Positions 1 to 64,000 of a stretch of DNA of 64,000 nucleotides are shown here, piece by piece. The notes under the pieces are model-generated. The model was not told the DNA's origin, searched no databases, and saw only the letters and a list, made by a program, of their open reading frames with translations. Location of the stretch: assembly GCF_023502425.1 (NCBI RefSeq), contig NZ_JAMFMA010000003.1:434001-498000 (forward strand), written 5' to 3'. Within the stretch, counting starts at the first letter, position 1; every line of letters begins with the position of its first letter. A program made the translations under genes and the position numbers. Source of the stretch: Flagellimonas spongiicola (GTDB taxonomy: Bacteria; Bacteroidota; Bacteroidia; Flavobacteriales; Flavobacteriaceae).

Positions 1-810
1 CCAAAATGGAATATTGCAACGGATTATTTTGATGTAGATGAATTGGATGGTATTGAAGCTTTGATCCAACCAAATACCAAAATTCTGTATGCGGAATCCC
101 CTACCAATCCAGGTGTAGATGTTTTAGATTTGGAAGCTCTAGGGGCTATTGCCAAAAAATACAATCTGATTTTTATTATTGACAATTGTTTTGCATCACC
201 CTATTTACAACAGCCTATAAAGTTTGGCGCTAATTTGGTTATTCATTCCGGTACCAAATTAATGGATGGTCAAGGTAGGGTATTGGCAGGAATAACAGTT
301 GGTGATGGGGCCCTTGTGGACAAAATTTACAGGTTTGCCAGAATCACTGGCCCTGCACTTTCGCCTTTCAACGCGTGGGTGCTTTCCAAGAGTTTGGAAA
401 CCTTGGCGTTGCGAGTGGACAGGCATTGTGAAAATGCCCTACAATTGGCAACATTTTTGGAAAGTCACCCAAAAGTTTCATGGGTGAAATATCCATTTTT
501 GAAGTCACATCCAAATTATGAGGTTGCCAAAAGGCAAATGAAAGCCGGTGGTTGTGTAGTTGCATTTGAAGTAAATGGTGGTTTAGAGGCAGGTAGAAAT
601 TTCTTTGATGCAATACAGTTGTTATCACTTTCAGCAAATCTTGGGGATTCCCGTAGCATAGTAACCCATCCTGCTTCAACAACACATAGTAAACTCTCCT
701 CAGAGGAACGTTTGGCAGTTGGAATAACAGATGGAACGGTAAGGGTTTCTGTGGGGCTGGAGCATATTGATGATATTATTGCAGATATTCAACAAGCTTT
801 GGAGCGATAA
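1..810 (+). CDS. metZ: Transsulfuration PLP enzyme, MetZ-like (5' truncated)
   Basis: This is the C-terminal 269 residues of a Cys/Met-metabolism PLP enzyme. The frame is open back to base 1, so the true start lies outside the window. The PLP lysine is in the motif HSGTK (codon at 256-258), preceded by the DNCFASPYLQQP strand that holds the cofactor. The sequence LMDGQGR after the lysine is typical of O-succinyl/O-acetylhomoserine sulfhydrylases rather than cystathionine lyases. It would make homocysteine from activated homoserine and sulfide, which fits the sulfide-producing genes downstream. The exact acyl-homoserine substrate cannot be read from the sequence; cystathionine gamma-synthase is the alternative. 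Confidence 0.85.
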   Translation, partial: PKWNIATDYFDVDELDGIEALIQPNTKILYAESPTNPGVDVLDLEALGAIAKKYNLIFIIDNCFASPYLQQPIKFGANLVIHSGTKLMDGQGRVLAGITVGDGALVDKIYRFARITGPALSPFNAWVLSKSLETLALRVDRHCENALQLATFLESHPKVSWVKYPFLKSHPNYEVAKRQMKAGGCVVAFEVNGGLEAGRNFFDAIQLLSLSANLGDSRSIVTHPASTTHSKLSSEERLAVGITDGTVRVSVGLEHIDDIIADIQQALER

Positions 811-831
811 AGGTGTCATCAACCTAATCAA

Positions 832-855
832 CACGAATTTTTGGCTATATTCGTG
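832..855 (+). repeat. Inverted repeat just before the rrf2 start codon
   Basis: CACGAAT (832-838) and ATTCGTG (849-855) are perfect 7-base arms around a 10-base spacer, ending two bases before the ATG at 858. It could be an autoregulatory operator or an RNA hairpin covering the initiation region. The role is inference. Confidence 0.45.
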
Positions 856-857
856 AG

Positions 858-1268
858 ATGCTCTCCAAGAAGACAAAATACGGCTTAAAAGCACTTACTT
901 ATCTAGCTTCAATTGACTCAAAGGAGCCGGTGCAAATTGCTGAAATCGCAAAGCACGAGAATATATCCCAAAAATTTTTGGAGAGTATATTACTTACACT
1001 CCGTAGAAATGGATTCTTGGGCTCTAAGAAAGGTAAGGGTGGAGGCTATTACCTGATTAAAGAACCAGAGGAAATTGTGATGACCGCGGTAATACGTGTA
1101 TTGGAAGGTCCAATTGCAATGGTGCCGTGCGTTAGCCTAAATTTCTACGAAAAATGCGATGACTGTCCAGACGAGAACAAATGTTCAGTGCACAAATTAA
1201 TGCTGCAAGTTCGGGATGGGGCCTTGGAAGTGTACCGGAACAATACATTGGCTGACTTGATCGCCTAA
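858..1268 (+). CDS. Rrf2-family transcriptional regulator with four cysteines
   Basis: 136 residues, the usual Rrf2/IscR length. The N-terminal winged helix (about 1-80) contains the family signature for the recognition helix and wing (ISQKFLESIL, then GSKKGKGGGYYL). The C-terminal segment carries Cys91, Cys100, Cys103 and Cys109 followed by His112, a spacing that could bind an Fe-S cluster as in IscR, though the spacing is not identical. Its position between metZ and the sulfate-reduction genes suggests a sulfur or Fe-S sensor of this regulon. The palindromes at 1419-1435 and 4677-4693 are candidate binding sites. Sensing mode is inference. Confidence 0.88.
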   Translation: MLSKKTKYGLKALTYLASIDSKEPVQIAEIAKHENISQKFLESILLTLRRNGFLGSKKGKGGGYYLIKEPEEIVMTAVIRVLEGPIAMVPCVSLNFYEKCDDCPDENKCSVHKLMLQVRDGALEVYRNNTLADLIA

Positions 1269-1385
1269 TACACAAAACTTCAGATCCATCTATTCTAGGG
1301 TGGGAATTTCTTAAATTTTCAAAGCTATTTTGTTAAAATCTATAAAAACGATAGGGTAAAGGTAATTTTGTGTTCAAATTAACGA

Positions 1386-1413
1386 TTGGTTCAAAAAATA
1401 TAACCTACTTTTG
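1386..1413 (+). promoter_or_regulatory. Bacteroidota-type promoter of the sulfate-assimilation operon
   Basis: The -7 element TACTTTTG (1406-1413) matches TAnnTTTG exactly, with TTG at 1386-1388, 17 bases upstream, as a -33 element. It lies just before the palindrome at 1419-1435 and 38 bases before the DUF2061 gene. Confidence 0.6.
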
Positions 1414-1418
1414 AATTT

Positions 1419-1435
1419 CCTATTAAGTTAGTAGG
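1419..1435 (+). promoter_or_regulatory. Candidate Rrf2 operator 1
   Basis: CCTATTAA-G-TTAGTAGG is a 17-base palindrome with 8-base arms and one mismatch. It lies immediately downstream of the -7 box, so a bound repressor would cover the expected transcription start. It matches the site at 4677-4693 at 13 of 17 positions. Assignment to the neighbouring Rrf2 protein is inference. Confidence 0.5.
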
Positions 1436-1450
1436 GTATTAAAATAGCAA

Positions 1451-1714
1451 ATGATAGCAGACCAATTAATTCTAGATAACGGAGGAAAGAGAGATACCTA
1501 TACCAAGGATAAAAACTCCGAAAGTCCAAAGCGAAGTATCGTAAAATCCATAAGTTGGAGAATTGTTGGTACGTTGGACACCATCATAATCTCTTGGATC
1601 ATTACAGGGACCCTTTCATTGGCGTTTTCCATCGGTTTGGTGGAATTGGTCACCAAGATGGTCCTTTATTTTTTCCACGAGCGCATTTGGAATAAGATTT
1701 CTTGGGGTAGATAA
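1451..1714 (+). CDS. DUF2061 small membrane protein
   Basis: 87 residues. After a charged N-terminus of about 35 residues, the segment starting SIVKSISWRIVGTLDT matches DUF2061, with two hydrophobic stretches (about 40-57 and 60-76). No biochemical function is established for the family. It is first in the operon, 12 bases before cysH, and the family commonly accompanies assimilatory sulfate-reduction genes, so a membrane role in sulfate or sulfite handling is possible but unproven. Confidence 0.75.
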   Translation: MIADQLILDNGGKRDTYTKDKNSESPKRSIVKSISWRIVGTLDTIIISWIITGTLSLAFSIGLVELVTKMVLYFFHERIWNKISWGR

Positions 1715-1726
1715 AGTTATAATCGT

Positions 1727-2350
1727 ATGGCATTTACAGTTGCAGACATTGAGAATTTAAACAAGCAGTTTAGGGGAATTCCGCCACAGGAGATTATTTC
1801 GTGGGCCATTAGCAATGGAACCAATCCTGTAGTAACCACCAATTTCAGACCTTATGAGGTTGCTATATTACATGCGGTGACCGATGTTGACGCCGATATT
1901 CCTGTAATATGGTGCGATACTGGATATAATACCCCAAACACCTACAAACATGCAGAAGAACTAATTTCCCGATTGGGCTTGAACGTTCAATTGTATGTGC
2001 CTAAGCAAACCTCTTCACATCGTGATGCTGTAATGGGAATACCAAACATTGAAGACCCGTTGCATGCTGTTTTTACAGAGCAGGTGAAACTAGAACCCTT
2101 TCGAAGGGCAATGGAGGAGCATAAACCAGATGTTTGGTTTACAAATTTGAGAAAAGGACAAACCGCTCACCGCGATTCTTTGGATGTGCTGAGCTTAAGC
2201 AATGATGGAGTACTAAAAGTCAGTCCTTTTTATTATTGGGATGATACGCAATTGGATGCCTATTTAAAATCGTACGATCTACCAAACGAACATAAATATT
2301 TTGATCCGACCAAAGTGTTGGAGAATCGTGAATGTGGATTACATACTTAA
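1727..2350 (+). CDS. cysH: Phosphoadenosine phosphosulfate (PAPS/APS) reductase
   Basis: 207 residues. Reduces activated sulfate to sulfite with thioredoxin or glutaredoxin as donor. The C-terminal ECGLHT motif supplies the catalytic cysteine (Cys203). The only other cysteine is Cys63. The paired-cysteine plus CxxC ligands of [4Fe-4S] APS reductases are absent, so by family knowledge it should prefer PAPS over APS. No APS kinase gene is in this window, so either cysC lies elsewhere or this enzyme accepts APS. Twelve bases separate it from the DUF2061 gene. Confidence 0.85.
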   Translation: MAFTVADIENLNKQFRGIPPQEIISWAISNGTNPVVTTNFRPYEVAILHAVTDVDADIPVIWCDTGYNTPNTYKHAEELISRLGLNVQLYVPKQTSSHRDAVMGIPNIEDPLHAVFTEQVKLEPFRRAMEEHKPDVWFTNLRKGQTAHRDSLDVLSLSNDGVLKVSPFYYWDDTQLDAYLKSYDLPNEHKYFDPTKVLENRECGLHT

Positions 2351-2370
2351 ACTAAAGAATACAACCTTAT

Positions 2371-2387
2371 TTTCCGATTATCGGAAA
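2371..2387 (+). repeat. Perfect palindrome between cysH and cysD
   Basis: TTTCCGAT (2371-2378), a central T, and ATCGGAAA (2380-2387) form perfect 8-base arms. With a one-base centre it cannot fold as drawn without opening the middle, so a DNA-binding site is as likely as a short RNA hairpin. It lies in the 55-base gap before the TTG start of cysD. Confidence 0.45.
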
Positions 2388-2405
2388 TCTAAATAAAACA
2401 AAGAC

Positions 2406-3353
2406 TTGAATACATTAACAGAAGAAATAGTAAAACCTGAAGTGTTGGAACTACCGGAAAGACCTATTGCAAATGCCTTAGAGCATGAAGCCATTTATAT
2501 TTTTCGCGAGGTTGCGGCCCAGTTTGAAAAGCCTGTACTCCTATTTTCTGGAGGGAAAGACTCCATTACCTTGGTTCGATTGGCGCAGAAAGCGTTTTGG
2601 CCCGCAAAGATTCCATTTCCATTAATGCACATTGATACGGGGCATAATTTCCCAGAGACCATTGAATTTAGGGATAAGTTGGTAGATGAGTTGGGCGTGG
2701 AATTGATAGTACGCAAAGTTCAGGATTCCATTGATCAAGGCAAAGTAGTTGAGGAGACCGGGAAATATGCAAGTAGAAACATGCTTCAAACCACTACACT
2801 TTTGGATGCCATTGAGGAGTTCAAATTTGATGCCTGTATTGGTGGTGCCAGACGTGACGAAGAAAAAGCACGTGCCAAGGAGCGCATCTTTTCTGTACGT
2901 GATGATTTTGGACAATGGGATGAAAAGAACCAAAGACCGGAATTGTTCGATATGTTGAACGGTCAGATAGAATTAGGTCAAAATGTCCGTGTCTTCCCAA
3001 TAAGTAATTGGACAGAGCTTGACGTTTGGAGCTACATTGAAAAAGAAAATATAGAAATACCATCCATCTATTTTGCGCATAAGCGAAATGTTTTTTTAAG
3101 AGATGGATTGATTTGGTCTGCAGAAGACGCCGTTGTATTTAGAGCAGCAGATGAAACAGTTGAAGAACGTATGGTTCGCTTCCGTACCGTTGGCGATATG
3201 AGTTGTACCGCTGCTGTTGAATCCCATGCTGATACTATCGAAAAAGTAGTAGTGGAAATACGGGAATCAAAAATCTCGGAACGAGGAGCACGAATCGATG
3301 ATAAACGTTCTGAGGCGGCAATGGAAAAGCGCAAACAACAAGGTTATTTCTAA
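2406..3353 (+). CDS. cysD: Sulfate adenylyltransferase small subunit
   Basis: 315 residues, full length for CysD. The PP-loop SGGKDS (residues 48-53) binds ATP; with CysN it forms ATP sulfurylase, making APS from ATP and sulfate. The GGARRDEEKARAKER block and the C-terminal basic MEKRKQQGYF tail are typical. The start is a TTG codon: upstream ATGs are not in frame, and the N-terminus from TTG aligns with the usual family start. It is 21 bases from cysN. Confidence 0.95.
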   Translation: MNTLTEEIVKPEVLELPERPIANALEHEAIYIFREVAAQFEKPVLLFSGGKDSITLVRLAQKAFWPAKIPFPLMHIDTGHNFPETIEFRDKLVDELGVELIVRKVQDSIDQGKVVEETGKYASRNMLQTTTLLDAIEEFKFDACIGGARRDEEKARAKERIFSVRDDFGQWDEKNQRPELFDMLNGQIELGQNVRVFPISNWTELDVWSYIEKENIEIPSIYFAHKRNVFLRDGLIWSAEDAVVFRAADETVEERMVRFRTVGDMSCTAAVESHADTIEKVVVEIRESKISERGARIDDKRSEAAMEKRKQQGYF

Positions 3354-3374
3354 ATCGAACTAAAGAAAAAGACA

Positions 3375-4622
3375 TTGAAAGTACTTAAGATAGCAACAGC
3401 AGGAAGTGTAGACGATGGTAAAAGTACCTTAATTGGGAGGCTGCTTTATGATACCAAATCATTGACTGACGATAAATTGGAAGCCATCGAAAAAACCAGT
3501 AAGCAAAAAGGATATGATTATCTGGATTTTTCACTGGCAACAGATGGTCTAGTGGCAGAAAGAGAACAGGGAATTACGATTGATGTAGCCCACATTTACT
3601 TTTCTACTGCTTCCAAGAGTTACATTATAGCAGATACTCCTGGCCACGTGGAGTACACGAGAAATATGGTTACTGGGGCATCCACGTCCCAAGCTGCCAT
3701 TATTTTGATTGATGCCAGAAAAGGGGTGATCGAACAGACCAATAGGCATTTTTTCATCAACAATCTACTTCGTATTAAAGATGTGATTGTGGCGATCAAT
3801 AAAATGGACTTGGTCGATTATTCTGAGGAAGTATTCAATACGATAAAGTCAGATTTTGAAAAATTGATGGCCAAACGTGATTATCAAGGTCAAAAAATCA
3901 CATTTATTCCTGTAAGTGCCTTAAAGGGAGATAATGTGGTAAATAGTTCTGAGCGCACACCTTGGTATAATGGACAAACGTTGTTGGAGCACTTAGAAGA
4001 ATTGGATTTGGAAGACATCTACAACACGGGTACTCCAAGGTTCCCAGTTCAATATGTTGTGCGCCCAAAAACAGAAGAATTTCATGATTTCCGTGGATTT
4101 ACTGGTAAAGTGTACGGCGGGGAATTGAGTGTTGGTGATGAAATTGTGGTATTACCATCCATGACAAGATCCAAGATCAAGAATATTTTCTTTTATGATC
4201 AGGAATACCAGACAGCACCAAGACGCTCATCCGTTACCATTACCTTAGAAGATGAGGTAAATGTGAGTAGGGGTGATATGTTAGTGAAAGTTGGAGATTT
4301 ACCTACTATTGACAAGCAATTGACGGCAACAGTATCGTGGATGGATTCTGATAGTCTTGTTACCGGGGGCAAGTATGTGGTTCAACACGGAATCAATAAG
4401 GTATTGGCCAAAGTTGATGCTATAGAGCATAAAATCAATCCGGATTATAGCGGAATTGAAGAAAACGCAAACACTTTACAAATGAATGACATTGCTAAAG
4501 TGCGTTTGAAATTCAACAAGCCGATTTTTTATGACCGTTTTAAAGATCATAGAACCAATGGCTCGTTTATCATAATAGATACTAGAACTAATCATACGGC
4601 AGGAGTAGGGTTTATAGAGTAG
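3375..4622 (+). CDS. cysN: Sulfate adenylyltransferase large subunit (GTPase)
   Basis: 415 residues. An EF-Tu-like GTPase that drives ATP sulfurylase: G1 GSVDDGKST (10-18), G3 DTPGH (87-91), G4 NKMD (142-145), then beta-barrel domains to the end. The length corresponds to CysN alone; the APS kinase domain of CysNC fusions (about 200 further residues) is absent. It starts with TTG, like cysD. It lies in the operon after cysD and 83 bases before the sulfite reductase. Confidence 0.95.
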   Translation: MKVLKIATAGSVDDGKSTLIGRLLYDTKSLTDDKLEAIEKTSKQKGYDYLDFSLATDGLVAEREQGITIDVAHIYFSTASKSYIIADTPGHVEYTRNMVTGASTSQAAIILIDARKGVIEQTNRHFFINNLLRIKDVIVAINKMDLVDYSEEVFNTIKSDFEKLMAKRDYQGQKITFIPVSALKGDNVVNSSERTPWYNGQTLLEHLEELDLEDIYNTGTPRFPVQYVVRPKTEEFHDFRGFTGKVYGGELSVGDEIVVLPSMTRSKIKNIFFYDQEYQTAPRRSSVTITLEDEVNVSRGDMLVKVGDLPTIDKQLTATVSWMDSDSLVTGGKYVVQHGINKVLAKVDAIEHKINPDYSGIEENANTLQMNDIAKVRLKFNKPIFYDRFKDHRTNGSFIIIDTRTNHTAGVGFIE

Positions 4623-4676
4623 ACTATCCACTATAAACGTTATTCTTGACGATGTAAGGAAAAATTTTAATTATAT

Positions 4677-4693
4677 CCTATTAATTAGATAGG
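4677..4693 (+). promoter_or_regulatory. Candidate Rrf2 operator 2
   Basis: CCTATTAATTAGATAGG, 12 bases before the sulfite reductase start codon, shares its first eight bases and its last four with the 1419-1435 site (13 of 17 overall). The outer arms CCTAT/ATAGG are complementary. The neighbouring gap shows no clear TAnnTTTG element. Confidence 0.5.
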
Positions 4694-4705
4694 AAAACTA
4701 GGAAT

Positions 4706-6796
4706 ATGAGAAGCTTTAGAACAGAAATAGAAAATCCACTTGTAGAAAAGGATATTATTGAATTGGATAGAAAAATCCGAGAATTCAATGGGGGAAATAT
4801 TGATGAGGAAAAGTTCCGAAGTCTTCGCTTGGCCCGAGGGGTCTATGGTCAGCGCCAACAAGGTGTGCAAATGATTCGGATTAAACTACCTTATGGAAAA
4901 GTCACCTCCAAACAGTTGCTCCGAATCGCTGATGTTTCTGATGAATATTCACGAGGTAGATTGCATATTACCACCAGACAGGATATACAAATCCATTATG
5001 TAGATCTTAACAGGACCCCAGAACTTTGGGCCGAATTGGAACGGGATGATGTTACGCTTCGTGAAGCTTGTGGAAATACCGTGAGAAATGTTACGGCTAG
5101 TGAAACAGCGGGTATTGATATAAACGAACCTTTTGATGTTTCACCTTATGCCCATGCCGTTTTCCAATATTTCCTAAGAAATCCTATTGGGCAAGAAATG
5201 GGAAGGAAGTTCAAGGTGTCTTTTTCTGCGAGTGATGCCGATACAGGATTGTCCTACATGCATGATTTGGGATTCATCGCTAAGGTAAAAAACGGGGAAC
5301 GAGGATTTAAAGTCATGTTGGCTGGAGGATTAGGTTCACAACCTCGTCATGCCGATGAACTCTATAGTTTTTTGCCTGCGGATAAGATCATTCCATTGAT
5401 GGAAGGTGTCATACGAATATTTGATCGTCATGGTGAACGGAAAAGTAGGGCAAAAGCGCGATTGAAGTTTCTCTTAAAGGATATTGGATTGGACGGTTTC
5501 AAGATACTATTGGAACAAGAGCAATTGGCAATTCCGCACCAAACCTACCCCATAGATTATGAAAGTTACCCATCTACTTCGGTAGCTGAAGTTGAGACAC
5601 CGAATGTCGTAATACCTAACCAAGCTGCATTTGAAAAATGGAAATCCACCAATTTGGTTCCGCAAAAGCAAAAAGGGTACGTTGCAATTGGTATCAAAGT
5701 GCTTTTGGGTGATTTCTATACGGATAAGGCTAGAAAACTGGCTCGATTGGTGCAAAACTATGCTGCTGGTGAAATCAGATTATCCTTAAGACAGAACATC
5801 CTAATCCCTTATGTCAAAGAGGAACTAATACCTTTTTTCTATCAAGAATTGGAAAAATTGGACTTTGTTGAAGCTGGGTATAATAAAGCATTGGATATCA
5901 CCGCATGTCCCGGAACGGATACCTGTAATCTTGGTATCGCAAGTAGTACAGGAATAGCTGAGGAATTGGAACGGTTAATCAAGGCTGAATATCCAGAGTA
6001 TATTGATAATCCGGATGTGGTAATTAAAATTAGTGGCTGTATGAATGCATGTGGTCAGCACACAATGGCCAACATCGGTTTTCAAGGTATGTCCGTTAGA
6101 ACAAAGGATAAATTAGTTGCTCCGGCGCTCCAGGTATTGCTAGGCGGTGGAAATTTTGGGAACGGCAACGCCCGCTTTGCAGATAAGGTTATCAAGATTC
6201 CTAGTAAAAGAGGCCCACAGGCATTGCGATTGATTTTGGATGATTTCAACGCCAATGGAAATGGAGCAAGTTTTGCTGATTATTATTGGGAAAAAGGAGA
6301 ACCCTATTTCTATGATTTTCTAAAACCATTGGCAGACGTTGACAATCTTGTTCTTGATGATTTTATTGATTGGGGAAACGAAGAGAAGTATAAAAAGGAA
6401 ATCGGAATAGGAGAATGCGCAGGTGTAATAGTGGATTTGGTGGCTACCCTTTTCTTTGAGAGTCAGGAGAAAATTGATAGTGCAAGGGAAGCATTGTTGG
6501 AAGAACGATGGGCAGCGAGTGTTTATTACTCCTATCAATCTATCGTGAATTCGGCAAAAGCACTTCTTACTTCCGGAAAAGTAAAAGTCAATACCCATGC
6601 AGGTATCATCCGTGATTTTGATACGCATTATGTCGCTACAAGAAAAATACCATTTACTGGCGGTTTTGAAGCTTTGGCATTGCAATTGAACAAACAAAAG
6701 CCTTCTAAGGAATTTGCTCAAAATTTTCTATCCGACGCCATGTTGGTATTGGATCGTTTGGAAGCTTTTAGAAAAATGGAGTTGAGTCATGCATAA
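4706..6796 (+). CDS. Assimilatory sulfite/nitrite reductase with C-terminal HEPN domain
   Basis: 696 residues. The first 540 or so are a siroheme/[4Fe-4S] sulfite or nitrite reductase with the duplicated ferredoxin-like plus catalytic layout. Cluster and siroheme ligands are Cys401, Cys407 (ACPGTDTC), Cys445 and Cys449 (GCMNAC). From about residue 550 a HEPN-type helical domain follows, including SVYYSYQSIVNSAKALL and an R-D-x-x-x-H motif (Arg636, His641). Operon context with cysHDN makes sulfite the likely substrate. The stop overlaps the next start by 8 bases. The HEPN part's role is unknown; typical reductases of this family end before it. Confidence 0.88.
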   Translation: MRSFRTEIENPLVEKDIIELDRKIREFNGGNIDEEKFRSLRLARGVYGQRQQGVQMIRIKLPYGKVTSKQLLRIADVSDEYSRGRLHITTRQDIQIHYVDLNRTPELWAELERDDVTLREACGNTVRNVTASETAGIDINEPFDVSPYAHAVFQYFLRNPIGQEMGRKFKVSFSASDADTGLSYMHDLGFIAKVKNGERGFKVMLAGGLGSQPRHADELYSFLPADKIIPLMEGVIRIFDRHGERKSRAKARLKFLLKDIGLDGFKILLEQEQLAIPHQTYPIDYESYPSTSVAEVETPNVVIPNQAAFEKWKSTNLVPQKQKGYVAIGIKVLLGDFYTDKARKLARLVQNYAAGEIRLSLRQNILIPYVKEELIPFFYQELEKLDFVEAGYNKALDITACPGTDTCNLGIASSTGIAEELERLIKAEYPEYIDNPDVVIKISGCMNACGQHTMANIGFQGMSVRTKDKLVAPALQVLLGGGNFGNGNARFADKVIKIPSKRGPQALRLILDDFNANGNGASFADYYWEKGEPYFYDFLKPLADVDNLVLDDFIDWGNEEKYKKEIGIGECAGVIVDLVATLFFESQEKIDSAREALLEERWAASVYYSYQSIVNSAKALLTSGKVKVNTHAGIIRDFDTHYVATRKIPFTGGFEALALQLNKQKPSKEFAQNFLSDAMLVLDRLEAFRKMELSHA

Positions 6797-7565
6797 GGGA
6801 AAACTAACTGTTGTTGGGGCTGGTCCAGGCGATGTGGATTTGATTACCCTTAAAGGGATTAAGGCATTGCAGAGCGCGGCTGTGGTTTTGTATGATGCCT
6901 TAGTAGATACCGCCTTATTGGAGTATGCTCCAAAAGCAGAAAAGATTTTTGTGGGCAAACGCAAGGGTTGTTATGCCTACCAACAGGTTCAAATCAATGA
7001 GTTGATTGTCCAAAGAGCAAAATTGAAAGGCCATGTGGTAAGACTTAAAGGAGGTGATCCCTTTGTCTTTGGAAGAGGTGCAGAGGAAATGGAATATGCC
7101 GCTGAATTTGGTTTGGATGTAGCAGTAGTTCCTGGAATCTCTTCTTCTGTTTCAGTACCTGCTGCACAAAACATTCCAGTTACAAAAAGAGGAGCTGCCG
7201 AAAGTTTTTGGGTAATAACAGGCACAACAAAATCGCATGAGCTTTCCCAAGATGTTGCCTTGGCAGCAAAATCCAATGCTACAGTGGTCATTCTAATGGG
7301 GATGTCCAAATTGCATGAAATCATGGAATTATTCAAAAAAGAAGGAAAACAAAATATCCCTGTTGCCATCATTCAAAATGGCACCACGGTAAATGAAAAA
7401 ATAGGAATTGGAACTGTTGCTTCCATTGAGTACAAGGCAAAGGAGCAGCAGTTATCCAATCCTGCAATAATCGTGATTGGAGCGGTTGTAAATCACAGGC
7501 ACAACCTAATCCAATTGCAAAATGAGTTCAGTAAAAAGGAAATTGAGTTAGCAGAATTACAATAA
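6789..7565 (+). CDS. cobA: Uroporphyrinogen-III C-methyltransferase
   Basis: 258 residues, a stand-alone SUMT. The N-terminal VVGAGPGDVDLITLKG motif, LKGGDPFVFGRG loop and PVTKRG segment are diagnostic of tetrapyrrole methylases. It methylates uroporphyrinogen III twice to precorrin-2, the siroheme precursor needed by the upstream reductase. There is no NAD-binding precorrin-2 dehydrogenase/ferrochelatase domain (the CysG N-terminus), and no such gene follows. It overlaps the reductase gene by 8 bases and is one base from the next gene, so translational coupling is likely. Confidence 0.94.
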   Translation: MHKGKLTVVGAGPGDVDLITLKGIKALQSAAVVLYDALVDTALLEYAPKAEKIFVGKRKGCYAYQQVQINELIVQRAKLKGHVVRLKGGDPFVFGRGAEEMEYAAEFGLDVAVVPGISSSVSVPAAQNIPVTKRGAAESFWVITGTTKSHELSQDVALAAKSNATVVILMGMSKLHEIMELFKKEGKQNIPVAIIQNGTTVNEKIGIGTVASIEYKAKEQQLSNPAIIVIGAVVNHRHNLIQLQNEFSKKEIELAELQ

Positions 7566-7566
7566 G

Positions 7567-8628
7567 ATGATAAAAACGGATATACTTATAATCGGTGCGG
7601 GTCCTACGGGCTTGTTCACTGTATTTGAAGCAGGACTTTTAAAATTGAAGACCCATTTGATTGACGCCTTACCAGAACCTGGTGGCCAATGTTCAGAGAT
7701 TTACCCTAAAAAACCGATTTATGATATTCCCGCCTACCCAGAAATATTGGCAGGGGACTTGGTGGATCGCCTGATGGAACAAATAAAACCGTTTGAACCG
7801 GGATTTACTTTGGGTGAACGTGCAGAAACCCTAGAGAAACAAGATGATGGCTCCTTTATTGTTACCACGAACAAAGGAACCAAACATCATGCTCCCGTGG
7901 TGGTAATTGCGGGTGGGCTTGGTTCTTTTGAGCCAAGAAAACCGTTGATTTCCAACATTGCGGACTATGAAGATAATGGCGTGGTCTATATGATCAAGGA
8001 CCCAGAGGTTTATCGCGATAAAAAAGTTGTGATTGCAGGAGGTGGTGATTCTGCATTAGATTGGGCGATTTATTTAGCTGATGTAGCTTCAGAAGTAGCA
8101 TTGGTGCATCGTCGCAACGAATTCAGAGGTGCACTGGATTCTGTTGAAAAAGCATCTGAATTGGCTAAAATCGGAAAAATTCAACTCTATACGGAAGCTG
8201 AGGTAAAGGAAATCCATGGCGAAGATCAACTTAAAGCCGTTGTAATCAAGCACAATGACGAAGCCAAAGGGCAGACCTATTTGGAAACGGATTACTTTAT
8301 CCCATTGTTCGGGCTATCCCCAAAATTAGGTCCAATTGGCAATTGGGGCTTGGAAATTGAGAAAAATGCCATCAAAGTCAATAATGCTAAAGATTACCAA
8401 ACCAACATTCCAGGTGTATTTGCCATTGGAGACGTTAATACCTATCCTGGAAAACTAAAATTGATCCTTTCCGGTTTTCACGAAGCTGCTGTAATGTGTC
8501 AATACGCATATCAAATCATCAATCCGGATAAAAGGTTTGTCATGAAGTATACCACAGTAGGGGGTGTACAAGGATTTGATGGCTCTAAAAAGGAAGCAAA
8601 AAAAGAAGTTGTACAAAGTATTGTATAA
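7567..8628 (+). CDS. Thioredoxin-reductase-like ferredoxin-NADP reductase
   Basis: 353 residues. FAD-binding IIGAGPTGL near the N-terminus, a second dinucleotide motif VIAGGGDSALDWA around 154-167 for NAD(P)H, and GVFAIGDVN near the C-terminus. The CxxC redox pair of true thioredoxin reductase is absent, which places it with the TrxR-like ferredoxin/flavodoxin-NADP reductases. Its place directly after the sulfite reductase and SUMT suggests it recharges the ferredoxin that feeds sulfite reduction. This partner assignment is inference from operon position. Confidence 0.85.
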   Translation: MIKTDILIIGAGPTGLFTVFEAGLLKLKTHLIDALPEPGGQCSEIYPKKPIYDIPAYPEILAGDLVDRLMEQIKPFEPGFTLGERAETLEKQDDGSFIVTTNKGTKHHAPVVVIAGGLGSFEPRKPLISNIADYEDNGVVYMIKDPEVYRDKKVVIAGGGDSALDWAIYLADVASEVALVHRRNEFRGALDSVEKASELAKIGKIQLYTEAEVKEIHGEDQLKAVVIKHNDEAKGQTYLETDYFIPLFGLSPKLGPIGNWGLEIEKNAIKVNNAKDYQTNIPGVFAIGDVNTYPGKLKLILSGFHEAAVMCQYAYQIINPDKRFVMKYTTVGGVQGFDGSKKEAKKEVVQSIV

Positions 8629-8702
8629 TAGCAATTAGCACTAATTTTGAGTCAGCAAGCACCTTTTTGGTTTCAATACTTTAAGGGTGTTTGCAAACAA
8701 AA

Positions 8703-8722
8703 AACAGAAATCTGTTGTTTTT
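8703..8722 (+). terminator. Weak intrinsic terminator after the sulfate operon
   Basis: Arms AACAG(A)/(T)CTGTT at 8703-8708 and 8711-8716 are followed by GTTTTT. A longer hairpin (CAAGCACC at 8656-8663 pairing with GGTGTTTG at 8686-8693) lies just upstream. Together they separate the reductase operon from the riboswitch-controlled operon. Confidence 0.45.
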
Positions 8723-8770
8723 AAGGACAAAACACTTTTATTTTGTCCCCAGTTCATAAAAAGACTGAAT

Positions 8771-8872
8771 TTGTTATCAAGAAAGGTGGAGGGAATAGAC
8801 CCGATGAAACCTTAGCAACCCTCGACTTCGAGAAGGTGCTAAATTCTACCCAACCAAATGGGAAGGATAACC
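8771..8872 (+). ncRNA. SAM-I (S-box) riboswitch
   Basis: The conserved aptamer core is present: AAGGTGGAGGGA, CCCGATGAAACC, TAGCAACC and AAGGTGCTAAATTC, in order. Helix P1 is GTTATC (8773-8778) with GATAAC (8866-8871); P3 holds the CTCG-ACTT-CGAG stem-loop and P4 is CCCA...TGGG. It would sense S-adenosylmethionine and switch off the methionine synthase and metF genes that follow. It lies in the 345-base gap before 8974. Downstream, a short hairpin with a T-run (8879-8898) is the probable expression platform. Confidence 0.95.
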
Positions 8873-8878
8873 AAGCAT

Positions 8879-8899
8879 TACGGGACTCCGTATCTTTTT
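8879..8899 (+). terminator. Short hairpin with T-run, probable riboswitch expression platform
   Basis: TACGG (8879-8883), loop GACT, CCGTA (8888-8892), then TCTTTTT. The stem is only 5 bp, so it is a weak terminator on its own. Its place 7 bases after helix P1 suggests it is the regulated element. Confidence 0.45.
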
Positions 8900-8973
8900 C
8901 ACAATTCTTGATATCATTTATTTAACAGCCTTCCTGAGTAGATTGGACTTAGGAATAAATGTATTGATAGGAT

Positions 8974-9981
8974 ATGTCAAAAATTGAGAAATTACTGGAG
9001 GAACACATACTGGTTCTAGATGGCGCCATGGGAACCATGTTGCAGCGTTATGCATTCAAGGAAGAAGATTTTAGAGGTGATAGATTCAAGGATTGGAAGC
9101 ATCCTTTAATGGGTAATAATGATTTGTTATCCTTGACTCAGCCAGATGCTATTGCAGAAGTACATAGAAAGTACTTTGAAGCAGGAGCTGATATCGTTGA
9201 AACGAATACCTTTTCCGGGACAACCATAGCCATGGCAGACTACCACATGGAGGAATTGGTCTACGAGCTCAACTACCAATCTGCAAAAATTGCCAAGGAA
9301 GTGGCACAAGAGTTTACCGAAAAAGACCCCACTAAACCGAGGTTTGTTGCTGGCAGTATTGGTCCAACCAATAAAACCGCTAGTATGTCGCCTGATGTAA
9401 ACGATCCAGGTTTTAGGGCAATATCTTTTGATGAGCTACGAATAGCGTACAAAGAGCAAGTGGAAGCCTTGTTGGATGGAGGTGCGGATATTTTGTTGGT
9501 TGAAACCATTTTTGATACACTTAATGCTAAAGCTGCCCTTTTTGCCATTGAGGAAGTGAAGGAAGAGCGTAATATCCATGTTCCGGTAATGGTTAGTGGT
9601 ACGATAACGGATGCCTCAGGCAGGACATTGTCAGGTCAAACAGCAGAAGCTTTTTTAATTTCTATTTCGCATTTGCCAATTCTTACTGTTGGTTTCAATT
9701 GTGCTTTGGGTGCAAGTCAGTTGGTTCCCCATTTGGAAGTACTTTCAGCCAAAACAGAGTTTGGAGTATCAGCACATCCAAATGCTGGATTACCCAATGC
9801 ATTTGGAGCTTATGATGAAACACCAGAACAAATGGCCGCGCAAATTAAAGAATACTTGGAAAAAGGATTGGTTAACATTGTTGGGGGCTGCTGTGGTACT
9901 ACACCTGAGCATATAAAAGCTATTGCTGATTTGGCGGCGCAGTTTCAACCAAGAAAGTTAGAACAAGAGACAGTTTCGTAA
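8974..9981 (+). CDS. Methionine synthase, homocysteine S-methyltransferase module
   Basis: 335 residues, equivalent to the N-terminal homocysteine-binding barrel of B12-dependent MetH, encoded separately. It begins with the [10 protein letters not shown] motif. The zinc-thiolate ligands are Cys243 (GFNCALG) and Cys306-Cys307 (GGCCGTTP). It must work with the pterin/B12/activation half encoded at 10468-13146, transferring the methyl group from methylcobalamin to homocysteine. It is the first gene after the SAM riboswitch. Split MetH proteins are known in Bacteroidota; the gene between the halves is unusual. Confidence 0.93.
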
Positions 9982-9984
9982 GCG

Positions 9985-10455
9985 ATGAAAATTACTTTAA
10001 AGCATAGCCTTCCAATACTAGTTTTTATCCTGTTTGCCCAAGGCTGCAAAAAGAAGGAAAACCCCATTAGTGTCGCCAACAACAAACTTAGTTTAGTAGG
10101 CATTGCTGGAACATGGAAACTGGTTTATGGGGAAATAAGGGAAAATGATAGTATTGAACTAAAGGATCTATCCCAAGCAGATTTTATCAAAATCCTGAAT
10201 AATGACCATTTCGCATTTATCAATCAACCAAAGAATGGGGATGAGGGTTTTTATGCAGGTGCAGGAACCTACGAATTGGATGGGAATGCTTATACCGAAA
10301 TTCTTGAATATATCGATTATGAGGAAATAAGAGGACATCGGTTTCCTTTCCAAATAGAAATCAAAGGTGATACCCTGATTCAATCCGGAGTTGAAGATGT
10401 CCCGGAAGCAGGAATCAAAAGATATATCGTTGAAAAATACCTCAGAATTGAATAA
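9985..10455 (+). CDS. Small predicted lipoprotein inside the metH operon
   Basis: 156 residues, family not recognised. A hydrophobic signal (LPILVFILFAQGC) ends in a cysteine followed by KKKE, consistent with a Bacteroidota lipoprotein. The mature part is compatible with a small beta-barrel (lipocalin-like: GTWKLVYGE near the start, then alternating strands), but this is a guess. It starts 4 bases after the homocysteine methyltransferase stop and ends 12 bases before metH, so it is almost certainly co-transcribed and SAM-regulated. No link to methionine is evident in the sequence. Confidence 0.7.
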   Translation: MKITLKHSLPILVFILFAQGCKKKENPISVANNKLSLVGIAGTWKLVYGEIRENDSIELKDLSQADFIKILNNDHFAFINQPKNGDEGFYAGAGTYELDGNAYTEILEYIDYEEIRGHRFPFQIEIKGDTLIQSGVEDVPEAGIKRYIVEKYLRIE

Positions 10456-10467
10456 CCTTCCATAGAA

Positions 10468-13146
10468 ATGCTAAATAAACCATCACGATATCTAAAACTT
10501 TCCGGTCTTGAACCCTTGATAATTACCCCTGATAGTAATTTTATCAACGTGGGTGAAAGAACCAATGTGGCAGGTTCAAAGAAATTTCTACGATTGATAA
10601 AAGAGCGCAAGTTGGAAGAAGCCCTGGATGTAGCACGACATCAAGTAGAAGGAGGTGCCCAGATTATTGATATCAACATGGATGACGGACTTATCGATGG
10701 TAAGGAAGCCATGGTCAATTTTTTAAACCTTATAGCTTCCGAACCTGACATTGCACGGGTTCCCATCATGATTGATAGTTCCAAATGGGAAATCATCGAG
10801 GCCGGTCTTCAGGTGGTACAAGGTAAGTGCGTGGTCAATTCAATCAGTTTAAAAGAAGGAGAAGCAGAATTCATCCGGCAGGCTACACTAATCAAAAGAT
10901 ACGGTGCGGCTGTTATTGTGATGGCATTTGATGAAGTTGGACAAGCAGATACCTACGAAAGGCGGGTAGAAATAGCTCAACGTTCCTACGATGTTCTTGT
11001 AAACCAGGTGAACTTTCCGCCTGAAGACATCATTTTTGACCTGAATATTTTTCCGGTGGCAACGGGTATGGACGAGCATCGAAAAAATGCGTTGGATTTT
11101 ATAGAAGGTACACGATGGGTTCGTAACAACCTACCGTATTGCAGCGTGAGTGGGGGTGTGAGCAATGTGTCATTTTCATTTAGAGGGAACAATCCTGTGC
11201 GTGAGGCCATGCATTCTGTCTTTTTATACCATGCCATCGAAGCAGGTATGAATATGGGTATCGTAAATCCTGCACTTTTAGAAGTTTATGATGATATCCC
11301 TGCAGATTTACTGGAGCATGTAGAAGATGTGATTCTAAATCGGAGAGACGATGCTACTGAACGACTCTTGGAATTTGCTGAAACCGTGGTGGGTAAAGCC
11401 AAGGAATCCAAAGTGGACTTGTCTTGGCGTAAGGAACCGCTTCAAAATCGGATTACAAGGGCCTTGGTCAAGGGTATTGATCAATACATTGTGGAGGATG
11501 TAGAAGAAGCGCGCTTGCTGGCTTCTCGTCCCTTAGAGGTCATCGAAGGGAATTTGATGAAGGGCATGAATGTCGTTGGTGATCTATTTGGAAGCGGCAA
11601 AATGTTCTTACCGCAGGTAGTGAAATCTGCCCGTGTAATGAAAAAGGCAGTTGCACACCTAACACCATTTATTGAAGCCTCGAAGGATAAAAATACCGCT
11701 GCAGCAGGAAAAATTCTTATGGCCACAGTTAAAGGAGATGTGCATGATATTGGTAAAAACATTGTGAGTGTGGTGTTGGCCTGCAACAATTATGAGATTG
11801 TGGATTTAGGGGTTATGGTACCGCCAGAAGTCATTATCCAAAAAGCCAAGGATGAACAAGTGGATGTTATTGGATTAAGCGGTTTGATTACCCCATCTCT
11901 AGATGAAATGGTCTTTCTAGCGAAAGAAATGGAACGACAAAGTTTTTCGGTTCCACTTTTAATAGGCGGTGCTACAACGAGTAAAGCGCATACCGCTGTA
12001 AAAATTGATCCTGTTTACAGTCAATCCGTAGTACATGTCAATGATGCTTCAAGGGCTGTAACCGTTGTTGGGGATTTGCTAAAAAAGGAGACCTCGGATG
12101 GCTATAAAAAAGCGATCAAATTAGATTACGAAAGTTTTCGGGACAAGTTTTTGAATCGAAGCAAGCAAAAGGAATATCTATCCATTGATGATGCTAGAAA
12201 GAACAAGCTTAAAATTGATTGGAAACCAGAGGATATCGTAAAACCCAATCAAATGGGAATTCAAGTTTTGGAAGATTTTGACCTAAAGAAACTTCAGGAT
12301 TACATTGATTGGAGTCCATTTTTCAGAAGCTGGGACTTACACGGTAAATATCCTAATATCTTGACCGATGAAATAGTTGGGAAACAAGCCACCGAATTGT
12401 TTGAGGATGCCAAGACCATGCTTGATGAGATTTTGGATCAGAAATTATTGAAGGCCAAGGCGGTGTTTGGAATATTTCCGGCAAACCAAATTGAAGATGA
12501 TGATATTAAGCTTGAACTGGAAGGTACACAACCATTTATATTTAGAACATTACGGCAACAACTGAAGAAAAGGGCAGGAGTGCCCAATATTGCATTGGCC
12601 GACTTCATTGCTCCAAAATCTTCCGGAATCCAAGATTATGTAGGGTGTTTTTGTGTTACCACGGGGTTTGGAACCCAAGAATTGGCCAGCTCCTATGAAA
12701 AAAACTTGGATGACTATGGTTCCATTATGGTGAAGGCATTGGCTGACCGACTTGCGGAAGCTTTTGCAGAATACCTGCACAAAGAGGTGCGAACCAAGTA
12801 TTGGGGATACACCTCTACAGAGTCCTTGTCCAACACCGAACTTATTGATGAAAAATACCAAGGAATACGTCCTGCACCGGGTTATCCAGCTTGTCCTGAT
12901 CATCTGGAAAAATTAACCATCTGGGAATTGCTTCAAGTTAAAGAACGTATAGGAGTGGAATTAACCGATAGCTTGGCAATGTGGCCAGCTGCCAGCGTTA
13001 GTGGCTATTATTTTGCACATCCAGAAGCCAAGTACTTTGGATTGGGTAAAATTCAAAAAGACCAAGTTGAGGATTTTGCAAAGCGCAAGGATATCGCAAT
13101 TTCGGAAGCAGAAAAATGGCTAGCGCCAAATATTGTTGAAAATTGA
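10468..13146 (+). CDS. metH: Methionine synthase, pterin/cobalamin/activation module
   Basis: 892 residues: pterin-binding domain ([14 protein letters not shown], about 25-320), cobalamin cap and binding domain with the DxHxxG motif (His426 in GDVHDIGKN), GLSGLITPS and GGATTS loops, and the C-terminal SAM-dependent reactivation domain with [12 protein letters not shown] from Arg801. It binds methyl-tetrahydrofolate and B12 and completes the split enzyme with the 8974-9981 product. The N-terminal homocysteine module is absent here, so the start matches the second MetH domain. Downstream metF is 12 bases away. Confidence 0.96.
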
Positions 13147-13158
13147 CCTTAAAACCGA

Positions 13159-14112
13159 ATGAAAGTTACAGACCATATTAAACAATCCAAAGGAGAGACA
13201 CTCTTCAGTTTTGAGATTATTCCACCAGTAAAAGGAAGGAGTATACAAGAACTATACGACAATATTGACCCATTGATGGAATTCCAACCTCCATTTATTG
13301 ACGTGACCACCTCGCGTGAGGAGTTTGTATATATCGACAGGGATGGGTTATTGGATAAAAAGTTGACCAGAATGCGACCAGGAACTCTTGGTATTTGTGC
13401 ATCCATCAAACACAAATATGATGTGGATACGGTACCCCATGTCCTTTGTGGCGGGTTTACACGCGAGGAAACAGAGTATTTGTTGGTGGACTGTCATTAT
13501 TTAGGTATTGATAATGTAATGGCCTTGCGGGGTGATGCGATGAAGGAGGAAAAGTACTTTGCGCCAACCAATGGGGGTCATAAATTCGCATCGGATTTGG
13601 TGGGTCAAATTCAGGAATTGAACAAAGGAAATTACCTGCATGAAGTCATTGAAACTGATAATTGTGCTAATTTTTGTGTAGGCGTCGCGGGCTATCCAGA
13701 AAAACATATGGAAGCGCCCTCACTCAAATCGGATTTAAAAAGGTTGAAACATAAGGTGGATCTCGGGGCTGATTATGTTGTTACTCAAATGTTTTTTGAT
13801 AACCAGAAATTTTTTCAGTTTGTTGAAGAGGTGCGAAAAATAGGTATTGAAGTGCCAATTATTCCGGGTATTAAACCTATAGCCGTTAAAAGGCATTTGC
13901 AACTGTTACCGCAGGTTTTTCGTGTGGATATCCCAGAGGATTTGATAGAGGCCGTGGAATCCTGTAAAAGCAACAAAGAAGTACGACAAGTTGGTGTGGA
14001 ATGGTGTATCCAACAATCCAAGGAGCTAAAAGATGCCGGAGTTCCTGTTTTACATTATTATTCCATGGGTAAATCGGATAATATCATGTCCATCGCCAAA
14101 GAAGTTTTTTAA
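13159..14112 (+). CDS. metF: Methylenetetrahydrofolate reductase
   Basis: 317 residues. TIM-barrel flavoprotein reducing methylene-THF to methyl-THF, the methyl donor for MetH. Family features include FSFEIIPPVKGRS near the start, the VMALRGD loop, and DYVVTQMFFDNQKF. It is the last gene of the SAM-riboswitch operon, 12 bases after metH, so folate-methyl supply and use are co-regulated. Confidence 0.96.
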   Translation: MKVTDHIKQSKGETLFSFEIIPPVKGRSIQELYDNIDPLMEFQPPFIDVTTSREEFVYIDRDGLLDKKLTRMRPGTLGICASIKHKYDVDTVPHVLCGGFTREETEYLLVDCHYLGIDNVMALRGDAMKEEKYFAPTNGGHKFASDLVGQIQELNKGNYLHEVIETDNCANFCVGVAGYPEKHMEAPSLKSDLKRLKHKVDLGADYVVTQMFFDNQKFFQFVEEVRKIGIEVPIIPGIKPIAVKRHLQLLPQVFRVDIPEDLIEAVESCKSNKEVRQVGVEWCIQQSKELKDAGVPVLHYYSMGKSDNIMSIAKEVF

Positions 14113-14157
14113 ACAGGAATACCCTTGTTTGTAGCAAAGTCATCGATTAAATATGAC

Positions 14158-14165
14158 TATTTTTG
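14158..14165 (+). promoter_or_regulatory. -7 promoter element before the PagL-like gene
   Basis: TATTTTTG matches TAnnTTTG. It overlaps the possible TTG start at 14163, which favours ATG 14172 as the real start. No good -33 element is seen at the normal distance. Confidence 0.4.
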
Positions 14166-14171
14166 GGCTTC

Positions 14172-15278
14172 ATGAAGTGCCTACTTTCATTTTTTATAGT
14201 GGTTCCGGTCTTTGTGTTTCAGTGTTTTGCCCAAACTGACACAGATGGTAAGAAGTATATATTGGATGCCAGTCCTTTCTATGGATCGGTACTTCTGCAC
14301 AATCCGGATATTTCCCATTTGATTACGGAACATCCCAGTGGCTTTATTTTGGGATTGAGCCAGAAACGTTATGGTCAAGAAGAATGGGAAGCACTTTATG
14401 GTTACCCGGATACGGGCTTTACCTTTATCTATCAAAACATGCAAAACCCCACATTGGGGGAACATTATAGCGTTTACGCGCACTTTAATTTTTATCTACT
14501 TAAGCGAAATGTCCAGTTAAGGGTGGGGCAAGGAGTGGCATATAACACCAACCCTTATGACAAAAATTCCAATTTCCGGAACAATGCGTATGGAACACAT
14601 GTACTGAGCTCCACCATGATGATGCTCAATTATCAAAAAGACCGACTTTGGAAGAACTTGGGATTAAAAGCTGGATTTTCTTTGATCCATTATTCCAATG
14701 CTAACTTTAAAGCACCTAATACATCGACCAACACATTTGCATTGAATTTTGGGTTTACCTACGATTTGAACCCTAAAATGAACCCCGAATTTATTTCGAA
14801 ACAAATTTCAGAAAAGACGGTAGAACCTGTTAAATTGAATTTGGTGTTGAGAGGGGGCGTAAATGAAAGCGATGTGATCAATTCTGGACGCTATGGCTTC
14901 TGGATTTTATCGGCATATGCTGATAAACGGTTGGGTAGAAAGAGCGCGATACAATTTGGGGCAGATGCATTTTTCTCCAACTTTTTAAAAGAACTGATTC
15001 GTTTGCAGGCAACTTCGTTTCCAGAATTGAATGTGGCCTCTGATACCGATTTTAAACGTGTTGGGTTGTTTGTGGGCCATGAGTTGTTCATTAATAAAAT
15101 GAGTGTGGAGACACAGTTAGGCTACTATGTTTATTATCCATTTGATTTTGAAGGAAGAGTTTACAATCGAATTGGAATGAAACGCTATTTTGCTGATACC
15201 ATTTTTGGTGCGATAAGTTTAAAATCACATGGCGCAAAAGCAGAAACTGTAGAATTTGGTATAGGGATTAGACTATAA
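14172..15278 (+). CDS. PagL-like lipid A 3-O-deacylase / acyloxyacyl hydrolase family
   Basis: 368 residues from ATG 14172 (a TTG at 14163 would overlap the predicted promoter). A signal peptide of about 20 residues ends near FQCFAQ. The middle holds LIHYSNANFKAPN, with His173 and Ser175 matching the His-x-Ser-Asn catalytic motif of outer-membrane PagL. The rest is amphipathic beta strands ending in a barrel-like GIGIRL. It would remodel lipid A acyl chains in the outer membrane. It is longer than classical PagL (about 160-190 residues), with an extra C-terminal barrel-like half, so substrate is uncertain. Confidence 0.75.
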   Translation: MKCLLSFFIVVPVFVFQCFAQTDTDGKKYILDASPFYGSVLLHNPDISHLITEHPSGFILGLSQKRYGQEEWEALYGYPDTGFTFIYQNMQNPTLGEHYSVYAHFNFYLLKRNVQLRVGQGVAYNTNPYDKNSNFRNNAYGTHVLSSTMMMLNYQKDRLWKNLGLKAGFSLIHYSNANFKAPNTSTNTFALNFGFTYDLNPKMNPEFISKQISEKTVEPVKLNLVLRGGVNESDVINSGRYGFWILSAYADKRLGRKSAIQFGADAFFSNFLKELIRLQATSFPELNVASDTDFKRVGLFVGHELFINKMSVETQLGYYVYYPFDFEGRVYNRIGMKRYFADTIFGAISLKSHGAKAETVEFGIGIRL

Positions 15279-15283
15279 CGTAA

Positions 15284-16084
15284 ATGGTAAAACATCTTAG
15301 TTCATATCGATTATCCATGCACTTGAAGCACCAGGGATTGTTTGTTTATTATTTGGTGACATTGTTATTGTTCTCCTGTAATGGGGAAAATGCTCCGGAC
15401 TGTTTTCAAAATGCGGGTGATTTAACCCAGCGTTCAGTGGATATTGGCCCATTTACCAAAATAACCGTATTTGAACGTATCAATCTAGTGTTAAGGTCAG
15501 GGCCAGATCATCAAGTTATGGTAGAGACCGGGGAGTTTCTTCAAAATGAAATTTCAGCAATAGTGGAAGGAGATAGACTGGTTTTGCGCAATGAAAACGG
15601 CTGCAACTTGTTTCGAGAATATGGCCTTACCACAATTTACGTCACAGCACCTAACATTGATTTAATCAGGAGCAGCACAGGACTTTTGATATCTAGCCAA
15701 GGCGTGCTGGACTATCCCAATCTAACTTTGATCTCAGAGAGCTTCAATAATCCAGAGACCGAAACTACGGATGGCAGTTTCGATTTGGATTTGAACGCAA
15801 CAAGTGTGCAAATAGTAGTCAATGGTATAGCTTACTTTAAATTGGCAGGCACTACAGAACAACTTGATGTAAACATAGCAGCAGGAGATTCACGGGTGGA
15901 AGCCGAAAACTTGATTGCCACCAATGTTATCGTGAACCATAGGGGAACCAATGACATTTTTGTTAATCCACAACAGCGAATTTCAGGAGTGATTCGGAGT
16001 ACTGGGGATGTGATAAGCACTAATCGCCCACCGGAGGTTTCCGTGGAAGAACTCTTCAATGGGCGATTGATTTTTACTGACTGA
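15284..16084 (+). CDS. GIN-domain (DUF2807) lipoprotein
   Basis: 266 residues. A hydrophobic segment ends in the lipobox LFSC, so the product is probably a lipoprotein; the start may lie at the internal Met12. The mature part matches the head GIN domain: FTKITVFERINLVLRSG followed by repeated beta-helix-like strands. The function of this family is unknown. It is 5 bases after the PagL-like gene, hence likely co-transcribed, and its stop codon abuts the stop of the convergent AraC gene with no gap. Confidence 0.78.
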   Translation: MVKHLSSYRLSMHLKHQGLFVYYLVTLLLFSCNGENAPDCFQNAGDLTQRSVDIGPFTKITVFERINLVLRSGPDHQVMVETGEFLQNEISAIVEGDRLVLRNENGCNLFREYGLTTIYVTAPNIDLIRSSTGLLISSQGVLDYPNLTLISESFNNPETETTDGSFDLDLNATSVQIVVNGIAYFKLAGTTEQLDVNIAAGDSRVEAENLIATNVIVNHRGTNDIFVNPQQRISGVIRSTGDVISTNRPPEVSVEELFNGRLIFTD

Positions 16085-16948
16085 TCACTTTATTGGGATA
16101 TAGATTTCAGTCTTCAGTTTACTTTCTTCAGTCCGTTCAGGATTGTTGAGGTATTTTTCACGCAAAGGCGCATCCCGCAGTTCGTGTCCACTTTCAAGTA
16201 ACCAAGTATTGAATATGTGGTCATAAACTTGATCTAAATTTTTATAGGTCCCTTGGTAATGGAACACTACAAACTTACCACCCTCCAGTTTTTTTATCCC
16301 AACCTCGCCAGAGGGTTTTGCTTCTTTATGGATGATTAAACAAGCATCGTAACGGATATTGCTTTCTTCAGTTACTTTGGGGTCGTCGTAAGGTAGACCT
16401 ATGTGTTCAATACCCGCAGTAAATAGTTTTTGACTTTTGACAATGGACCATAAAGTAGTCCAAGCCCCTGGATAATCTAATTTTTGATAGGCACCTTTTA
16501 AGGTGATGTAGATACAGTTTTTATCCTCAATGTTCAGGATTTTTGGTTTTTTGATGTTCAATGCTGTTGCTTCCATTGGATTGACATTTTGAAAAGTTAT
16601 GGATTTGTTTTTTCGATATTCCGAAGGACTGATACCAAAATGCGACTTAAAAGCCTTGCTCAAGGAAGAAGGTGAATCGTAGCCGATTGCATATCCAATG
16701 CGCTCCATGGATTCATCACTGTAACGTATCATTTTGGCGGCTGTCTCCAACCTTATCCTTGAGATATAGGAGCCAATAGGCTCGCCTAACAAGGCCCTCA
16801 TGATGCGATGGAAATGAAAGGGTGAAAAATGTGAGATTTCTGCCAATTTTTTGATATCTATCTTTTCATCCAGATGATCATGGATATAGGCAACAACCCG
16901 ATTCATTTGTTGATAGTAATAATCTTTATTGTGCTTGTTTTGAGTCAT
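16085..16948 (-). CDS. AraC-family regulator with GyrI-like effector domain
   Basis: 287 residues from the ATG at 16946-16948 (a start 7 codons upstream at 16969 is possible). The two-helix-turn-helix AraC domain occupies about 10-110 (HFHRIMRALLGEPIGSYI, then IGYDSPSSLSKAFKSHFGISPSEYRK). The C-terminal half is a GyrI/SOUL-like domain ending in LKTEIYIPIK, which in relatives binds small hydrophobic effectors. It is convergent with the GIN lipoprotein gene and divergent from the serine hydrolase gene, which it might control. Confidence 0.9.
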   Translation of the reverse strand: MTQNKHNKDYYYQQMNRVVAYIHDHLDEKIDIKKLAEISHFSPFHFHRIMRALLGEPIGSYISRIRLETAAKMIRYSDESMERIGYAIGYDSPSSLSKAFKSHFGISPSEYRKNKSITFQNVNPMEATALNIKKPKILNIEDKNCIYITLKGAYQKLDYPGAWTTLWSIVKSQKLFTAGIEHIGLPYDDPKVTEESNIRYDACLIIHKEAKPSGEVGIKKLEGGKFVVFHYQGTYKNLDQVYDHIFNTWLLESGHELRDAPLREKYLNNPERTEESKLKTEIYIPIK

Positions 16949-17160
16949 TATCGGAATTTGTTTGAACAAATGTAGATTGTCTTCAAAAGGATCTCTTTTC
17001 CATTCTTGCTGAATCTACAACTAGCGTTATTTTTGTTTTGATTAGAAATGAAAATCCATAGCACAAAGGTATTAGCAAGTTAATTCAACATATCAAATCG
17101 TGGTTTATCCCTACAGCGCCAAAATCGACAGAAGAAGTATCAGATTTTGCCAGGGTAGAT

Positions 17161-18162
17161 GTGCGTTGCCAGAATCTTGTAAATTCTAAAAAAGTGCCCG
17201 GCCTTTCCATTACCGTAATTCAAAATGGGAAAATTAGATTTAAAAATGGCTATGGTTATTGCAATTTGGAAGAAAAGTCAAAGGTAGATGTAACGAATAC
17301 AGTTTTCAGGATTGCCAGTATTTCCAAATGCATCACAGGATTGGCATTAGCTAAGATGGCGGAGGAAGGAATATTAAACTTTGATGATTCCGTATACACC
17401 TATCTTCCAGATTATCCAAAGAAAGGTTTGGATATTACACTTCGGCAATTGGCGGGACATACTGCAGGAATACGAGCCTATCGCGGTAAGGAATATGCCT
17501 TGAACAAGAATTTGACTATTAAAGACAGCTTGAGCTTATTTCAAGATGATCCTTTGCAATTTAATCCTGGTGAAGGATATCTGTACAATAGCTTCGATTT
17601 TGCGCTACTTTCCCGTGTGATGGAGGTAGCCAGTGGAATTCCATTTGAAATTTATGTAAAAGAAAATGTATTGGAACCCATTGGATTGAAATGCACATTT
17701 ACACCTGAGGAAATCAATGGTAAAACGGTAGATTTTACAACAAGAGCTTTAGAACTAGCTTCGTTCTATACAAAAACAAGGAATGGTTTTAAGGAAGCAG
17801 TTGCCGTGAACAATCAGTACAAATTGGCCGGGGGAGGTTACCTATCTACCAGTATGGATGTGGCCAAACTTGGACACTATATCATGGAAAAACAGAATGC
17901 CGAAAATCCATTTTTAAGGGAAATACTGAAATCACAATACGTCAATGGCAATCCTACGTACTATGGTATGGGTTTTCAGGTAAGTCTGGATAAGGCAGGA
18001 AGACGATTCTTCGGTCATGTTGGTAATAGCGTTGGGGCATATTCCAATTTTTTCTGTTATTCAAAAACTGAAACTGTCATATCCATTTTGGTCAACTGTA
18101 CAGATCCAAAAATCCAGTTGGAATTGGACGAAATGGTGAATTGTATACTAGCTGAAAAATAA
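17161..18162 (+). CDS. Beta-lactamase-fold serine hydrolase, N-terminus uncertain
   Basis: 333 residues from GTG 17161. The class C/D-Ala-D-Ala peptidase fold is shown by Ser53-x-x-Lys56, the Tyr142-Asn-Ser144 motif in the place of YxN, and GHVGNS as the third box. No signal peptide is present, although such enzymes are usually exported. The frame stays open upstream to a TAG at 17059 with no ATG, GTG or TTG, and a separate frame has a short ATG ORF at 17048. This may be an eroded or frameshifted N-terminus, or a cytosolic esterase. Substrate unknown. Confidence 0.75.
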   Translation: MRCQNLVNSKKVPGLSITVIQNGKIRFKNGYGYCNLEEKSKVDVTNTVFRIASISKCITGLALAKMAEEGILNFDDSVYTYLPDYPKKGLDITLRQLAGHTAGIRAYRGKEYALNKNLTIKDSLSLFQDDPLQFNPGEGYLYNSFDFALLSRVMEVASGIPFEIYVKENVLEPIGLKCTFTPEEINGKTVDFTTRALELASFYTKTRNGFKEAVAVNNQYKLAGGGYLSTSMDVAKLGHYIMEKQNAENPFLREILKSQYVNGNPTYYGMGFQVSLDKAGRRFFGHVGNSVGAYSNFFCYSKTETVISILVNCTDPKIQLELDEMVNCILAEK

Positions 18163-18177
18163 CTAGCTTCGAATATC

Positions 18178-19152
18178 ATGGTTCAAAGACTAATATTCTT
18201 CATTGTTTTGATGGGCACCCAAGCCATTTCGGCACAGGCGGTTTCCGGTTACGTCAATTTTGATAAGGAAGGAGATTGGCATCCAATGGTTGAACTGAGC
18301 CAGGTTTCTTTGGACGAGTTTGAAGGCATAAAAGCCAATAGACCTTTGACCAAGGTAGCCATTTCTGAGGATGGTTATTTTAAGATTGACAAGAAATACT
18401 TCTCGGATAAAAACAAGCTGTATCAACTCCATGTTAGGCGTTTGAACAAAATTGTAAACGATACAGTGAACAAGCAAGTCACCTTTATGCTTTCCAATAA
18501 AGATCGCATGGTCTTTGAGAAAGGCAATCGGGTTTTCTCGAAATACGTTACCTCAAATTCCGGAGATTTGGAGTGGCAAAAAATGCGGGATTTTCAAAGT
18601 AAGTTAATAACGCAGTACGTAAACGATGAGATTATCTCAAATTCGCAAAAATCATATGTAAAGGACTCTTTGCAGATTTTGATGGTAAAACTTATCGGGA
18701 TAAAACAATTGGCCGAGAATCAGCTTCTGGATAGGGATATCCACGAAAATCCTAGTTATTATATTGCATTGTTGGGTCAACTTAAAGAAAGTACCATTCA
18801 ACCTACAGAATATTGGTTTTTGGAGAAAAGGTTGGCATACCTATCGCAAACCAAGCTGGAACAGGATTTAAAAGTGAGTCGTTTCCTCAATGTTGGACTG
18901 ATTGTTTTGCTTGTACTAATTGGAATTGTTACACTCGGCATAAAGTCACAGACTAAGATTATCTCGCCATTAAGTAGACAAGAGGAGAACATAAAGAACC
19001 TCATACTGCAAGGGAAGAGTAATAAGGAAATTGCTGATGAACTTTTTATTAGTTTAAGTACGGTAAAAACCCACATCACCCATATCTACAATAAGCTCCA
19101 AGTAACCAATAGACGCGAATTATTGTCGAAAAATGCAGGTACTAGCACCTAA
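18178..19152 (+). CDS. Membrane-anchored LuxR-type regulator with exported sensor domain
   Basis: 324 residues. A signal-like N-terminus (to about residue 20), a periplasmic region of roughly 210 residues rich in beta strands then helices, one transmembrane helix (about 236-256, LIVLLVLIGIVTLGI), and a cytoplasmic LuxR/GerE helix-turn-helix (about 266-318: LILQGKSNKEIADELFISLSTVKTHI). It lacks a receiver domain, so it is a one-component transmembrane regulator. It sits 15 bases after the serine hydrolase and 64 bases before an outer-membrane barrel gene, the likely target or signal source. Confidence 0.82.
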   Translation: MVQRLIFFIVLMGTQAISAQAVSGYVNFDKEGDWHPMVELSQVSLDEFEGIKANRPLTKVAISEDGYFKIDKKYFSDKNKLYQLHVRRLNKIVNDTVNKQVTFMLSNKDRMVFEKGNRVFSKYVTSNSGDLEWQKMRDFQSKLITQYVNDEIISNSQKSYVKDSLQILMVKLIGIKQLAENQLLDRDIHENPSYYIALLGQLKESTIQPTEYWFLEKRLAYLSQTKLEQDLKVSRFLNVGLIVLLVLIGIVTLGIKSQTKIISPLSRQEENIKNLILQGKSNKEIADELFISLSTVKTHITHIYNKLQVTNRRELLSKNAGTST

Positions 19153-19215
19153 ATCAGACCTCCAAAGCTTGTAGTCACTCATTTCTGTCAATTTCTTTGA
19201 TTCAAAATATTCGTT

Positions 19216-21543
19216 TTGAAACATAAGATTACACTCTTGTTTTATTTAACCTTGACTATTGGATTTGGACAGCAAACTTTTTCAATAAAAGGTAAGATTA
19301 CAGACACTGATGGAATTACAATTGAATTTGGTGAAGTCTTGCTCCTGAAAAAGGAACAGGCGAATCCAGTTAGATATGTCCCGATTGAACAGGGTTTTTT
19401 CACGTTGGACGATCTTCCAAGAGGTAACTATTCACTTCGCATTAATTGTGCGGGTTTTAAAGAATTATCCACTGAAGTATACTTGGATGACAATAAATTC
19501 GTGGAATACCAGCTAACACAAAGTGTTAATCAGTTGGATGAAGTAACAATGGTGGCCACTAAAAATCCAATTAGCTATAAAAATGGTACTGTTGAAGTGG
19601 ACGTCCAAAACCCTGTATTTTCGGCAATTCCAGATACACTTGGTGTACTTGCACGGATTCCAAACGTACAATTGTCCCCCGCAAGGGATAATATTACAGT
19701 AATTGGTAAAGGCAATCCTCTGATTTATTTGGACAATCAATTGGTGGATTTTGAAGTACTTTCCACATTGAACGTCGCAAATCTATCATCAGTTGAATTG
19801 ATTATGAATCCCTCCTCCAAATATGAAGCAAGTGGACGGGCAGTTTTGGTACTCAAAAGCAAAAGGAACACCAAACGGGGAATAAATGGTAGTCTTCAAG
19901 AAACAGCCTCCTTTAAAAGGAATTACAACAATTATCTCGCCGCTAACACCAATTTTGGAAATGGCAAATTGGAGGTGAGAGCAAGCGCAAATCTTAATCA
20001 TTTACAAACTTGGGAAAGCAATGGTTTTTTATTTGAAATTCCAAGAGCACAAATAACCTCCGATTATTTGGTTTTGGTCCCTAAAAACAAAAGAATCCAG
20101 CGAAATTATGGTTTGGGCGTCTATCTACCATTAAATGGAGATTCGTATATCTCGGTCAATTCCGTGGGAAAGTTTCAAACCGATGAATTTGACATTGTAA
20201 CTGCGTCTTTTTTAGCCATTGGAGAAGAATCGTCAACCATATACACCCTAACTGATAATGACAATTCCAATGACTACATTACCAGCAACCTGAATTTTAA
20301 CAGATCATTTGATGATGAATGGGAATTGTTTTTGGGTGCACAACATTCGTATTTTGCCCGGAAATTAGGTACGGAAATCGCCAATGGAATTACAACGGAA
20401 GACTATAACTTGGAACAAACACGTGATCAAAAGTTCACATTGAACACTTGGGCATTGCGAATGGATGTGGCTTATGACATTAAAACCGATGCAAAGTGGG
20501 AGTGGGGAGCAAGTTCCAGTCAAGCCAGGGCAAATGCGTTTTCGTTGATTGAAAACCTTTCCGATACAGAGAATACAATCATAGATTTTGCATATACCGA
20601 GCAGTTATATGCGGCGTATACTAATCTATCTCTGCAACTCTTAAAAAGTTGGAAATTGGATTCGGGATTGCGAATGGAGCACAATGAAGTGAAAAGCGAA
20701 CTGGAAACTATTGAAACCCCATTGGTTGAAAGAAAAAAAACAAGGTTTTTTCCAAAATTTGCTATGCACTTCGATTTTAAAAATGGGATTTCTTTATCTA
20801 GCAGTTATGCAAAAAGTATAGCACGACCAAATTACGCACGAACCAGTTCCATTGCCGCATTTATCAACCCCGTATTGGAAGGCACTGGTAATATTAACTT
20901 ACAGCCCAGTATCACTGATGAAGTATCTATGAATGTCCAGCACAAGGATAAATCATTGCGGTTTGGTTTTTATAAAACAAACTACCCATTTAATTTCACC
21001 ATAAGTTATGATGATTCCCTGGGGGTAGCAGCCCTATCCCAAGTCAATTTGGACAAGGAACAAGGGTATTACATCAGTGCATTGCTACCGTTTTCAAAAG
21101 GAATTTGGACATCCAACAATACAATCAGTCTAAATCGGAATAAAATTTCTGATGATACTGGTGTCGAAGGACGAACAACTCCATTTTTATACCTCTATTC
21201 ACAGCATCAATTTAAAATTACAAAGGACACTACACTGGCTTTTAGTGCATGGGCCATGACAAAAAGAAACGAGGGCCTGTTTCAACGGAACGCATTATGT
21301 TCCGGTGAGTTGACTTTTGCCCAGAAAATTGGGCAATCCTTGATGATCACCCTGCGCATTAATGACATTTTCAGACAACTGGAGTTTGAAGATAGTTACC
21401 AGATAGCTGGTGTGAGGGCATCTGGGAGCTATTTTTCTGATGGCCGTGAATTAGCCTGTTCCATAAAATACAATTGGGGACAAAAAAGAGATGCGAAATT
21501 TAAAAACAAAGATGTTGATGAAAATTTAAATCGAATAAATTAA
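19216..21543 (+). CDS. TonB-receptor-like outer-membrane beta-barrel protein
   Basis: 775 residues from a TTG start. A signal peptide (TLTIGFGQ) is followed by a carboxypeptidase-regulatory-like beta-sandwich (about 20-100), a plug-like domain (about 105-200, VLARIPNVQLSPA, NPLIYLDNQ) and a large barrel with many NxxxS/aromatic strand ends (for example SSSYAKSIARPNYARTS). No TonB box is obvious. It matches the 'outer membrane beta-barrel family protein' group of Bacteroidota. Its ligand is unknown. A membrane-anchored LuxR regulator lies directly upstream. Confidence 0.85.
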   Translation: MKHKITLLFYLTLTIGFGQQTFSIKGKITDTDGITIEFGEVLLLKKEQANPVRYVPIEQGFFTLDDLPRGNYSLRINCAGFKELSTEVYLDDNKFVEYQLTQSVNQLDEVTMVATKNPISYKNGTVEVDVQNPVFSAIPDTLGVLARIPNVQLSPARDNITVIGKGNPLIYLDNQLVDFEVLSTLNVANLSSVELIMNPSSKYEASGRAVLVLKSKRNTKRGINGSLQETASFKRNYNNYLAANTNFGNGKLEVRASANLNHLQTWESNGFLFEIPRAQITSDYLVLVPKNKRIQRNYGLGVYLPLNGDSYISVNSVGKFQTDEFDIVTASFLAIGEESSTIYTLTDNDNSNDYITSNLNFNRSFDDEWELFLGAQHSYFARKLGTEIANGITTEDYNLEQTRDQKFTLNTWALRMDVAYDIKTDAKWEWGASSSQARANAFSLIENLSDTENTIIDFAYTEQLYAAYTNLSLQLLKSWKLDSGLRMEHNEVKSELETIETPLVERKKTRFFPKFAMHFDFKNGISLSSSYAKSIARPNYARTSSIAAFINPVLEGTGNINLQPSITDEVSMNVQHKDKSLRFGFYKTNYPFNFTISYDDSLGVAALSQVNLDKEQGYYISALLPFSKGIWTSNNTISLNRNKISDDTGVEGRTTPFLYLYSQHQFKITKDTTLAFSAWAMTKRNEGLFQRNALCSGELTFAQKIGQSLMITLRINDIFRQLEFEDSYQIAGVRASGSYFSDGRELACSIKYNWGQKRDAKFKNKDVDENLNRIN

Positions 21544-21545
21544 AA

Positions 21546-21588
21546 AAGTTAGGAATCCTTATTATATTTGTATTGCAATTTTGCAATA
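21546..21588 (+). promoter_or_regulatory. Promoter and two palindromes before the mini-thioredoxin gene
   Basis: AAGTTAGGAATCCT (21546-21559), three bases, then the -7 element TATATTTG (21563-21570). This is followed at once by a perfect inverted repeat, TATTGCAA (21571-21578), TT, TTGCAATA (21581-21588), over the expected transcription start. The first motif with identical spacing recurs at 21851-21875. Confidence 0.6.
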
Positions 21589-21604
21589 ACAAAAACTAAA
21601 ATCA

Positions 21605-21838
21605 ATGAGTAAATCAATTTTTTATCATGCAGGATGTCCAGTATGCGTGGATGCGGAACAAGAACTAGTAACGCTATTAGGTGCCGACAATGTTAGCGTA
21701 GTTAATATTGGCGAAGAAAGGGCCAGAATATCTGAGGCGGAAGCAGTCGGTGTGAAGTCGGTTCCGGCCTTGTTGACACCTAATGGAAATGTGTTGCACA
21801 TTAACTATGGAGCTTCTATTGAAGATGTAAAGGCTTAG
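21605..21838 (+). CDS. Small thioredoxin/glutaredoxin-like protein
   Basis: 77 residues, a minimal thioredoxin fold. The active-site motif is CPVC near the N-terminus (Cys11, Cys14 in HAGCPVC), and SVPALLTPNG provides the cis-proline loop (Val-Pro). It is cytosolic, with no signal peptide. It is the first gene of a locus with MarR and Crp/Fnr regulators and a truncated hemoglobin, suggesting a redox role in oxidative or nitrosative stress. Partner proteins are unknown. Confidence 0.85.
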   Translation: MSKSIFYHAGCPVCVDAEQELVTLLGADNVSVVNIGEERARISEAEAVGVKSVPALLTPNGNVLHINYGASIEDVKA

Positions 21839-21850
21839 TTTTAATCCATA

Positions 21851-21875
21851 AAGTTAGGAGTCCTACATATATTTT
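21851..21875 (+). promoter_or_regulatory. Second copy of the AAGTTAGGARTCCT-N3-TATATTT promoter
   Basis: AAGTTAGGAGTCCT (21851-21864), three bases, then TATATTTT (21868-21875), mirroring the arrangement at 21546-21570. A perfect TAnnTTTG element (TAACTTTG, 21910-21917) lies 35 bases further down and could be a second start. Confidence 0.55.
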
Positions 21876-21916
21876 TTAGGTTTAAACGTACAAGGTTAAT
21901 TAGGATAACTAACTTT

Positions 21917-21940
21917 GTCTACCGGGTTTTCCCGGTAGAC
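21917..21940 (+). repeat. Perfect 10-bp inverted repeat before the MarR gene
   Basis: GTCTACCGGG (21917-21926), TTTT, CCCGGTAGAC (21931-21940). It is a very stable GC-rich stem in an AT-rich leader, ending 9 bases before the ATG at 21950. It has no T-run, so it is not a classical terminator. It could be an autoregulatory operator or a translation-blocking hairpin. Confidence 0.6.
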
Positions 21941-21949
21941 TTTGTGTAC

Positions 21950-22558
21950 ATGAGCGTAAAAAAAGTTTTTGACCCAAATACCCAGCAAAACGATTTGTCC
22001 AGTAAAATCGTAGTTGGACTTGAACGAATTTCACAGGCGTTCAAGGTGTTACTATGGCAACAAGCCAAAGAACTGGGTCTAAGTCCTATACAGATACAAA
22101 TTCTCATATTTATCGCTCATCATAATGGGCCACTTAATAATGTAAGTGCTTTGGCACAAGAGTTTAATGTTACAAAACCTACCATAAGTGACGCTATAAA
22201 AGTATTGGAACGAAAGTCATTGGTAATAAAAGATCATTCTTCTCCAGATAGCAGAAGTTACACGTTATTGCTATCTAATCTTGGTCAGGATGTGGTTAAG
22301 AATACTGAGAATTTTACCTCTTATCTAGTTACGCAAATTGATAAGTTGAACGAGGAGGATCAAAAAGGGTTGTATAGAATCCTTGGAAATTTAATCTATC
22401 AATTAAATAAAAATGGTATTCTATCGGTACAGCGCACCTGTTATGCTTGTAAATTTTATCAAAAGACCACCTCAAATCATTATTGTCACTTACTGGAACA
22501 GCAATTAAAAGATGCTGATATTCGATTGGATTGCGTTGAATTTGAAGCAAACGTATGA
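21950..22558 (+). CDS. MarR-family regulator with cysteine-rich C-terminus
   Basis: 202 residues from ATG 21950 (GTG 21944 is possible). The winged-helix domain spans about 25-130 (VSALAQEFNVTKPTISDAIKVLERKSLV, then DHSSPDSRSY as the wing). The C-terminal extension contains CYAC, then HYCHLL and LDC: four cysteines and a His that could bind zinc or an Fe-S cluster or sense redox state. It overlaps the Crp/Fnr gene by ATGA, so the two are translationally coupled. Likely a redox-linked controller of this locus; the signal is inference. Confidence 0.85.
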   Translation: MSVKKVFDPNTQQNDLSSKIVVGLERISQAFKVLLWQQAKELGLSPIQIQILIFIAHHNGPLNNVSALAQEFNVTKPTISDAIKVLERKSLVIKDHSSPDSRSYTLLLSNLGQDVVKNTENFTSYLVTQIDKLNEEDQKGLYRILGNLIYQLNKNGILSVQRTCYACKFYQKTTSNHYCHLLEQQLKDADIRLDCVEFEANV

Positions 22559-23151
22559 TTTCCGAAGCCCTTTTGATGCAATATGGCGCGCACAAGTTTT
22601 CAGTGCGAAAAAAGGAGGTCTTGTTTCATTTAGATTCACGACCTCAATATTTTTACCAGGTTCATCAAGGTAGAATCAAAATGAATTATTTCAATGAAGA
22701 CGGGAAGGAGTTCATTCAAGGAATTTTCACTGCTGGTCAAAGTTTTGGTGAACCACCTCTCTTCGAAGAATTGAGCTATCCGGCGCAAGCAGAAGCTGTT
22801 GAAGATTCCGTACTATGGAAATTGGAGAAATCGAATTTCTTTACATTACTAAAGGCAAATCCCGAAGTTCATTTGGAACTTACCAAAGTGCTGGCAAGTA
22901 GATTGCATTATAAAGCTACAATGGTTGCTGAGATCTCCACGGAAAATCCAGAACATCGTTTACTGAAGCTTATTGATTATTTTAAGGTTCATATTTACGA
23001 TATTCCTATTGAAACACCCTATTTGGTGGAACTTTCCAGACAGCAACTAGCCGATTTGACTGGACTTAGGGTTGAAACCGTCATAAGAGCGATAAAATCC
23101 TTGGAAAAAAAAGGAGAACTGAGTCTAGATGCGCACAAAATCCGTCGTTGA
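22555..23151 (+). CDS. Crp/Fnr-family transcriptional regulator
   Basis: 198 residues. N-terminal cyclic-nucleotide-like beta-roll (about 15-115, with GQSFGEPPLF) and C-terminal helix-turn-helix (LSRQQLADLTGLRVETVIRAIKSLEKKGEL). No Fe-S cysteines are present, and the residues that bind cAMP phosphate are not recognisable, so it is neither a canonical FNR nor a clear CRP. Some Bacteroidota relatives respond to nitric oxide through heme; that cannot be judged here. Its start codon overlaps the MarR stop. Confidence 0.9.
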   Translation: MISEALLMQYGAHKFSVRKKEVLFHLDSRPQYFYQVHQGRIKMNYFNEDGKEFIQGIFTAGQSFGEPPLFEELSYPAQAEAVEDSVLWKLEKSNFFTLLKANPEVHLELTKVLASRLHYKATMVAEISTENPEHRLLKLIDYFKVHIYDIPIETPYLVELSRQQLADLTGLRVETVIRAIKSLEKKGELSLDAHKIRR

Positions 23152-23174
23152 ATTAATGCCTCATATCTAGTTTT

Positions 23175-23528
23175 ATGATTTCGGTCATAAAATTGGCTGA
23201 TGGTTCCGAAATAATTTTGTCAAAAACAATGACAAATGACATGATTATGGAACGCTATCTTAAAAGTCTGGAAGTATTTGAAAAAGATATTCGTGGGTAT
23301 TCTACCATCGGAATAATAGCTCAAAGTTGCTTGGGTTCAGCCGCTGCCATGTTTATATTGATTAATGGCGTAAGCCCTTGGCAAATGTTTCAGTTATTTT
23401 TGGTTACCATAGCCTGTATGGGTTTTAATGCAGCGGTTTTGTCTCAGTTAAAGCCAAAGGTAGTTTTCAATCTGTTTCTAAGTAGTTGGATGATTAGTAC
23501 CATTGTAATAATTCTAAATTTGTGGTAG
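23175..23528 (+). CDS. Small membrane protein of unknown function
   Basis: 117 residues, not recognised. About 45 polar N-terminal residues are followed by three hydrophobic stretches (about 48-64, 71-88 and 99-115) likely to span the membrane. It lies 23 bases after the Crp/Fnr gene and one base before the truncated hemoglobin gene, so it is part of the same transcript. The context hints at a role in respiration or NO handling, but nothing in the sequence shows it. Confidence 0.7.
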   Translation: MISVIKLADGSEIILSKTMTNDMIMERYLKSLEVFEKDIRGYSTIGIIAQSCLGSAAAMFILINGVSPWQMFQLFLVTIACMGFNAAVLSQLKPKVVFNLFLSSWMISTIVIILNLW

Positions 23529-23529
23529 T

Positions 23530-23931
23530 ATGGAAAGAATGGATTTAACCACTAGGGAGGACGTTAATTTATTGGTTACCAAATTTTATGAAAAGGTAAG
23601 GGCAGACAAGGAAATCGGACATTTTTTTAATGAATTGATTGAAGATTGGCCCGAACATATGGAAAAACTGACCAATTTCTGGGAAACCAATTTGTTCTTT
23701 GTTCCAAAATACAGGGGAAACCCCTTGAAGGTGCATGCAGAGGTTGACGCCAAAACCGGATACACGATTACAAACTATCACTTTGGTATTTGGTTAAGAC
23801 ATTGGATTGGCACCATCGACACCTATTTTGTAGGAACCAATGCAGAGAAAGCAAAACAGCGCGCCAGAAATATAAGTGTGCGTATGTTCATCGCTATTTT
23901 TGAACAGCAAAAACAGCAACTTTCACAATAA
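23530..23931 (+). CDS. Group III truncated hemoglobin
   Basis: 133 residues. It matches the group III truncated-globin pattern: a B-helix with LLVTKFYEKVRAD, the CD region FWETNLFF, and the HFGIWLRHWIGTID segment, whose first His is the probable proximal heme ligand, then KAKQRARNISVRM. Proteins of this group bind O2 or NO and are linked to nitrosative stress in other bacteria. It is the last gene of the redox locus, convergent with the decarboxylase gene with only 6 bases between stops. Confidence 0.92.
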   Translation: MERMDLTTREDVNLLVTKFYEKVRADKEIGHFFNELIEDWPEHMEKLTNFWETNLFFVPKYRGNPLKVHAEVDAKTGYTITNYHFGIWLRHWIGTIDTYFVGTNAEKAKQRARNISVRMFIAIFEQQKQQLSQ

Positions 23932-23937
23932 ACAAGT

Positions 23938-25377
23938 TTATTGGTTATCAGGGCATTCTTTTGCAAAATGCTCGCATAAGTCCAATGTTTCTTGAACTTG
24001 GTCCATTGTAGTTCTTGGATTTATCAAACACATACGCAATACCACTTGTCCATGCAATATGGTAGTGACTAAAAGTGCCTCTCGTGAAGCCACAACATGC
24101 TCTGAAATGTACTGATTTATTTTATCCAGAGTATTGGCGTTGTGCTTTTTACCCAAAGGATGATATCTGAAATTGATCACTGCCAGGGTTGCAGGAAAAA
24201 CAACCTCCCATTCTCCGCTCTTTCTAAGGCGTTTCTCCACGGCTTCAGCCAAATCAAAATTATAGGTGATCGCTTTTCGAAATTCCTGCAGACCAAAGGT
24301 TTTTATAGACATGTAGAATTTAAGAGCACGGAATCTACGGGTCAGTTGAATGCCATGGTCATAAAAATTAATTTCTGAAGTATTGCCCTCAATATCCCTC
24401 AAATACTCAGGTTTCTCAGTAAAGGTTTGACTAAGAAACTTATGATTGCGAACTAAAAGGCAACCCATTTCATAAGGTTGATAGAACCATTTATGCGGGT
24501 CTACCGTGAGCGAATCCGCTTTTTCGATACCCTTTAAAACTTGTTTTCCATTTTTGGCAAGAATTGCTGCTGCTCCGTACGCGCCATCAATATGGAACCA
24601 AATGTCTTCTTGTTTGCAAATGGAGGATAGCTCTGTCAGGGGATCAACCGTTCCAGTATTTGTGGTTCCCGAAGTAGCAATTAAGCAAAATGGGTGAAGT
24701 CCTTCCAACCTGTCCTTTGCGATACAATTTTTAAGTTTGTTCACTGCAAATTTGAACTCCCCATCCGTGGGAATTATTCTGATCTGTTCTTTTTTAAATC
24801 CTAAAACCCTTATGGCTTTAATGTTTGAAGAATGCGCTTGATCAGAGAGGTAAATCACGGCTTTTGAGAAATCCGAACCACATTTTATTCTTCGTGCTGT
24901 GGCCAAAGCCGTTAAATTGGCCATGGATCCACCGCTAGTAAAAATTCCGCCACCCTTTTTCGCAGGAAAACCGAAAATTTTCAACAGCCATTGGATTGTG
25001 ATGATTTCCAACTCTGCCGCTGCTGGTGAAGCTGCCCATCCGCCGGAAAAAACATTGAAACCTGTTGCTAGGGCATCGGCCATTACACTTACGTAATTGC
25101 TTGGCCCAGGAACAAAGGAGTACGATTTTGGATGCGCCATATTCGTACTGTTCGTCATAACATGCTCCAAAACAAAGTCCAGAACTTTTGCAGACTCCAC
25201 TCCCTTTTCAGGAGCTTCTTCCAGAAAAAGGGAATCCATTTCCTTGCGTGATCCCAATGCTACAGGTAATTGATCTTGCTGTGTATGATGATGATCTACA
25301 ATGGCGTCAACAATGCGGTAACCTAAATTGGTCATCTCATCTTTCGATAATTCTAGCGTAGCACGGTTCTTCTTCAT
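23938..25377 (-). CDS. PLP-dependent group II amino-acid decarboxylase
   Basis: 479 residues from the ATG at 25375-25377. A start 12 codons upstream is unlikely because the promoter -7 box (25401-25408) would lie inside the coding region. PLP Lys is in SLTVDPHKWFYQP; HIDGAYGAAA holds the cofactor aspartate; SGTTNTGTVDP precedes it. The family includes aromatic-L-amino-acid, glutamate and aspartate decarboxylases. The sequence resembles the AADC-like branch, but the substrate cannot be assigned. It is a monocistronic-looking gene with its own promoter. Confidence 0.88.
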   Translation of the reverse strand: MKKNRATLELSKDEMTNLGYRIVDAIVDHHHTQQDQLPVALGSRKEMDSLFLEEAPEKGVESAKVLDFVLEHVMTNSTNMAHPKSYSFVPGPSNYVSVMADALATGFNVFSGGWAASPAAAELEIITIQWLLKIFGFPAKKGGGIFTSGGSMANLTALATARRIKCGSDFSKAVIYLSDQAHSSNIKAIRVLGFKKEQIRIIPTDGEFKFAVNKLKNCIAKDRLEGLHPFCLIATSGTTNTGTVDPLTELSSICKQEDIWFHIDGAYGAAAILAKNGKQVLKGIEKADSLTVDPHKWFYQPYEMGCLLVRNHKFLSQTFTEKPEYLRDIEGNTSEINFYDHGIQLTRRFRALKFYMSIKTFGLQEFRKAITYNFDLAEAVEKRLRKSGEWEVVFPATLAVINFRYHPLGKKHNANTLDKINQYISEHVVASREALLVTTILHGQVVLRMCLINPRTTMDQVQETLDLCEHFAKECPDNQ

Positions 25378-25400
25378 ATTGAAATACTCAAAATTTGCTG

Positions 25401-25429
25401 CAAAATTACCCATTTGTCATGGCAACAAA
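25401..25429 (-). promoter_or_regulatory. Promoter of the decarboxylase gene
   Basis: On the minus strand, TTTG (25429-25426), 17 bases, then TAATTTTG (25408-25401) give a full match to the Bacteroidota -33/-7 promoter. It decides the start of the decarboxylase at 25377. Confidence 0.65.
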
Positions 25430-25465
25430 ATGACTTTTAGCAGAAATCGAAAGGAAAAAATGGGG

Positions 25466-26359
25466 TTAGGAGGTAAGTTCAGTGAACAAACTTTCAAGAT
25501 TTTTGTTTTTTCGACTTAGTTGGAGTGTTTTCAACTTATTGTCATGAGCAAAATCAAAAACCGCAGGCCGCATATCCTTATCCGTATTGAAAGTGATTTC
25601 ATAGACAAATCCTCCGGTGTTCTTCACACGAGCTACGTGAGGTAATTTGTTCAGTAACACATCTTCAACCCGATAATCGAATTCAACCTCAATAATCTGT
25701 TCATTCGCATCTCGTAGGGCCTCCAACTTTTTATCGGCAACAAGTTGTCCTTTGTTAATGAGAATTACTCTATCACAAACTGCTTCAACTTCTTTCATGA
25801 TGTGTGTTGAAAGTAATATCGTTTTTTCTTTCCCAATTTCACGAATGAGTTTACGGATTTCAACCAATTGATTAGGGTCTAGTCCAGTAGTTGGTTCATC
25901 AAGTATTAGCACCTCTGGGTCGTGCAATAATGCGGCGGCCAAACCTACTCTTTGCCGGTATCCTTTGGATAGTTGACCTATTTTTTTATGTGCTTCCGGG
26001 CTTAGTCCCGTTTTTTCAACTACATCATCAATTCTAATTTTATCTACCCCATAAACACTGGCATTGAAGGACAAGTATTCTTTCACATACATATCCAGAT
26101 ATAAAGGATTATGCTCAGGAAGATAACCGATACTTTCTTGAACCTGCTTTTTAGCTGAAGTAAGATTGAATCCATTAACCTTCGCCTCCCCCGAATCTGC
26201 CTTGTAATAAGTGGTCAGAATTCGCATCATGGTGGATTTGCCGGCGCCATTTGGACCTAGGAAGCCAACTATTTCACCTTTATCAATAGTAAAGGAGACA
26301 TCGTTCAGGGCAATTTGTTTTCCGAAAGTCTTGGTTATGTTCTTAACGGCAATGGACAT
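25466..26359 (-). CDS. gldA: Gliding-motility ABC transporter ATPase GldA
   Basis: 297 residues. ABC ATPase: Walker A GPNGAGKST, signature LSKGYRQRVGLA, Walker B VLILDEPTTGLDP. The C-terminal accessory region of about 80 residues and the overall sequence match GldA, the ATPase that in Flavobacterium acts with GldF and GldG in gliding; gldF and gldG are not in this window. Other ABC-2-type ATPases (drug or Na+ export) are the alternative. A TATTTTTG element at 26384-26377 lies 18 bases before its start. Confidence 0.85.
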   Translation of the reverse strand: MSIAVKNITKTFGKQIALNDVSFTIDKGEIVGFLGPNGAGKSTMMRILTTYYKADSGEAKVNGFNLTSAKKQVQESIGYLPEHNPLYLDMYVKEYLSFNASVYGVDKIRIDDVVEKTGLSPEAHKKIGQLSKGYRQRVGLAAALLHDPEVLILDEPTTGLDPNQLVEIRKLIREIGKEKTILLSTHIMKEVEAVCDRVILINKGQLVADKKLEALRDANEQIIEVEFDYRVEDVLLNKLPHVARVKNTGGFVYEITFNTDKDMRPAVFDFAHDNKLKTLQLSRKNKNLESLFTELTS

Positions 26360-26376
26360 GAAATTGAATTTAAATC

Positions 26377-26384
26377 CAAAAATA
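26377..26384 (-). promoter_or_regulatory. -7 promoter element of gldA
   Basis: TATTTTTG read on the minus strand matches TAnnTTTG, 18 bases before the gldA ATG. No clear -33 TTTG is visible at the normal distance. Confidence 0.45.
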
Positions 26385-26569
26385 CGGTTTTAACTGTTTG
26401 TGAATTGCCGGAGGTTTTAAAATGATTCCATTGAAAATTCCCAACAAAACATGTGTTTCGGCTATGGAAATTCAAAAAAAAGGACGCATAAACAAAAAAT
26501 CGAAAAAAATTCGGGCATTAGGATGGCATTTCATATGAATGTCTATCTTAGCCTCAGATTTTATCAAAA

Positions 26570-26641
26570 ATGACAAAAACATATTTCTGGAACGGTTTTT
26601 ATTTCTACTTCTTTTTTAAGAGAAGCGAGGGACTGTTCTAG
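26570..26641 (+). CDS. Aromatic-rich leader peptide of the phe/tyr operon (attenuator)
   Basis: A 23-residue ORF, ATG 26570 to TAG 26641, too short for routine gene calling. Eleven residues are aromatic: seven Phe, three Tyr and one Trp, including the run FYFYFFF at residues 10-16. It functions as a sensor of charged tRNA-Phe and tRNA-Tyr: stalling at the run leaves 26629-26637 free to pair downstream and prevent the terminator at 26668-26698. The same logic is known for pheL of enterobacteria; homology to that peptide is not implied. The 3' end of the ORF encodes the antiterminator strand itself. Confidence 0.85.
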   Translation: MTKTYFWNGFYFYFFFKRSEGLF

Positions 26642-26664
26642 ATATATATAACGTATAACAACAG
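26629..26664 (+). promoter_or_regulatory. Antiterminator strand of the phe/tyr attenuator
   Basis: GGGACT (26629-26634), inside the last leader codons, is complementary to AGTCCC (26669-26674), the 5' arm of the terminator. Alternatively, GGGA pairs with TCCC (26671-26674) and CTGTT (26633-26637) with AACAG (26660-26664), a 9-bp helix with a 6-base bulge. Both would exclude the terminator. Confidence 0.65.
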
Positions 26665-26667
26665 ATT

Positions 26668-26698
26668 AAGTCCCGGTGTAGATCGGGACTTTTTTTTT
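26668..26698 (+). terminator. Attenuator terminator before pheA
   Basis: AAGTCCCG (26668-26675), an 8-base loop, CGGGACTT (26684-26691) and a run of nine T (26690-26698). It ends three bases before the pheA ATG, so it must be bypassed for any expression of the operon from the upstream promoter. Confidence 0.9.
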
Positions 26699-26701
26699 AC
26701 A

Positions 26702-27532
26702 ATGGATTTAAGAGTCGCCATACAAGGTATCAAGGGTTCAAACCATCATCAGGTAGCTATGGACTATTTTGGAAAGGACATTAAACTGGTAGAATGTTTG
26801 TCCTTTGATACCATGATCGAACATATTTGCAATGGGACTGCCGATAAGGGAATCATGGCCATAGAGAATTCGATTGCCGGTTCTATTATTCCCAATTACA
26901 ACTTGGTTTACCATAATAACATCCACATTATAGGTGAACATTATTTGAGCATCCATCATAATTTGATGGCCTTGAAAGGGGTGGCGATAGAACAAATTGA
27001 AGAAGTGCGTTCCCATCCCATGGCGTTGTTGCAGTGCAAGAAGTTTTTGAAGCAGTACCCAAAAATCAAACTGGTGGAAGATGTGGATACCGCTGAAACC
27101 GCAAGAAAAATTCAGGAGGGACAATTAAAGACCATAGCTGCAATTGCCCCTAAAGTAGCCGCAACATTGTATGATTTAAATATCATTGCTCCGGAAATCC
27201 AAACCATAAAGAACAACGCGACCCGCTTTATAATTCTCAAAAAGGTAAATAAAGTATTGCCCAAAGAAGAAATCAATAAGGCTTCTTTGCGATTTATTAC
27301 CGATCACAAAAGAGGGAGTTTGGCAACGGTATTGAATGTGATGAGTGATTGCAATTTGAATTTGACGAAGATTCAATCTCTACCTGTTATAGAAACGCCT
27401 TGGAAGTATGCATTTTTTGTTGATGTGACTTTTGATGAATACCAAAACTTTGAAAAGGCCAAATCTTTATTGGAAATAATGTCCGAGGACTTTAGGTTAC
27501 TTGGCGAATACAAAAATGCCCTGTTGCCATGA
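26702..27532 (+). CDS. pheA: Prephenate dehydratase
   Basis: 276 residues. The catalytic prephenate dehydratase domain covers about 1-180, ending in the NNATRF motif with the catalytic Thr-Arg-Phe; an ACT domain follows. It converts prephenate to phenylpyruvate. The ACT motif usually ESRP, which in relatives contributes to phenylalanine feedback, reads QSLP (residues 225-228). There is no chorismate mutase domain; that activity is fused to the DAHP synthase. It is preceded by a leader-peptide attenuator and overlaps the aminotransferase start by ATGA. Confidence 0.95.
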   Translation: MDLRVAIQGIKGSNHHQVAMDYFGKDIKLVECLSFDTMIEHICNGTADKGIMAIENSIAGSIIPNYNLVYHNNIHIIGEHYLSIHHNLMALKGVAIEQIEEVRSHPMALLQCKKFLKQYPKIKLVEDVDTAETARKIQEGQLKTIAAIAPKVAATLYDLNIIAPEIQTIKNNATRFIILKKVNKVLPKEEINKASLRFITDHKRGSLATVLNVMSDCNLNLTKIQSLPVIETPWKYAFFVDVTFDEYQNFEKAKSLLEIMSEDFRLLGEYKNALLP

Positions 27533-28671
27533 TCACAGCAGATAGATTAAAAACCGTTCAAGAATACTACTTCTCTAGAAAACTGAGAGAGGTAAGAGGA
27601 TTGATCAATGAAGGTAAACCCATAATCAACATGGGGATTGGTAGTCCAGATTTGGCGCCATCACCAGAGGTTTTGGAAACCTTGAAAGACGCCATTACTG
27701 ACATTGGTGCGCATCAATACCAGAGTTATCAAGGACTTCCAGAGTTGCGCGCTGCTATTTCTCAGTTTTACAAGGACAAATTTGCGGTGGAAACCGATGC
27801 CAGTTCGGAGATTTTACCACTAATGGGTTCCAAAGAGGGTATCATGCATATTGGGATGGCTTTTCTAAATGAAGGCGATGAGGTGTTGTTGCCAAATCCT
27901 GGATACCCAACCTATACTTCGGTTAGTAAATTGATTGGAGCAATACCTCGCACTTATGAACTGAAGGAAGAGAATGGATGGTTTCCGGATTTGCAGGAAT
28001 TGGAGCAAACGGACTTATCAAAAGTTAAGGTGATGTGGGTAAGCTATCCACACATGCCTACAGGAGCAACGGCCAGTAAAGAAAAATTGACACAATTGGT
28101 GGATTTTGCCAGAAAACATGGGATTCTATTGGTAAATGACAATCCATACAGCTTTGTTCTGTCTCAAAACCCAACCAGTATCTTATCCATTTCAGGTGCA
28201 AAAGATTGTGCCTTGGAGCTGAATAGTTTGAGCAAAACCTTCAACATGGCCGGCTGGCGTGTGGGTATGGTTCTAGGGAATAAGGATCATATAAATGCAA
28301 TTCTTAAGGTGAAAAGTAATATGGATTCAGGAATGTTCTATGGAATCCAAAAGGGTGCAATTGCTGCATTGAAAAGTGGAAAGGAGTGGTTCAACGCTTT
28401 AGATGAAGTCTATACCAAAAGAAGGGAGCTCATGTTTCAACTTGCAGATAAATTGGGTTGCAGCTATGATCGAAATGCGGTTGGCATGTTTGTTTGGTGC
28501 AAACTACCTAAGGGATCAGTAGGTTCGGAAAAATTTATTGATAAGGTATTGGAAGACAAGCATATTTTCATTGCTCCAGGCACCATATTTGGAAGTAATG
28601 GCGAAGGGTATATTCGTTTTTCCCTTTGTGTCAAAGAAGAAAAAATCAAGGAAGCCATAGAAAGATTTTAA
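27529..28671 (+). CDS. PLP-dependent aminotransferase (aromatic/aspartate type)
   Basis: 380 residues, fold type I class I aminotransferase. PLP lysine in NSLSKTFNMAGWRVG; the substrate-binding Arg is in the C-terminal YIRFSLC. Its position between pheA and tyrA suggests it transaminates phenylpyruvate and 4-hydroxyphenylpyruvate to Phe and Tyr. The family also includes LL-diaminopimelate and aspartate aminotransferases, so specificity is inferred from context. Overlaps pheA by four bases and precedes tyrA by one. Confidence 0.9.
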   Translation: MITADRLKTVQEYYFSRKLREVRGLINEGKPIINMGIGSPDLAPSPEVLETLKDAITDIGAHQYQSYQGLPELRAAISQFYKDKFAVETDASSEILPLMGSKEGIMHIGMAFLNEGDEVLLPNPGYPTYTSVSKLIGAIPRTYELKEENGWFPDLQELEQTDLSKVKVMWVSYPHMPTGATASKEKLTQLVDFARKHGILLVNDNPYSFVLSQNPTSILSISGAKDCALELNSLSKTFNMAGWRVGMVLGNKDHINAILKVKSNMDSGMFYGIQKGAIAALKSGKEWFNALDEVYTKRRELMFQLADKLGCSYDRNAVGMFVWCKLPKGSVGSEKFIDKVLEDKHIFIAPGTIFGSNGEGYIRFSLCVKEEKIKEAIERF

Positions 28672-28672
28672 A

Positions 28673-29533
28673 ATGAATTTAATTGTAATAGGAATAGGGC
28701 TTATTGGCGGTTCTTTTGCGAAGGATGTGAAAAAAATTCATCCTGACACCCAAATTACCGGAATTGACAAAAGCGAGGAGCATTTGGAAGAAGCTTTGCA
28801 ATTGGGTCTCATAGATCAAAAAGGGGATTATACTTCTTTGGCCACAGCCGATATGGTGTTTGTGAGTATTCCAGTAAATGCACTGGTCAAGGAGTTACCC
28901 AAGATACTGGATTCAGTTGGGGATGATACGGTGGTGATTGATACCGGCTCAACCAAAGAATTAATTTGTGCAGCCGTTGAAAACCATCCAAACAGAAGAA
29001 ATTACCTAGCATGCCACCCTATTGCAGGTACTGAGTTTTCGGGCCCCAGTGCGGCGATCAATGGATTGTACCATGGAAAGACCAACATTATATGTGAGGT
29101 TGAAAAGACTGCGTTCAAGCTTCAAGAGCGGGCGTTGGAGCTGTTCCAAGGCATGAACATGCGTATCCGCTACATGAATCCTTCGGCACATGACAAACAT
29201 ATCGCCTATGTCTCCCATTTATCACATATCAGCTCATTTATGTTGGGAAAGACAGTTATAGAAAAAGAAAAGAATGAGCGTGATATTTTTGACCTCGCTG
29301 GCAGTGGATTTGAAAGTACGGTCCGATTGGCAAAGAGCTCACCGGATATGTGGACACCCATTTTTGAACAGAACAAGGAGAATGTGGTTGAGTCCTTGGA
29401 AGAGTACATCCAGAATCTAGAAACTTTCAAGCAATTGCTATTGGATAATGCCTATGAAAATGTTCATCAAGAAATGAATAACACCAACAGAATAAAACAA
29501 ATATTAAAAGGAATACCCCTAACAAAAAGTTAG
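28673..29533 (+). CDS. tyrA: Prephenate dehydrogenase
   Basis: 286 residues. N-terminal NAD-binding motif GIGLIGGSFAKD at residues 6-17, then the conserved CHPIAGTEFSGP catalytic segment and SHLSHISSF with the prephenate-binding histidine. It converts prephenate to 4-hydroxyphenylpyruvate for tyrosine. No chorismate mutase or ACT domain is fused. Third gene of the operon; the attenuator upstream should couple its expression to Phe and Tyr supply. Confidence 0.94.
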   Translation: MNLIVIGIGLIGGSFAKDVKKIHPDTQITGIDKSEEHLEEALQLGLIDQKGDYTSLATADMVFVSIPVNALVKELPKILDSVGDDTVVIDTGSTKELICAAVENHPNRRNYLACHPIAGTEFSGPSAAINGLYHGKTNIICEVEKTAFKLQERALELFQGMNMRIRYMNPSAHDKHIAYVSHLSHISSFMLGKTVIEKEKNERDIFDLAGSGFESTVRLAKSSPDMWTPIFEQNKENVVESLEEYIQNLETFKQLLLDNAYENVHQEMNNTNRIKQILKGIPLTKS

Positions 29534-29541
29534 AATCAATT

Positions 29542-30624
29542 ATGGAAAACAAAAAGGAAATGAGAAAGTGGTTGGATGATATGGGATTACCTCATCCATT
29601 GGTGATAGCCGGACCCTGCAGTGCTGAAACGGAAGAGCAGGTGTTGAAAATTGCCCATGAACTAAAAGACACCGATGTAAACTACTACCGCGCAGGAATC
29701 TGGAAGCCTAGAACACGACCAGGTAATTTTGAAGGGGTAGGTGCCATTGGCTTAAAGTGGTTGCAAAAAGTGAAGGAAGAAACAGGCTTGAAGACCGCTA
29801 CGGAGGTTGCCAATAGAGCCCATGTAGATTTGGCGTTGGAACATGATGTTGATCTTTTATGGATTGGCGCTAGATCCACAGTAAGTCCATTTATTGTTCA
29901 GGAAATAGCAGATGCACTTGAAGGAACGGATAAAATTGTCTTGATCAAAAACCCGGTGAATCCAGATTTATCACTTTGGTTAGGTGCTGTAGAGCGCTTG
30001 TATTCCGCGGATATCAAAAAACTAGGGGTTATCCATAGAGGTTTCTCTACTTATGAAAAGACCAAATACCGAAATATTCCAGAATGGCAAATGGCTATTG
30101 AGTTACAATCCAAATTTCCTGATTTGCCAATTATCAATGACCCAAGTCATATAACGGGTAAACGAGACATGATATTTGATGTATCCCAGACTGCATTGGA
30201 TCTAAATTTTGATGGTTTGATGATTGAAACACACCATGATCCAGATAATGCATGGTCAGATGCCGCGCAGCAGGTAACTCCAGATACGTTGGTTCAAATC
30301 ATGAAGGACTTGAGAATACGTAAAGAAACTGATGTGGAAGCCGAGTACAATAGCAAACTGAGCAATCTACGTGCGCAAATAGACGTAATTGACAATCAAT
30401 TGATCGATATGTTAGGTAAACGCATGAAAGTATCCGATGGGATTGGCGAATTGAAAAAGCAAAAGAATGTTGCCGTACTTCAGACCAACCGTTGGAATGC
30501 CATATTAGGTAAGATGATATTGGAGGGCGAATCACAAGGGCTTAGTGAAGAGTTTGTTTTGCGTATGTTCAAGGCAATCCACCAAGAGTCCATTAATCAC
30601 CAAGAGAAGATTATCAACGCATAA
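29542..30624 (+). CDS. DAHP synthase fused to AroQ chorismate mutase
   Basis: 360 residues. The first about 265 are a DAHP synthase of the beta (KDO8P-like) class (GPCSAETEEQ, RPGNFEGVGAIGLKW, ATEVAN). The C-terminal about 90 residues (from NLRAQIDVIDNQLIDMLGKRM) are an AroQ-type helical chorismate mutase, which is often an allosteric sensor of prephenate or chorismate in such fusions. It thus supplies both the first step of the shikimate pathway and prephenate for pheA/tyrA. It is the last gene, followed by a strong terminator. Confidence 0.94.
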   Translation: MENKKEMRKWLDDMGLPHPLVIAGPCSAETEEQVLKIAHELKDTDVNYYRAGIWKPRTRPGNFEGVGAIGLKWLQKVKEETGLKTATEVANRAHVDLALEHDVDLLWIGARSTVSPFIVQEIADALEGTDKIVLIKNPVNPDLSLWLGAVERLYSADIKKLGVIHRGFSTYEKTKYRNIPEWQMAIELQSKFPDLPIINDPSHITGKRDMIFDVSQTALDLNFDGLMIETHHDPDNAWSDAAQQVTPDTLVQIMKDLRIRKETDVEAEYNSKLSNLRAQIDVIDNQLIDMLGKRMKVSDGIGELKKQKNVAVLQTNRWNAILGKMILEGESQGLSEEFVLRMFKAIHQESINHQEKIINA

Positions 30625-30642
30625 GTCGCTTCTCAAGAACTA

Positions 30643-30690
30643 AAAATGCCATTTGAATGGGAGCACCCATTATCAAATGGCATTTTTTTT
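30643..30690 (+). terminator. Strong intrinsic terminator of the phe/tyr operon
   Basis: Arms of about 19 bases (30643-30661 and 30666-30686, with two unpaired bases TA at 30671-30672) around an AGCA loop, followed by a T-run. It closes the aromatic operon 19 bases after the last stop. Confidence 0.92.
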
Positions 30691-30752
30691 TGCTTCAACC
30701 GTAACAGTCACCTTTATTAGGTCTCTTTATATCAGTTAATTCAATCAAGACC

Positions 30753-31427
30753 ATGAAAAATACGATAACACTAACATTATTGTTGTTTGTAACAACTTTA
30801 GCAGCACAAAGAACTATAGATACTGAAGTTGGGGAATTCAATGAAATCAAAGTTTTTGATTTGATTGAAGTCAACCTTATCCAATCTGACGAAAATCGCA
30901 TTGTGATCAAAGGAAGAAATGTGGACGATATTAAATGGGCCAATAAAAATGGCGTATTAAAACTTCGAATGCAGTTGGACATGAAGTTCACAGGTGAGGA
31001 TACCTTCATTGAAGTCTATTATACGGACCTGGATGTTATTGATGGAAATGAAGGGGCGCAAATTACCTGCAACGAATTGGTGAAAAAGAACAATTTGGAG
31101 CTTCGGGCACAAGAAGGAGCACGCATAAGAATTGGGATGGAAGTTGATCATGTGGATATTCGTGCAGTAACAGGAGGTATTGTTGAGGCTTCTGGATTGG
31201 CAAGTAATCAATCCATAGTATTAAATACCGGAGGTATTTTTGACGGCAGGGACTTACGTACGGCAAGTACGGATATCAAGATTTCTGCTGGAGGTGAAGC
31301 AGATGTTTTTGCTTCGGAGGTTGTTGACATCAATGTACGAGCTGGCGGGGATGTAAATGTATATGGTAAACCCAAGAAGGTGTACAAGAGTACATTTGCC
31401 GGTGGAAGAATTCACGTAGTCGACTAG
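30753..31427 (+). CDS. GIN-domain (DUF2807) secreted protein
   Basis: 224 residues. A signal peptide of about 18 residues ends LAAQ. The mature protein is the head GIN domain: VGEFNEIKVFDLIEVNLIQSD, followed by repeated short beta strands typical of a beta-helix. The same family is represented at 15284-16084, but the two are distant. Function is unknown. It is monocistronic, between two terminators. Confidence 0.82.
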   Translation: MKNTITLTLLLFVTTLAAQRTIDTEVGEFNEIKVFDLIEVNLIQSDENRIVIKGRNVDDIKWANKNGVLKLRMQLDMKFTGEDTFIEVYYTDLDVIDGNEGAQITCNELVKKNNLELRAQEGARIRIGMEVDHVDIRAVTGGIVEASGLASNQSIVLNTGGIFDGRDLRTASTDIKISAGGEADVFASEVVDINVRAGGDVNVYGKPKKVYKSTFAGGRIHVVD

Positions 31428-31446
31428 TTCGTAAATTCAATAAAGT

Positions 31447-31474
31447 AAAAAGCCCTCTTAAAGAGGGCTTTTTT
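31447..31474. terminator. Bidirectional terminator
   Basis: AAAAAGCCCTCT (31447-31458), loop TAA, AGAGGGCTTTTT (31462-31473). A-run and T-run on both sides make it active for the GIN gene (+) and the convergent minus-strand gene at 31480. Confidence 0.92.
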
Positions 31475-31479
31475 AATGA

Positions 31480-31920
31480 CTATCTTTTGAAAATATACCG
31501 GGTAATGAATATGCCTTGACCATCACCTTTTCCACCTTCACTTTCAACAGCACTGTTAACAAAGGCTAACTCCCAGCCATTGGCAATCATATCATTGATC
31601 ATTGAAGTGATCAATGCATCGTTCGCTGCAATGTTCTGAAAGCGAATACCACCTAAATTGTAAAAGTTCAAAAGTTTGGTCTCTTCAAAATTCTTTACAC
31701 GGATTTCGCCCCTTTTGGATTTGTTCCGAGTATTGTCCTCTTCGGTTTGTACGCTTGTAAATTCCCTATAATCCTTGTCTTCCAGAGCATTGACGATACG
31801 AGATCGCCCAAGGCCATTGGGAACAATGGATTCTACACTGGTGATTACCTTATATTCTTGGGCGTTAATGCCGAATGTCATACCTAGGGCCAAGCCCATC
31901 AAAATAAATACTTTCTTCAT
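31480..31920 (-). CDS. Exported protein, tandem paralogue A
   Basis: 146 residues, family not recognised. A signal peptide (FILMGLALGMTFGINAQ) precedes a mature domain of about 125 residues that is nearly identical to that of the gene at 32032-32472; only a handful of residues differ (for example REF/REY, GEI/GDI, YIFKR/YIFRK). No catalytic motif is visible. The mature part contains a DUF-like small alpha/beta fold with MINDMIANGWELAFV. The two copies differ at many synonymous sites, so the duplication is not recent. Confidence 0.75.
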   Translation of the reverse strand: MKKVFILMGLALGMTFGINAQEYKVITSVESIVPNGLGRSRIVNALEDKDYREFTSVQTEEDNTRNKSKRGEIRVKNFEETKLLNFYNLGGIRFQNIAANDALITSMINDMIANGWELAFVNSAVESEGGKGDGQGIFITRYIFKR

Positions 31921-31979
31921 AATGTAATTTTAGTTCTTTTCTAAAGACAAGAAACAAAGTCAAAGGGTTGCATAAGACC

Positions 31980-32010
31980 AAAAAAAAGCTCCTTGCGTTA
32001 ACAAGGAGCT
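31980..32010 (-). terminator. Terminator of paralogue B
   Basis: Read on the minus strand: AGCTCCTTG arm (32010-32002), TTAACG loop, CAAGGAGCT arm (31995-31987), then a run of eight T from the complementary A-tract (31987-31980). It separates the two tandem paralogues. Confidence 0.9.
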
Positions 32011-32031
32011 ATAAAATATTGGTAGTCTACC

Positions 32032-32472
32032 TTACTTTCTAAAAATGTAACGGGTAATGAAAATACCTTGTCCGTCTCCTTTTCCACCTTCACTTTCCAC
32101 GGCACTGTTTACAAATGCAAGTTCCCAACCATTGGCTATCATATCATTGATCATGGAAGTGATCAAAGCATCGTTAGCTGCAATGTTTTGGAAACGAATA
32201 CCACCCAGGTTGTAGAAGTTCAAAAGTTTGGTTTCCTCAAAGTTTTTTACTCGAATATCCCCTCTTTTGGATTTGTTACGGGTATTGTCTTCTTCGGTCT
32301 GAACACTTGTGTATTCACGGTAATCCTTGTCTTCCAAGGCGTTTACGATCCTGGAACGTCCAAGTCCGTTAGGTACAATGGATTCCACACTGGTGATCAC
32401 TTTGTACTGTTGTGCATTCATTTCGAAGGTTGCGGCCAATGCCACAAAAGCGATAAAAAGGATTTTTTTCAT
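32032..32472 (-). CDS. Exported protein, tandem paralogue B
   Basis: 146 residues from the ATG at 32470-32472. A longer open frame runs upstream to 32820 but overlaps rsgA and would bury the signal peptide, so it is rejected. The signal peptide (ILFIAFVALAATFEMNAQ) is unlike that of paralogue A, while the mature domain is nearly identical to it. A TATCTTTG element (32512-32505 on the minus strand) lies 32 bases upstream. Function unknown. Confidence 0.8.
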   Translation of the reverse strand: MKKILFIAFVALAATFEMNAQQYKVITSVESIVPNGLGRSRIVNALEDKDYREYTSVQTEEDNTRNKSKRGDIRVKNFEETKLLNFYNLGGIRFQNIAANDALITSMINDMIANGWELAFVNSAVESEGGKGDGQGIFITRYIFRK

Positions 32473-32504
32473 AATTAATGATTGAAGTTGATTGTATCTG
32501 TACA

Positions 32505-32512
32505 CAAAGATA
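32505..32512 (-). promoter_or_regulatory. -7 promoter element of paralogue B
   Basis: TATCTTTG on the minus strand matches TAnnTTTG; no clear -33 element. It lies in the 93-base divergent gap with rsgA. Confidence 0.45.
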
Positions 32513-32565
32513 TACGCCGTTATAGGAGGATTATTGTTTCTTTGTACTGAAAATATGAACAAATA

Positions 32566-33516
32566 GTGCAAGGAACTGTTTATAAATCCACTGGTAGCTG
32601 GTACACCGTAAAGGCGGAGAATTCCGAATTTTATGAGTGTAGGATAAAGGGCAAGTTCCGCATTAAAGGCATAAAGAGTACCAACCCGGTGGCCGTTGGA
32701 GACATTGTGGAATTTGAATTGACCGAGGTTGGCGGTGAAACCGTTGCGGTAATCACAGCCATTAAGGACCGAAAAAACTACATCATTCGTAAATCGGTTA
32801 AACTGTCCAAACAAACGCACATAATCGCTGCCAACCTTGATCAGGTATTTTTATTGGTCACTTTAAATAATCCACCAACGTTTACAAGTTTTATTGATCG
32901 ATTTTTGGTGACTGCGGAAGCTTATGATATTCCTGTTGTCTTGCTGTTCAATAAAATGGATGGGTATGACGAGGACGAAATGGTGGAAGTCAACTATTTG
33001 ATTCAATTGTACCGCTCCATTGGCTATAACTGTATTGAAATTGCAGCAAAAACCGGGGAAAATGTCGATAAAGTGAAATCCCTAATGCTTGATAAAACAA
33101 GTATGTTCGCCGGACATTCAGGGGTAGGTAAATCCACATTGGTTAATGCTTTGGAGCCTGGATTGCAGTTAAAAACGGCAAAAATCTCTGAACAACACCT
33201 ACAAGGTCAGCACACGACCACCTTCGCAGAAATGTACGATTTGTTGTTTGGCGCTCGGATAATAGACACGCCGGGAATCAAGGGTTTTGGTATTGTTGAT
33301 ATGGAAAAAGATGAGATTGGCGATTATTTTCCTGAGTTCTTTGAATTGAAATCCCAATGTAGATTTAACAATTGTCTGCATTTGGATGAGCCAAAATGTG
33401 CCGTAAAAGCGGCCTTGGATGAAGATAAGATAGCATGGAATAGGTACCGTAGTTATGTGCAAATGGTGATGGGTGAAGAGGAGAATTATAGAGTGGATAT
33501 CCATAAAGAACGTTAA
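32566..33516 (+). CDS. rsgA: Ribosome small-subunit-dependent GTPase A
   Basis: 316 residues from GTG 32566. N-terminal OB fold, then a circularly permuted GTPase: NKMD (G4) comes before GHSGVGKST (G1) and DTPG (G3). The C-terminal zinc site is in CRFNNCLHLDEPKC. It is a 30S maturation factor. A three-codon ORF (ATG-AAC-AAA-TAG, 32555-32566) ends overlapping the GTG start by one base. It is followed at once by dtd. Confidence 0.95.
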   Translation: MQGTVYKSTGSWYTVKAENSEFYECRIKGKFRIKGIKSTNPVAVGDIVEFELTEVGGETVAVITAIKDRKNYIIRKSVKLSKQTHIIAANLDQVFLLVTLNNPPTFTSFIDRFLVTAEAYDIPVVLLFNKMDGYDEDEMVEVNYLIQLYRSIGYNCIEIAAKTGENVDKVKSLMLDKTSMFAGHSGVGKSTLVNALEPGLQLKTAKISEQHLQGQHTTTFAEMYDLLFGARIIDTPGIKGFGIVDMEKDEIGDYFPEFFELKSQCRFNNCLHLDEPKCAVKAALDEDKIAWNRYRSYVQMVMGEEENYRVDIHKER

Positions 33517-33969
33517 ATGAGGGCGGTAGTTCAAAGAGTTTCCAAAGCAAGTGTCACCGTAGATGAAAAGAAAGTTTCTGAAATAGGTCTTGGATTATTG
33601 GTTTTGCTTGGAATTGAGGATGAAGACAATGAAATGGATATCAATTGGTTGTCCAATAAAATTGCAAATTTGCGCATATTCAATGATGCGAATAACGTGA
33701 TGAATCATTCCGTACAGGATGTTAATGGCGACGCCATTGTAGTCAGCCAGTTTACGTTGCACGCAGCAACAAAAAAAGGCAATCGACCTTCCTACATAAA
33801 AGCTTCCAAGCCAGATGTTGCCATACCACTTTACGAAAAGTTTGTTCAAAGAATGGAGCAGGATTTAGGTAAAAAGGTAGGAACAGGAATTTTTGGGGCG
33901 GACATGAAAGTTGACTTGCTCAATGATGGCCCCGTTACCATAATAATCGATACAAAGAACAAGGAATAA
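33517..33969 (+). CDS. dtd: D-aminoacyl-tRNA deacylase
   Basis: 150 residues, full length. Begins MRAVVQRVSKASVTV; carries VSQFTLHA (the SQFTL catalytic motif) and the GP motif in LNDGPVTIIID. It removes D-amino acids (and glycine from tRNA-Ala) mischarged on tRNA. The start codon directly follows the rsgA stop, so the two are co-translated. Confidence 0.96.
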   Translation: MRAVVQRVSKASVTVDEKKVSEIGLGLLVLLGIEDEDNEMDINWLSNKIANLRIFNDANNVMNHSVQDVNGDAIVVSQFTLHAATKKGNRPSYIKASKPDVAIPLYEKFVQRMEQDLGKKVGTGIFGADMKVDLLNDGPVTIIIDTKNKE

Positions 33970-34050
33970 CGTCCATTCGTCGATTAAAACTTTTCTTTTT
34001 GTAGGAAAATTGACATATTCGTACTGCAATTATCAACCTACTCACCATCA

Positions 34051-35952
34051 ATGCGAATTCCTACCCTGTTTCTCGCCTTTTTTAGTTTTTTCATTTCATT
34101 TTCCCAAGAATACGCAGTAAGCAACATTTCAGAAGCATTGTTGAAGAATGCGGATGTTGTGGTTCGTTTGGATCAGATGAACGTTTTAGTGAAGGAACGA
34201 GATGAGATGTTGGTCACTTCCAAACGTATTGTCACCGTGCTCAATGAAAGTGGGGATGACTTTGTTCATGCTTGGGGATTTTATGATAAAAGTACAAGGA
34301 TTACCGAAATTGAAGCCAAAATATACAATGCTCAGGGAAAGGAAATTAAAAAGATAAAACAAAAGGATTTTCAAGACCAAAGTGCCGTGTCCGGGGGGAC
34401 ACTCTATTCAGATTCCAGGGTATTGTTTATGCGTTATACTCCAACAGATTATCCATATACCGTAGAATTCACTAGGTCATACAATACTATTAATACTGCA
34501 TTTGTGCCACCTTGGTTTTTCGTGGATGGGTATCGAGTGAGTACAGAAAAGAGTCTATACACCTTCCAAATAGATTGTGGTATTACCTTTCGACATAAAG
34601 AGTTAAATCTCGATGACTATGGAATTGAATTTGTTGATCAAGGGAATAGAGTAAGTTATTCGGGTAATAATATAAATGCAATAAAACGAGAAGCCTACTC
34701 TCCATCCTTGCGAGAGTTTACACCCAGAATTCAGATTGCTTTGAATCAATTTCATTTAGAAGGAGTAGATGGATCAGGTGAAAATTGGGAAGACCTTGGA
34801 CGATGGATTTATAACGAACTATTGACCGGCCAGGGAGAGTTGGATGCGCAAACGATCCAAAAAGCCAAAGATTTAGTGGCAAATACCAACGATCCATTAG
34901 AGAAGGTCCGTAAGATTTATGATTTTGTACAAAGCAACACAAGATATATTAGTGTTCAATTAGGTATTGGAGGTTGGATGCCCATAAGTGCTTCTGAAGT
35001 GGACCGTGTAAAATATGGGGATTGTAAAGGCCTTACGAATTATATGATGGCTTTGCTTAATGCCGTAGGTGTCGAATCCTATTATACTGTGGTTTATGCT
35101 GGGCGACAGAAAAGGGATTTTGACGAAGGCTTCACGTTGATGCAAGGGAATCATGCCTTTTTGAATGTGCCTATTGGAGATGATGAAGTTTGGTTGGAGT
35201 GCACAAGTCAAGTAACCCCAGTTAATCATTTGGGCATATTCACGGATAATAGAAACGTGTTGAAGGTTACCCCAACAGGAGGTGAACTTGTAAGAACCAA
35301 AGCATATTCGGATGAGGAGAATTACCAATTGACGAAAGCCGAATACTTTGCAAAAGCAGACGGCCTAATTGAAGGTAAGGTGGAAATACTATCAACCGGA
35401 ACACAATACAACCAAAAATTCCGAAATCTACAAAAGACGGAATTGGAACGTGAAAAATTCTATAAGGATTATTGGGGATACATCAATAACCTGAGTCTTG
35501 GAAAAATAGATTTTACCAATGATAAAAGAACCATTGAGTTTAAGGAGATTGTGGAATTTAGCGCTGATGCCTACTTATCTTCTGTAGATGGGAAATTAAT
35601 GTTTGCACCAAATATTGGAAATAGAAATCTACATGTACCAGAAAAAATAAGGAGTCGTAAACGAGACTTACTTATTTCCAGAGGTTATTTGGATGAAGAT
35701 GAATTTTTGATTCACCTCCCCGATGGTTATGAGCCAGAATCACTGCTGGGCACAACAAAATTGGATACAAAATTTGGGTTGTATGAAATCGAACTTTCAG
35801 AAAAACAAACGGGAATTTTACTGTATAAGAGAAAGTTGCTAATTAAGTCGGGTCGTTATTCTAAAGAAGATTATAAGGCTTTCCGGGATTTTAGGAGGCA
35901 AATAGCACGTCACGACAATTCCAGAATAATACTAACCAAAACTAAACCATGA
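34051..35952 (+). CDS. DUF3857 protein with transglutaminase-like domain
   Basis: 633 residues. Signal peptide (AFFSFFISFSQE), DUF3857 beta-rich domain (about 50-220), then a transglutaminase-like core (about 265-390) with Cys325 in YGDCKG, His368 in GNHAF, and an acidic residue in VWLEC; a C-terminal beta domain follows. The Cys-His pair suggests peptidase or amidotransferase activity in the periplasm, but no substrate is known. It overlaps the following DUF3857 gene by four bases. Confidence 0.82.
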   Translation: MRIPTLFLAFFSFFISFSQEYAVSNISEALLKNADVVVRLDQMNVLVKERDEMLVTSKRIVTVLNESGDDFVHAWGFYDKSTRITEIEAKIYNAQGKEIKKIKQKDFQDQSAVSGGTLYSDSRVLFMRYTPTDYPYTVEFTRSYNTINTAFVPPWFFVDGYRVSTEKSLYTFQIDCGITFRHKELNLDDYGIEFVDQGNRVSYSGNNINAIKREAYSPSLREFTPRIQIALNQFHLEGVDGSGENWEDLGRWIYNELLTGQGELDAQTIQKAKDLVANTNDPLEKVRKIYDFVQSNTRYISVQLGIGGWMPISASEVDRVKYGDCKGLTNYMMALLNAVGVESYYTVVYAGRQKRDFDEGFTLMQGNHAFLNVPIGDDEVWLECTSQVTPVNHLGIFTDNRNVLKVTPTGGELVRTKAYSDEENYQLTKAEYFAKADGLIEGKVEILSTGTQYNQKFRNLQKTELEREKFYKDYWGYINNLSLGKIDFTNDKRTIEFKEIVEFSADAYLSSVDGKLMFAPNIGNRNLHVPEKIRSRKRDLLISRGYLDEDEFLIHLPDGYEPESLLGTTKLDTKFGLYEIELSEKQTGILLYKRKLLIKSGRYSKEDYKAFRDFRRQIARHDNSRIILTKTKP

Positions 35953-37952
35953 AGACAAAATTATTGATCATCTTTTTAATTGGATTTCAAATTACATATT
36001 CCAACGATATAAAATTTGGTAAGGTTTCCAAGGCGGAATTAGAAGAAACCCAACACTCAAAGGAGGCGGATGCAAGTGCTGCGATTTTGTATAAAAAAGA
36101 AAGGGTGACCTATAATTACGGGGCCGATGAAGGTTGGGCTATGTTAAAAGAAGTCCATTTAAGGGTTAAGATTTATAAAAAAGAGGGTTTGGATTGGGCA
36201 ACCATTTCCGCGCCATTATACATTTCCAATGGCGATGAAGAAACCGTATCCGGTGTTAAAGGCTATACATTCAACTTGGTTGATGGCAAGGTAACAGAAG
36301 AAAAGCTTAAAAAGGATGGTATTTTTATCGAAGAAGTCAATAAATATAGAAGGAAGGCATCATTTACCTTGCCAGAGGTAAAAGTAGGTAGTGTAATTGA
36401 CTTGACCTATACGGTTAAATCGCCATTGTTTTGGCATATGGATGATTTTTGGTTTCAATACGCCATTCCTGTAAATAAAGTCCATTTAAGATTGGACATT
36501 CCACAATACTTTGTATTTAAAAGATATACAAAAGGTTTTTACCCAATTCAATTGAACCAGACAAGGGAGAATAGACAAATAAATATTTCATATAGAGCTC
36601 AAGATGATACGAGATCTGTAGCGTATTCAAGGCATACGGGTACTCTGGATTTTTACGAAAATGTTTATGAGGTAAATGCTACGGATTTACCCTCTTTAGT
36701 TGAAGAGGAGTATACCAACAATATAGATAATTACAGAGCGGCAATCAAATTTGAACTAGCATCCACCCAATTTCCAAATCGACCTTATAAGAATTACAGC
36801 TTAAGTTGGGAAGATGTTGCCAAATCAATTTATCAGTATGATAGTTTTGGTAATGAGTTGAGGAAAACCAATTATTATAAAGACGATATTGATCAACTGT
36901 TATCAGGCGTTACAGAGAAGGAAGAAAAGATCCAAAGAATATTCGCTTTCGTTCAGTTTAAAATGAACTGGAATAATTTTTATGGTGTCGGCGCAAGCGA
37001 TGGTGTAAAGAAAGCTTATAAGGAAGGTTCTGGAAACGTTGGTGCCATAAATTTGATGTTAACTAGTATGCTCAGGTATGCCGGGATAAAGGCTAATCCT
37101 ATATTGGTTAGTACAAAATCAAACGGTATTCCTTTGTATCCAACTTCTGATGGATTCAATTATGTGATAGCTGGAGTAGAAGTATTGAATGATGTAATTC
37201 TATTGGATGCAACAGAAAAAAATGCATATCCAGGAATATTACCCGAACGTGCCTTGAATTGGATGGGTAGATTGATTCGCGAGGATGGTTCTTCTACCCA
37301 GGCGCAATTGATACCAAAAGAACTTTCTAAAGAACTACATTATGTAAACGCCACTATTTTAGCTGATGGCACCGTGGAAGGTAAGACTAGAAACCAATAC
37401 ACCAAACAATTTGCGCTTTCGTTTAGAGATCATATGGACGACACGGATGAAGAATCCTATCTGGATGAGATGGAAAATCAGTTAGGCGAAATGGAAGTGG
37501 ATAATTATGAATTGAAAAATAAAAAGACGCCAACCAAACCAGTAGTTGAAACATGTACCTTTTCTAAAGAGAATCAAGGCGAGATTATTGGAAATAAGAT
37601 GTATATATCGCCAATGTTATTCCTAGGACAAAAACACAATCCATTTAAAATGGACAAAAGGGAGTACCCCGTTGATTTCAGTTTTCCAAGACAAAAGAAA
37701 TATATGGTAAGCATAACGGTTCCAGAAGGGTATCAAATCGAATCTATTCCGGAAAATACCGTAGTGCAATTGCCAGGGAATGCTGGTAAATTTTCGTATC
37801 GAATTGTCACTAAAGGAAATCAAATCAACGTTAATGCAACAACTGAATTAAATACAGCCTTTTTCCCAACTGAATATTATGATGCATTGAAAGAATACTA
37901 CAAGAATTTGGTGCAAAAACACTCAGAAAAGGTAGTTTTGTCCAAAATCTAG
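35949..37952 (+). CDS. DUF3857 protein, transglutaminase-like without Cys/His
   Basis: 667 residues. Signal peptide (LLIIFLIGFQITYSN), DUF3857 domain, then a transglutaminase-like region. Where the upstream paralogue has GDCKG and GNHAF, this one reads GNVGA (around residue 363) and FNYVIA, so both catalytic Cys and His are missing. It is probably a non-catalytic partner of the upstream protein. Start overlaps the upstream stop (ATGA), and the MazG-like gene follows after 3 bases. Confidence 0.82.
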   Translation: MKTKLLIIFLIGFQITYSNDIKFGKVSKAELEETQHSKEADASAAILYKKERVTYNYGADEGWAMLKEVHLRVKIYKKEGLDWATISAPLYISNGDEETVSGVKGYTFNLVDGKVTEEKLKKDGIFIEEVNKYRRKASFTLPEVKVGSVIDLTYTVKSPLFWHMDDFWFQYAIPVNKVHLRLDIPQYFVFKRYTKGFYPIQLNQTRENRQINISYRAQDDTRSVAYSRHTGTLDFYENVYEVNATDLPSLVEEEYTNNIDNYRAAIKFELASTQFPNRPYKNYSLSWEDVAKSIYQYDSFGNELRKTNYYKDDIDQLLSGVTEKEEKIQRIFAFVQFKMNWNNFYGVGASDGVKKAYKEGSGNVGAINLMLTSMLRYAGIKANPILVSTKSNGIPLYPTSDGFNYVIAGVEVLNDVILLDATEKNAYPGILPERALNWMGRLIREDGSSTQAQLIPKELSKELHYVNATILADGTVEGKTRNQYTKQFALSFRDHMDDTDEESYLDEMENQLGEMEVDNYELKNKKTPTKPVVETCTFSKENQGEIIGNKMYISPMLFLGQKHNPFKMDKREYPVDFSFPRQKKYMVSITVPEGYQIESIPENTVVQLPGNAGKFSYRIVTKGNQINVNATTELNTAFFPTEYYDALKEYYKNLVQKHSEKVVLSKI

Positions 37953-37955
37953 GAC

Positions 37956-38282
37956 ATGAATATCCAAAATGCCCAAAAAGCAGTTGATGAGTGGATTCAA
38001 AACCATGGGGTACGCTATTTCAATGAGCTTACCAACATGGCTCAATTAACCGAGGAAGTAGGTGAGGTTGCACGTATCATAGCTCGGCGCTATGGAGAAC
38101 AAAGCGAAAAGGAATCCGATAAGGATAAGGATTTGGGAGAAGAATTGGCCGATGTTATGTTCGTTGTGCTTTGTTTGGCGAACCAAACAGGAGTGGATTT
38201 GCAGGACGCTTTTGATAAAAAATTGGACCTTAAGGCAAAACGGGACCATGATCGTCATCAGAATAACAAAAAGCTTAAATAA
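37956..38282 (+). CDS. MazG-like nucleotide pyrophosphohydrolase
   Basis: 108 residues, an all-alpha NTP pyrophosphatase. Metal-binding acidic motifs TEEVGEVAR and LGEELADVMF with the EExxE/ExxD arrangement are present. It likely hydrolyses noncanonical or damaged nucleoside triphosphates. It is short, single-domain (full MazG is about 260 residues). It follows the DUF3857 gene by 3 bases. Confidence 0.9.
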   Translation: MNIQNAQKAVDEWIQNHGVRYFNELTNMAQLTEEVGEVARIIARRYGEQSEKESDKDKDLGEELADVMFVVLCLANQTGVDLQDAFDKKLDLKAKRDHDRHQNNKKLK

Positions 38283-38324
38283 AGTTAGTCCAGCACAAGA
38301 ACAATAAACGGGTTTTTTCTAGCT

Positions 38325-39581
38325 TTGGCTTTTCAACCAAATACCAACGCTTTGAAACTGAAATTGTCCTTTCCCAGCGATAAGAAAATCACGAAATCCG
38401 TGGCCATAACTGGTTCCAAAAGTGAGACAAATCGGTCCTTGCTTTTGCGGGCCCTTTATCCAAACATCAAGATTGAAAACCTTTCAAACTCTGATGATGG
38501 TGAGGTCATGCAAAAAGGCTTGTCAATCAGTAAGGGTATTGTGGATATTCACCACGCAGGAACGGCTATGCGTTTCTTGACCGCCTATTTTGCTTCCCAA
38601 GCAGGAAAAGAGGTTACCTTGACCGGCTCTCAAAGAATGCAAGAAAGGCCTATCAAAGTGCTTGTTGAAGCGCTTCAAAGTATGGGGGCTGACATTACCT
38701 ACATAAAAAATGAGGGTTATCCCCCTATACAAATCAAGGGTAGGGCATTGGACAAAAGTGAAGTCAGATTACCTGCCAATATTAGTAGTCAGTATATTTC
38801 TGCCTTATTGATGATCGCACCAAGTTTGCCCAATGGTTTAAAATTGGACTTGGTGGGCAAAATAACATCAGTTCCATATATCAAAATGACTTTGGGTTTA
38901 TTGCGTCAAATAGGAGTTGAATCGCATTTTGATGGCAATATGATTACCGTTTTACCAAAGCCAGCAGTGGAAGAAAGTACATTGGTCGTGGAATCTGATT
39001 GGAGTTCAGCAAGTTACTTTTACAGCATTGCAGCACTTAGTGAAGTTGGGTCCCAAATAGAATTATCAGCCTATAAAGAAAATTCCCTTCAAGGAGACAG
39101 TGTTCTTTCCACCATTTATAGGGATTTTGGTGTTGAAACTACATTTGAGGACAATAAAATACTTCTTAAAAAAGCGAGAGAATGTGAACTTAAAACTGTT
39201 GCATATGATTTGGCCAATGCACCAGATATTGCACAGACCATTTCAGTTACCTGTTTTGGTTTGGGAATGGGCTGTCATCTAACCGGTTTGCATACGTTAC
39301 CCATCAAGGAAACCGACCGTTTAGGTGCCATGAAAACAGAATTGGAAAAAGTAGGGGCCACTGTGGAAATTAATCATGAAAGCCTGACACTTAAACCATC
39401 CACACGAATTGTTTCAGGGGCAAGCATTGATACGTATCACGATCACCGAATGGCGATGGCATTTGGCCCACTTGCACTTAAAACCACCCTTAAGGTCAAT
39501 GATGCGGGCGTAGTTTCTAAATCCTATCCGGACTATTGGAAGGACCTGGAAATCCTAGGTTTTCAAGTAGAAAAGCTGTAA
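38325..39581 (+). CDS. aroA: 3-phosphoshikimate 1-carboxyvinyltransferase (EPSP synthase)
   Basis: 418 residues from TTG 38325. GSKSETNRSLLLRAL binds phosphoenolpyruvate; HHAGTAMRFLTAYF and DHRMAMAFGPLAL are EPSP synthase signatures. The start is uncertain: a TAGCTTTG element (38320-38327) overlaps the TTG, so a later TTG at 38352 (giving a start just before KLKLSFPSDKK) is possible. It supplies the shikimate pathway, although separate from the phe/tyr operon. Confidence 0.94.
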   Translation: MAFQPNTNALKLKLSFPSDKKITKSVAITGSKSETNRSLLLRALYPNIKIENLSNSDDGEVMQKGLSISKGIVDIHHAGTAMRFLTAYFASQAGKEVTLTGSQRMQERPIKVLVEALQSMGADITYIKNEGYPPIQIKGRALDKSEVRLPANISSQYISALLMIAPSLPNGLKLDLVGKITSVPYIKMTLGLLRQIGVESHFDGNMITVLPKPAVEESTLVVESDWSSASYFYSIAALSEVGSQIELSAYKENSLQGDSVLSTIYRDFGVETTFEDNKILLKKARECELKTVAYDLANAPDIAQTISVTCFGLGMGCHLTGLHTLPIKETDRLGAMKTELEKVGATVEINHESLTLKPSTRIVSGASIDTYHDHRMAMAFGPLALKTTLKVNDAGVVSKSYPDYWKDLEILGFQVEKL

Positions 39582-39604
39582 TTCGCATTTAATCATCAAT
39601 TTAC

Positions 39605-39636
39605 TTGACATCCCCTATGTCGAGATTGTATATTTG
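39605..39636 (+). promoter_or_regulatory. Promoter of queA
   Basis: TTG (39605-39607), 21 bases, then TATATTTG (39629-39636), matching the Bacteroidota promoter. Start codon of queA is 32 bases downstream. GACAT-N5-ATGTC (5-base arms) sits between the elements. Confidence 0.6.
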
Positions 39637-39667
39637 CGCTCTTTAAAATTTACCAAAACAAGTCTAC

Positions 39668-40717
39668 ATGAAATTATCAAACTTCAACTTTGAATTACCA
39701 AATGATCTATTAGCAGAATATCCTGCGGAAAACAGGGACGAGGCAAAATTGATGGTAATTCACAGGGAAACGGGAAAAATTGAGCATAAAATGTTCAAAG
39801 ACCTAATCGATTATTTTGATGAAGGAGATGTGATGGTGTTGAACAATACCAAGGTATTTCCAGCCAGACTATATGGGAACAAGGAGAAAACCGGAGCTAG
39901 GATTGAAGTGTTCTTACTACGTGAATTGAACCAAGAGCAACGTCTGTGGGATGTTTTGGTTGATCCGGCACGGAAAATCAGAATAGGGAACAAATTGTAT
40001 TTTGGAGAAGACGAGAGTTTAGTGGCTGAAGTTATTGATAATACCACTTCAAGAGGAAGAACTTTACGTTTCCTTTATGATGGATCTTACACTGATTTTA
40101 GAAGAAAATTGAGAGAATTGGGCCAGACCCCACTTCCCAAGTACATTAAAAGAGATGTTGAGCCAGAGGATGAGAACCGCTACCAAACTATTTATGCAAA
40201 ATATGAAGGAGCAGTAGCTGCACCAACAGCTGGATTACATTTTTCCAAGCACCTTTTAAAAAGATTGGAGATCAAAGGGATTGATTTTGCCGAAGTAACA
40301 CTTCATGTTGGTTTGGGAACCTTTAACCCAGTTGAGGTTGAGGATTTGTCAAAACATAAAATGGACAGTGAGGAATTGGTAATCGATGAAAAAGCCACTG
40401 ATATTGTAAATAATGCGAAAAGTAGTAAAAGGAAAGTTTGTGCAGTAGGAACAACGGTAATGCGAGGATTGGAAAGTGCGGTTTCTTCGGAACATACTCT
40501 TAACACATTTGAAGGATGGACCAACAAGTTTATTTTTCCACCCTATGATTTCAGTATTGCCAATTGTATGATTACCAATTTCCACTTGCCAAAATCTACA
40601 TTGTTAATGATGGTTTCTGCATTTATTGGTCATGATTTAATGAAAAAAGCGTACAAACAAGCAATCTTGGAACAATACAAATTCTACTCCTATGGAGATG
40701 CAATGCTTGTACTATAG
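39668..40717 (+). CDS. queA: tRNA preQ1(34) S-adenosylmethionine ribosyltransferase-isomerase
   Basis: 349 residues, full length. Begins with the typical [26 protein letters not shown] segment (first residues) and carries the [18 protein letters not shown] and [12 protein letters not shown] motifs. It transfers the ribose of SAM to preQ1 in tRNA to form epoxyqueuosine. It has its own promoter and terminator, so is monocistronic. Confidence 0.96.
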
Positions 40718-40749
40718 GTACTGATTGTTAAGATAAATTGAAAGATTCT

Positions 40750-40780
40750 ATCCCGATTGGCTAAGCTTTTCGGGATTTTT
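40750..40780 (+). terminator. Terminator after queA
   Basis: ATCCCGA (40750-40756) pairs with TCGGGAT (40770-40776), followed by TTTTT. It lies 20 bases before the rlmN start. Confidence 0.8.
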
Positions 40781-40798
40781 CTTGACTATATTTAAGGA

Positions 40799-41839
40799 AT
40801 GGAAGTCAAAAAAAAGGATATAAGGGCATTGACCAAGGAACAACTTCGGGATTTTTTTGTTTCCCAAGGCGACAAGCCGTTCCGAGGAAACCAAGTCTAT
40901 GAATGGCTGTGGCAAAAATCCGCTCACTCCTTTGATGCGATGTCCAATATTTCCAAAGCTACCCGAAAGATGTTGGAAGAAAACTTCGTAATCAATCACA
41001 TACGGGTAGACCAGATGCAACGAAGCGCTGACGGGACAATCAAAAATGCAGTACGACTTCATGATGGTTTGGTAGTTGAATCTGTTCTAATTCCAACCGA
41101 TACAAGAACTACCGCTTGCGTATCCAGCCAAGTTGGGTGTAGTTTGGACTGTAAATTTTGTGCTACAGCAAGGTTAAAACGGATGCGTAACCTCAATCCT
41201 GATGAAATTTATGATCAGGTAGTTGCCATTGACAATGAAAGTAGATTGTATTTTGACCGTCCGTTGAGCAATATTGTATTCATGGGAATGGGAGAGCCGC
41301 TCATGAACTATAATAATGTACTCAAAGCGATTGAGAAAATAACGTCCCCTGAAGGATTGGGGATGTCACCTAAACGTATTGTGGTGTCCACATCGGGAGT
41401 GCCCAAGATGATAAGGAAAATGGCGGATGAGGAGGTGAAATTTGGTCTGGCTGTATCCTTGCATTCAGCAATTGATGAGGTTCGTACCAATATTATGCCT
41501 TTTAATGCCACGTTTCCATTAAAAGACCTCAGAGAAGCCCTTCAATATTGGTATGCCAAAACCAAAAACAGAATTACATACGAATATGTGGTTTGGAAGG
41601 GAATAAATGACACCCAGGAGGCGGTGGATGCTTTGGTGAAATTCTGCAAATTTGCACCTAGTAAAGTCAATCTTATTGAATACAACCCCATTGATGACGG
41701 TGCGTTTCAGCAAGCGTCCGAAGCTGCGGTCAGTATGTATACACGAACTTTGGAAAAAAATGGCATCACGGTGACGGTAAGACGCTCTAGGGGCAAGGAT
41801 ATAGATGCGGCTTGCGGACAATTGGCGAACAAACAATAA
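40799..41839 (+). CDS. rlmN: 23S rRNA (adenine2503-C2)-methyltransferase
   Basis: 346 residues. Radical-SAM CxxxCxxC in GCSLDCKFCATA, preceded by the catalytic helical N-terminus and followed by GMGEPLMNY (SAM binding) and a C-terminal Cys in AACGQL that forms the methyl-carrier intermediate. It methylates A2503 of 23S rRNA and A37 of some tRNAs. Confidence 0.96.
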   Translation: MEVKKKDIRALTKEQLRDFFVSQGDKPFRGNQVYEWLWQKSAHSFDAMSNISKATRKMLEENFVINHIRVDQMQRSADGTIKNAVRLHDGLVVESVLIPTDTRTTACVSSQVGCSLDCKFCATARLKRMRNLNPDEIYDQVVAIDNESRLYFDRPLSNIVFMGMGEPLMNYNNVLKAIEKITSPEGLGMSPKRIVVSTSGVPKMIRKMADEEVKFGLAVSLHSAIDEVRTNIMPFNATFPLKDLREALQYWYAKTKNRITYEYVVWKGINDTQEAVDALVKFCKFAPSKVNLIEYNPIDDGAFQQASEAAVSMYTRTLEKNGITVTVRRSRGKDIDAACGQLANKQ

Positions 41840-41989
41840 GTCAATACCATACCTTTCAATTTATCCAATGTCATCAACAGTTTACCGATGCTTTGAACCT
41901 ACTGGCTTAAATCTTTGGTTATCCTGTGCTGAACTCTCGCTTTTTCCCTACTTTTAGCCTCCAAAACGCAATTAACTAAAGGCATTGCA

Positions 41990-42967
41990 TTGAAGGTAGT
42001 TTCGCAGATCAAGGAACCCATTGAACGGGAAATGCAACTTTTTGAGGAGAAGTTTCTAAAATCGATGTCCTCTAAGGTGGCTTTGTTCAATAGAATCACC
42101 TTTTATATTGTGAATCGTAAGGGCAAGCAAATGCGCCCTATGTTTGTTTTTCTCACCGCTAAGATGATCAATAACGGTCAAGTAAACGAGCGAACCTATA
42201 CCGGAGCCTCCATTATTGAATTGATCCATACGGCCAGTTTGGTCCATGATGATGTGGTGGATGATAGCCACAAGCGAAGAGGCTTCTTCTCTATTAATGC
42301 ATTATGGAAAAACAAAATCGCAGTTCTGGTTGGGGACTTTCTGTTCTCCAAAGGCGTGCTGGTTGCGTTGGAAAACAAGAACTATGACTTGTTGCACATC
42401 ATCTCCAATGCAGTTAGGGATATGAGTGAAGGGGAATTGCTCCAAATTGAAAAGGCAAGATTACTTGATATTACAGAGGAGGTTTATTACGACATCATAA
42501 GACAAAAGACAGCTACACTTATTGCTGCATGTTGTAGCATGGGCGCATGTTCTGTAAGGCCTGATTCAGAAGAAGTGGAAATTTTCCGAAGATTTGGGGA
42601 GCTTTGTGGTATGGCATTTCAAATTAAGGATGATCTCTTTGATTACGGAGAAGAGAAAATCGGGAAGCCAACAGGTATTGACATCAAGGAGCAAAAAATG
42701 ACCTTGCCTTTGATCTACGCCTTAAATCAAAGTGATAAGGAGCAACGGCGTTGGCTTATCAATTCCATAAAAAAGCACAATAAAAATAGAAAACGCGTAA
42801 AAGAAGTAATCGGCTATGTTAAGGAAAAAGGCGGATTGGAATATGCGGTTTCAAAAATGCTCGAATTTAAAGACGAAGCCCTATCGCTTTTAGATAAATA
42901 TCCCGATTCTGAATACAAAAGTGCGCTTACCTTGATGGTCAATTATGTAGTTGACCGTAAAAAATAA
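41990..42967 (+). CDS. Polyprenyl diphosphate synthase
   Basis: 325 residues from TTG 41990. First aspartate-rich motif HDDVVDDSHKRRG and second in KDDLFDYGEE; GKPTGIDIKEQKMTLPL follows the second. The family makes long trans-prenyl diphosphates (for menaquinone side chains in Bacteroidota, octaprenyl/heptaprenyl type). Chain length cannot be read. It is 99 bases before the sigma factor gene. Confidence 0.93.
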   Translation: MKVVSQIKEPIEREMQLFEEKFLKSMSSKVALFNRITFYIVNRKGKQMRPMFVFLTAKMINNGQVNERTYTGASIIELIHTASLVHDDVVDDSHKRRGFFSINALWKNKIAVLVGDFLFSKGVLVALENKNYDLLHIISNAVRDMSEGELLQIEKARLLDITEEVYYDIIRQKTATLIAACCSMGACSVRPDSEEVEIFRRFGELCGMAFQIKDDLFDYGEEKIGKPTGIDIKEQKMTLPLIYALNQSDKEQRRWLINSIKKHNKNRKRVKEVIGYVKEKGGLEYAVSKMLEFKDEALSLLDKYPDSEYKSALTLMVNYVVDRKK

Positions 42968-43065
42968 GTCTGTCCTACATCTTTTTTTAAAAAATTTCGA
43001 TTCCCAGGCAACGGTTTTGAAAGCGGGCGCGTCTATCTTTATAACAATCCAAACGAGAACCACTG

Positions 43066-43638
43066 TTGAGAATTGTTCCATTATATACCAATGAGAAGCA
43101 GCTGATCAGAAAGGCAATTTCTGGTGACCGCAATTATCAGAAATTGCTTTATGACCGATTTGCACCAAAAATGCTTGGTGTCTGCCGGCAATACATTCGA
43201 GATGTTCAGTTTGCAGAGGATGTAATGGTGAATGGATTTGTGAAGGTGTTTCAAAATCTGGAATCCTTTCAATTTAAAGGAAGTTTTGAAGGCTGGATTC
43301 GGAAAATAATGGTTAGGGAAAGCATTTCTTATGTACGAAAGAAACAGTTTGTGGTATATGATGATGAAGTAGTTGAAACTGGAAATGCCAGTAGCACGGA
43401 TAGCCACTCGTTATTAGATGCTGAGTATGTTCAAAAATTGATTGATAAGCTTCCTGAAGGATATAAAATGGTGTTCTTACTCTATGCGATAGAGGGCTAT
43501 AAGCATAATGAAATAGCTGAAATGTTGAAAATATCCGAGGGCACATCAAAATCACAGCTATTCAAGGCTAGGAAAATGTTGCAAGAGAATTTAAAGTTAC
43601 AAGGGGTTACGGGTTCAAAGAAATCCCTGAAAAAATAG
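43066..43638 (+). CDS. ECF-type RNA polymerase sigma factor
   Basis: 190 residues from TTG 43066. Region 2 around FAPKMLGVCRQYIRDVQFAEDVMVNGFVKVFQNL, region 4 around KLPEGYKMVFLLYAIEGYKHNEIAEMLKISEGTSKSQL. It lacks regions 1 and 3, so is an ECF sigma. The adjacent membrane protein (8 bases downstream) is its probable anti-sigma factor, and the barrel gene beyond is a likely target. Confidence 0.92.
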   Translation: MRIVPLYTNEKQLIRKAISGDRNYQKLLYDRFAPKMLGVCRQYIRDVQFAEDVMVNGFVKVFQNLESFQFKGSFEGWIRKIMVRESISYVRKKQFVVYDDEVVETGNASSTDSHSLLDAEYVQKLIDKLPEGYKMVFLLYAIEGYKHNEIAEMLKISEGTSKSQLFKARKMLQENLKLQGVTGSKKSLKK

Positions 43639-43645
43639 AGGAGTC

Positions 43646-44365
43646 ATGGAGAAATTGGAAAAACACATAAAAAAGGAATTGGAAACAAGGGAAATAACAC
43701 CCAGCAAGGATGCATGGGAAAAAATTTCCCATCAGTTGGAACCAGCACATAAGAAAGGTGCTGGGTTTTCATATAAATATGCGGTAGCTGCAGGTTTTAT
43801 AGGACTGTTGATTGCATCACTATTTTTCTTGAACACGCAATCAGAAAAAGAACCAATTCAATTGGTAGAGGAAAATAATGAAGAGGTTCCGGTTTTATCC
43901 ACTGACAAGAAAAATGTGGATCTAGCTAAAGAAATTACTACGGAAGCTATTGTGGAAGTCGTTGAAGATGAGCCAAAAGAATCGACTTCAAAACAACCAA
44001 TCAATATTGCACCAAAAGTTTTAAATGCCAATGAAATTGCCTCCAAACAGGAAGTGGATCAATTGACCCTGGATGATGCGAACCCGTTGATTTCGGAAAA
44101 AATAAATGAAGTTTTCGCTCAAGTGGCATTGTTGGAGCAAATCAATGAAAATGTCAGTGATGCAGAAGTAGATTCCCTTTTGCGAGCTGCTCAAGCGGAA
44201 ATCATTAAGGAAAAAGTATTTCAAGACAACGGGAGTATAGATGCCATGGCCCTATTAACAGAGGTAGAAGACGAATTGGATGCTTCGCTACGTGATCAAC
44301 TATTCGATACGTTGAAAGATGGTTATTTCAAACTGCGAACTGCAGTTGCTGACCGGAACAATTAG
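43646..44365 (+). CDS. Predicted anti-sigma factor, single-pass membrane protein
   Basis: 239 residues. An N-terminal cytoplasmic segment of about 45 residues (MEKLEKHIKKELETREITPS... DAWEKISHQL), one transmembrane helix (about 47-64, YAVAAGFIGLLIASLFF), and an acidic, low-complexity periplasmic tail of about 170 residues rich in Glu and Asp. No family domain is recognised beyond the general Bacteroidota pattern of anti-sigma next to an ECF sigma. It follows the sigma gene by 7 bases. Confidence 0.75.
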   Translation: MEKLEKHIKKELETREITPSKDAWEKISHQLEPAHKKGAGFSYKYAVAAGFIGLLIASLFFLNTQSEKEPIQLVEENNEEVPVLSTDKKNVDLAKEITTEAIVEVVEDEPKESTSKQPINIAPKVLNANEIASKQEVDQLTLDDANPLISEKINEVFAQVALLEQINENVSDAEVDSLLRAAQAEIIKEKVFQDNGSIDAMALLTEVEDELDASLRDQLFDTLKDGYFKLRTAVADRNN

Positions 44366-44400
44366 AATTTATTCATCAATCAATCATACCTTTTTGCTTC

Positions 44401-44426
44401 CCCCTCGGAACTTTCGTTTTGAGGGG
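44401..44426 (+). repeat. 11-bp stem-loop before the barrel gene
   Basis: CCCCTCGGAAC (44401-44411), loop TTTC, GTTTTGAGGGG (44416-44426), with two G-U pairs. It has no T-run, so it is not a standard terminator; it may protect the mRNA end or regulate translation of the gene at 44455. Confidence 0.5.
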
Positions 44427-44454
44427 ACTCAAGGAGGGTTAATCTTAATCAAAC

Positions 44455-45579
44455 ATGAGAATTATTACCATTTATTTATCGGCATTTTTACTACTGCTTA
44501 TTACGCAACAAATGACCGGTCAAGAGGATTATAAACGTCAAATTGAAAAATTAAAAGATAAAAAGGAACAAATAGCCCACGAAGAAAAGGAAGCCTTAAA
44601 GGAAGAAGTCCGCGATATCAATGATCGCATGGACAACGGCGATTTAAGCGAGGATGAGGCCAAATTACTCAAAGCAGAAGTAGCCAAAAAACGTGCTTTG
44701 AATATTGAGAACCGTGTTGCAATTATTGACAATCAAATAGCAATTTTGGAAAGGAACAAAGGACGAGGTATAAGTATCTTGGATGGTGATACCCAGTTTT
44801 TTGAAGAAGATGGATTTTCAATACGTATTGATGGGGAGCCCATATTTATTGGAAACCATAGGCGATGGGAACGGGAAGTTAAATATGATAGGCGAACACA
44901 TTCTGATTTAGTTGTTGCTTTTGGTTTAAATAATGCAATTATAGAAGGGGAGTCGTTTAATGATAGTCCATATACTTTGTTTGGGAGTAAATTTTTTGAA
45001 ATTGGATATTCTTGGACTACTAGAGTGTTTAAAAACACTAATTGGCTTAGGTTCAGATATGGTATTTCATTTCAATTCAATGGACTAAAAACGAATAATC
45101 AAGTCTTTTCGGTAGTACAAAATCCCGATATATTGAATAGCTCATCAGTGGTGTTAACTGATGTAAGAAGTTTCACCTCTTCCGGTAGTTTTAAAAAAGT
45201 GAAACTTAGGAAAGACAGTTTCATCATACCTTTATTCCTTGAATTTGGCCCATCAGTTAGGAAAGATCATGGAAACTATTTTCGTTACTCTACAAGGGAT
45301 CAATTCAAAATTGGTTTAGGAGTATTCTATGGATACAATTACAAAACCATCCAAAAAATTAAAGAAGGAGATGCGGTAGTTGAAGATTTCGAGTATTTGC
45401 AATCGTTGTATCCATTGTCCAACTCTGTAGATACTGGAGATATAGGAGGAATCTCAGCTTATGCCGGTGTAGGTGAAATGACGTTATATTTTAAGTACGA
45501 GATTAACGATTTGTTTTTTGAAAGCTTTGATCAACCCAATCAAAACAATATTTCTTTAGGCCTTCGGTTCGATTTATAA
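44455..45579 (+). CDS. Exported coiled-coil and beta-barrel protein
   Basis: 374 residues, not recognised. Signal peptide (LSAFLLLLITQQMTGQ), then a charged helical stretch (about 25-100, KLKDKKEQIAHEEKEALKEEV...) with coiled-coil character, then amphipathic strands consistent with an outer-membrane beta-barrel, ending in LGLRFDL with a terminal aromatic-containing strand. It follows the sigma/anti-sigma pair, so it may be part of the envelope-stress or surface program they control. Confidence 0.65.
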   Translation: MRIITIYLSAFLLLLITQQMTGQEDYKRQIEKLKDKKEQIAHEEKEALKEEVRDINDRMDNGDLSEDEAKLLKAEVAKKRALNIENRVAIIDNQIAILERNKGRGISILDGDTQFFEEDGFSIRIDGEPIFIGNHRRWEREVKYDRRTHSDLVVAFGLNNAIIEGESFNDSPYTLFGSKFFEIGYSWTTRVFKNTNWLRFRYGISFQFNGLKTNNQVFSVVQNPDILNSSSVVLTDVRSFTSSGSFKKVKLRKDSFIIPLFLEFGPSVRKDHGNYFRYSTRDQFKIGLGVFYGYNYKTIQKIKEGDAVVEDFEYLQSLYPLSNSVDTGDIGGISAYAGVGEMTLYFKYEINDLFFESFDQPNQNNISLGLRFDL

Positions 45580-45625
45580 CCATTACGTAAGAAAAGCGTA
45601 GCTGGTATGGACTGTGTTTATCAAT

Positions 45626-45886
45626 TCAACTAGCTGCGCTCTTATAGTCCTGTAGGGCCTTTTTCATTTCTTGGGAAAACTCCTCTTTGTAAAACCCCCT
45701 TTTACAATGACCACATTCCGCAAATTGGGACGTGCCAATTGGGATGATGGGTATCCAAAATAAATGGATGAAATTTGTTTGTGAAATTGCCGTTAATGAC
45801 CCTGTTTGATGGCAATGTGGGCAATTTACACCTACCAATTGTTTCGTCACTTTTTTCCCAGTTCTTGTTCCGAAGAAGAAAATCAT
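45626..45886 (-). CDS. Small zinc-ribbon protein
   Basis: 86 residues. Two CxxC pairs, NCPHCH (Cys22, Cys25) and ECGHCK (Cys58, Cys61), form a zinc ribbon; between them is a hydrophobic segment (FIHLFWIPIIPIGTSQF). Proteins of this type are uncharacterised. The C-terminus is helical. It is convergent with the barrel gene. Confidence 0.8.
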   Translation of the reverse strand: MIFFFGTRTGKKVTKQLVGVNCPHCHQTGSLTAISQTNFIHLFWIPIIPIGTSQFAECGHCKRGFYKEEFSQEMKKALQDYKSAAS

Positions 45887-45991
45887 TCTTTTTTAGAATG
45901 AAATTACGATATTCAAAAAATACTAGGAACTCAGAGCATGTATTAAATCTTAAATTTTTAAGGTACAAATATGAGGTTGATATGCATTGGA

Positions 45992-46357
45992 TTAAGTTGT
46001 TGCGGCCTTAGGGTTGGGACCAAACTCATTGTCAATTGGATCACTATCCTTGATCATTAGTATAAGCAACCAAATACCACCTATAACAGGCACTAGTCCA
46101 ATGAATATCCAGGTCCAGTTTTTTCCAATATCATGCAATCTTCGGACGCAGACAGCTACCCCGGGAACCAATGTGCCGAGGGCGTAAAGCGGATAAAGAA
46201 TACCCATTCCGCTATCTGCAAGGCCGGTTACAATATCCAAGGTCATGGCAATTCCTGCGAAAAGCATATTAAATAACAAGAACATCCAATATTCCTTTCG
46301 TCTTGCTCTTCCATTAAAATCTGCGTACTGTTTCAGTACTTTTAAATACCATTTCAT
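45992..46357 (-). CDS. DUF805 family membrane protein
   Basis: 121 residues with four hydrophobic helices. The conserved DUF805 signature is present (FNGRARRKEYWMFLLFN, RRLHDIGKNWTW). Its function is unknown; it is often widespread and monocistronic. The 236-base gap upstream, toward the methyltransferase gene, shows no further gene or clear promoter. Confidence 0.88.
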   Translation of the reverse strand: MKWYLKVLKQYADFNGRARRKEYWMFLLFNMLFAGIAMTLDIVTGLADSGMGILYPLYALGTLVPGVAVCVRRLHDIGKNWTWIFIGLVPVIGGIWLLILMIKDSDPIDNEFGPNPKAATT

Positions 46358-46593
46358 AATTAAACTAGTTGGTTATCCTACTCGTATGGCTTTTCGGTTC
46401 CGCCCCGTTTGTGGTTTCTGGTCTCCAGATTTATTTTAGAAAGTAATGTAGTTGTGCAAAAAAAATTGAAGTGATTTGACGAATGACCAATTTGAGTTGA
46501 TGGATAGGGTATTTTGAAGTCATGTTAACCTAAAAAAGAATAATCTTGAATAGGTTACCCTCGGAATTTGTTGGCCATTTTATGAGCTAAAGG

Positions 46594-47364
46594 TTAACTG
46601 CTTTTTTTGCATAAGTAAATTGACTCTGAATCCAATAATCCATATTTGTATTTTTCTTCTGGAGTAAATTGAGATGAATAATCAATCACATCTACCTGAA
46701 AACCTACATGTTCTAGACGCCATTTAAAATCCTTCCCATACCACCGCACATGGTCTTTTTGTCCAAATGCTATTTTCCTTTCACTCGGTTTGGTGATTCT
46801 CCGGTCCTCATACGTGTTTTCTAAAGTGGGGTGGATTGGTACCTGAATAATTGCGAAACCTTTTTTGTTCAATACGCGATGCAGTTCTTTCATCGCCAGA
46901 GCATCATCCAGGACATGTTCTAATACGTGATTACAGAGGATAAAATCAAAGTACCCAGATTCAAACGGAATGTTTGTAATATCTACTTTTGACACGTTCA
47001 CGGGACCTTTCCATTTGTATTTGTTGGGTGTTAAATCACATGGCTTATAGTTTATCCCTTTTATTGAAGAAAAGTAATTGTAAAAAAACTTCTCAGGTGC
47101 AAAGTGCAATATTTTGTAATTAGATGCATTGTCCGTAAAACTTCCTAATTCGTTTTGGAAAAACAAATGCAATAGACGATGCCGCTCAAGAGATCCGCAA
47201 TTTTTGCATCTTGCATTTAAACGCTTGGGCTTACCGAAATTCATGAAATTAGAAAATCTTGAACTGCAGATTGGACATAAAACACCCTTTGAATTCAATG
47301 TAATTGCTGATTTGGAATGCTCTTTTACGCTTCCTGACCAAAACTTTAATGTCCTTGGCTTCAT
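46594..47364 (-). CDS. Class I SAM-dependent methyltransferase with zinc-ribbon N-terminus
   Basis: 256 residues. An N-terminal zinc-binding segment with CPICSSRF and CKNCGSLERHR (two CxxC pairs) precedes a Rossmann methyltransferase fold with FDFILCNHVLEHVLDD and the MKELHRVLNKKGF motif; a polysaccharide-type substrate is common for this subgroup but is not shown here. The N-terminal 20 residues may include a linker. Function unassigned. Confidence 0.8.
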   Translation of the reverse strand: MKPRTLKFWSGSVKEHSKSAITLNSKGVLCPICSSRFSNFMNFGKPKRLNARCKNCGSLERHRLLHLFFQNELGSFTDNASNYKILHFAPEKFFYNYFSSIKGINYKPCDLTPNKYKWKGPVNVSKVDITNIPFESGYFDFILCNHVLEHVLDDALAMKELHRVLNKKGFAIIQVPIHPTLENTYEDRRITKPSERKIAFGQKDHVRWYGKDFKWRLEHVGFQVDVIDYSSQFTPEEKYKYGLLDSESIYLCKKSS

Positions 47365-47517
47365 AGTTGTAGAAGATTGGTTTAGTGCAGAAAGGTGGAA
47401 TTGTTTTTGAAAAATGTGGAGGATAAATTGATCAATGACCGCTATGATCTGACGAATGATATCTAATTTTGGAAATCCGTTTTTTAATTACCTTTAGAGG
47501 CTCAATAATTCCAGATA

Positions 47518-49491
47518 TTGATTTCCAAAACAACCATAGATCAAGTTTATGAAACCGCTCGCGTAGAAGAGGTGATCGGGGATTATGTGCAATTGAAGAA
47601 ATCCGGGTCCAATTTTAAGGGACTAAGCCCTTTTACCGATGAGCGTACTCCGAGTTTCATGGTATCTCCGGTAAAACAGATATGGAAGGATTTTAGTAGT
47701 GGGAAAGGTGGTAACGTTGTGGCCTTTTTAATGGAACACGAACACTTTTCGTATCCAGAGGCCATAAAATACTTGGCCAAGAAATACAATATAGAAATTG
47801 AGGAAACCGAGCAAACCGATGAACAAAAGGAGCAAGCCAATGAAAGGGAAAGTTTGTATTTGGTGTCTGAACATGCACAAAAGTACTTTGAGGAAACACT
47901 TTGGGAATCGGAACCAGGCAAGGCCATAGGGTTGACCTATTTTAAAGAACGGGGCTTTACTGATGAAACCATTAAAAAGTTTGGATTGGGCTATAGCCTT
48001 GATGAATGGGAGGCATTTACCAATTCGGCCATAGAACAAGGTTACCAGCTGGAGTTTTTAGAGAAAACCGGCCTTACGATAGTTAAGGAACAAGCTTCAG
48101 GTGAATCCAAAAAGTTTGATCGTTTCAAAGGGAGGGTCATGTTTCCTATTCACTCCATGAGTGGGCGTGTTTTGGGCTTTGGAGGTCGGATACTTACAAA
48201 TGACAAAAAAGCCGCCAAATATCTTAACTCACCGGAAAGTGATATCTACCATAAAAGCAAAGTGCTTTACGGCATATACTATGCAAAGCAATCCATAGCG
48301 AAAGAAGACAATTGCTATTTGGTAGAAGGTTATACGGATGTCATCCAAATGTACCAAAAGGGGGTGCATAATGTTGTTTCTTCAAGTGGTACTGCATTGA
48401 CTCCGGAACAAATCCGACTCATCAATCGACTTACCAAGAACATTACGGTGTTATTTGATGGTGATGCTGCTGGTTTACGTGCGTCTCTGCGCGGTATTGA
48501 TTTGATTTTGGAGCAAGGAATGAATGTCAAGGTCTGTACATTCCCAGAAGGGGAAGACCCTGATAGTTTTGCCAAAAACAATACCTATGAAGATATGGTG
48601 TTGTACCTGGAAGAAAATGCCAAGGACTTTATCCAGTTCAAGACATCACTGTTGGTCCAAGAAGCTGCCAACGATCCCATTAGACGTGCGGATACAGTAA
48701 GGGATATTGTCAATAGCATCAGTAAGATACCCGATCAAATTAAAAGGGAAATCTATATTCAGGAATGTGCCAAACTCATGAGCATTTCTGAAGAAGTCCT
48801 CTACAACACGCTCGCACAAATCACAAAGAAGGATATTGCTGATGCTACCAAAAAAGCAAAACAAGAGCAAAAACCTTTTGAAGTTGTTAAATCTGAAAAG
48901 CCAACTGAGAAAGTAGATGTGCAATACGAGCTGGAGAAACAGATTATTGAACTGTTATTACTTTACGGTAGTCAAAAGCAAGAGTTTGAAGACTTGGTAT
49001 TAAAGGAGAACGAAGAAGGGGATTTGGTACTTGAGCCAGAAATTGTGGAAGCCAAAGTCTATGAAAAGGTATACCTGGATTTACAGGAGGACGAAATAGA
49101 GTTGACCAACGATCAGTTTAGATCTATCTACTATAAATTGATCGAAGATTTAAATGAGAAAGAAGAATTTACCGTGAACAGCTTTCTTTCTAACTTGGAC
49201 CAGGAAATGGTTAGTGAGGTATCTTCCATTTTGATGGAAGAAGAACGCTATGTATTGCACGATTGGGAGCGTAAAGACATCTATCCAAAGGATAAGGGAC
49301 TTGGGATTGCCCAATTAGTTGGTGAAACCATACTTACGTTACGATGTAATTTGATTAAAAACAGAATCAAACAACTCCAAAAAAATACAGAGGGGAACAA
49401 CGGTGATAATTCTGAAGTGCTCGAAGAGATTGTAAATTACCTTCAACTGAACAAGCTCCTCAATGCAAAACTGAATCGAGTGCTCTCTTAA
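47518..49491 (+). CDS. dnaG: DNA primase lacking canonical zinc ligands
   Basis: 657 residues from TTG 47518. The N-terminal CHC2-like domain is recognisable but each zinc ligand is replaced: Ser37, Thr40, Asp58 and Ser61 stand at the usual Cys, His, Cys and Cys positions. The TOPRIM domain is intact (VEGYTDVI, DGDAAGLRA), as is the C-terminal helicase-binding region. This zinc-less state appears to be typical of flavobacterial DnaG as far as I know. It synthesises RNA primers at the replication fork. A convergent terminator-like hairpin follows at 49497-49521. Confidence 0.93.
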   Translation: MISKTTIDQVYETARVEEVIGDYVQLKKSGSNFKGLSPFTDERTPSFMVSPVKQIWKDFSSGKGGNVVAFLMEHEHFSYPEAIKYLAKKYNIEIEETEQTDEQKEQANERESLYLVSEHAQKYFEETLWESEPGKAIGLTYFKERGFTDETIKKFGLGYSLDEWEAFTNSAIEQGYQLEFLEKTGLTIVKEQASGESKKFDRFKGRVMFPIHSMSGRVLGFGGRILTNDKKAAKYLNSPESDIYHKSKVLYGIYYAKQSIAKEDNCYLVEGYTDVIQMYQKGVHNVVSSSGTALTPEQIRLINRLTKNITVLFDGDAAGLRASLRGIDLILEQGMNVKVCTFPEGEDPDSFAKNNTYEDMVLYLEENAKDFIQFKTSLLVQEAANDPIRRADTVRDIVNSISKIPDQIKREIYIQECAKLMSISEEVLYNTLAQITKKDIADATKKAKQEQKPFEVVKSEKPTEKVDVQYELEKQIIELLLLYGSQKQEFEDLVLKENEEGDLVLEPEIVEAKVYEKVYLDLQEDEIELTNDQFRSIYYKLIEDLNEKEEFTVNSFLSNLDQEMVSEVSSILMEEERYVLHDWERKDIYPKDKGLGIAQLVGETILTLRCNLIKNRIKQLQKNTEGNNGDNSEVLEEIVNYLQLNKLLNAKLNRVLS

Positions 49492-49496
49492 CAAAA

Positions 49497-49521
49497 AATC
49501 CCGCACTTTAAGCACGGGATT
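49497..49521. terminator. Terminator between dnaG and the response regulator
   Basis: AATCCCG (49497-49503) pairs with CGGGATT (49515-49521) with a short internal mismatch. It is preceded by an A-run, so acts best on the minus strand, and is convergent. Confidence 0.6.
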
Positions 49522-49550
49522 CAATTAAATAGTACGTATTAAATATTGGT

Positions 49551-50180
49551 TTAGTAAAGTTCCAATGCTTTGGCCTGCTGTAACAGGTCCACTAAGTTAT
49601 CTACGTTTAGCTTCTTCATTAAACGAGCTTTGTAGGTGCTTACCGTTTTTTCGTTTAAATTGAGTCCTTCGGCAACTTCTTTGTTTCGTTTTCCGCTTGC
49701 CAATAATTTAAGAACTTCCACTTCTCTAGAGGATAGTTTTCTAAAGAATCTACGTGGTTTTTGGGTTCCTTCATCAAATGCCAATCTTTGCGCAAGTTCA
49801 TTTGTGATGAACATGTTTCCTTGGCTAACTTTTCGTACAGCGGTTACAATGTAATCCAAGTCTGCACTTTTTGAAAGATAACCAAAGGCACCGGCGCGAA
49901 TGGTACTTAAGGCATAAACATCTTCGGATTGTCCACTATACATTAGGGTTTTAACGGAAGGATACTCTTGTTTCAGTTTTCTTAAGGTGGCAATTCCATT
50001 GATTTCAGGAATGTCCATTTCCAACATAACTACGTCGGGGGAAATTTTGTCCAATGTTTCAAATAAATCTGTGGTAGTGGAAACATCAGCAATGACCTCA
50101 ATATCTGAACTATGCTCGAGGACCTGCTTTAGGCCCAAGCGAACAATGGGATGGTTGTCAGCTATTAATACTTTAATCAT
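49551..50180 (-). CDS. NarL/LuxR response regulator with Glu at the phospho-acceptor
   Basis: 209 residues. Receiver domain 1-120 and LuxR HTH (about 145-205, LSSREVEVLKLLASGKRNKEVAEGLNLNEKTVSTYKARL). The usual phospho-acceptor Asp54 is Glu (VVMLEMDIP), and the acidic pair is Asp8-Asn9; the Ser82 and Lys104 positions are kept. A Glu at this site can mimic the phosphorylated state, so the protein may be constitutively active or respond to other cues. No histidine kinase is adjacent. Confidence 0.9.
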   Translation of the reverse strand: MIKVLIADNHPIVRLGLKQVLEHSSDIEVIADVSTTTDLFETLDKISPDVVMLEMDIPEINGIATLRKLKQEYPSVKTLMYSGQSEDVYALSTIRAGAFGYLSKSADLDYIVTAVRKVSQGNMFITNELAQRLAFDEGTQKPRRFFRKLSSREVEVLKLLASGKRNKEVAEGLNLNEKTVSTYKARLMKKLNVDNLVDLLQQAKALELY

Positions 50181-50334
50181 TTGGTTTGAGTTTTACTTTG
50201 TTTAGTACTTAATTACTTACGTGGCGTAGCAGGCAAGTTAACAAATTGGGAACGTAAAACTGTAATTTTTTTCTTAAAACCTTAGAATTTCTGGGGTTTT
50301 TTTCGTCTTAAGCTGGGTTTTTTCGGTCAAAATG

Positions 50335-51123
50335 CTACTTTAGGCTAGCAGGAATTTCACAAATTGGTATCGGAATCATCTTATGCCTATTCGCAGTATT
50401 AAACTTTTTGTAAATTAAGAAAACTTCTTTTTGTCTGTCAGAAAAATCGTCAGAAGTCTTTCCTTGATCGTCCATTTCCATAGCCCACTCCAATTCTGGG
50501 TATGAGGCACCAATCTGGTCTTCATCGGTTCTACTGTCTCCCCATAGACCATCTGTTGGCGCAGCTTCCATAATATCTTGATTTACCCCTAAGCTATCGC
50601 CAATGGCATAGACTTCGGTTTTCATTAAATCCGCAATGGGGCTTAAATCTACCCCGCCATCCCCATATTTGGTGTAAAATCCAATTCCAAAGTCTTCCAC
50701 TTTGTTGCCTGTTCCCGCGACCAAATAGCCCTCCAAAGCTGCAAAATAGTATAAGGTAGTCATGCGCAGGCGCGCTCTGGAATTTGCCAAAGACATAAAA
50801 CGCTCTTCTTCGTTATCAACTGAAGGCAATGCAGCCACAAGATTATCAAATACTGGAGTAAGGTTTACCGGCTGCCTATTTACATTTGGGAAATGCTCCA
50901 TGAGCCAATTGATATGTTTATCGGCACGGGTCACCTGATTGGCACCTTGATGAATTGGCATTTCCACGCAAAGTAATTCTAGTCCCGTTTTTGCGCATAG
51001 GGTTGAGGTTACCGCTGAGTCGATTCCCCCGGAAACACCAATCACAAAACCTTTGCAATTTGCATTGGTTGCGTAGTCCTTTAACCAATTCACAATATGA
51101 TCAATCACCTTTTCAGTTTGCAT
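50335..51123 (-). CDS. nadE: NAD+ synthase, ammonia-dependent
   Basis: 262 residues. PP-loop SGGIDSAV, and GTGNKVEDFGIGFYTKYGDGGVDLSPI. There is no glutaminase domain, so it should use ammonia. Divergent from gldB with about 57 bases between starts. It is the last step of NAD synthesis from nicotinate adenine dinucleotide. Confidence 0.95.
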   Translation of the reverse strand: MQTEKVIDHIVNWLKDYATNANCKGFVIGVSGGIDSAVTSTLCAKTGLELLCVEMPIHQGANQVTRADKHINWLMEHFPNVNRQPVNLTPVFDNLVAALPSVDNEEERFMSLANSRARLRMTTLYYFAALEGYLVAGTGNKVEDFGIGFYTKYGDGGVDLSPIADLMKTEVYAIGDSLGVNQDIMEAAPTDGLWGDSRTDEDQIGASYPELEWAMEMDDQGKTSDDFSDRQKEVFLIYKKFNTANRHKMIPIPICEIPASLK

Positions 51124-51180
51124 TTCTTTCTTTTTAGATTCAATAAATTACCTTTGTGCCCTGTAAATTTAAATGCTGCG

Positions 51181-52167
51181 GTGCTAAAAGTAAAGAGCTT
51201 AACAAAATACTTTGGATTACGGTTTTTAGTCGGTTGTCTATTCTTGGGATTTTCATGTAAGCAAGAGGATAAAACCAAATTGGAAATTGAAAAAATTCCT
51301 GTAAATCTTAATATCTCTAGGTTTGACAGGGAATTTTCACAGGCTTCAGCAGAAAACTTGGGAGAATTAAAGCAACAGTATCCTTATCTATTTCCTGCAC
51401 AATTCCCGGACAGCATCTGGTTGGCAAAACTATCAGATACGATTCAAATAGAATTATCGGAAGAAGTTGAAATGGAATTTGGCGATTTTAAAGCTGAAGC
51501 CGATGCATTGACCCAACTTTTCAAACATATCAAGTATTATTTTCCACAAACCTCGGTGCCAGAAGTTGTCACCATAACTTCGGACGTACGCTACAATGAC
51601 AGGGTAATTTTGACCGATACCTTGTTGTTATTGGGACTTGATTGTTATTTAGGGCAAGATCACCGTTTTTATCAAAGTATCCAGAGATATGTGGCCACGG
51701 GGTTGGATAAAAGATACATCGATTCAGATGTTGCAAGTGCTTTTGCCAAAAAAGTGATACGTTACCCACGAAATAGAACCTTTCTTGCTCGGATGGTGCA
51801 TTACGGGAAAGAATTGTATTTGAAAGACCGCTTGTTACCAGAAGCCAAGGATGCGGATAAAATTGGTTATACCGACGAAGAAATGGAATGGGCGTTGGCA
51901 AATGAAGAACAAATCTGGCGTCATTTTGTGGAAAGAGAACTATTATATAGCACGGATTCCAAATTGGACCGAAGATTCCTTGATCCAGCTCCTTTTTCAA
52001 AATTCCAATTGGAACTGGATAATGAATCCCCTGGACGCTTAGGTAGGTATATGGGATGGCAAATAGTACGGGCATTTATGAAGAACAATGATTTGAGCCT
52101 ACAGCAGATGCTGTCCGTATCAGGAGATGAAATTTTTAGAAAATCGAATTACAAACCAAGAAAATAA
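51181..52167 (+). CDS. gldB: Gliding motility lipoprotein GldB
   Basis: 328 residues from GTG 51181; an upstream in-frame extension to 51097 overlaps nadE and would hide the signal. The signal ends in the lipobox LFLGFSC, then a mostly helical mature domain with ITSDVRYNDRVILTDTLLLLGLDCYLG as the characteristic block. GldB is essential for gliding motility in Flavobacterium and localises to the cell envelope. gldC follows with no gap. Confidence 0.9.
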   Translation: MLKVKSLTKYFGLRFLVGCLFLGFSCKQEDKTKLEIEKIPVNLNISRFDREFSQASAENLGELKQQYPYLFPAQFPDSIWLAKLSDTIQIELSEEVEMEFGDFKAEADALTQLFKHIKYYFPQTSVPEVVTITSDVRYNDRVILTDTLLLLGLDCYLGQDHRFYQSIQRYVATGLDKRYIDSDVASAFAKKVIRYPRNRTFLARMVHYGKELYLKDRLLPEAKDADKIGYTDEEMEWALANEEQIWRHFVERELLYSTDSKLDRRFLDPAPFSKFQLELDNESPGRLGRYMGWQIVRAFMKNNDLSLQQMLSVSGDEIFRKSNYKPRK

Positions 52168-52506
52168 ATGGCAGTAGCACATACATCAGAGATAAAGTTG
52201 ACCGTTGGACTTGATGAAAATCGTATCCCTGAAAAACTCAATTGGTCAGCACAAGATGGGGGAGTGGTAAATGAAGAAGCAAAAGCTATGATGCTTTCTG
52301 TTTGGGATAGTAAAAATCAAGAGTCCTTAAAAATTGATTTATGGACCAAGGATATGCCTGTGGATGAAATGAAAGTGTTTTTCCATCAAACTTTGGTGAC
52401 CATGGCAGATACATTTATGAAAGCTACCCAAGATGAAAAAATGACCGCTACCATGCGGGATTTTTGCGAATATTTTGCTGAAAAGCTGGAAATCCAAAAG
52501 AAGTGA
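52168..52506 (+). CDS. gldC: Gliding motility protein GldC
   Basis: 112 residues. Begins MAVAHTSEIKLTVGLDENRIPEKLNW; its sequence and position right after gldB identify it. GldC is a cytosolic protein needed for full gliding in Flavobacterium. It is one stop codon away from a convergent minus-strand gene with no gap. Confidence 0.9.
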   Translation: MAVAHTSEIKLTVGLDENRIPEKLNWSAQDGGVVNEEAKAMMLSVWDSKNQESLKIDLWTKDMPVDEMKVFFHQTLVTMADTFMKATQDEKMTATMRDFCEYFAEKLEIQKK

Positions 52507-53001
52507 TTACGCTATAGGATGGTCTAAACGATTGAATTTATCCCGATCATCCCCACGTAATTGTAATCCCTTTTCAATCTTATCCTTAGTGGGCCTTAGT
52601 ATATACAGATAAAGTATCAGTATAGCTGCTATATATAAATAGGTAAGATTGTTGGTTTGAAAAAAGGCAACGGCTGCAAGAAAAGCCGGACCTTCAATCA
52701 AGGCATATTTTATAAGGGAAGCGGTTTGAAACTTGGCCAATTTGTTTTGAAGCGAATCAGCTTTCCTTGCTGCAATCAAGCTTTGTTTGAATAATAAGTT
52801 TCCCATGAATATTCCCGAGAGCGCAATTATAGGAACTACCAGCATAAAAGTATCATCGGTATTGGAGTAGTCCAGAAAAGTATCTTTCGCCTGAGCATAT
52901 GCAACAAAACCAAAAAGCGTTGGTGCTGATAACAAGCCTAAATGTATAATGGTTATGGTTTTTATAAAATGGCGTGGAGTAAGTGCGGTTTGGTTCTGCA
53001 T
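52507..53001 (-). CDS. Four-helix membrane protein of unknown function
   Basis: 164 residues with four probable transmembrane helices (about 15-32, 49-67, 99-113 and 119-135). No family recognised with confidence. It is followed within 4 bases upstream on the same strand by the DUF3307 gene, so they form a pair. Its stop abuts the gldC stop. Confidence 0.65.
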   Translation of the reverse strand: MQNQTALTPRHFIKTITIIHLGLLSAPTLFGFVAYAQAKDTFLDYSNTDDTFMLVVPIIALSGIFMGNLLFKQSLIAARKADSLQNKLAKFQTASLIKYALIEGPAFLAAVAFFQTNNLTYLYIAAILILYLYILRPTKDKIEKGLQLRGDDRDKFNRLDHPIA

Positions 53002-53005
53002 TTGT

Positions 53006-53353
53006 TCAGATTAAGTTGTCGATGTTTAAATATGTTAGGTATAGACAGAGTCCGTGGACCAATTGATCAAAACCTAATACAGGATAAAATAATCTTGCAT
53101 TGTCCTGGTATTTCAATGCAAGTTTACTTGTAAAAAAGTCGGTGATTAGGTGCAGCAAGCCATTGATCACAACGAATAAAATGGCTTCATTGATTGCAAA
53201 TATGAAAAATGCAAAAATACCCAGTATAAGACTGTACGTAGCTACATGGATTCCTAACCATTTAATACTGACTCCTTTGTTCAAAGCCATTTTTGAGCTT
53301 TGTAAGACATAATCCCCAATCCAATGTGCTATTAAAATCACCGCAAACTGCAT
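53006..53353 (-). CDS. DUF3307 family membrane protein
   Basis: 115 residues, mainly hydrophobic helices, with the typical AHWIGDYVLQSSKMA start and HLITDFFTSK block. The function is unknown, and it is often found near regulators in Bacteroidota. Gap of 180 bases upstream to the gene at 53534 with no feature beyond AT-rich sequence. Confidence 0.82.
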   Translation of the reverse strand: MQFAVILIAHWIGDYVLQSSKMALNKGVSIKWLGIHVATYSLILGIFAFFIFAINEAILFVVINGLLHLITDFFTSKLALKYQDNARLFYPVLGFDQLVHGLCLYLTYLNIDNLI

Positions 53354-53533
53354 AGGGTCAAGATAGTATTTCGCTTGAGTAATACCTAATCCAATAAATT
53401 GATGTTTGGAGAATTTATACTTTTAGGTTGGGATTTGGATAACGTGTTAGTTACTACCGTAATTGTAGACCATTAAGAAGCAAATCTTTGTTTACATCTT
53501 CATTTGGTTTAACTAAAAAAGGAAAAAAGAAAA

Positions 53534-53902
53534 TTGGAAGAATTCAAATTGTTGTTTGTTTATAATGCCAACTCTGGCAAAAGAAATGCACTGTTGGATA
53601 CTGTGCATAAGGTTTTTAGTCCGTCTACATACCAATGCAGGTTATGTGACATTACATATGGGTTGATGACTGAGAAAAAAGAATGGAAAAATTTTAGGAA
53701 AACCAGTGGCATTCAAATGGAATTTCTTCATAAAGATGAATTCTTTATGAAGTATGGTCATAATTTTGGCTATCCAGCTATTATTCGCGCTGATAAGAAC
53801 GGATTGCAAGAACTCATATCTTCAGAGGAATTGGCGTATTTGAGTAATCCAAGTCAACTGATAGATTTGATAATGGAAAAAATTTCGAATCAGTTGGTGT
53901 AG
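53534..53902 (+). CDS. Conserved small protein with a CxxC motif, unknown function
   Basis: 122 residues from a TTG start. N-terminal segment (LLFVYNANSGKRNALLDTVHKVFSP) and a CRLCDITYGL motif (Cys35, Cys38), then a mixed alpha/beta part with FLHKDEFF. Related proteins are sometimes called GTPases, but the P-loop and other GTPase motifs are absent, so that label is unsupported. The CxxC could bind a metal or act in redox. Overlaps the convergent ysxC gene by 13 bases. Confidence 0.65.
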   Translation: MEEFKLLFVYNANSGKRNALLDTVHKVFSPSTYQCRLCDITYGLMTEKKEWKNFRKTSGIQMEFLHKDEFFMKYGHNFGYPAIIRADKNGLQELISSEELAYLSNPSQLIDLIMEKISNQLV

Positions 53903-54498
53903 AATCCGTTATTGATTTCTCCAATATAACTTAACAACGCATCTCTGCCCATGTGTTTGGAAGATGAGGTCACAAAGTGTGGAGGTGCTTCTGCCCAAGC
54001 ACCTTCTAATAGTATCCTTAAATAGGTGTTCACATGATTGACTATGGCACCTGGCTTTAATTTATCTGCCTTTGTGAATATAATTGCAAAAGGAATCCCA
54101 TTGGTACCTAACCATTCCATGAATTCCACATCTATAGGTTGGGGTTCATGTCTTATATCTACCAAAACAAATGCGCAAACCAATTGCTTACGCTTAACAA
54201 AATACTCCGTGATATACTTCTGAAATACTTTTTTGTCTTTTTTGGAAACACGTGCATAGCCATAGCCAGGTAAATCCACCAGGAACCAATTCTTATTGAT
54301 TTTGAAATGATTGATAAGCTGGGTTTTCCCTGGTCTGCCAGAGGTCTTGGCCAAATGCTTGCGTTCCATTAGCATGTTGATCAATGAGGACTTTCCAACA
54401 TTGGATCGTCCAATGAAGGCATATTCCGGTAACGGTTCGTTAGGGCATTTAGCCACATTGGAATTGCTCATTACAAATTCAGCCGAGGTAATCTTCAC
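53890..54498 (-). CDS. ysxC: Ribosome biogenesis GTPase YsxC/EngB
   Basis: 202 residues. G1 GRSNVGKSS, G3 DLPGYG, G4 TKAD and G5 SSS motifs are all present. YsxC acts in 50S assembly. It lies downstream of the alpha/beta hydrolase gene on the same strand, 81 bases away, with a TATCTTTG element (54531-54524) 26 bases before its start. Confidence 0.95.
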   Translation of the reverse strand: MKITSAEFVMSNSNVAKCPNEPLPEYAFIGRSNVGKSSLINMLMERKHLAKTSGRPGKTQLINHFKINKNWFLVDLPGYGYARVSKKDKKVFQKYITEYFVKRKQLVCAFVLVDIRHEPQPIDVEFMEWLGTNGIPFAIIFTKADKLKPGAIVNHVNTYLRILLEGAWAEAPPHFVTSSSKHMGRDALLSYIGEINNGFYTN

Positions 54499-54523
54499 GC
54501 AAATGGGATTTAATAATCAGAAA

Positions 54524-54531
54524 CAAAGATA
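54524..54531 (-). promoter_or_regulatory. -7 promoter element of ysxC
   Basis: TATCTTTG on the minus strand matches TAnnTTTG; the -33 is not clear. It lies between the hydrolase stop and the ysxC start. Confidence 0.4.
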
Positions 54532-54579
54532 CATACAAGTTGCATCTTCCATTGCTGTGTGCAAATGAGTCAGGTTAGT

Positions 54580-55344
54580 TTAGAAATTTCTTTGGACCAA
54601 CCAAGCTTCCAATATCTTGTTGAATTCATCAGGATGCTCCATCATTGGGGCATGACCACATTTCTCTATCCAGAATAAATCAGAATCAGGTAGTAGTTCG
54701 TGAAATTCCGTGGCAACATTGGGTGGAGTTACAGAATCATTTTCTCCCCAAATAATGCAGGTAGGCGTATTCATATGTGGTAAGTCCTTGGACATATTAT
54801 GTCTAATGGCACTTTTAGCTATCGCCAAGGTCTTTACCAATTTCATGCGGTCGTTCACAGTGGCAAAAACTTCGTCCACTATTTCTTTTGTGGCAACAGC
54901 AGGGTCATAAAAAACATCTTGAGCTTTCTTTTTTATGAATTCGTAATCCCCGCGTTTAGGATATCCATCACCCATGGCACTCTCATACAGTCCAGAACTG
55001 CCAGTGATTACCAATGCCTTAACTATTTCAGGATACATTTTGGTGTGCAACAAACCAATATGGCCGCCCAAGGAATTTCCCAAAAGGATAACATCGTTCA
55101 ATCCTTTGAATTCTATAAACTCTTTTAAGAATTTGGCAAAGTTTTTAACCGTTGTCTTTAACATCGGCATGTCATAGATGGGAAGCTCTGGAATAAGTAC
55201 TTGATAACCTTTGGCTGGAAAATACTCAGTAACGCCTTGGAAGTTGCTCAAACCGCCCATTAATCCATGTAGAATGATCATTGGCGTTCCTTCACCTATT
55301 TCTATGTATCTGAATTTACCTTCCTCTATGATTTGGTCTTCCAT
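54580..55344 (-). CDS. Alpha/beta hydrolase
   Basis: 254 residues. Nucleophile elbow GNSLGG (Ser), HG oxyanion segment in ILHGLMGGLSNF, catalytic Asp in IIWGENDSVTP, and His in CGHAPMMEHP. The substrate is unknown. The start is 25 bases from a TATATTTG element (55376-55369), with a plausible T-rich -33. Together with ysxC downstream it may form one transcript. Confidence 0.88.
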   Translation of the reverse strand: MEDQIIEEGKFRYIEIGEGTPMIILHGLMGGLSNFQGVTEYFPAKGYQVLIPELPIYDMPMLKTTVKNFAKFLKEFIEFKGLNDVILLGNSLGGHIGLLHTKMYPEIVKALVITGSSGLYESAMGDGYPKRGDYEFIKKKAQDVFYDPAVATKEIVDEVFATVNDRMKLVKTLAIAKSAIRHNMSKDLPHMNTPTCIIWGENDSVTPPNVATEFHELLPDSDLFWIEKCGHAPMMEHPDEFNKILEAWLVQRNF

Positions 55345-55368
55345 CTATAGCACGTTGGTCTTGGTAGG

Positions 55369-55376
55369 CAAATATA
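55369..55376 (-). promoter_or_regulatory. -7 promoter element of the hydrolase gene
   Basis: TATATTTG read on the minus strand, with TTTTTG 16 bases upstream. It lies 25 bases before the ATG and is divergent from the mra promoter region. Confidence 0.5.
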
Positions 55377-55485
55377 GACAATTCAAACTACACAAAAATT
55401 GAGTTTTGACAGATCAAAATTGCGGTCAATTCCATCAATGGAATTGATGTCCAAAAACCTCAAAAAACAACTTGCGAACAATTTT

Positions 55486-55580
55486 GTGGTGAATTTCATG
55501 TATTTCAACTAAAAAGTGGAGTTTTTATTAACAAATGTGTTTTTAAGTGGAGAAATGTGGAAATAAAATCTATATATTTG
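55486..55580 (+). promoter_or_regulatory. Promoter and GTGGWG repeats of the mraZ/dcw cluster
   Basis: GTGGTG (55486), GTGGAG (55516), GTGGAG (55547) and GTGGAA (55557) recur at spacings of 30, 31 and 10 bases, close to whole turns of DNA. They lead to TATATTTG (55573-55580), the -7 of the cluster. MraZ in other bacteria binds GTGG-type direct repeats upstream of its own gene; the last two repeats, 10 bases apart, fit. The assignment to MraZ is inference from the family. Confidence 0.65.
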
Positions 55581-55609
55581 AGTTATAGTTAATAACCAAT
55601 TGAACATTC

Positions 55610-56065
55610 GTGACCCACATCATAGGACAACATGACTGTAAAGCTGATGCCAAAGGGAGGGTAATCTTACCCATTTCCCTGAAGAATCAGTTGTTGCCTG
55701 TTTTAAAGGATGGGTTCGTAATAAAACGCTCGGTTTTCCAGCAATGCTTAGAGTTGTATCCAAAACATGAATTTGATCTTCTAATGCAAAAAGTGCTTAA
55801 GAAAAGTAAGATCAATCGCAAGTATGATGCATTCGTAAGGAATTTTGTGGCCGGGATGAAGGAAGTTGCCATTGATGGTGATACGGGAAGACTCCAAATA
55901 CCCAAAAACTTGGTGGGTTATGCCGAAATAGGTAAGGAAGTAGTGCTCAATGCGGTTTTTGACAAGATAGAAATCTGGAACAAAGAAATGTACGAGAAAG
56001 TCTTGGCAGAAGGTGAAAAGGACTACGCGGATTTGGCGGAGGAGATTTTTGCAGACGATGAATAG
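55610..56065 (+). CDS. mraZ: Transcriptional regulator MraZ
   Basis: 151 residues from GTG 55610. Two AbrB-like swapped-hairpin DNA-binding repeats: IIGQHDCKADAKGRVILPISL and EVAIDGDTGRLQIPKNLV. It represses the division and cell-wall cluster in other bacteria. It overlaps rsmH by 8 bases and is preceded by GTGG repeats, its likely operator. Confidence 0.95.
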   Translation: MTHIIGQHDCKADAKGRVILPISLKNQLLPVLKDGFVIKRSVFQQCLELYPKHEFDLLMQKVLKKSKINRKYDAFVRNFVAGMKEVAIDGDTGRLQIPKNLVGYAEIGKEVVLNAVFDKIEIWNKEMYEKVLAEGEKDYADLAEEIFADDE

Positions 56066-56960
56066 TGCATATCACAATCCTGTTTTACTGCATGAAACGG
56101 TAAGCGGGCTTGATATAAAAGAAAATGGAGTGTATGTGGATGTCACTTTTGGTGGCGGAGGACATTCCAAGGAAATATTGAAAAGGTTGGGGTCGGAAGG
56201 TAAGTTGTTTGCCTTTGATCAAGATGAAGATGCGCTGGCAAATGCTATCGAAGATGAACGATTTCAATTGATCAACCAAAACTTTCAATTCCTAAAACAA
56301 TATTTGAAGTTCTATGGCATTCGGAAAGTTGATGGAATCCTAGCGGATTTTGGAGTTTCCTCACATCAGTTTGATGAGGGTGAACGGGGGTTTTCAATTC
56401 GCTTTAATGCGGCATTGGACATGCGCATGGATAGGAGTGGGAGTTTATCTGCCTTTGATGTGGTAAACACCTATTCCCAAGAAGATTTGGGGTCTGTGCT
56501 TTATCAATATGGCGAGCTTAGAAACGCAAGAGCCCTAGCTAAAACAATCGTTGAGGCAAGAGCTGAGGGTCAAATTAAAACCACGGATGATTTAAAATCG
56601 GTTTTATCCAAGCATTTGCCCAAAATGAAAGAGAACAAGATTTTGGCGCAAATCTATCAGGCGATTAGGATTGAGGTAAACCAAGAGATAGCAGTTTTAA
56701 AAGCATTTTTACTGCAGACACCAGAGTTATTGGATAAAGGAGGGAGATTGAGTTTGATCAGTTATCACTCATTGGAAGATAGATTGGTAAAACGCTTTAT
56801 CCGCGCGGGCAAATTTGAAGGAGAGCCAGAAAAGGATTTTTATGGAAACATAGATGTTCCCTTTAAAAAGGTAGGAGGACTAATAGTTCCATCAAAAGAA
56901 GAAATAGCATTGAACAATAGGGCACGAAGTGCGAAACTCCGCATAGCGGAACGTATTTAA
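56058..56960 (+). CDS. rsmH: 16S rRNA (cytosine1402-N4)-methyltransferase
   Basis: 300 residues from ATG 56058 (a longer in-frame start at 56013 would lie within mraZ). NPVLLHETVSGL and DVTFGGGGHSKEIL form the SAM-binding N-terminus; a helical insert and the conserved LISYHSLEDRLVKRF follow. It methylates C1402 of 16S rRNA. Second gene of the dcw cluster. Confidence 0.96.
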   Translation: MNSAYHNPVLLHETVSGLDIKENGVYVDVTFGGGGHSKEILKRLGSEGKLFAFDQDEDALANAIEDERFQLINQNFQFLKQYLKFYGIRKVDGILADFGVSSHQFDEGERGFSIRFNAALDMRMDRSGSLSAFDVVNTYSQEDLGSVLYQYGELRNARALAKTIVEARAEGQIKTTDDLKSVLSKHLPKMKENKILAQIYQAIRIEVNQEIAVLKAFLLQTPELLDKGGRLSLISYHSLEDRLVKRFIRAGKFEGEPEKDFYGNIDVPFKKVGGLIVPSKEEIALNNRARSAKLRIAERI

Positions 56961-56969
56961 GAACACGTA

Positions 56970-57287
56970 ATGAAAAAAGGACTACTGGACATACTAAAAG
57001 GAAAATTTTTGGTAAGCGGAGACGCTCCCAAGAATTGGATGTTTTTGCTGTTTGCTTCCTTTTTGGCTGCTATGATGATTTCCAGCAGTCATAATGCGGA
57101 TAAAAAAGTACATGAGATCGCTGCCTTGAATGAGGAGGTCAGAAAACTCAAAAGTGAATTTTTTGAGTACCGTTCCACCGTACAACAATTAAAGTTGGAA
57201 TCTACCCTTCGGGAAACAGTTGCCGATGCGGGTCTAGCACCTTCAAGTAATCCACCTCAGAAAATCAAAGTAAAGTCCGAAGATTAA
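56970..57287 (+). CDS. ftsL: FtsL-like cell division protein
   Basis: 105 residues. Short cytoplasmic N-terminus, one transmembrane helix (about 24-37, WMFLLFASFLAAMMI) and a periplasmic coiled coil (HEIAALNEEVRKLKSEFFEYRS). Weakly conserved in sequence, but its position between rsmH and the transpeptidase gene is diagnostic. Shares one base with the ftsI start. Confidence 0.85.
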   Translation: MKKGLLDILKGKFLVSGDAPKNWMFLLFASFLAAMMISSSHNADKKVHEIAALNEEVRKLKSEFFEYRSTVQQLKLESTLRETVADAGLAPSSNPPQKIKVKSED

Positions 57288-59296
57288 TGGCTATCACCGA
57301 AAAAAATATCATGAATCGCTTGTATCTGGTGGCAGGCTGTCTCTTGGTTTTTGCCATTGCTGTTGTAGCGCGTTTGGTGGATATCCAAATGGTGAAAGGT
57401 GACGATTATAAGGAATTGGCTTTGAGTAAGACCGAAAAAATGTTCACCATTGAGCCAAATCGAGGGAATTTGTATTCGGATGATGGGAGTCTTTTGGCGG
57501 CGTCCGTGCCGAAATATGAAATCCGATTTGACGCAAAGACAGTATCAGAGGAGAATTTTCAAGAAAATGTAGGTGCGCTATCTGATTCGTTGGGTGTGCT
57601 GTTCAATCGCCCTTCATCATACTATCGACAGCTATTTAGAAAAGCAAGGGCCAATGGCAACAGGTATAAATTGGTAGCACGAAATGTAGACTATTTGGAT
57701 TATGTGCGAATCAAGCAGTTCCCATTGTTCAATAAGGGGCCATACAAAGGGGGCTTTATTGAAACCCATCGGGTGGTTCGGGAATATCCATTGGGGAAAA
57801 TGGCTGCGAGGAGCATAGGTTATGAACGCGTAGATGAAAACGGCTACTATACTAGAGTTGGATTGGATGGCGCTTTTGGTGAACAATACTTGCGTGGCAA
57901 GGAAGGAAAGCGACTCAAGCAGAAGATAGCAAAAGGGCAATGGAAACCCGTGGGATTGGATAATATCGTAGAGCCACGGGATGGGTTGGATGTAATTTCC
58001 ACAATAGACATCAATATACAAGACATAGCACATCACGAACTATTGGCGCAACTTGAAAAATATCAGGCCGATCATGGATGTGTGGTTGTGATGGAAACAA
58101 ATACAGGCGAAGTAAAGGCTATTTCCAACCTTGGGCGGACTTCTGAAGGGAAATATTATGAGAAGCTAAACTATGCTATTGGAGAATCCCATGAGCCAGG
58201 ATCTACATTTAAGTTAATGTCCTTGGTGGCGGCTTTGGAAGACAAGGTTATTGATACCAGCACCGTCATCGATACCGAAAAAGGACGCTACCGCATATAT
58301 GATCGGGTTGTCAAGGATTCCAAATGGGGTGGGTATGGCAAAATCCCGGTATCTGAAGCTTTTGCGGTTTCGTCAAACACCGCATTTGCCAAAATAATCC
58401 ATGAAAATTATAAAGAAACTCCAGGCAAATTTGTCAACCGCTTAATGAATATGGGGCTTCATAAAAAATTGGAACTGCCAATCATTGGAGAAGGTAAACC
58501 TGTGATTCGATATCCTGGTGACCCGGGTTGGTCCGGTATTTCATTAGGGTGGATGTCCCATGGCTATGAAGTATCCTTAACGCCAATCCAAACATTGGCA
58601 TTTTATAATGCTATCGCAAATGACGGGGAGCTGGTAAAGCCACGATTGATAAAGGCTGTAAAGGATGGTAGCAAGGTTATCGAGTACTTTGATAAAGACG
58701 TATTGATACCGTCAATTTGTTCTAATGAGACAGTGTCCAAGGTAAAGCAACTAATGAAAGACGTGGTTGAGAAGGATTATGGAACAGGACATCGATTGTA
58801 TTCCAAAAGTTTTTCCATGGCTGGGAAGACAGGAACCACACAAAAGAACTATGTGGCCAAGGATCCAGATAGATTGGCATATATCTCGTCTTTTGCGGGA
58901 TACTTTCCTGCTGATAACCCAAAATACTCCTGCATTGTGGTAATTCATGAGCCAGATAAGAGTGTAGGTTATTATGGCGCTGATGTTTCAGGACCTGTGT
59001 TCAAATCCATGGCTCAGAAAATATATGCTACATCCCCGATCATAGATGAGGTAAAGGGAAAGGCATTTGTAGAGGATGAATTGGATGCAGAATATCAATC
59101 GTATTATGCGCAAGTGCAGAAAAAGTACAGCCAGGTACCTAACGTAAAAGGTATGTGTGGTATGGATGCAGTTGCCATATTGGAAAACCTTGGGATGCAA
59201 GTGGAGGTGATTGGAAATGGAAAGGTGAAAAAACAATCAGTCAATCAAGGAACAGCTATTAACCAGGTAACAAAAATTGTACTGGAACTTTCGTGA
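57287..59296 (+). CDS. ftsI: Division-specific penicillin-binding protein (FtsI) with PASTA domain
   Basis: 669 residues. N-terminal transmembrane helix (about 13-30), a dimerisation domain, then the transpeptidase domain with GSTFKLMS (SxxK, catalytic Ser), SSNTA (SxN) and GKTGTTQ (KTG). A C-terminal PASTA domain (about 610-669, VPNVKGMCGMDAVAIL) follows. It cross-links septal peptidoglycan. Overlaps murE at GTGA. Confidence 0.96.
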   Translation: MAITEKNIMNRLYLVAGCLLVFAIAVVARLVDIQMVKGDDYKELALSKTEKMFTIEPNRGNLYSDDGSLLAASVPKYEIRFDAKTVSEENFQENVGALSDSLGVLFNRPSSYYRQLFRKARANGNRYKLVARNVDYLDYVRIKQFPLFNKGPYKGGFIETHRVVREYPLGKMAARSIGYERVDENGYYTRVGLDGAFGEQYLRGKEGKRLKQKIAKGQWKPVGLDNIVEPRDGLDVISTIDINIQDIAHHELLAQLEKYQADHGCVVVMETNTGEVKAISNLGRTSEGKYYEKLNYAIGESHEPGSTFKLMSLVAALEDKVIDTSTVIDTEKGRYRIYDRVVKDSKWGGYGKIPVSEAFAVSSNTAFAKIIHENYKETPGKFVNRLMNMGLHKKLELPIIGEGKPVIRYPGDPGWSGISLGWMSHGYEVSLTPIQTLAFYNAIANDGELVKPRLIKAVKDGSKVIEYFDKDVLIPSICSNETVSKVKQLMKDVVEKDYGTGHRLYSKSFSMAGKTGTTQKNYVAKDPDRLAYISSFAGYFPADNPKYSCIVVIHEPDKSVGYYGADVSGPVFKSMAQKIYATSPIIDEVKGKAFVEDELDAEYQSYYAQVQKKYSQVPNVKGMCGMDAVAILENLGMQVEVIGNGKVKKQSVNQGTAINQVTKIVLELS

Positions 59297-60756
59297 AATT
59301 GTTAAAGGACATACTATTTGGAGTGCGCTTATCTGCGGTGAGTGGGGATACCAACGTTATGGTAAATCAAATCCATTTTGATTCCAGAAAAGTTGAAATG
59401 GATGATTTGTTCGTAGCGGTTAGAGGTACGATAACTGATGGGCATCAATACATTCAAAAGGCAGTTGAATCTGGAGCGCGGGCTATTGTTTGTGAAGAAT
59501 TGCCAGAGTTGATGGTGAACGGTGTGACCTACATCAAGGTTGCTGATAGCAATAGTGCATTGGCCATCTTGGCTTCAAACTATTTTGATAATCCATCCAA
59601 GAATTTAAAGCTGGTGGGTATTACCGGGACCAATGGGAAAACTACGGTAAGTACCCTTTTGTACAATCTTTTCAAAAAAGCGGGTTACAAAGTCGGGCTA
59701 ATTTCAACCATCAAGGTCATGGTGGATGATAAAACATATAAGACAAGTCATACTACGCCAGATGTATTGACCATCAACCAACATCTATCGGAGATGAATG
59801 ATGAAGGTATAGAGTATTGTTTTATGGAAGTCAGTTCACACGGCATCCATCAGAAACGGACAGAGGGCTTACATTTTACAGGTGCAATTTTCACCAATCT
59901 GTCACATGATCATTTGGATTACCATAAAACTTTTGCGGAGTATCGTGATACCAAAAAAAGGTTGTTTGATAACCTTCCTAAATCAGCTTTTGCCTTAACC
60001 AATATTGATGATAAGAATGGTAAAATCATGTTGCAGAATACCAAGGCAAAAAAGCAAACCTATGCCTTGAAGTCTTATGCGGATTTCCGAGCCCAAATTT
60101 TGGAAAGGCAGTTCAACGGTCAATTGCTGAAAATTGATGAGAACGAGATTTGGACAAGGTTGATAGGTGATTTCAATGCATATAACCTATTGGCAATTTA
60201 TGCAACTGCAGACCTACTGGGTCTTGAAAAAATGGAAACATTAAAACTTATCAGTGAGCTGGAAACAGTTGACGGTAGGTTCCAATATTTTATATCGAAA
60301 GAGAGAATTACGGCTATTGTTGATTATGCCCATACGCCGGATGCACTAAAAAATGTATTGGTTACCATCAATGCATTGAGGACTGGAAATGAAAACGTCA
60401 TCACCGTAGTGGGGTGTGGTGGTGATCGTGACAAGTCTAAGCGTCCGGTTATGGGTCATATCGCCTCAGAAATGAGCAATCAAGCAATTTTCACATCGGA
60501 TAACCCTAGAACTGAAGACCCTGAAACCATTATCGAGGAAATGGAAGCGGGTGTTGAACCTCAAAATACAAGGAAGGTGTTGTCTATTGAGAACCGCAAA
60601 CAAGCCATTAAAACGGCTTGTAAACTGGCTTTGGCCAATGATATCATTTTGGTTACGGGAAAAGGGCATGAAACCTATCAGGAAACCAATGGGGTGCGAG
60701 TGGATTTTGATGATTTCAAGGAAGTTAAAGAGGCTTTGGAGAGCCTCAATAAATAG
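59293..60756 (+). CDS. murE: UDP-MurNAc-tripeptide ligase
   Basis: 487 residues from GTG 59293. ATP-binding [22 protein letters not shown], and the DNPR motif (in [10 protein letters not shown]), which specifies meso-diaminopimelate rather than lysine as the third residue. It builds the peptidoglycan stem peptide. The C-terminal GKGHETYQ segment is typical. Confidence 0.97.
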
Positions 60757-60770
60757 CGAAACGAGGACCT

Positions 60771-61991
60771 ATGTTGTATTATTTGTTTGAATACTTGGAA
60801 AAACAATACCAGTTGCCTGGAGCGGGACTTTTTGGGTTCTTGACCTTTAGGGCGGCAATGTCCGTGTTGTTATCCTTGTTGATTGCAATGGTTTACGGTA
60901 AACGTATTATCCTCTTTTTGCAAAAACAACAAATTGGTGAGAGTATTCGTGATTTGGGACTTGAAGGACAAAAGCAAAAAGCGGGAACTCCTACCATGGG
61001 TGGAATCATTATTATCATGTCCACGTTGATTCCGGTTCTACTTTTCGCAGACTTGAAAAACATCTATGTGATCCTGCTTATCGTCACCACAATTTGGATG
61101 GGGATTATAGGCTTTATCGACGATTACATCAAAATTTTCAAAAAAGACAAGAAAGGACTTAAAGGTCGCTTCAAGGTAATGGGCCAAGTGGTGCTTGGTT
61201 TGATCGTAGGTTCCGTCATGTACTTTCATCCGGAAGTCACTATTAAAGAAAAGGATGGTACGCGAATCACGGAAAGCTTTGCTGTTGAAAAAGTATTTGG
61301 TCAAGAAACCAAGGGTGTAATGACCAATGTTCCTTTTTTCAAGGATAATGAACTTAACTATGCCGATTGGATTTCTTGGATGGGTGAGGGTATGGAAAGT
61401 TATGCCTGGCTAATTTTTATCCCAGTTGTGATCATCATTGTAACCGCTGTATCCAATGGCGCTAATCTAACAGATGGAATAGATGGTTTGGCTGCTGGAT
61501 CGTCGGCAATCATGGTTTTGACCCTGGGAATTTTTGCATGGGTCTCCGGGAACATCCAGTTTTCAGATTATCTAGATATTTTTTACATACCACGAGTAGG
61601 GGAATTGTTGATTTTCATTGCAGCATTTGTTGGGGCATTGATTGGATTCTTGTGGTACAATGCGTATCCAGCTCAAGTTTTTATGGGGGATACAGGAAGT
61701 TTGACCATTGGCGGGGTTATAGCCGTAATTGCAATTATTGTTCGTAAGGAATTGTTGATACCAATCTTGTGTGGCATATTTTTCGCCGAGACGCTGTCAG
61801 TAATGTTGCAGGTAAGCTACTTCAAACGAACAAAAAAGAAATACGGTGAAGGAAAGCGACTTTTCCTTATGGCACCCTTGCATCACCACTATCAAAAGAA
61901 ATTATATCACGAAAGCAAAATAGTCACACGATTCTGGATTATCGGGATTTTGCTAGCAGTAATAAGTATCGTCACCCTAAAAATTAGGTAG
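60771..61991 (+). CDS. mraY: Phospho-MurNAc-pentapeptide transferase
   Basis: 406 residues with about ten transmembrane helices. Conserved FIDDYIKI (Asp-Asp motif), [12 protein letters not shown], and a C-terminal PLHHHYQKK histidine motif, all of MraY. It transfers the Mur-pentapeptide to undecaprenyl phosphate to make lipid I. One base separates it from murD. Confidence 0.97.
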
Positions 61992-63326
61992 ATGGCTTTA
62001 TTAGTGGTGCTTGGTGGTGGAGAAAGCGGAGTTGGTACCGCCATTTTAGGACAAAAAGTGGGATTTGAAGTTTTTGTCTCGGACAAAGGCGAAATAAAAG
62101 ATAAATACAGCAAAGTTCTTGAACATTTTGAGATTGAATGGGAATCTGGACAGCATACAGAAACAAAGATTCTAAATGCTGATTTGGTGATGAAAAGCCC
62201 TGGTATTCCTGATAAGGTGCCGTTGGTACAAAAACTGGTTGAAAATGGCGTTCCAGTGATTTCTGAGATTGAGTTTGCCTCAAAATATACTGATGCCAAC
62301 TTGATTGGAATCACAGGAAGCAATGGAAAGACCACCACTACAATGCTTACGCATCATCTGCTGTTAGGAGGAGCGTTAAATGCTGGTATGGCAGGTAATA
62401 TTGGTGATAGCTATGCTAAAATGGTGGCCGAGCAGAATTATGACCATTATGTGTTGGAAATCAGCAGTTTTCAGTTGGATGGAATAGTTGATTTTAAACC
62501 GCATATCGCGATTTTGACCAATATCACCCCAGACCATTTGGATCGGTATGAGTACAAATTTGAAAATTATATCGCATCCAAATTTAGGATAGCAATGAAT
62601 CAAGAAGCATCGGATTACTTGATATACGATGCAGATGATCCGATTATAAGTAGTTGGCTGAATAAAAACCCAGTTCAATCCAAATTAATACCCTTTTCCT
62701 TAAAGGAGAAGCAACAAATTGGAGCTTGGCTTGATAACAATACGATTAGAATGAATGTAGAACATAAAACCTTGGAAATGAGTACAGATATTTTGGCCCT
62801 TGAAGGTCAGCACAACGTAAAGAACACCATGGCTGCAAGTTTAGCGGCATTATTGGTGAACGTAAGAAAGGAGACTATCCGTCAAAGTATCCAGTCGTTT
62901 CAAGGGGTGCCTCATCGATTGGAAAAAGTTTTGAAAATCAATCATGTAGAGTACGTAAACGATTCTAAGGCAACAAATGTGAATGCAACCTATTATGCTT
63001 TGGATGGTATTAAAAAGCCATTGGTTTGGATTGTAGGTGGTGTGGATAAGGGGAATGATTATTCCGAATTGATGCCATTGGTTCGTGAAAAGGTAAAGGC
63101 AATAATTTGTCTTGGAATGGACAATTCAAAACTTAAAGAAGCTTTTGGGAATGTGATTGATTTAATGGTCGAGACCTATTCCATGGAGGAAGCGGTAAAA
63201 GTGGCCTATAAAATATCCGAACGCGGTGATGCTGTTTTGTTATCTCCAGCTTGCGCAAGTTTTGATTTGTTCGAAAACTATGAAGATCGGGGTAATCAAT
63301 TTAAATCAGCCGTAAAAAATTTGTAA
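61992..63326 (+). CDS. murD: UDP-MurNAc-L-alanine:D-glutamate ligase
   Basis: 444 residues. ATP-binding GITGSNGKTTTTML, QLDGIVDFKPHIAILTNITPDHLDRY, and the N-terminal GGGESGVGTAIL UDP-binding motif. It adds D-Glu to the stem peptide. Between mraY and ftsW as in most dcw clusters. murC, murG and ftsQAZ are beyond the window. Confidence 0.97.
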   Translation: MALLVVLGGGESGVGTAILGQKVGFEVFVSDKGEIKDKYSKVLEHFEIEWESGQHTETKILNADLVMKSPGIPDKVPLVQKLVENGVPVISEIEFASKYTDANLIGITGSNGKTTTTMLTHHLLLGGALNAGMAGNIGDSYAKMVAEQNYDHYVLEISSFQLDGIVDFKPHIAILTNITPDHLDRYEYKFENYIASKFRIAMNQEASDYLIYDADDPIISSWLNKNPVQSKLIPFSLKEKQQIGAWLDNNTIRMNVEHKTLEMSTDILALEGQHNVKNTMAASLAALLVNVRKETIRQSIQSFQGVPHRLEKVLKINHVEYVNDSKATNVNATYYALDGIKKPLVWIVGGVDKGNDYSELMPLVREKVKAIICLGMDNSKLKEAFGNVIDLMVETYSMEEAVKVAYKISERGDAVLLSPACASFDLFENYEDRGNQFKSAVKNL

Positions 63327-63329
63327 AAC

Positions 63330-64000
63330 ATGCTTTCGGTACTAAGAAATTTGAAAGGGGATAAAGCTATATGGGGACTCGTGGCCCTATTGGCCCTTTT
63401 CTCATTTTTGCCAGTTTACAGCGCGAGTACCAATCTGGTTTACGTTAATGACGATGGAACCACTGTTGGTCACTTGGTGAAGCATGCCGTACTTCTTTTT
63501 CTCGGATTTGGGATAATTTACGCAGTCCACAGAATACCAACCCACTATTTCAAGGGTCTTTCCATAATTGCGTTGCCTATTGTTTTGATTTTGTTGGCGT
63601 ATACCTTGACTGTGGAAACGCGTATAGGTGGAGTTACAGCTAATAGATGGATTAAAATTCCATTTGTAGGGGTCAATTTTCAGACTTCTACATTGGCTTC
63701 GGTGGTATTGATGATTTGGATTGCACGCTATCTCACTAAAATAAAGGATACAGTAATTACATTCAAGGAAAGTATACTGCCCTTGTGGCTGCCTACAGTC
63801 CTAGTGGTTTTACTAATACTTCCAGAGAACTTTTCAACGGCCGCCATTATATCATTTATGGTTTTGGTGTTGTGTTTTCTAGGAGGTTATCCCTTAAAAT
63901 ATTTGTTCAGTATTGTTGGTGCTGGTCTTGTTCTTGGAGCAATGTTTTTGTTTGTAGTATTTAAGACACCAGAAGTGATTCCAGGACAACGTGCTACAAC
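63330..64000 (+). CDS. ftsW: FtsW/RodA-family division protein, 3' truncated
   Basis: At least 223 residues, open to the window's end, with no stop. Multiple hydrophobic helices (WGLVALLALFSFLPVYSAS near the start, then LFLGFGIIYAVHRIP) match the SEDS family; the GVTANRWIKIPFVGVNFQTST block matches FtsW. It is the septal lipid-II polymerase partner of FtsI. Three bases separate it from murD. Confidence 0.92.
   Translation, partial: MLSVLRNLKGDKAIWGLVALLALFSFLPVYSASTNLVYVNDDGTTVGHLVKHAVLLFLGFGIIYAVHRIPTHYFKGLSIIALPIVLILLAYTLTVETRIGGVTANRWIKIPFVGVNFQTSTLASVVLMIWIARYLTKIKDTVITFKESILPLWLPTVLVVLLILPENFSTAAIISFMVLVLCFLGGYPLKYLFSIVGAGLVLGAMFLFVVFKTPEVIPGQRAT

Follow-up and report, generated by a model that had tools for sequence, protein, structure and literature searches.

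A predicted four-arm ribosome-mediated attenuator of phenylalanine and tyrosine synthesis upstream of pheA in Flavobacteriaceae

The leader of pheA in the window (the whole stretch of 64 kb of DNA analyzed here) is very probably a ribosome-mediated transcription attenuator of an operon for the synthesis of Phe and Tyr, as judged from its sequence and the sequences of its relatives. Such an attenuator had been proposed in the preliminary description, and the proposal is supported both by the joint occurrence of the leader ORF, the antiterminator and the terminator and by pairing arms that change together, with the necessary addition of a protector helix formed by arms 1 and 2. This helix had been overlooked, as had a conserved promoter box at 26544-26551, and arm 1 completes the textbook four-arm design of an attenuator.

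The gene pheA (26702-27532, on the forward strand like all features of the leader and the operon) encodes a prephenate dehydratase (Pfam PF00800), and its closest named relatives are from Allomuricauda, Flagellimonas and Muricauda records, the best protein identity being 89%; the match of the product to the ACT domain scores under the Pfam cut-off. It is followed by the gene of a class I/II aminotransferase (27529-28671, PF00155), by tyrA, encoding prephenate dehydrogenase (28673-29533, PF02153 and PF20463), and by the gene of a DAHP synthase-chorismate mutase fusion (29542-30624, PF00793 and PF01817). The operon, with the order leader, pheA, aminotransferase, tyrA, DAHP synthase/chorismate mutase, serves the synthesis of Phe and Tyr, and since these products match the control codons of the leader, the gene content argues for the attenuator. 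In other parts of the window, Rfam places a SAM riboswitch at 8771-8873 (forward strand) and a DUF805 RNA at 46371-46433 (reverse strand).

The leader peptide MTKTYFWNGFYFYFFFKRSEGLF is encoded by an ORF of 23 codons at 26570-26641, recognized by its translation and by its conservation in the family. As had been described, it contains seven Phe, three Tyr and one Trp codons, among them the control codons FYFYFFF in positions 10-16 (26597-26617), so that a short ORF carries a run of codons for the products of the operon; each of the last four codons of the run is aromatic in 146-147 of 147 loci. Two short ORFs in the 64-kb window have at least seven aromatic codons in ten, and a single one, namely the leader, combines the aromatic codons with a terminator and a complementary arm of 6 nt. 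Dinucleotide shuffles of the window (60 in total) yield 0.55 such aromatic ORFs on average and four at most, none of them with a terminator.

The Phe/Tyr-run pattern alone is not enriched in the genome that contains the window, since it has 30 matches there (9 + 21) versus 37 for the reversed control pattern. Inspection covered 20 of these 30 matches, the pheA leader itself not being one of the 20, and within them the frames of less than 90 codons; no further leader was seen there, the only terminator call among these short frames being at an 84-codon frame (L285) that is not leader-like. The model R1 has nine matches in the same genome at E <=0.5, the pheA leader having E 4.7e-24, and the other eight, all weaker than E ~0.008, were rejected as further copies of the leader.

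An intrinsic terminator, formed by arms 3 and 4, lies between the ORF and the first gene of the operon (26668-26698) and is identified by the sequence, by the terminator scan and in the relatives. In agreement with the preliminary description, it is strong, with a 10-bp stem at 26668-26691, and its T-run extends to 26698, which leaves three bases up to the pheA ATG at 26702. The simple terminator scan taken alone gives four terminators in a 5-kb stretch versus 4.4 expected, which is not beyond chance. The 5' arm of the terminator is arm 3 (26668-26677), where AGTCCC at 26669-26674 can pair with arm 2 instead; the latter covers the final codons and the stop codon of the ORF (26629-26642) and pairs with arm 3 by GGGACT at 26629-26634. 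Both hexamers are present where they had been placed, and they are complementary. A second helix, CTGTT at 26633-26637 with AACAG at 26660-26664, had been suggested to extend the antiterminator. These sequences are also present, while the extension is not conserved: a comparable extra helix is found in 36 of 144 loci of the relatives versus 40 of 144 in the reversed-spacer control. Moreover, the two helices cannot both form fully, because the first two bases of CTGTT belong to GGGACT.

The predicted fold of the leader has an energy of -39.9 kcal/mol versus -22.3 +/- 2.9 in shuffles (0 of 200 as low, z -6.1). In this minimum-energy fold, nucleotides 26586-26599, inside the ORF, pair with nucleotides 26629-26642 at its end. 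The former segment is arm 1, within codons 6-10, and it is supported by the folds, by the pair counts and by the swap test; its helix with arm 2, the protector, thus overlaps the leader ORF. The duplex energies in the window are -18.2 kcal/mol for arms 1:2 versus -12.8 kcal/mol for arms 2:3, the 1:2 pairing competing with 2:3, and 2:3 in turn competing with the terminator. When a stalled ribosome is placed at codon 10 or at codon 16 and arm 4 is absent, the uncovered RNA is predicted to fold as the 2:3 antiterminator; in the full leader transcript, which includes arm 4, the 2:3 helix is less stable than the terminator. Therefore, the switch must be kinetic, with timing deciding the outcome; kinetic switching is assumed for classical attenuators.

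A pheA match is present in 226 of the 249 Flavobacteriaceae genomes searched, and the best 150 of these 226 were the source of loci. With G015 and G048 left out, being near contig starts, this resulted in 148 family loci, that is, the window and 147 relatives. An aromatic leader precedes pheA in all 148 family loci examined, in one of them far upstream. In particular, the scan identifies an ORF with at least six aromatic codons in ten upstream of pheA at 147 of the 148 loci, and the terminator was found at 147 of 148 by the script and at the last one (G013) by eye. At the latter locus (L314), the terminator and a seemingly intact leader are located about half a kilobase further up from pheA, and the intervening stretch consists of repeated units containing hairpins. 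Among public relatives, a set that overlaps partly with the 148 family loci, an ORF with at least seven aromatic codons in ten precedes pheA in 79 of 80, the remaining one (L188) having only 155 bases upstream. Eleven extra model hits in other family genomes (L317-L327) are each directly before the pheA frame, according to translations checked by eye, and of the 15 model-hit stretches inspected 12 are pheA leaders and three are plain terminators. Model hits L315, L316 and L328 in relatives, which do not precede pheA, were rejected as terminators at gene ends.

Phe and Tyr are both found within the ten codons up to the end of the run in all 147 leaders, and Trp is also found there in 89 of them. 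The terminator starts 41-65 nt past the aromatic run in the 147 loci used for the arm tests, and 95.7% of its cells are paired in the 43-row alignment of the window's lineage. The alignment of relatives that had been proposed as a check of the attenuator shows the aromatic ORF, the antiterminator and the terminator occurring together before pheA, with the arms changing together between lineages.

The pairing of arms 2 and 3 is kept across lineages by matched changes. With own partners, the 2:3 score is 16.9 versus 14.07 +/- 0.21 when partners are swapped between the 147 loci (200 swaps, the highest being 14.67). Anchored counting was applied to 141 of the 147 loci (L027, L075, L078, L125, L148 and L149 were dropped), and of the six core 2:3 pairs, five are standard in 140-141 of the 141 loci, and the outermost one in 120. 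The variable central position, G or A in arm 2 and C or U in arm 3, forms a Watson-Crick pair in 134 of 141 loci versus a shuffle mean of 71 and a maximum of 92 in 1000 shuffles, the anchoring motif (purines in arm 2, pyrimidines in arm 3) favouring pairing as such and not these Watson-Crick counts. The observed combinations of arm 2 and arm 3 in the same loci are GGGAC/GTCCC, GAGAC/GTCTC, AGGAC/GTCCT and GGGAT/ATCCC, and an antiterminator that excludes the terminator is in this way maintained by compensatory change between lineages. The first alignment of the 147 loci, in which arm 2 was one base off register between the big lineages and the 2:3 counts ranged from 35 to 144 of about 147, was set aside.

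Within each big lineage arms 2 and 3 are nearly invariant, and swapping their partners costs little or nothing: the 2:3 values are -12.52 versus -12.23 swapped in clade 1 (best swap -12.51) and -9.84 versus -9.78 in the Y-V type (best swap -9.85). In the 43-row alignment of the window's lineage, 94.4% of the antiterminator cells are paired, and the 2:3 covariation score is reached by 50 of 500 shuffles.

The protector helix is also preserved in the relatives. The duplex energy of arms 1:2 is -14.9 for own partners versus -11.0 +/- 0.24 for swapped ones (40 swaps, the lowest being -11.4), and the gain is present in every group, being least in the Y-V type (-13.79 versus -13.13, best swap -13.46). 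In folds made without the terminator, at least six of 12 arm-2 bases are paired to the run or upstream of it in 146 of 147 leaders. In the 43 rows of the window's lineage, 74.3% of the 1:2 cells are paired versus 45-60% when the arms are slid. The number of 1:2 pairs with two-sided change does not exceed that in shuffles (6 versus 5.4, with 220 of 500 shuffles as high), the number of cells with two-sided change is 30 versus 17.6, exceeding all 500 shuffles, and the covariation score is also above all 500. Moreover, at the third positions of codon 7, which encodes Trp, Phe or Tyr, and of codon 23, which encodes Phe or Leu (columns 82-133 of this alignment), 31 of the 43 rows carry GC, UG, UA, GU or CG, and since these bases pair, the peptide seems to be partly shaped by RNA pairing.

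In 132 of 147 loci, 9-11 nt separate the end of the aromatic run from the first paired base of arm 2. When the last codon of the run occupies the A site, the ribosome reaches about 9 nt further downstream (the toeprint distance), and hence a stall anywhere in the run would leave arm 2 free, while, given the same footprint, a ribosome one or two codons past the run would begin covering it. The stop codon follows the run by 18 nt or more in 136 of 147 loci and by 3-12 nt in the other 11. With this footprint, the spacing should let a stalled ribosome free arm 2 and a finished one cover it.

A putative promoter -7 box, TATCTTAG (TAnnTTnG), is located at 26544-26551 and is conserved in the 43 aligned loci, where its A, T, T and G are invariant, and its first T is nearly so; the TAnnTTnG/TAnnTT[TA]G box is what we take to be the Bacteroidota-type -7 promoter motif. 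Of 147 loci, 137 have TAnnTT[TA]G in the 60 nt that precede the leader ATG, versus 33 of 596 control windows. In 24 of 147 family leaders the box ends just 10 nt ahead of the leader ATG, so that the leader mRNA may nearly lack the 5' untranslated part. A Shine-Dalgarno-like AGGA is found before only one of 147 leaders, and 125 of the 147 have A at -3 and 96 have it at -6; A in both positions is a positive determinant measured in F. johnsoniae, according to a passage of PMC6847099.

The attenuator would operate as follows. As RNA polymerase moves through the leader, which is about 140 nt long, a ribosome would be making the leader peptide. When charged tRNA-Phe and tRNA-Tyr are available, the ribosome would reach the stop codon and cover arm 2, arms 3 and 4 would pair, and transcription would end before pheA. 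When Phe or Tyr is short, the ribosome would stall in FYFYFFF, covering arm 1 and leaving arm 2 free, and arm 2 would then take arm 3 to form the antiterminator, resulting in read-through. Without translation, helix 1:2 would form and the terminator would be protected. The start of the transcript, the stalling, the read-through and the signal itself are all predictions of this scheme.

If the attenuator acts according to this scheme, the first ribosome must keep pace with RNA polymerase in these bacteria, and the leader would be a ready-made probe of transcription-translation coupling. Since classical attenuation needs the ribosome near RNA polymerase, the leader would allow coupling to be tested directly in bacteria whose translation starts do not rely on a Shine-Dalgarno sequence. 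The analysis also indicates the probable mode of control of the Phe/Tyr operon, suggests test constructs, and, based on 148 loci, gives a base-pair-level view of amino-acid attenuation in a family for which the published passages considered below mention it and do not dissect it.

The strong conservation of the peptide in the window's clade could also mean that the ORF encodes a small hydrophobic functional protein and that the hairpin simply terminates a small transcript. However, the conservation beyond the aromatic run tracks RNA pairing, as in the 31 of 43 rows with matching third bases of codons 7 and 23, the end of the peptide differs in the other large lineage, where its codons pair with their own arm 1 (e.g. 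in L094), and arm 2 tracks the terminator between lineages, all of which leaves a functional protein with hardly any probability. It is very unlikely, too, that the ORF is incidental to a metabolite- or protein-sensing 5' element (a riboswitch, a T-box or a target of an RNA-binding protein). No Rfam family reaches its cut-off at the leader; in particular, neither the T-box, a family included in Rfam, nor Bacteroid-trp (RF01692) has a match there at the gathering score or at E up to 10, and the most constant features of the leader are the aromatic run and the distance between it and arm 2, although a passage of PMC9723704 does report structured 5' elements without a known signal in the family.

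Common ancestry with the gammaproteobacterial pheA leader, Phe_leader RF01859, would agree with the fact that no other Rfam family scores higher among the sub-threshold matches and that this match extends over the entire element (28.4 bits; E 0.0058 in a search of 281 bases), but this score stands against a gathering score of 55 bits, and in several loci the arms already differ when families of the class are compared. The RF01859 score seems to reflect the U-rich sequence and the terminator, since matches are sub-threshold in all 60 family genomes (none above the gathering score), and in the genome of the window a higher score, 36.1 bits, is reached at another place, on contig 1. Shared descent with RF01859 is thus scarcely credible.

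The predicted ribosome-mediated attenuator of flavobacterial pheA resembles the enterobacterial pheL-pheA leader, which acts by attenuation via alternative antiterminator and terminator structures, in having a Phe-rich leader ORF and such alternative structures ahead of pheA. Unlike in enterobacteria, the operon of the window also contains tyrA and the DAHP synthase gene, and the leader is rich in Tyr besides Phe, with an AGGA-type Shine-Dalgarno sequence in 1 of 147. For F. psychrophilum and other genera, pheA and hisG have been reported to be preceded by structured 5' elements, and strong clues to leader-peptide attenuation have been reported for amino-acid operons of F. psychrophilum (PMC9723704); the passage on the pheA element there gives no anatomy, peptide, arms or covariation, and the supplement may hold detail. 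Bacteroid-trp RF01692 is a Bacteroidetes motif according to a table entry (PMC2864571), and a passage of PMC6414381 likens it to the E. coli trp leader and describes it as conserved before trp in F. psychrophilum, whereas the pheA leader serves a different operon. For Bacteroides thetaiotaomicron, a passage of PMC7366714 describes short leader-peptide-like ORFs in long 5' UTRs, which its authors liken to leader peptides of transcription attenuation; the example ORF precedes a hypothetical protein, and pheA is not named in that passage.

Among the matches listed by our literature search, subscription papers being mostly outside its coverage, no published anatomy of a flavobacterial pheA leader was found. 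The comparative study of Lopatovskaya et al. 2010 may cover Bacteroidetes. This kind of attenuator and a pheA 5' element in the family are known, and the part that is probably new is the anatomy of a well-documented further example.

What looks like a second classical leader is present in the same genome on contig 1 near 1165057 (minus strand, L281), where MRNRNTHHHFYPCPQAR, as translated by eye, precedes hisG and is followed by a terminator-like hairpin. As in the pheA leader, there is a short ORF with control codons and a hairpin, the control codons of the hisG leader being His codons.

We regard it as an even chance that a four-arm Phe/Tyr attenuator guards pheA not only in Flavobacteriaceae but also in many families of the class and the phylum, with peptides and often arms replaced while the logic and the spacing are kept, and with leaders that lack a Shine-Dalgarno sequence and lie close behind the promoter. 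Outside Flavobacteriaceae, 42 pheA loci with DNA are available, of which 18 were picked for having a leader-like ORF, a pick that is biased to such ORFs and thus informs on the arms and not on the frequency. A terminator is present 43-67 nt past the run in 17 of the 18 picked loci, that is, in 17 of the 42. The 2:3 score in these 17 loci is 18.9 for own partners versus 14.0 +/- 0.77 for swapped ones, the highest of 500 swaps being 16.4. Many of the arms are unlike those of the window (with ACCGCT, AAGCCTC or GTTCTC cores, among others), several retain a TCCCG core, and the peptides share nothing but the aromatic run.

The leader of pheA is a widespread but not universal trait. Seven 0.6-Mb genomes from the same taxonomic order (L251-L257), whose size suggests endosymbionts, keep pheA; six of them have fewer than seven aromatic codons in ten upstream of it, and the seventh, L253, has a frame with seven aromatic codons without a terminator. 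A leader upstream of pheA was likewise not seen at L272-L280, L241, L242, L246, L259 and L260; in some of the leaderless loci pheA may not be the first gene, and the leader could lie elsewhere. At L266, from another family of the class, the script detected no terminator at its set distance, and inspection by eye reveals two aromatic runs upstream of pheA, each followed by a terminator-like hairpin, which suggests tandem attenuators.
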